Positions 1-20,032 of a stretch of DNA of 20,032 nucleotides are shown here, piece by piece (within the stretch, counting starts at the first letter, position 1; each line of letters starts with the position of its first letter). Source of the stretch: a virus. Location of the stretch: positions 1 through 20,032 of IMG/VR virus record IMGVR_UViG_3300004369_000200, one strand, 5' to 3'. The notes under the pieces are model-generated. The model ran no database searches and was not told the origin of the DNA. It was given only the letters and a program-made list of their open reading frames with translations. Both the position numbers and the translations under genes were made by a program.

Positions 1-540
1 TTTGCACCTGCTACTACGTTAGCAGTTGCGGCATTAGATACTTCACCTGAAACATTAGCACCAGCAACTGCGTTTGCAACTGCGGCAAATGCAACTTCAC
101 CAGAAACGTTTGCGCCTGCAACACTATTGGCTGTGTCTGCAAATGCTACTTCTCCGCTTACGTTTGCTCCGTCAACTGAGAATGCATATACAGCATTAGC
201 AACATTCCCGCTAACATTAGCGCCTGATACGGCATTAGCGGTTCCAGCAAATGATACTTGACCTGAAACATTAGCGCCTGCTACTGAGTTTGCTGTGGCT
301 GCAAATGCAACTTCACCTGACACATTTGCTCCAGCAACTGAGTTAGCAACTGCGGCAAATGCAACTTCACCTGAGACATTTGAACCTGCTATGTTGTTTG
401 CTGTGTCTGCGAATGCTACTTCACCAGAAACATTTCCACCTGCTACTGCATTTGCTGTTGCGGCATAACTTACTTCACCTGATACGTTAGAACCTGCAAC
501 TGAATTTGCGGTTGCCGCAAATGAAACTTCTCCAGTAACA
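1..540 (-). repeat. Tandem 54-bp coding repeats, about 10 units
   Basis: Units spaced exactly 54 bp apart encode G(A/S/G)NVSGEV followed by an Ala/Asn-rich stretch. The boundaries fall near 6, 60, 114 and 168 and continue to about 530. Units differ by synonymous and a few conservative changes (SGEV, SGQV, SGNV). The block continues past the left edge of the window. Confidence 0.85.
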
Positions 541-1616
541 TCGCCGCCCGGTACATTTGTTAAGTTTGCGCCGTCGCCTGTAACATATGTAAAAATACCA
601 CCAGTAGCACCTATGTTATTTACGTTTGCGTTTCCTGATACATTAAGAATTGATAATGTACCTAATGATGTAATGTTGGGTTGTGAGGCTGTGTATACGG
701 TTCCTGCTACTAATGCGTTCCCTACTTGCCCGGATACGTTAGAACCTGCGACTGCATTTGCTGTAGTTGCAAATGCGACTTCTCCAGTAACGTTACCACC
801 TGCTACAGAGTTTGCAACAGCCGCAAACCCGACCTGTCCGGTGACATTAGCACCGGTTAATGATGAAATGTTGCTTCCATCACCTTTTAAATATTGTCCT
901 TGTACTACACCAGCATTTGCATATAGATTACCTGTTGTAGTTGTTGCTGTTACTGCTAAACTAGTAAGAGTACCAACACTTGTAATATTAGGCTGAGCCG
1001 CTGTTGTTAAAGTACCGCTTAAGTTAGCACCTTGTATTGTGCCTGAGTTAGCATATACACTTGCTAATATTGCTGTGCCACCTGAAATTTGTCCTGAGCC
1101 AACTGATAAATTACCACCTGTTATGTTGCCTGTAGCAGTCAAAGATGTAACAGTCAATGGAACTAACATCGTAGCACTTGATGTTACATTTAAGTTAGCA
1201 GTTGTTAAGTTATTAGTTGCTGTAATATTATTTGCGGCTAAATCACCGCTTATTGTGACATTGCCGATGTTTGCAAGGTCTGTTGGCAAATCTACATAAA
1301 GAGTTTGTGTAGAATCAGTGATTGTTGCGGAGCCACCTGCAACGCCGTTGCCGGCTACATCTCTAGTAACTTGTAGAGTTGATGAACTTACTTGGACACA
1401 AGAAATGTTTGCGCCAAGCACAACGTTACCCACGGGTGAACCGTTAACTAAGTATATTCCTGGACCTGCAGTTCTGTTAACACTAACAACTGCTTGATCT
1501 CCCAAACCTGCAAATACTTCGGTGAAATTTAACTGTACTTTTTCAAACGCCGAACGAATAGGATCTGCATCAGGATCGTCAGGAAATGCTCCAAAATCAA
1601 TATTTCTCTGTGCCAT
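1..1616 (-). CDS. Repeat-rich tail fibre or virion appendage protein, C-terminus outside window
   Basis: The frame is open from an ATG at 1616 to the window edge, giving about 538 codons with no stop. The N-terminus begins MAQRNIDFGAFPDDPDAD and continues with a short helix (SAFEKVQLNFTEVF), a type of N-terminus I associate with structural appendage proteins of marine T4-like phages. From about residue 280 it contains 18-residue (54-bp) repeats of the form VAGANVSGEVAFAATANS, three in one block and about ten in a second. The blocks are separated by a longer module (PNITSLGTL ... GDGANLTNV) that also occurs once earlier. Such repeats usually build a long trimeric beta shaft, and a receptor-binding tip would lie beyond position 1. 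A GATAAATA late promoter and an AGGA ribosome site precede the start. Fibre identity is inferred from composition and repeat type; no receptor-binding domain is visible. Confidence 0.7.
   Translation of the reverse strand, partial: MAQRNIDFGAFPDDPDADPIRSAFEKVQLNFTEVFAGLGDQAVVSVNRTAGPGIYLVNGSPVGNVVLGANISCVQVSSSTLQVTRDVAGNGVAGGSATITDSTQTLYVDLPTDLANIGNVTISGDLAANNITATNNLTTANLNVTSSATMLVPLTVTSLTATGNITGGNLSVGSGQISGGTAILASVYANSGTIQGANLSGTLTTAAQPNITSVGTLTSLAVTATTTTGNLYANAGVVQGQYLKGDGSNISSLTGANVTGQVGFAAVANSVAGGNVTGEVAFATTANAVAGSNVSGQVGNALVAGTVYTASQPNITSLGTLSILNVSGNANVNNIGATGGIFTYVTGDGANLTNVPGGDVTGEVSFAATANSVAGSNVSGEVSYAATANAVAGGNVSGEVAFADTANNIAGSNVSGEVAFAAVANSVAGANVSGEVAFAATANSVAGANVSGQVSFAGTANAVSGANVSGNVANAVYAFSVDGANVSGEVAFADTANSVAGANVSGEVAFAAVANAVAGANVSGEVSNAATANVVAGA
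690..860 (-). repeat. Second block of 54-bp fibre repeats, 3 units
   Basis: Three more copies of the 18-residue unit (GANVTGQV, GGNVTGEV and GSNVSGQV types) lie nearer the N-terminus of the same protein. They are separated from the larger block by a non-repeat module of roughly 50 residues. Confidence 0.75.
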
Positions 1617-1638
1617 ATGAATTAATTCCTAATATTAG

Positions 1639-1646
1639 TATTTATC
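1639..1646 (-). promoter_or_regulatory. T4-type late promoter GATAAATA for the fibre gene
   Basis: The octamer GATAAATA reads on the minus strand and differs from T4 TATAAATA only in the first base. It sits 22 nt before the fibre ATG, leaving room for a short leader with an AGGA ribosome site. Confidence 0.7.
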
Positions 1647-1672
1647 GTTTTAATATGATACGCAGGCCTTGC

Positions 1673-1699
1673 AAAAAAATGCCCGGGCTAAGCCGGGCA
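1673..1699 (-). terminator. Rho-independent terminator after the 819-aa gene
   Basis: On the minus strand a 7-bp GC-rich stem (TGCCCGG / CCGGGCA) with a 6-nt loop is followed directly by seven T. It lies about 24 bp past the stop of the 819-aa gene and just before the fibre late promoter, so it separates the two transcription units. Confidence 0.9.
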
Positions 1700-1722
1700 C
1701 ACATCCTGCACGAATGTTATCT

Positions 1723-4182
1723 TTATTTTGATAGACTATCTAATCTATTTAAAATTGTTGCAAAACCACTAGATGAAACTACAGTGCCTTCTTTTACTAA
1801 ATCAGCACCATTGTAACCCATACGATCTTCTTGACCTGCAATTACTGGAGTAGTTGTTTGACCAGTTGATTTTTGCTTGTTAAGACCACCAGAAATAACT
1901 TTAGTCATAAAATCGATGTCTTGTTCAAATGATGTTTCAGTGCCTTTTTTGCCTGCATCGTTTGCCCACTCATCAAGTTTTTCTTCGATATCATCTAAAT
2001 CGTTAATATCAACATCTTCATCATCCTCTTCCTCGTCATCTTCACCACGACCATAGTCACGTGTCTGAGGATGTTTGTTTGGATCCATGTCTCCTGCACC
2101 TTCTTCAATGTCAACACTTTCTGCTGTTAAAAGATTAGGATCATCTTTTTGTGATAGAGGCTGTTCAGGTTCTTCACTTGATTCGTCTCCAACTTCAGAA
2201 AGTAAAGCCATCATTTCTTTTAAATGATCGTCTTCGTCTCTTTTTCCCCATTTACCGTAAGAATCGTCCCTGCGATCTTTTTCAGATTGCTCTTTGTCGG
2301 ACTCTTTACCATCACGCATACCCAATGACTCATCTTCTTTGTCATCGTAGCCTTGATCTTTTTCTTTAACAAGTTGCTGTGTATCAGATTGTTGAGTAGC
2401 AAGTGCCATATTAGCATCTGCATTACCCTTTTCATCATTCATAGAGTTTGCGGAACCGTTGTCAGGTGGATTTTGTGCACCTTCGTCAGTTTTTTCGCAG
2501 CCGCATCCTTCCATTGTCATACCACACTCACCACACATTTCTTCATCGTGGTCGTGTTCGTCTTCTGGACCTTCGTCTTTAAAGTCTGCTTCGACTTCTT
2601 CACCACCGTCCATCATGCCTAACATTCTTAACATGTCATCATGTGAATCTTTTGGTTCATCTAATGCATCAGGCGCGCCATAGAATGAAACTACACCTGC
2701 GTCATCTGCTGGTGCATCCATATCTAAACCATCGTCATCTCCATAGATACCTAAACCTACGTCTTTGACGAATTTAATTAATTTACCAGCATCATCGTCA
2801 GTAGCATTTACTGATACTGAATCTTTGCCGTGTTCGTTTCCTGTAGATACAGAAATGTTAATACCTTCATCAACGGCTACTGCTTCTTTACCTTCATTGA
2901 TTAAAGAGTTAAGTTGATTTTCAAAATTTTCAAAAGTCCACTCGTTTTCTTCTAATGAAGATGTGTCTTTGAATTTCTTACCATCTAGTTCAAACTCTCC
3001 ACCTTTAGGAGTAGCGGCTAATTTAGCGGTGAAAGCATTGCCTTCTTCCATATCGTCTTCATCAATGCCCTTACGTGCAACTGTTTCTGCACCCCAGTTA
3101 TACTTGTCGAATTCACCGTCGTCATCGGCGCCAACGTTACCGTCTGGAGAAGATTCTGCTTCGCCCATAGCACCATAAGATGCCATAGTGTCAACAACTT
3201 CTGCTTCAGGTTCTTCTCTTACTTGACCAACGATTGGTTCCTGAGCAACACCCATGCACTCGTCAAGACCTTCTTTGTAGCCTTCATGGTATGCACGTGC
3301 TTCGTCTGTACCTACTTCGTGTGGACACGCATAAGAACCTTTGCATAAACCATGAGCATGACCCATATGTTTTGCGGCCTTAATAATGTGTGCGGCACCT
3401 TCGTTTAATGTTTTTTTGCATTTCTTAATCATATCTTTTAGTTCTTTTTTATCACATTTAGGGTGTAATTTACAAATCTCTTTTTCTGACATTTTATCTT
3501 TACACATTTTTTTGATGCGAGACATTGCTGGAAGTTTTGATTGCTTCCATTCATCGTATTCGATTTCTTTTGTGACTTTCTTGCCTGCTTTTTCTGCTTT
3601 ATCGTCACGTTTTGCATCCTTGCCTTCAAATGTAAGAGGAGATGCTTGACCTCTATCAGTAGGTGGCATTTCACCTTCTTTCATTTTACCTAGTGTTTTA
3701 GCAAGGTTTGCTTGTTTTTCTGTTTTGCTAGGGAAGTCATCTTTATGTGACAACACATAACTAGCGAATTCTTTAGTAGACATACCATGTCTTTTTGCTT
3801 TTGCAGAGAATGCACCTGGGTCTTTGATAGCGCCTTTGATCCAATCTTCTGCTTCTTGTAATTCTGCATCACCGATAGTAAGTTCACCTTTATCAATTGC
3901 TTGCTTTAATTGATTAGCAACTGCTGGGTTGTGTGCAGTACCAATTGCTTTGTCGCCTGATTTAATAGTTTGAGCACCAGACTTAACGGGCTCCATAGTA
4001 ACTTCAGATTCCATCAATTGATTGAAAATATCTGATAACTGACGTACTGGCTTAGGTGCTTCAGTAGCAACTTCAGGTTGTGCAGACTCAGTTAGGAGTG
4101 TACGAGGTTCTTCAGTTTCACGTGGTAAGACAGCAGATTCTTTCATGCCGTCAAATTTCGTTAATATATCTTTAAAATCCAT
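1723..4182 (-). CDS. Large acidic Cys-containing virion or head protein of unknown function
   Basis: This 819-residue protein has no function I can name. The N-terminal third is mostly helical, with a module at about 80-170 (PGAFSAKAKRHGMSTKEFA ... ANLAKTL) that I associate with other marine phage proteins. A Lys/Cys-rich segment at about 205-310 holds Cys227, 237, 243, 255, 280, 286 and 309 plus several His, so it may bind metal. The middle and C-terminal parts are strongly acidic and include a second cluster CGECGMTMEGCGC at 550-562. The C-terminal tail (EWAND ... FEQDIDFMTKVISGGLNKQK, about 738-771) looks like a conserved module. Three sites fit the T4 gp21 prohead protease rule (I/L-x-E): LTE near 32, LME near 58 and INE near 430. 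An AAGGAT ribosome site precedes the ATG, 11 bp after the upstream gene. A role inside the head is inference. Confidence 0.6.
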   Translation of the reverse strand: MDFKDILTKFDGMKESAVLPRETEEPRTLLTESAQPEVATEAPKPVRQLSDIFNQLMESEVTMEPVKSGAQTIKSGDKAIGTAHNPAVANQLKQAIDKGELTIGDAELQEAEDWIKGAIKDPGAFSAKAKRHGMSTKEFASYVLSHKDDFPSKTEKQANLAKTLGKMKEGEMPPTDRGQASPLTFEGKDAKRDDKAEKAGKKVTKEIEYDEWKQSKLPAMSRIKKMCKDKMSEKEICKLHPKCDKKELKDMIKKCKKTLNEGAAHIIKAAKHMGHAHGLCKGSYACPHEVGTDEARAYHEGYKEGLDECMGVAQEPIVGQVREEPEAEVVDTMASYGAMGEAESSPDGNVGADDDGEFDKYNWGAETVARKGIDEDDMEEGNAFTAKLAATPKGGEFELDGKKFKDTSSLEENEWTFENFENQLNSLINEGKEAVAVDEGINISVSTGNEHGKDSVSVNATDDDAGKLIKFVKDVGLGIYGDDDGLDMDAPADDAGVVSFYGAPDALDEPKDSHDDMLRMLGMMDGGEEVEADFKDEGPEDEHDHDEEMCGECGMTMEGCGCEKTDEGAQNPPDNGSANSMNDEKGNADANMALATQQSDTQQLVKEKDQGYDDKEDESLGMRDGKESDKEQSEKDRRDDSYGKWGKRDEDDHLKEMMALLSEVGDESSEEPEQPLSQKDDPNLLTAESVDIEEGAGDMDPNKHPQTRDYGRGEDDEEEDDEDVDINDLDDIEEKLDEWANDAGKKGTETSFEQDIDFMTKVISGGLNKQKSTGQTTTPVIAGQEDRMGYNGADLVKEGTVVSSSGFATILNRLDSLSK

Positions 4183-4193
4183 AATTCTATCCT

Positions 4194-4820
4194 TTATAGT
4201 CCTGCACCAGTCGCCGGCTTAGGAGGCCTTGTAATATTTGTCATTGGACTCTTATTACCTTTGATAGCATCGTCAGTCCAAGGCTTCCAAGGGTCAAAAG
4301 AGTCTTTGTTGTTCTTTTGATCATCTGGTATACCAACTTTACCAACATTCTTTTCTTCTGCATGTTTGTGGATGCTGTCTAAGTACTTATCACCGTACTC
4401 TTGGCTTGCTTCCTTTCCGTTGTCTTCCATTTCTTCATGGTCTAGAACAGGTGTATGAGACATTTGATTTTCATATTGATGCAATTCACCATCAATGCTT
4501 TCATCAAACGCAGTATTAACTAGTCTAACATAATTAACATTGTGACCTAATAATTGTGCTATTTGTTGCACCATTGGTTCGTTACAAGGATATGCGAATT
4601 TACATTTAAAAATATGAACGGGTTCGTTTTGTAAGTTGGGAAATCCATATGGACTTTTTTGAACAGGGGTAGTTGTTGGCCCCTTAATTTCAACAGGCTC
4701 AAATTTATTCAGGTTATACTTGAATAACTCTAAGAATTTACTATCAACATCACCGGCTACTTTAACTGTATAGTCATAAGTATGGATGCTTTCAGCAATG
4801 TATGTTTTCAAACTTTTCAT
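4194..4820 (-). CDS. Putative internal head protein with capsid-targeting-like N-terminus (208 aa)
   Basis: The N-terminus MKSLKTYIAES resembles the capsid-targeting sequence of T4 internal proteins (MKTYQEFIAEA), and IAE followed by S fits the gp21 protease cleavage rule. If used, processing after residue 10 would leave a domain of about 120 residues (YTVKVAGDVDSKFLELF ... LLGHNVNYVRLVN) and an acidic, His-rich, Pro/Lys-rich tail likely to be unstructured. The open frame extends further upstream to 4955, but that part overlaps the small terminase gene and holds the late promoter. The ATG at 4820 follows AAGGG and lies 19 nt after GATAAATA, so it was chosen. The gene sits 11 bp before the 819-aa gene and probably shares its transcript. 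Placement inside the head is inferred from the N-terminus only. Confidence 0.65.
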   Translation of the reverse strand: MKSLKTYIAESIHTYDYTVKVAGDVDSKFLELFKYNLNKFEPVEIKGPTTTPVQKSPYGFPNLQNEPVHIFKCKFAYPCNEPMVQQIAQLLGHNVNYVRLVNTAFDESIDGELHQYENQMSHTPVLDHEEMEDNGKEASQEYGDKYLDSIHKHAEEKNVGKVGIPDDQKNNKDSFDPWKPWTDDAIKGNKSPMTNITRPPKPATGAGL

Positions 4821-4839
4821 ATATGAATCCCTTATAATA

Positions 4840-4847
4840 TATTTATC
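4840..4847 (-). promoter_or_regulatory. Late promoter GATAAATA for the 208-aa and 819-aa genes
   Basis: The minus-strand octamer overlaps the TGA stop of the small terminase gene (TGATAAATA) and lies 19 nt before the ATG at 4820. It would drive the two-gene unit that ends at the terminator near 1680. Confidence 0.7.
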
Positions 4848-5331
4848 ATTCTTCTGTATTTTTCTCAGATAAGATTCGCAGTAATTCATTACGATCCAAT
4901 GCTTTACCACTCTCCCCCAGAGGAATGTTTTCGATTTTTTCTTGCTCTTTCGCAATCCGTTGATCTAACTGTGCTTTTTTCAATTGCAGTTCAATCATTT
5001 TCAATTTTTTATTAACTTTAGCAGTTTTAGCCGTGATTGCATGATTTAACATCGTACTAGCAACACTAAAGATATCTCCACTGAAACGAGAATCTACTTG
5101 CATACCCAAGTCCATAAGGTCTTGAAAACTTGTTTCTGCTTTTGATGCTAAACCATCTAATTCTAAATCAGATGCTTCTAAGCCTCTTACAGAAGGTAAT
5201 GCATTTTCAATTTTTTCTAAGTTAGATAATGCATCTCCTGTAACTTCTGCCGCGACTCCGGGTATAGGCTCATGCAACTCATTTTCTTCTTGTGATGCAA
5301 TATCAAATAATTCTTCAAGTTTCTTTGTCAT
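4846..5331 (-). CDS. gp16: Terminase small subunit, T4 gp16-like
   Basis: This 161-residue protein resembles marine T4-like small terminases. It has a variable acidic N-terminus, then a helical core (FQDLMDLGMQVDSRFSGDIF, about 69-88) and a long charged helix (TAKTAKVNKKLKMIELQLKKAQLDQRI, about 100-126). It ends with a short helix (DRNELLRILSEK). Small terminases recognise viral DNA and stimulate the gp17 packaging motor, and the central helices normally form the oligomer ring. The length agrees with T4 gp16 (164 aa). The start follows the gp4 stop by 12 nt and has no strong ribosome site, suggesting coupled translation. The large subunit gp17 is not in the window. The assignment rests on recalled family pattern, not on a diagnostic motif. 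Confidence 0.68.
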   Translation of the reverse strand: MTKKLEELFDIASQEENELHEPIPGVAAEVTGDALSNLEKIENALPSVRGLEASDLELDGLASKAETSFQDLMDLGMQVDSRFSGDIFSVASTMLNHAITAKTAKVNKKLKMIELQLKKAQLDQRIAKEQEKIENIPLGESGKALDRNELLRILSEKNTEE

Positions 5332-5343
5332 ATATCTATTTAG

Positions 5344-5787
5344 TTACTTTCCTCTTCCATTGTAGAAAAGGTCATCTTCTGTAACTACTCTAAAAGTTAA
5401 TCCTTGTGCTTTGCAATATGCCTGAGCAGACTGCCACTTAGCATGATTAATAGCAACCGTTGCCGCAGTCCTAGCATTAACAACTTTGCTTTCTATAATA
5501 CTTTCTTTTTTTGGTTTTATTTCTATGATCTCTGCCTTTACTCTACCAAACTTATCTTGGTATTGTAAAAAGAAATCAGGAACATAATTTCTTCTTTTAC
5601 CGGTAAGAGGATGTCGATAAGGAATAACTAATGCTTCACTAGCCCACTTTAAAACTTTGTCGTTGTTATCGCAAAACATCATAAAGGTAAGTTCCCAGCC
5701 TGAACGATATTTAGGCTTATGTTTACCGATATACTTGTCTGGGTTTTTAGGAGTGAATATGCCTTGTGCGTATTTTTTTCTCGCCAT
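5344..5787 (-). CDS. gp4: Head completion protein, T4 gp4-like nuclease
   Basis: The protein is 147 residues against 150 in T4 gp4 (also called gp50) and matches it across its length. Shared features are FTPKNPDKYIGKHKPKYRSGWE near the start, WASEALVIPY in the middle, EIKPKKE, and KWQSAQAYCKAQGLTFRVVTED near the end. The pattern fits a restriction-endonuclease-like (TnsA/VSR-type) active site, with candidate residues Glu32, Asp71 (PDF), Glu89 and Lys91 (EIKPK). In T4 the protein acts on filled heads before tail joining. The ATG follows AGG and begins 9 bp after the 126-aa gene, and the small terminase gene follows at 12 bp, so the three genes look co-transcribed. The assignment is firm; nuclease activity is inferred from the family. 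Confidence 0.9.
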   Translation of the reverse strand: MARKKYAQGIFTPKNPDKYIGKHKPKYRSGWELTFMMFCDNNDKVLKWASEALVIPYRHPLTGKRRNYVPDFFLQYQDKFGRVKAEIIEIKPKKESIIESKVVNARTAATVAINHAKWQSAQAYCKAQGLTFRVVTEDDLFYNGRGK

Positions 5788-5795
5788 GATTAGGC

Positions 5796-6176
5796 CTATA
5801 AGATAACATTTCTTTGAACTGATTGATTAGGAGCAGGTGCGGTGGACACTCCATATAGTGCAGTTTTAGTTCTTAATAGATTTAAATAAAAGGCCATTTC
5901 TGCATTCAGTTGCAGTTTAGTAGAATTTCTACCTCTCATATAATCTACAAATACCATAATATCAGTATCAGTTTCTTGTGCAAGTCTAAACAATACTGTA
6001 GCAAATTGTGCCGCTGTCTTTTTAGCAGATTCAGATTGTCTGCTTTCTGTTGCGGCTGCGCCTAAGAACATAGAATAAACTACGTCCCATTTATCTGCTG
6101 GTACGTTTAATTCAACATTATAAAAATTGTCAAATATTTGTACTGTTTGATCTGCTTTTTGAATTTCTAATGCCAT
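5796..6176 (-). CDS. Conserved virion-type protein of unknown function (126 aa)
   Basis: The start overlaps the stop of the upstream tube-fold gene in a TAATG arrangement, so translation is probably coupled; an AGGA also lies upstream. The protein begins with a beta-like segment (VQIFDNFYNVELNVPADKWDVVYSMF) followed by helices (QFATVLFRLAQETDTDIMVFVDYM, then ALYGVSTAPAPNQSVQRNVIL). I recognise this arrangement from marine T4-like phages, where it lies among tail and head genes, but I know of no function. Its coupling to a tail-tube-like gene suggests a tail, baseplate or assembly role. It has no signal peptide or membrane segment. Confidence 0.7.
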   Translation of the reverse strand: MALEIQKADQTVQIFDNFYNVELNVPADKWDVVYSMFLGAAATESRQSESAKKTAAQFATVLFRLAQETDTDIMVFVDYMRGRNSTKLQLNAEMAFYLNLLRTKTALYGVSTAPAPNQSVQRNVIL

Positions 6177-7318
6177 TAGTTTTGTGTTCCTGCGGGCGGT
6201 TCGTCACCACCAAATTCAGAGGCGCTTGTAATTCCTACCATTGTTGGTGATGAGTTTGCTGTAGGTGTTCCTGTTCCACCCCCGCCAAAAGGATCTTCTC
6301 CTGCAAAAATTTTTACAAGTGCGTCTTCAAGTAATTCTTGTAATTGTTTCTTTGCACTATTTACAATACTCTGTTCATTGTTTAAGATTTCTTTAACCTG
6401 TCCTATTTTGTTTATAAGATCAAGAAGATTATTAGTCTCACCGCCGAGAATTTCAGGTATCTTATTGAATGCAAGGTCTAATGGATTTAGCGACCCTTCT
6501 AATAATGGACTGTCTTCTATGTCATAGTTTGCATCATTACCAAACCCTTCAACGATATCATCTAATCCTACTTCTGGATCCATTGTACCGGTATTATAAG
6601 TTACAGTTTCGTATTCTAAGGTCATAGTATTTTGCATAGTACCGCCACCTTCACTGTATGCATAAGTGTCGTGGTCAAATTTAGTAATGATAGGATTGAT
6701 CAATGTATATGCAATGTAATTTTGTGCCCAAAAACCAAAGATATTAATATTTTTAAAGAAAGGTACTTTAGATCCTCTGTTAGGATAAAGATCATTAGTT
6801 TCTAAATTATTAGAGCCTCCCCTATAACCATATTCCATATCACCGGTAACAGAAGGATCATAAATGTTTCTTCTATTAAATTCTTTAAACGCAGGTTGAG
6901 ATTGAAAAGGTGCTACAGTAGGATTCCATGAATCAGCATAATAATATCTATAATATGCGTCCCAAAGTGCAGTCATTTGACTCATATTATCATCATGGAA
7001 TGTAATAGTAATAGGATCGTATTTTATTTTTGTCTGTACAACTCTTTTCCTATTATACTGATTTAACTCTGTTGTGTCTATTTTAAATTTAGGTAATTGT
7101 ACGTCTTTTACTAAAAGACCGTAATTTTTACCTGTTGGTGGTTGCCACGCTTCACCGTTAATGATGAAGTTAGTGTGGAACATAAATTTGACTTTGGGAG
7201 CATTAGCAAAACCACCGGGAGTAAAAACTTCTTCCGCATGTTGCCAATCACGCAAATATCTGCGTCCTTGAGCATCGTTCCAAAATCGATTTAATATTCC
7301 ATCTATATCTATTGGCAT
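6176..7318 (-). CDS. Tail-tube-fold baseplate protein, possibly T4 gp54-like tube initiator
   Basis: The protein has 380 residues. Residues about 40-245 look like the two-layer beta fold of tail tube proteins: FMFHTNFIIN, then LLVKDVQLPKFKIDTTELNQYN, VVQTKIKYDPITITFHDD, ALWDAYYRYYYAD, and a late strand pair MQNTMTLEYETVTYNTG. About 280-340 is helical with coiled-coil potential (LLDLINKIGQVKEILNNEQ), followed by a Gly/Pro/Thr-rich tail. A tube domain plus a helical extension matches the plan of T4 gp54, which starts tube polymerisation on the baseplate, though gp48-like or other tube-completion roles are possible. It has its own late promoter and lies just past the gp19 terminator. Fold assignment is moderately sure; the exact T4 counterpart is not. 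Confidence 0.6.
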   Translation of the reverse strand: MPIDIDGILNRFWNDAQGRRYLRDWQHAEEVFTPGGFANAPKVKFMFHTNFIINGEAWQPPTGKNYGLLVKDVQLPKFKIDTTELNQYNRKRVVQTKIKYDPITITFHDDNMSQMTALWDAYYRYYYADSWNPTVAPFQSQPAFKEFNRRNIYDPSVTGDMEYGYRGGSNNLETNDLYPNRGSKVPFFKNINIFGFWAQNYIAYTLINPIITKFDHDTYAYSEGGGTMQNTMTLEYETVTYNTGTMDPEVGLDDIVEGFGNDANYDIEDSPLLEGSLNPLDLAFNKIPEILGGETNNLLDLINKIGQVKEILNNEQSIVNSAKKQLQELLEDALVKIFAGEDPFGGGGTGTPTANSSPTMVGITSASEFGGDEPPAGTQN

Positions 7319-7339
7319 AAGGATTCTCTTGTTATATTG

Positions 7340-7347
7340 TATTTATC
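7340..7347 (-). promoter_or_regulatory. Late promoter GATAAATA for the tube-fold, 126-aa, gp4 and gp16 genes
   Basis: The minus-strand octamer lies 21 nt before the ATG at 7318 and about 10 bp past the gp19 terminator. No other octamer occurs before 4847, so it probably drives four genes as one unit. Confidence 0.72.
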
Positions 7348-7356
7348 ACCAATAAA

Positions 7357-7379
7357 AAAGCCAGGAAAAACCTGGCTTT
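7357..7379 (-). terminator. Rho-independent terminator after gp19
   Basis: A 9-bp stem (AAAGCCAGG / CCTGGCTTT) surrounds a 5-nt A/T loop. On the minus strand the GC-rich arm runs into a T-rich tract. It lies about 32 bp after the gp19 stop. The structure is nearly symmetric, but no gene on the plus strand uses it. Confidence 0.88.
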
Positions 7380-7410
7380 ATTAAGTTTAAGTCTTTTACT
7401 CGTACTACTA

Positions 7411-8058
7411 TTAGGTAGCAGTAGCAGTTTGTCCTGGGAAGGATTGTAGACCTGGCTGACCAATACCTGCTCCTGGTACACCACTTAAGTCACCAGAACC
7501 ATTAGTCTGAATAGCATTATCATAACGTACAGTTAATGCTACAGTTACAGCATCAGATGTTCCATAGTTTAGAGTCTGATAGTTAGCCTGTTGTAAGAAA
7601 CAACCTGATAAAGACCAGTTTTCTAATACAGTAGGAGTATTGATGCCATTTCCACCGTCTAAGATTTGAATCTCCATATCGAACTTGTAATCTCCACCAG
7701 CAGCCGCTGAAGATTGCTCATAAAAGTCTAATTGACGTTGTAATTGAGCACCAACTGCTTTTGAAATATTACCTGAAGCGTCATCTCTAAGATTGACGGC
7801 AAGTGTTTGCCAAGTATGCTTACCAGCAAGATAGACACGTGAGTTATACACGTTAAGTGTAATCTCATCGAACTGTACTTGAGGTCTTGCACAATCTACA
7901 ACCTGTCTGGTACAAACGAGTGAAGAATCATCGTCAAAACCAAAATTAATAAAATTCACTCGGAATCTATATTGAAGTTTTGGCATCAACAAGTTTTGGT
8001 TAGCACCTCCTTCGGGTACGACTGAAAGTTTTGCTAATGTATCTGAGGCTGTTGCCAT
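7411..8058 (-). CDS. gp19: Tail tube protein, T4 gp19-like
   Basis: This 215-residue protein forms the inner tube of the contractile tail and lies directly after the sheath gene, as in T4. Recognisable parts are the start of the fold (LMPKLQYRFRVNFINFGF), CARPQVQFDEITLNVYNSRVYLAGKHTWQTLAVNLRDD in the middle, and LENWSLSGCFLQQANYQTLNYGTSDAVTVALTVRYDNA near the end. It is about 50 residues longer than T4 gp19 (163 aa). Most of the excess is an N-terminal extension and a flexible Gly/Pro/Gln-rich tail after about 180. A strong AGGAG ribosome site, a private late promoter and a private terminator fit a protein needed in many copies. The assignment is firm. Confidence 0.94.
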   Translation of the reverse strand: MATASDTLAKLSVVPEGGANQNLLMPKLQYRFRVNFINFGFDDDSSLVCTRQVVDCARPQVQFDEITLNVYNSRVYLAGKHTWQTLAVNLRDDASGNISKAVGAQLQRQLDFYEQSSAAAGGDYKFDMEIQILDGGNGINTPTVLENWSLSGCFLQQANYQTLNYGTSDAVTVALTVRYDNAIQTNGSGDLSGVPGAGIGQPGLQSFPGQTATAT

Positions 8059-8081
8059 TGTTAATCTCCTGTTATATACTT

Positions 8082-8089
8082 TATTTATC
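8082..8089 (-). promoter_or_regulatory. Late promoter GATAAATA for gp19
   Basis: The minus-strand octamer lies 23 nt before the gp19 ATG, with AGGAG between them. It follows the hairpin after gp18, so gp19 has its own transcript. Confidence 0.72.
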
Positions 8090-8100
8090 TAAAATTTCAG

Positions 8101-8120
8101 AAAGTGGCCGAAGCCACTTT
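8101..8120 (-). terminator. Hairpin terminator after gp18 with TTCG loop
   Basis: On the minus strand an 8-bp stem (AAAGTGGC / GCCACTTT) closes a TTCG tetraloop with a C-G pair, an unusually stable RNA hairpin. The T tract is short (the arm ends TTT, then CTGAAATTTT), so termination may be partial. It lies 14 bp after the gp18 stop. Confidence 0.75.
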
Positions 8121-8133
8121 CGTCAATTTAATT

Positions 8134-11100
8134 TTATTGCTGTCCTGATAACTCACCAGTGTTAAAAATTCTAACAGGAATGTAAATAAATTCGACTGCT
8201 TTGACAGGCTCTACAGCGATGTCAACCCAAAGTTCGTTTCTATCGATTCTTGCTGGAGTGTTATTAGATTCATCACACACTACTGAGTAGTCGTATAGAC
8301 CGCGTTTTGCAACTAGATCCTGGAACAAACCTTCAATTACTGATCTAATTGACTTTCTTGTTTGTGGATCATTTGGTTCAAACACAAATGGTCTTGCGGC
8401 TAGAGTAAGTTGTCTGCGAATGTATGCCACTAAACGTGCTACGTTGATTCTATCTAATGCAGATGAAGAATCAAATGATGTTTTGTTACCGTAGTTCAAT
8501 AAACCGTTACCAGTAAAGAACACTAGTGGGTTAATGAAGTTAGAGTAAAGAACATCTCTGATGCCAACACGTGTTTTAATTGCGTTAAATTCACCTGTTT
8601 GTGCATCAACATAACCGATGTTTGCGGCGTTATCAATGATACCACGTCTTGTACCAGCTGGAGCTAACCAGGGGTAAGCAATCGCATCATTACGTAACAT
8701 AGTTCTGACCATCATGTGTGAAGCAGGAACTGCAACTAAGTTACCTGATAGGTCATTAGTAATACCTGATGGGTAGAATAGACCCATATAAGTATTTCTT
8801 GTGACTAGTCCATCTTCACCAGTTGATGCCGCACTTGCTAAGTTAGTAGCCCATGCTTGAATTTCAGTAGCATCATCTTTTAGTCTTAATGGAGTGTCAC
8901 CTACAATATATCCTGTCTCACCTCTATCAGAGTTCAACGTAATCATGTTAGGCTGTAACTCAGGATAGTTAGGAGCGGCTTGTAAGTTGAAGAAGTTATC
9001 TTCGTCTCTAAGTGCTGTGTTAGTATCAATAGCAGCCTTCATTGCTTGAACAACCATTGCTCTTTGAGCCTTGCGACCCATATAAGGAGCACCGTTTGAC
9101 TGTAAGCCTGAAGAAGTTACCCACGCATCCTTCTGATTAGGAAGATTGTCATTGGGGAATCTGTCGCTATTAAAATAGTTAACACGATACTGTTTTACGT
9201 TATATCCAGAACGTCTTGTGTTGAATAACAACATACCTACGGGATACAATCCATTTTCAGGAGCATCAACATCTAAGTAATCACTTGTTAATAACACGGG
9301 AATTGACGCCATTGGATCGTTTGCTGGGTTAGTTGTGCCATTTGTTGCCCAACGTGCATCAGCAAAAACAACACCAGAAGGATTGATTTGATCAGTGTTA
9401 TCGATCTTAACCCATCTGTCAGTACCGTCGACTTGTTGCCATCTCCAAATAACTGGATAATTTTCTAAGTCTGTTGTATCAATCCAAAGATCACCCCAAA
9501 CTAATGTAGTACCATCTGACTGCTGACTTGGTTCACTAGCACTGATAATAGGACCAGCTGGGTCAGTGTTGTTGATGATAGTCGGAGAAGGTAGACCATT
9601 TTGATCATATCCTTGATTTCCGTATCCGCTCCAACCTGTTGTGGTATTAATCATAATATCACACTGATCTACTGAAGAATAGAACCAGTTAGTTAAGTTG
9701 TCTGGAATTGATGTTGGTGCACCTTCATTAGATGTTAATGAGTTAGCGCCTGACGTTGTTAATGAGAATGCTCTCCAGTTTGATAACTGAACTGAGTAAA
9801 CAGGAGTCGCAACACCTGAGAACCAAGTATAAGCACTTACGTCACCGCCTATACCAACTGCTGTAACTACGACTGTTAAATCGTTTGCAGGTGAAGATCC
9901 GCCCATATCAGAGCCAGAGAATGTAATTCTATCACCTACTACGTGACCTGATCCACCGTTTAAAACAACATTTGGATTAAATTGATATCTTTCATAACTG
10001 TTAGATACTGCAATATTCAAGCCAACGCCGGCTCCTGTTGATGAAGATTGAGAAACGTTAAATGTAATATCATCAACTGCAGGGCCATATTTACAACCTG
10101 CTGTTGAGTTAGCAACAAATCCTGCTTCTGCCCATAGACCACTGCTAGTACCATCTGCTTGAATGTCTCGCATTACAATAGTACCACCAGCAGTATGAGT
10201 AATGCTGATAGAACCATCATCATTAACATTTGCTGAAGTGTAAGGAATGTTTGCCGCTGACCATGATGTTACAAAATCAGTTGCATCTGTATTATCATTT
10301 AAAAAGAATGTATAATCAGAACTCAAAGTTGAAGAACCTGGAGTTGATACTTGCACGTATGCAGTGTAAGGACCGTTTGTAAAGTCAGGGGCTGTATTAG
10401 TTCCTTTGATTACTGTAGGACCAGTTCCAAAACGATACCAGAAATAAAGAGGACCGTCTGCATACTCGCCATTAAAATCATACTGAGTATAAACAGTTCC
10501 AGCTGGAATTGCTTGTCCACCTGTTGAGTCTACAGAGTTAATTTGAGTCCAATCTGCGTTTGCAAATGTAGAATTCAATGCTGTATAAGAAGCAGAAATT
10601 GAATCATACTGATTAAATGCTGGTACTAAACCGTTTCCTGCTGAACCAACCTTGATCCAAACAGAGCCAGATGGAGCAGGTTCTGCTTGAGTTGATTGCC
10701 ATAGTGGCTGTTGAGCAGATGTTCCGTAAAATACTTTTGGCTGGAAACCAGTTTGTGTGCCTGCAAAGCCCATATCAGTTAATACAGTACCTGTTTGGTT
10801 TGTTACTCTAATATAATATGGTGTTCCACTTTCTTGACCTGTTTGTCCAGAATAGATAGCAAGTTTGTTATCTACTACTTGTGCAAATAGATATTTCCAG
10901 TTAAGAGAGTTGATATCTGCGGCAATCTGGCTAACAGTATTGTTAGGAGCGGCTGCAACAGTAATCGTTGCAACGTTTGAGCCATTAACTACTAGATCAA
11001 AAGTATCACCTGCTGTTAATGTTGGATTAGCATTATTACCCAGTAGTGCGGGGTGTGCTTTAAACCAGTCTTCACTTCCAATAGAGACCCAAGTGTTAGC

Positions 11101-11727
11101 AGGTGTCTTATAGAAGTATTGTGGTGCACTAGATGCACTAGGATATTGATAATTTGCAAGAGCAACAACTGCGTAATCACCGATGTTACCTAATGAATTA
11201 AGAGGAACACCTCCTGCTAATAAATCAGTATCAGTAATAACTGTAGGATTTTTTGATGTGAACAATCCTGTTGTTTCATTAAATTCGTTAATACCCCAAG
11301 TTGAAGTAGTTGTGTCTAACCAATAAGAGTCATCTTGTGGAGCGCCTGTTGGTCGACCTGTAGAACCTACTAAACTTGCTAAGTCAATGTCTGCTCTTAA
11401 AACAAACACTTGGTTAGAAATGCCAAGTGCTGAGTAAGCAGCCAATAGACCATACTCATCTAATTCGTAACCCTGAATAGGTGTTCCATTAGATGTAGTA
11501 TAAAAATAAGGGTTACCATATAGTGTCACCAAATCACGCTGACTTGTAACACGATATAATTTTCCGGCATTTGCGGCAGTTGTGGCTGCGGCTGTGCCTG
11601 TACTTGTTGGGTCTGCTTTATCTTGTGCTGTTGCTACTAAGAAAAAGGGAACCGATGCTGGTGCGCCTGGTAAGTATTGACTTTCATCAATAATCGTTAC
11701 TTCTACGCCGGGTGATGTTAGTGCCAT
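8134..11727 (-). CDS. gp18: Tail sheath protein, T4 gp18-like, greatly enlarged
   Basis: At 1197 residues this is nearly twice T4 gp18 (659 aa). The N-terminus (MALTSPGVEVTIIDESQYLP) and the C-terminal core (about 800-1197, ending IDRNELWVDIAVEPVKAVEFIYIPVRI) are typical of contractile sheath proteins, whose terminal strands link neighbouring subunits. Residues about 116-790 are extra. They include short Trp-rich motifs (SYWLDTTTSTW near 134; YFYKTPANTW near 204; GDLWIDTTDLENYPVIWRWQ near 745), an Ig-like stretch (FDLVVNGSNVATITV, about 243-257) and a Gly-rich segment (VVGDRITFSGSDMGG, about 596-610). The insertion most likely lies on the outer tail surface. The ATG follows AAGGA at 9-nt spacing. 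The leader is longer (56 nt) than for the other late genes. Sheath identity is firm; the role of the insertion is unknown. Confidence 0.95.
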   Translation of the reverse strand: MALTSPGVEVTIIDESQYLPGAPASVPFFLVATAQDKADPTSTGTAAATTAANAGKLYRVTSQRDLVTLYGNPYFYTTSNGTPIQGYELDEYGLLAAYSALGISNQVFVLRADIDLASLVGSTGRPTGAPQDDSYWLDTTTSTWGINEFNETTGLFTSKNPTVITDTDLLAGGVPLNSLGNIGDYAVVALANYQYPSASSAPQYFYKTPANTWVSIGSEDWFKAHPALLGNNANPTLTAGDTFDLVVNGSNVATITVAAAPNNTVSQIAADINSLNWKYLFAQVVDNKLAIYSGQTGQESGTPYYIRVTNQTGTVLTDMGFAGTQTGFQPKVFYGTSAQQPLWQSTQAEPAPSGSVWIKVGSAGNGLVPAFNQYDSISASYTALNSTFANADWTQINSVDSTGGQAIPAGTVYTQYDFNGEYADGPLYFWYRFGTGPTVIKGTNTAPDFTNGPYTAYVQVSTPGSSTLSSDYTFFLNDNTDATDFVTSWSAANIPYTSANVNDDGSISITHTAGGTIVMRDIQADGTSSGLWAEAGFVANSTAGCKYGPAVDDITFNVSQSSSTGAGVGLNIAVSNSYERYQFNPNVVLNGGSGHVVGDRITFSGSDMGGSSPANDLTVVVTAVGIGGDVSAYTWFSGVATPVYSVQLSNWRAFSLTTSGANSLTSNEGAPTSIPDNLTNWFYSSVDQCDIMINTTTGWSGYGNQGYDQNGLPSPTIINNTDPAGPIISASEPSQQSDGTTLVWGDLWIDTTDLENYPVIWRWQQVDGTDRWVKIDNTDQINPSGVVFADARWATNGTTNPANDPMASIPVLLTSDYLDVDAPENGLYPVGMLLFNTRRSGYNVKQYRVNYFNSDRFPNDNLPNQKDAWVTSSGLQSNGAPYMGRKAQRAMVVQAMKAAIDTNTALRDEDNFFNLQAAPNYPELQPNMITLNSDRGETGYIVGDTPLRLKDDATEIQAWATNLASAASTGEDGLVTRNTYMGLFYPSGITNDLSGNLVAVPASHMMVRTMLRNDAIAYPWLAPAGTRRGIIDNAANIGYVDAQTGEFNAIKTRVGIRDVLYSNFINPLVFFTGNGLLNYGNKTSFDSSSALDRINVARLVAYIRRQLTLAARPFVFEPNDPQTRKSIRSVIEGLFQDLVAKRGLYDYSVVCDESNNTPARIDRNELWVDIAVEPVKAVEFIYIPVRIFNTGELSGQQ

Positions 11728-11783
11728 AATATTATTCCTTTTGTATAATTGTGAGGGTTACCCCCTGGGTTAATTCATATTAT

Positions 11784-11791
11784 TATTTATC
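11784..11791 (-). promoter_or_regulatory. Late promoter GATAAATA for gp18
   Basis: The minus-strand octamer sits 56 nt before the gp18 ATG, giving a leader of about 50 nt that contains a run of five G and an AAGGA ribosome site. No strong hairpin was found in this leader. Confidence 0.7.
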
Positions 11792-11821
11792 TCCTTCATA
11801 AAAAAATCGATGGTTATTAAA

Positions 11822-11846
11822 ACCTTCGAAGGTATTATAAATACCT
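11822..11846. repeat. Two overlapping palindromes around the HNH late promoter
   Basis: ACCTTCGAAGGT at 11822-11833 is a perfect 12-bp palindrome. It shares its AGGT arm with a second inverted repeat at 11830-11846 (AGGTATT, ATA centre, AATACCT), which contains the TATAAATA octamer. The shared arm can pair with only one partner at a time. It may be an operator, but this is speculative. Confidence 0.55.
11836..11843 (+). promoter_or_regulatory. Late promoter TATAAATA on the plus strand, for the HNH gene
   Basis: This is the only exact match to the T4 late consensus in the window. It lies 5 nt before the ATG at 11849, so the expected transcript would begin at or next to that ATG. Confidence 0.65.
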
Positions 11847-11848
11847 AT

Positions 11849-12196
11849 ATGTTATCAAGACCTATGTGTAAAGAATGCAACAGACACTTTTGTGCTGTTA
11901 ATTACATTCGTGAGGGTGTGAGACATTACCGCAGTCTTTGTGACCACTGCGGAAAAAAGAAAAAGAAGTTTAGACGATTATATAGTTGGGAAAAAGCAGG
12001 ATACCAAAAAAAATCTACATGTGATGTTTGTGGATTTAATTGCGTCTATCCTACACAGATGTTAGTTTATCACATTGACGGTGACTTGACAAATGTAAAC
12101 TTTACTAATTTACGAACAATATGCTTAAACTGTGTAGAGGTCGTAAAGAAAAAAGACTTTAAATGGAAGCGTGGAGATTTACAAGTTGATTATTGA
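11849..12196 (+). CDS. Small HNH-type zinc-finger endonuclease-like protein
   Basis: The protein has 115 residues and four CxxC pairs: CKEC, CDHC, CDVC and CLNC. The last two frame the core VYHIDGDLTNVNFTNLRTICLNC, which matches the HNH pattern with His, Asp and Asn. The usual final His after the last CxxC is absent (CLNCVEVVKKK). I associate this family with marine T4-like phages, where it is commonly labelled HNH endonuclease. Possible roles are homing or DNA binding. The open frame extends up to 11810, but that part contains the late promoter and has no ribosome site. Starts at 11849 (leaderless) and 11864 (MCKEC) are both plausible. It is the only plus-strand gene within the minus-strand block and overlaps the end of the kinase gene by 18 bp. 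Confidence 0.7.
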   Translation: MLSRPMCKECNRHFCAVNYIREGVRHYRSLCDHCGKKKKKFRRLYSWEKAGYQKKSTCDVCGFNCVYPTQMLVYHIDGDLTNVNFTNLRTICLNCVEVVKKKDFKWKRGDLQVDY

Positions 12197-12799
12197 TTTA
12201 ATCTTGTTGTGCAAATCATCGATTGTTCCGTTGTTATTAATCGTATGATCATAATCTAATCCCACACTACTATATTCACTAGCATGAATACCTAAGTCGG
12301 TCAATCTTGCCAATGCTTGTGGATCACCATAATAGTTATAACCAACAGCATCAACTAGCCATTCGGGCTTTTCACCGCGTTCTATTCTAATTGTTATGCC
12401 ACCTGCATTTTTAATTGCATCTAGTTCATTTTTAAATCTACAATCAGTGATAACAATGTTATCTCCTGATCGTCTGATTTGATTTTCTACTGAGGCTACC
12501 CAAATATCGTTGTGAAAGTTTTTTCTACAAACTTCAGTTCCCCAGACTTGAAGAATCCAACGAGGAGTCAAATGTGGGAGTCCCAGCCTTTCCGCCCACC
12601 ATTCGTCCACCTGCTCTCTCCATGCTCTGCTACTTTGGGTAGTGCCCTCTAGTAATTCTCTGTCCCAGCCGAACACTGCGGCAACAGTGTCTTTTAGTGT
12701 ACCTGCATAACTTAGTTTTTTGAATCCGTGAAATCTGATTAGATAATCTGCGGCAGTGTCTTTACCACTCGCAATAAGCCCGGTGATGCCAATAATCAT
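12179..12799 (-). CDS. gp1: Deoxynucleoside monophosphate kinase, T4 gp1-like
   Basis: The protein (206 residues from this start) phosphorylates dNMPs to dNDPs for phage DNA synthesis. It has a P-loop near its start (GLIASGKD), then PRWILQVWGTEVCRKNFHNDIWV and NIVITDCRFKNELDAIKNAGGITIRIER, which parallel segments of T4 gp1 (MQALGTDLIVNNF; PDTRQDHEMDAARAMGATVI). The end (HTINNNGTIDDLHNKI) matches the T4 C-terminal pattern. T4 gp1 is 241 residues, so this is a shorter version. An upstream ATG at 12817 would add six residues, but it lies at the predicted transcription start. The ATG at 12799 has GAGG 8 nt before it and was preferred. A sigma-70-type promoter precedes it. An early enzyme gene inside a late block is unusual. 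Confidence 0.83.
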   Translation of the reverse strand: MIIGITGLIASGKDTAADYLIRFHGFKKLSYAGTLKDTVAAVFGWDRELLEGTTQSSRAWREQVDEWWAERLGLPHLTPRWILQVWGTEVCRKNFHNDIWVASVENQIRRSGDNIVITDCRFKNELDAIKNAGGITIRIERGEKPEWLVDAVGYNYYGDPQALARLTDLGIHASEYSSVGLDYDHTINNNGTIDDLHNKIKSIINL

Positions 12800-12825
12800 T
12801 CGGTTTGCCTCATTCATAAAACTTG

Positions 12826-12854
12826 ATTATATAACAGTGACAAGCCGAAGTCAA
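12826..12854 (-). promoter_or_regulatory. Host sigma-70-type promoter for gp1
   Basis: On the minus strand TTGACT (12854-12849) and TATAAT (12831-12826) are separated by exactly 17 bp. This is one mismatch from the bacterial consensus. The predicted start is about 12817-12819, leaving a short leader with GAGG before the ATG at 12799. Confidence 0.8.
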
Positions 12855-12863
12855 CTACTTTGG

Positions 12864-14192
12864 TTACCAACCTGGCTTCGACATGATCCAATCTGATTGG
12901 GGTGAATTGAGAGGTTGATTCCAAGGCGCAGGAATCGAAAATAATCGTAAGAATTTTACTTTGTCTACGTGTTTTAAGACAGGACAACATTGGTATAATT
13001 CATTCCAATGTTCTTTTATAACATATTTATGGTGTTCATAATTATATTCAATATCTTTTTCTATACCTGGTGCATAACTAGATGAATGATCTAAAAACGT
13101 AGTTATACGAGTGTGGGCTATATTGATATGTTCTGCTACTGACAAGTGATCGTCAGCATCTATCATTTTAGGACGAAGTGTATATTTTCTAAATGTTTTA
13201 TATCCTAACCTTTCAAGTGATTTTTCTTGCAAATCATTGTAACTGATTCCAATAAAAGGTTTTTTCGTTGCAATTGCTTTCCATGTTTTTTCTGTAGTAG
13301 GGTAACTATTATTTTCCCAATATTGTCTACGAGATATTCCTCCGTCACCTTGAAAACTTTCTGTTTCTAGTGGATGTTTAAACCAAGTTTCAGGCATTAC
13401 AATCAATGTGGCTTTATTCCAATCTTTAGGAAAACAATAAGTTGCTAAATCAAACTGGTGTATTCCTTTTAATGCGAGTTCACCGAACATGTCATCTGGC
13501 ATCTCTCTTTTTAGTTTGTGATACAAGTCTGCTAGTTCAGTAAACGACAATCCTAAATTAAAAACTTCTTTAAATATTTTCTCTAGCCAAGAATTACCCG
13601 GGGAATCTGAAATTGTTAACGGATCATATCCCTCTTGGGTTTGAAGAACCGTGGTCAAAGAATAATTCAGTCTGTCTAAATCGTTTTCTATATAAAATTT
13701 GTAAAGTAAAGGAAATTTGTGTGGTCGAGTAGATACATCTCCTATTAACCACAACGCCTTTTTATCGTTAAGACTATCTATCCATTTAGCACCAGAATCT
13801 AAACCAATGCTATACCTTTCCATAACATCTGGATCTGAACGTAAAAGAAAATATTCCATATAACGTCCATATACAGGATAATGATCGGGCAATTCATCAA
13901 AATCAATTCGTGCACCTACATAAAAAACATGAATCGTTTCTAATTTAGGAAAAAACTTTGAATCGTGCAAATAATTTATAGTGTCACGCATCCATTCTGT
14001 ATAGTTATAACCTATTTGAGGTTCGTACAACATAAAACCAAAGATTAAGTGTTTTATTTCAGCAGGGTTTGTTTTTGGTACGGACTCAGATGATGTGTTG
14101 CCGCGATATGGTTGGATATTGTTTGGCGTGTTACCGCATTGCACTCCTATAAACCAAATGTCATTGGTAAATTGGAAACTGTCAACAGCCAT
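12864..14192 (-). CDS. Unknown 442-aa protein with a glycosyltransferase-like motif
   Basis: I cannot name a family with certainty. The most informative stretch is TTEKTWKAIATKKPFIGIS at about 299-317, followed by LERLGYKTF at 326-334. Proteins with a (T/S)EKTxKxI...PF pattern and a following LGxKTF occur in phages and large DNA viruses, and the pattern resembles the donor-binding end of GT10 or exostosin-type glycosyltransferases. A conserved Glu-Lys pair is at 301-302. No signal peptide or membrane segment is visible. The first 150 residues (FTNDIWFIGVQCG ... IKHLIFGFMLYEP ... IHVFYVGARID) look like alternating strands and helices. The gene starts 9 bp after gp13 with AAGGAT in the gp13 tail; a weaker GATAAATT also lies there. 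A sugar-transfer role is inference. Confidence 0.5.
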   Translation of the reverse strand: MAVDSFQFTNDIWFIGVQCGNTPNNIQPYRGNTSSESVPKTNPAEIKHLIFGFMLYEPQIGYNYTEWMRDTINYLHDSKFFPKLETIHVFYVGARIDFDELPDHYPVYGRYMEYFLLRSDPDVMERYSIGLDSGAKWIDSLNDKKALWLIGDVSTRPHKFPLLYKFYIENDLDRLNYSLTTVLQTQEGYDPLTISDSPGNSWLEKIFKEVFNLGLSFTELADLYHKLKREMPDDMFGELALKGIHQFDLATYCFPKDWNKATLIVMPETWFKHPLETESFQGDGGISRRQYWENNSYPTTEKTWKAIATKKPFIGISYNDLQEKSLERLGYKTFRKYTLRPKMIDADDHLSVAEHINIAHTRITTFLDHSSSYAPGIEKDIEYNYEHHKYVIKEHWNELYQCCPVLKHVDKVKFLRLFSIPAPWNQPLNSPQSDWIMSKPGW

Positions 14193-14201
14193 GTAGTAAA
14201 T

Positions 14202-14987
14202 TTATCCTTGAATCCAAGTAAGTGGTTGTGAGTAATCTACGTAGTCTCTTAGGTCTTTGAACAGTCTTTCTTGTTCTTGTTTACCTTCAGACTTCATAGC
14301 GGCTCCGTTTAGTGCAGTACCGCCACTTGGGCCAGCAATCGTAGAGAATTTTTCACGTGCTTCACCAATGATAGTTTTTAGTGTTGCTAGTGTGAAATCG
14401 TATATCCAAGGCGAGATACCTGGGTCTTGTAGTAATGATGTTTCTGGACGTAAGATGTCAGCCCAAATAAGAACTTGTTCACCTGAGCCTTTAAAGTCTC
14501 TAACAAATCTAATTGTTTTGGTGACAGGGTCAAACGTGTAGATAACAAATCCACCAAACATTCTTGCGGCTAATTCTACGTAACCTGCATAGAAATCGTA
14601 GGTTGCTAGACCACCTGCATAGTTATAGTTTAACAAATAAGTGTTTAAGATTGCAGATGAGAATGGGTCAAATGAGGATGCGGCTGGGCCTGTTTCTAGA
14701 CCAATTGTACGTCTAAAACATTGTCTTACGTTAATGAACTCGCTGGGTAATGTGTAAGCATCTTTGTCTTTTTCAATCGTTAACAACGTATAACTTTCTT
14801 GCACTGAATTTTCAGCACGTTGTCTGTACGTTTTAATTGTGTAAATATAGGCTTGTTCGTAATGCTCTGGATCTAGTTCCAAATCAATAATCCCGTCACC
14901 TAATCTAAAGCGTAGGTTATCGAACATCTCCTCTTTGAGTTGTTCTAAATTTAAATTGTTTGGCACTGCCAAGTCATTAGACGCCAT
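14202..14987 (-). CDS. gp13: Neck protein, T4 gp13-like
   Basis: The 261-residue protein resembles gp13 of marine T4-like phages, part of the collar that closes the filled head and accepts the tail. Key parts are NLRFRLGDGIIDLELDPEHYEQAYIYTIKTYRQRAENSVQESY near the start, then YTLPSEFINVRQCFRRTIG, and AARMFGGFVIYTFDP. The end (LATLKTIIGEAREKFSTIAGPSGGTALNG) is also typical. T4 gp13 is longer (309 aa). The ATG has AGAGGA before it and lies 20 nt after a GATAAATA octamer. Its usual partner gene 14 is on the opposite strand about 2.35 kb away, an uncommon arrangement. The family is fairly sure; the number 13 is by analogy with marine phages. Confidence 0.8.
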   Translation of the reverse strand: MASNDLAVPNNLNLEQLKEEMFDNLRFRLGDGIIDLELDPEHYEQAYIYTIKTYRQRAENSVQESYTLLTIEKDKDAYTLPSEFINVRQCFRRTIGLETGPAASSFDPFSSAILNTYLLNYNYAGGLATYDFYAGYVELAARMFGGFVIYTFDPVTKTIRFVRDFKGSGEQVLIWADILRPETSLLQDPGISPWIYDFTLATLKTIIGEAREKFSTIAGPSGGTALNGAAMKSEGKQEQERLFKDLRDYVDYSQPLTWIQG

Positions 14988-15007
14988 AATTGTTCCTCTT
15001 GATATAG

Positions 15008-15015
15008 TATTTATC
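15008..15015 (-). promoter_or_regulatory. Late promoter GATAAATA for gp13
   Basis: The minus-strand octamer overlaps the TGA stop of the DUF6356-like gene (TGATAAATA) and lies 20 nt before the gp13 ATG, with AGAGGA between them. Confidence 0.72.
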
Positions 15016-15223
15016 AGGAACTACGTTTCTTTAGATTCTTTGGAACATACATTAATTCTTTTTCTACTTCTTTGATTCCCAGTGACACAGTATTAACAAA
15101 CACTGAAGGAAATATTCCGTGTATAATACCTGCAAATCCTAATTTAAATAATTTTAGTGACGCTTTAATAACTCTTACCAAGTGTGTCCAATAACCCACA
15201 CCTTGTTCTTCTAAATGATTCAT
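15014..15223 (-). CDS. Small DUF6356-like protein
   Basis: The protein has 69 residues. The pattern HLEEQGVGYWTHLVRVIKASLKLF followed by IIHGIFPSVFVNTVS resembles DUF6356, a small family I recall from marine phages and bacteria, sometimes labelled capsule-related. The central part (about 25-50) is hydrophobic and could be an amphipathic or membrane-associated helix; the C-terminus is basic (KNLKKRSS). The start overlaps the stop of the SGNH-like gene by 4 nt (ATGA), indicating coupled translation. The function is unknown. The family name rests on recalled pattern. Confidence 0.65.
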   Translation of the reverse strand: MNHLEEQGVGYWTHLVRVIKASLKLFKLGFAGIIHGIFPSVFVNTVSLGIKEVEKELMYVPKNLKKRSS

Positions 15224-15972
15224 ACATTTGCCTTTTTAAAATAGTTGTATAAGTCTTCTGCGTGTAAACGATGAGCCTCTTCTCCATAATGCCCATATTG
15301 TGCTAACGGGCTATCCATACCCTTATCTTTGAATTTTTCATAAAATGCATAATTGTAGTTATCCCGAAATTCATAAAAATGTTTAGTATCTACTTGTCTT
15401 ATCAAACGACTAGTCCATTCTTTGTATTCCGGCGTGTGTAGATAGCCTGCACTAGACATAAAATATCTGTAGTTGTTTGCTTTACAAAACCATTGCAATT
15501 GCAAAACTAAGTTTAACGAATAAATTTGACAAAACGTTTCATTTTCTACCATGAATCGTTGCATCAAATCTGTAAACGGTCTTTCTCTTACTGAGTGTCC
15601 CCTGTACCCCGGGTTTACCCTGACGTATTTTTCTCTGATCAAAGCCCAAGAAGCAGATGTATTTGTGTCCCCATCAAATTCAAAAGGTACGGGTGCTTCT
15701 AATCTACAACACTCTGTCCAGTTAACCATTACTGCAAAGTCGTTGGCTTTATTGTTAACTAAATTTTTGTGTTCATCAAAATAACTAGTAACTGTTCTTG
15801 CAATATGGGTATTTGTTGCGCCCGGTATAGCAAGATTGATTGGAATGTATCCCAGTTTTTCTGCAAAACGATTTGCGAAACTTTTTGATCTATTGTATTC
15901 GCTGTCCATGGTACCATCTATCTCGGCGCCTGCGGTATGTGAGCAACCGCCAATTACCATATAACTTGCCAT
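15220..15972 (-). CDS. SGNH/GDSL-hydrolase-like protein
   Basis: The 250-residue protein starts with MVIGGCSHTAGAE, matching block I of SGNH hydrolases with Ser11 as candidate nucleophile. GATNTHIAR at 51-59 fits the Asn-containing block. GHYGEEAHRLHAEDLY at 227-242 fits the C-terminal block with the catalytic His (His228, 235 or 237). NWTECCRLE near 84-92 is a pattern I recall from related phage proteins. SGNH enzymes remove acyl groups from polysaccharides or lipids, so action on host surface sugars or on a virion glycan is possible. There is no signal peptide. It starts 3 bp after the 406-aa gene and has no ribosome site of its own except TAGGG in that gene's end. The fold is fairly sure; the substrate is unknown. 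Confidence 0.68.
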   Translation of the reverse strand: MASYMVIGGCSHTAGAEIDGTMDSEYNRSKSFANRFAEKLGYIPINLAIPGATNTHIARTVTSYFDEHKNLVNNKANDFAVMVNWTECCRLEAPVPFEFDGDTNTSASWALIREKYVRVNPGYRGHSVRERPFTDLMQRFMVENETFCQIYSLNLVLQLQWFCKANNYRYFMSSAGYLHTPEYKEWTSRLIRQVDTKHFYEFRDNYNYAFYEKFKDKGMDSPLAQYGHYGEEAHRLHAEDLYNYFKKANV

Positions 15973-15975
15973 AAA

Positions 15976-17196
15976 TTAAAATGCCCTAAGTATAATCATG
16001 CTGTCGTTAAAACGACCTTTAGGCTGTACACCAACTGCTTTGATTTTGTCAAAGAATTGTCTTGCGGCTGGTTTACTTCCCATAATCTGCGGAATTTGTT
16101 CAGCAGGTTTACGTAGTGTTTTAATTTGACTTGCGGCAAGATCAAATCCGCACAACGTATTGCCTTTTACGAACAACGCTCCTCCCAATGAATCTGCTAC
16201 ATAATGGTGCAGTTTACGTTTTGCAGAGTCGTATACCCAAGCCTCTTTTTTATCATGTAAGTCTTTAGGATGCAACCCTTCTAATTCTAGTTTATTTGGT
16301 TCGTCTATAAATTTACGTTGATGTTTTAGTTTAGAAACTAACTTTTCAACAGACACAGGCTTACGTTTACGTTTGGCTCTGCTTTGCAGTTTAAGAACAC
16401 CATACGAGTTGATAGCACTTTGCACCTTTTCATAAAAATTAACAATATTCTTAATTTGAGTCTTATTAAAGTTACTGTATGCTTCTACTAACTGCTCATC
16501 TTTCCCCGTTAAAACTTCTTTAAATTCGCCTTTTTCGTTTTCGTATATACCTGATAACGTATTAGTATGTTGTGCTAAAATATTATATTCATTGAGAATT
16601 TTAAGTACGTCTGATGTAGGATCAACATTTCCTTTTGCATCTGCGGTGTGAATGTACTCATCTATTAGGCCATCGATGTACCCACCTGCTTCATACATTT
16701 TTTCTATCATAATTTCTTGTATAGATTTACGTGCAGGTTTCTTAACGCCTTCTTCATCGTCTTCTTCTTTATTTTTAGAATTTTCTTCGTGCCATTCTTT
16801 CATCTTGGCAACGACACGGGTTTCGATAAAGTTTTTTTCTGAGTCTGACATAACCCAGCCCCTTGACAAGGCAAGCCTTGATAGCGAGCCAGAAGTTGTG
16901 CAAACGATAGAATCTGGACACTTCATCAATAATTTGGCTTCGTCTTTTCTATCCCAACTAATTAACAATTGGGCAGTAAAGTCTTTTGCCATTTTGTGGT
17001 CCATAATATGAGTGTACCAGTTTAAGGCTCTGCCGACTTGTGAATTTCGTTGTTCCGGGAGAATTTCCTTTTCTCTGAAGTCTGGCTCTTTGCCGTAATG
17101 CTGTTCGTCCAAATCACTTAGGTGCAACTCGCTTGGGTCTTTAGTTCGCCGACCACTAGTAGTTGCTCTAATTACTTTGCGTTTACGTGTTGCCAT
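15976..17196 (-). CDS. Conserved phage protein of unknown function (406 aa)
   Basis: The protein has a basic N-terminus (MATRKRKVIRATTSGRRTK), then a helical segment with NWYTHIMDHKMAKDFTAQLL at about 59-78. An acidic/basic linker near 139-155 (NKNKEEDDEEG-type) follows. After it come a long helical region (EYNILAQHTNTLSG) and a basic stretch (SRAKRKRKPVSVEKLVSKLKHQ). The C-terminal domain contains EAWVYDSAKRKLHHYVA and GNTLCGFDLAASQIKTLRKP and ends KGRFNDSMIILRAF. I associate this architecture with marine T4-like phages but know no function. The basic surface suggests DNA or RNA contact; this is inference. It has a GGAG ribosome site 5 nt before the ATG and is the first gene of the leftward block, diverging from gp14. 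Confidence 0.7.
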   Translation of the reverse strand: MATRKRKVIRATTSGRRTKDPSELHLSDLDEQHYGKEPDFREKEILPEQRNSQVGRALNWYTHIMDHKMAKDFTAQLLISWDRKDEAKLLMKCPDSIVCTTSGSLSRLALSRGWVMSDSEKNFIETRVVAKMKEWHEENSKNKEEDDEEGVKKPARKSIQEIMIEKMYEAGGYIDGLIDEYIHTADAKGNVDPTSDVLKILNEYNILAQHTNTLSGIYENEKGEFKEVLTGKDEQLVEAYSNFNKTQIKNIVNFYEKVQSAINSYGVLKLQSRAKRKRKPVSVEKLVSKLKHQRKFIDEPNKLELEGLHPKDLHDKKEAWVYDSAKRKLHHYVADSLGGALFVKGNTLCGFDLAASQIKTLRKPAEQIPQIMGSKPAARQFFDKIKAVGVQPKGRFNDSMIILRAF

Positions 17197-17337
17197 TACT
17201 ACTCCAAAAGATGACGACTGAATTATCAGTTACATGAAACAATTTATCAGTCATTCTAACACCTAAAAAATTATTTGCAAGCCTTTGCTTACCCAATCGC
17301 AAAAATGAGCGAGGCCGCCCTTACGATAAATATATAT
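17197..17337. promoter_or_regulatory. Divergent intergenic region between the 406-aa gene and gp14
   Basis: These 141 bp separate the leftward and rightward blocks. Leftward, only a weak octamer GATAAATT (17248-17241) is seen about 44 nt before the 406-aa start, as part of two ACTGATAA copies 21 nt apart. Rightward, a full GATAAATA lies at the end of the region. No convincing sigma-70 promoter was found. Confidence 0.5.
17325..17332 (+). promoter_or_regulatory. Late promoter GATAAATA for gp14 and gp15, with leaderless spacing
   Basis: The plus-strand octamer ends 5 nt before the gp14 ATG at 17338. By T4 geometry, transcription would start at or next to that A, leaving no ribosome site on the mRNA. 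Confidence 0.65.
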
Positions 17338-19077
17338 ATGCCAAGACTATCATTATACAGACCAGAGAAACAAAACGACTATCGATTTTTGGATAGAACA
17401 ATATCCGAACAATTTACAGTGGGCGGAACTGATCTATATATTCACAAATATTTAGGTCCGCAAGATAACGGTCCCTCAGCAGATTTTACGCAACCACAAT
17501 ACAATACGTTAGACCCTCTGAACATACAAGATTTGTTGTTTTTGGAAAACAGAGATCGTAAGTATGCAAAAGACATTTATCGTCTAAGAGGACATTATAA
17601 CGTTCAAAACTTGGACTTTGATTTAAGTCAGTTTGGATTGTTCTTAAGTAATGACACTATATTCATTACCGTACACTATAATGATATGATTGATGTTGTG
17701 GGAAGAAAATTAATGGTAGGAGATGTAATCGAACTACCTCACTTAATGGATTACAATCCTCTCAATGAAGAATTCCCTACAGCACTAAAAAGGTTTTATC
17801 AAATTACTGATGCAAACTATGCCAGTGAAGGTTTTGCTATTGATTGGTATCCCCACTTATGGAGAATCAAGTGTGAGCCTCTAGTTGATAGCCAAGAATT
17901 TAGTAACATTCTTAAAGAACCAGTCAACCAAGACAATTACTTAGGTGATTGGGATAAACTAAAAGTTTATCCACCTGGATACGTTGTATCATTTGGTGAC
18001 AAGAATTACGTTTCTTTGCAAGAAGTACCGGCAGGCATAAAACCCGGTGCTACTGATCCTGATCCCTATTGGACATTAGATACCAAAGAAAATCTTAAAG
18101 ATATATTAGGTCGTTATAACAAAAACATTGAAATTAACGACAAGAATTTAGAAGAAGCAAAACGCATTGTACCAAAAGCAGGTTACGATACTTCAGACTT
18201 ATACGTAGTACCCGGATACGGCATCTATGAAGCGAACGGTGTTCCTTCTAACAAACTAAATCAACCTGCACCTCCAACTGACATTCGTACTTGGATGCCC
18301 GGTAATCAAGCATTAACAACTACCGGACAAGTTATTACAATGCGTAGCAAAGAATATCGGTATGAATCTTCTGGCATTAAGATTTCTAAATCTACAATGG
18401 AATTTATACAACAAAAGATGGGCGACACAGTAAGTGTTGATTCATTAATTGACAAGTTTGTACAAGCCAGTCTATCAATGACTACAGAATCACCAGAAAT
18501 GAGTAGAACTGGCTCTGGCGCATTAGAAGGTACTAAAGTTTTATCAGTACAAATTACAGGTCCAGTAACTGGTCCTTATGGTACTGCTGATAATACGTAT
18601 GCTACAGCAGACCAAGATCCAACAGCCGCAGGCTTTACTGGCACTGAACCATATGGTCCAAACACTATGGACTATCGTGCAGACTGTGATCCTAGATTCC
18701 AGTACATTGCACGTTCAACACCAAGAGACTTTGGTTATACAACAGGATATTTAACAGGTGAAGGTACTCCACCAAATGGATTGCCTTCGGGTGCAGGGAT
18801 TGCTTTCCCCACAAGTCCTCAAGTTGGAGATTACTTTTTACGCATAGATTATTCTCCTAACGTTTTGTATAGATGGAACGGTCAGTTGTGGTTACGTGTA
18901 GGCGAAGATGTAAGAACATCTACCGGTTACACAAGTGAGGACACATCGCAACTTTCAGGATTTATTAATAATGAGGATCAAATCTATGTAAATAGTCAAG
19001 AGGAAGAGATCCCATCAGCACAACCTCTATCGTCTATGTTAGAGATTGCTCCTGATCCGATACCTCCGGAAGAGTAA
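17338..19077 (+). CDS. gp14: Neck protein, T4 gp14-like, enlarged
   Basis: From the ATG at 17338 the protein has 579 residues, over twice T4 gp14 (256 aa). The start MPRLSLYRPEKQNDYRFLDRTISEQFTVGG and the segment FDLSQFGLFLSNDTIFITVHYNDMIDVVGRKLMVGDVIELPHL (about 94-136) parallel T4 gp14, where FGMQVQDEVTLSINPGLF is followed by GDLIYFP. Extra parts include a Trp/Tyr module at about 204-248 (VYPPGYVVSFGDKNYVSLQ ... DPYWTLD), similar to small carbohydrate-binding modules. Another lies near 490-523 (QVGDYFLRIDYSPNVLYRWNGQLWLRVG). The frame is open back to 17275, but that part lacks a ribosome site and contains the late promoter. gp14 joins gp13 and gp15 at the head-tail junction. Gene 15 follows at 4 bp. 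Confidence 0.8.
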   Translation: MPRLSLYRPEKQNDYRFLDRTISEQFTVGGTDLYIHKYLGPQDNGPSADFTQPQYNTLDPLNIQDLLFLENRDRKYAKDIYRLRGHYNVQNLDFDLSQFGLFLSNDTIFITVHYNDMIDVVGRKLMVGDVIELPHLMDYNPLNEEFPTALKRFYQITDANYASEGFAIDWYPHLWRIKCEPLVDSQEFSNILKEPVNQDNYLGDWDKLKVYPPGYVVSFGDKNYVSLQEVPAGIKPGATDPDPYWTLDTKENLKDILGRYNKNIEINDKNLEEAKRIVPKAGYDTSDLYVVPGYGIYEANGVPSNKLNQPAPPTDIRTWMPGNQALTTTGQVITMRSKEYRYESSGIKISKSTMEFIQQKMGDTVSVDSLIDKFVQASLSMTTESPEMSRTGSGALEGTKVLSVQITGPVTGPYGTADNTYATADQDPTAAGFTGTEPYGPNTMDYRADCDPRFQYIARSTPRDFGYTTGYLTGEGTPPNGLPSGAGIAFPTSPQVGDYFLRIDYSPNVLYRWNGQLWLRVGEDVRTSTGYTSEDTSQLSGFINNEDQIYVNSQEEEIPSAQPLSSMLEIAPDPIPPEE

Positions 19078-19081
19078 TTAA

Positions 19082-20032
19082 ATGGCACAATATTTTTACG
19101 ACAATCAAATACGCAGATTCTTACTGCAATTTGCAAAAATCTTTAGTAACTGGTATGTAACTAAAGGCAATGATCCCAACGGTAATCCTATAATGGTTAG
19201 AGTACCTATTCAATATGGAGATTCCAGTAGACAAGCATCAACTATTATTGCAAACAACTCTGCAAGTAACATGCCAAGTGCTCCTCTTATTACATATTTT
19301 ATTAACGGTTTAGAATACGATCAGAAACGCACACAAGAACCGTATTTTATTGAAAAGCAACAAATAAGACAACGTGAATATAACCAAGAATCAGCCTCGT
19401 ATGAGCAGACACAAGGACAAGCATTTACTGTTGAAAAATTAATGCCAGTACCCTACACACTGCGTATTCAAGTTGACTTTTGGACAACTAACTATCAACA
19501 AAAACTAGAATTGATAGAACAGTTAGGCACATTATTCAATCCGTCATTAGAAATTCAAAGCACGGATAACTTTGTTGATTGGACATCATTAACTGTTGTG
19601 TATCAGGATGGCTTAACATTCTCATCACGTAGTATCCCACAAGGTACAGGCAATCCTATCGATGTTATGTCTTGGAAGTTTTATATTCCTATCTGGTTGA
19701 CTACTTCTGCTAAACTTAGAAAGTATGGTGTTATTCACAAAATTATTACTTCAATTTTTGAAGGTAGTACTTTGCAAGACATGCAAGATGATGATTTGCT
19801 GTTAGGTACTAGACAAAAGATTTCTCCATATGGATATAAATTATTATATATAGGCAACTCCCTACAACTATTACCGCAACGAGAAACAGAGACACCTAAT
19901 AATTTTTCATTAAATCAACCTACTAATCCTGATACTGATTTGTATTGGACATCGTTACTAAACATGTATGGTGCTTACAAACCGGGCATTTCTCAAATAT
20001 GGCTAGAAAATCCATATATGGAAAATGAAATT
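19082..20032 (+). CDS. gp15: Tail sheath terminator, T4 gp15-like, C-terminus outside window
   Basis: The frame is open for 317 codons to the window edge, already longer than T4 gp15 (272 aa). MAQYFYDNQIRRFLLQFAKIFSNWYV matches the T4 start (MFGYFYNSSFRRYATLMGDLFSNIQI). It is followed by MVRVPIQYGDSSRQASTI, which parallels T4 IRVPITYASKEHFM. PYTLRIQVDFWTTNYQQKLELIEQLGTLFNPSLEIQ corresponds to the T4 IYELSIFTRYEDDMFQIVEQILPYFQPHF segment. VMSWKFYIPIWLTTSAKL fits the T4 WSLTFEVNGWMYPP region. gp15 caps the sheath and tube and connects the tail to the neck. It lies 4 bp after gp14 with GGAAGAG shortly upstream, so both share the promoter near 17330. Confidence 0.86.
   Translation, partial: MAQYFYDNQIRRFLLQFAKIFSNWYVTKGNDPNGNPIMVRVPIQYGDSSRQASTIIANNSASNMPSAPLITYFINGLEYDQKRTQEPYFIEKQQIRQREYNQESASYEQTQGQAFTVEKLMPVPYTLRIQVDFWTTNYQQKLELIEQLGTLFNPSLEIQSTDNFVDWTSLTVVYQDGLTFSSRSIPQGTGNPIDVMSWKFYIPIWLTTSAKLRKYGVIHKIITSIFEGSTLQDMQDDDLLLGTRQKISPYGYKLLYIGNSLQLLPQRETETPNNFSLNQPTNPDTDLYWTSLLNMYGAYKPGISQIWLENPYMENEI

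Follow-up and report, generated by a model that had tools for sequence, protein, structure and literature searches.

A 20,032-nucleotide stretch of viral DNA (the window; positions 1 to 20,032 of IMG/VR record IMGVR_UViG_3300004369_000200) encodes, on its minus strand from 11727 to 8134, a 1197-residue protein with an ATG start, whose two ends resemble a contractile tail sheath and between which several hundred residues have been accommodated. The question raised by this locus is what these residues are and what they do on a phage tail. The ORF encodes the contractile tail sheath of a large phage. The tail sheath profile phrog_10581 matches residues 1–1191 (E=2.3e-206, profile positions 2–913 of 915), phrog_23 matches residues 958–1190, and the Pfam family Phage_sheath_1C (PF17482) matches residues 1086–1187 with 64.2 bits against a cut-off of 26.9. 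A tail tube gene (7411–8058, minus strand; phrog_4542 tail tube, E=1.3e-48) lies directly downstream, together with a second, larger tube paralogue (6176–7318, minus; phrog_13438, E=3.6e-18). Upstream of the sheath gene are a deoxynucleoside monophosphate (dNMP) kinase and a gp13-like adaptor, a gp4-like head-closure protein is also encoded, and a T4 gp15-like tail sheath stabiliser (19082–20032, plus strand; PF16724, E=2.7e-19) runs off the window. A similar gene order (adaptor, dNMP kinase, sheath, tube paralogues, head closure) is found in PA5oct, GAP32 and RaK2; the adjoining tube gene and this tail-assembly synteny support the sheath assignment.

Other features of the neighbourhood are recorded here in their own right. 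The second tube paralogue carries a long C-terminal extension, and three such genes are annotated in GAP32 and RaK2. The interval between the sheath and dNMP kinase genes holds a small HNH-endonuclease-like ORF on the other strand (11810–12196, plus). A fibre-like ORF that runs off the window (3–1616, minus) contains numerous degenerate repeats of VAGANVSGEVAFAATANS type, and a similar ORF is present in L271.

The sheath core is recognisable at both ends of the protein, as had been noticed from the sequence alone. Residues 1–115 (11383–11727, minus) and 888–1191 (8155–9066, minus; Phage_sheath_1C at 8167–8472) align to the 714-aa XacN1 sheath, the N-terminal part to its residues 5–117 with 45% identity, and residues 997–1192 align to T4 gp18 with 36% identity over 185 columns. 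The full-length AlphaFold2 model, built on an alignment of 101 sequences, has a mean pLDDT of 90.3 and a pTM of only 0.73, and its best PDB matches in Foldseek are T4 gp18 (E=2.6e-19), a Klebsiella phage sheath and then the sheaths of contractile injection systems. T4 gp18 (659 aa), the top structural match, shares the C-terminal core and is 538 residues shorter; between it and the middle of the window sheath no sequence similarity was detected.

What lies between the core halves is organised around short tryptophan-rich modules, the presence of which had been predicted and which proved to be real. The stretch from residue 136 to 793 holds 21 of the 25 tryptophans of the protein, and HMM matches place family-wide modules at residues 124–150 (Wa; 11278–11358), 670–704 (Wc; 9616–9720) and 730–785 (Wd; 9373–9540), all on the minus strand, Wa being matched in nearly all relatives. 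Wa and Wd form the fixed left and right borders of a length-variable cassette, residues 151–729 (9541–11277, minus), with Wc in its right end. Among 116 representatives, 123 ± 7 aa precede Wa and 411 ± 12 aa follow the end of Wd, compared with 451 ± 120 aa for the middle between Wa and Wd, which ranges from 212 to 737 aa and is about 580 aa here. Cassette length correlates with total sheath length at 0.99. With flanks so fixed and a middle so variable, length change within this sheath family is confined to one site, and the comparison of sheath lengths among relatives, proposed at the outset as a check, thus places the variation almost entirely in the cassette. Separately, a predicted virion protein of the window (17275–19077, plus; phrog_11591) has at about residues 511–540 a short Trp-rich module of a type like those of the sheath.

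These measurements alter the picture of the insertion itself. The original prediction held that residues of about 116–790 form one insertion of roughly 670 residues; additional beta domains are indeed present between the core halves, whereas the single block has to be replaced by a family-wide Trp frame enclosing a variable cassette. The size was likewise overstated. The XacN1 sheath, in which the HMMs detected none of the Trp modules, spans the region of residues 116–887 (772 aa) with 287 aa, and the cassette, about 580 aa here, is 212 aa long in the relatives that are most compact; from the two comparisons the net extra amounts to about 370–490 residues.

A protein of this build might also be produced if assembly had joined the sheath gene to another gene, and a cassette unlike the core, with modules common to other virion proteins, is what such an error could leave behind. 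The evidence from other contigs and from selection makes the probability of this negligible. A scan of viral contigs returned 435 stretches encoding relatives of the sheath, of which 80 were kept, and about 70 of those 80 carry an uninterrupted full-length ORF of 1171–1215 aa; one full-length relative, 99% identical, comes from another metagenome, and some of the contigs are 79–125 kb long. Intact copies in about 70 other contigs rule out the misassembly that had been named as a possible undoing of the prediction. Furthermore, dN/dS across the sheath segments is 0.06–0.47 overall, so that all of them are under purifying selection: the N- and C-terminal cores give 0.06–0.12 (residues 1–115 alone 0.06–0.08), residues 801–1000 give 0.13–0.18 and residues 116–800 give 0.10–0.47. 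The core evolves more slowly than the cassette.

Synonymous sites showed a pattern of their own. At 4-fold degenerate positions, in comparisons of the window with L002, L003 and in other pairs, divergence in the core and the tube gene is about half of that in the cassette and in most neighbouring genes, and the shift falls near residues 115 and 800, inside the one sheath gene. The low core values could reflect either recombination of the core or codon constraint at particular sites. Cassette swapping, which the higher synonymous divergence of the cassette might have indicated, was discarded as not demonstrated, the cassette being near the background of the neighbouring genes and the core and tube gene being low.

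The most variable part of the protein, residues 218–665 (9733–11076, minus), was modelled alone with AlphaFold2, giving a pLDDT of 90.6 and a pTM of 0.82, and this part is accordingly predicted to fold independently. The model had no match in the PDB at E≤0.001 (Foldseek); among predicted viral structures its matches were several multi-domain proteins of phages and a sheath of 1037 aa. Since residues 218–665 fold alone in the prediction and lack such a PDB match, an ordinary sheath-core fold for the segment, the other outcome that was to count against the prediction, was rejected.

Within this part, two modules of one repeated type were delineated by HMM, at residues 233–293 (10849–11031, minus; iterated HMM 3e-25) and at about 447–511 (10195–10389, minus; 1e-9). 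They are separated by a stretch that includes the conserved Trp-containing linker PAPSGSVWIKVGSAGNG (residues 350–366; 10630–10680, minus; occupancy 0.98, distant relatives); P341 is invariant and W357 nearly so. The two modules resemble the flagellin-IN type, a similarity that is drawn through relatives and a fold match of weak E-value. The window's own modules fall below the Pfam threshold of Flagellin_IN (PF07196), but 15 of 29 diverse members of the homologous modules match the family at E≤1, with 2.6e-7 the best, and in three relatives (records of L119, L128 and L163) the sheath ORF scores above its gathering threshold. Against Vibrio flagellins the 218–665 model gave Foldseek probabilities of 0.97–1.00, with E-values of only 4e-3 to 3e-2. 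Matches of the profile for these modules to flagellins (E ~1e-3) cover most of the module, unlike its matches to polyubiquitin, which we dismissed as an artefact: single repeats have i-Evalues of 9–88 and, in the alignments shown, cover about 30 of 76 positions. A tblastn search of phages with the first module alone found nothing. Outside the sheath gene, a 385-aa ORF with two Flagellin_IN matches was noted in the record of L163 (G015; 293830–294225, minus).

An Ig-like stretch had also been proposed here, and it did not hold up. The window's segments matched no Ig-like family in Pfam, matches of the 218–665 model to antibody fragments mostly had Foldseek probabilities below 0.25, and flagellin is the better fold match. 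The Gly-rich beta segment, by contrast, is real (residues 551–665, 13% Gly). It contains at residues 589–653 (9769–9963, minus) a module of the form GSGxxVGDxxTFxGxxxGGxSPANDL, identified by tblastn and profile, that occurs mainly in the window's clade, where all 15 records tested had a profile match in the sheath. By tblastn the module is present also in virion and baseplate proteins of cyanophages, among them Synechococcus phage S-SSM7 gp7 and virion structural proteins of S-CAM1 and S-CAM3; these are not sheaths and share only the short Gly-rich GxGYxVGD module.

An early suggestion was that the insert may bind glycans; the Trp modules would then serve as carbohydrate sites of an adhesin. 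The aromatic richness of the modules and fold matches that include phage proteins annotated with ChiC_BD and concanavalin-like domains are compatible with this, although in those proteins the match may lie outside the binding domain. The segments of the window protein matched no carbohydrate-binding family in Pfam and no binding site was identified; moreover, the Trp modules are the conserved and not the variable part of the insert. We regard a glycan-binding adhesin as unlikely.

For a role on the virion, the number of copies and their placement are of importance. Ten records were inspected, including ones of 347, 457 and 518 kb, and each has exactly one sheath gene; the window's own record is a 20-kb fragment, and the gene count is taken from those ten. 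With one sheath gene per record, each sheath subunit should carry the insert, as was originally proposed. In solved and modelled sheaths, that of T4 included, additional domains are directed outwards from the tube (PMC9230969). For phiKp24, the outer component of the sheath is reported to take no part in interactions between subunits during assembly (PMC9700779). By analogy with these sheaths, the cassette should coat the exterior of the tail. In phAPEC6, a related phage, the sheath is built of 25 hexameric rings (PMC7247149), which would amount to about 150 copies of the cassette if the tail of the window phage is similar.

The outer placement in other sheaths, taken with the faster evolution of the cassette, favours an outer coat that makes weak multivalent contacts. 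On this reading, the ORF would encode the only major sheath protein in the tail of a jumbo-type myophage. The two terminal parts would make up the standard contractile core, with a chain of small beta domains added between its halves at the one site where this is permitted. The insert would consist of a fixed frame of Trp modules and a cassette with two modules of flagellin-IN type and one Gly-rich module of cyanophage type. Judging from homologous sheaths, the modules would point away from the tube and cover the tail exterior, with one set for each sheath subunit. Such a coat may be tolerated and evolve faster than the core in the manner of the flagellin D2/D3 domains, and it may engage the host envelope or the surroundings through weak multivalent contacts, contraction not being driven by it. 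We consider this account as a whole to be probable, at a modest level of confidence. Its parts differ in standing: the homology to sheath proteins, the division into core and cassette, the predicted independent folding, the single hot spot of length and the modules common to other virion proteins are results of the analysis, and weak multivalent surface contact is, by analogy, the most likely role of the cassette. A point against the outer-coat reading is that the shared modules could be purely structural spacers.

The main rival is mutual bracing, in which the beta modules of neighbouring subunits would interlock on the outside and strengthen a long, thick jumbo-phage tail with no part in adhesion. 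Evseev, Shneider and Miroshnikov (2022) propose cementing by additional domains, and in phage 812 such a domain touches the neighbouring subunit (PMC9230969); the family-wide conservation of the Trp modules and the longer sheaths of larger phages are also consistent with bracing. However, the length of the cassette varies more than threefold and its modules differ, which would not be expected of a conserved interlocking interface, and the phiKp24 observation cited above speaks against it as well. We judge bracing to be a real possibility and yet, on this evidence, rather improbable. A further proposal is that the insert provides a docking platform for the hair-like whiskers on the tails of related jumbo phages. 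Tail-associated hairs are described for 121Q-like phages and for CBB, relatives that have sheaths of the same family (PMC7247149; PMC5259590). In phAPEC6, though, the hairs are limited to three annular positions along the 25 rings (PMC7247149) even though every subunit has the insert, and those of Atu_ph07 appear to be mainly associated with the capsid (PMC6102473). Docking of whiskers is therefore very unlikely to be the function.

Returning to the outer coat, its closest precedent is the multi-domain 'type 3' sheath of jumbo phages (Evseev, Shneider and Miroshnikov, 2022; PMC9230969), for the additional domains of which adhesion or stabilisation was proposed and a general likeness to the layout of flagellin was pointed out. 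That paper gives lengths of 1086 aa for Atu_ph07, 888 for RaK2, 955 for SCTP-2 and 1283 for LacPavin_0818_WC45. The window sheath has the same layout, namely an N- and C-terminal core with two or more additional domains, as seen from the folding of residues 218–665 and the module HMMs; it is an unusually large example of the published type 3 architecture, which likewise belongs to jumbo phages. It is also a member of phrog_10581, about 280 residues longer than the 915-position profile. It differs from the type 3 sheaths as described, whose domains are mostly Ig-like (PMC9230969), in having a cassette with IN-type and cyanophage-type modules. A search of the viral contigs with the SCTP-2 sheath gave no relatives, and no description of IN-type modules in a sheath turned up among open-licence papers. 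The details that appear to be new, as increments to the published architecture, are the IN-type modules, the confinement of length change to one hot spot and the module shared with cyanophages. Like the sheath, flagellin has an outer domain set between conserved core-forming termini, and the IN-type modules may share its fold; no relation between the flagellin core and the sheath core is claimed. A larger member of the same family was noted in L270 (2633–6667, from the 518,643-base record of L163): a 1344-aa sheath, longer than the 1283-aa maximum in the part of the Evseev table considered here (PMC9230969), whose cassette has Gly-rich modules as well as three of IN type.

The broader proposition, that jumbo-phage sheaths acquired flagellin-type outer modules at a single hot spot as a fast-evolving coat facing the host or the environment, is put forward tentatively, as an idea more apt to be wrong than right. 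Were it true, the tail shaft, besides the fibres, would take part in surface interaction. In many environmental phages sheath enlargement takes place at a single position flanked by fixed Trp modules, and one-site enlargement with shared modules makes the cost of large sheaths in large phages testable through removal of a single cassette. The added pieces are part of a pool common to other virion proteins and to domains of flagellin type.
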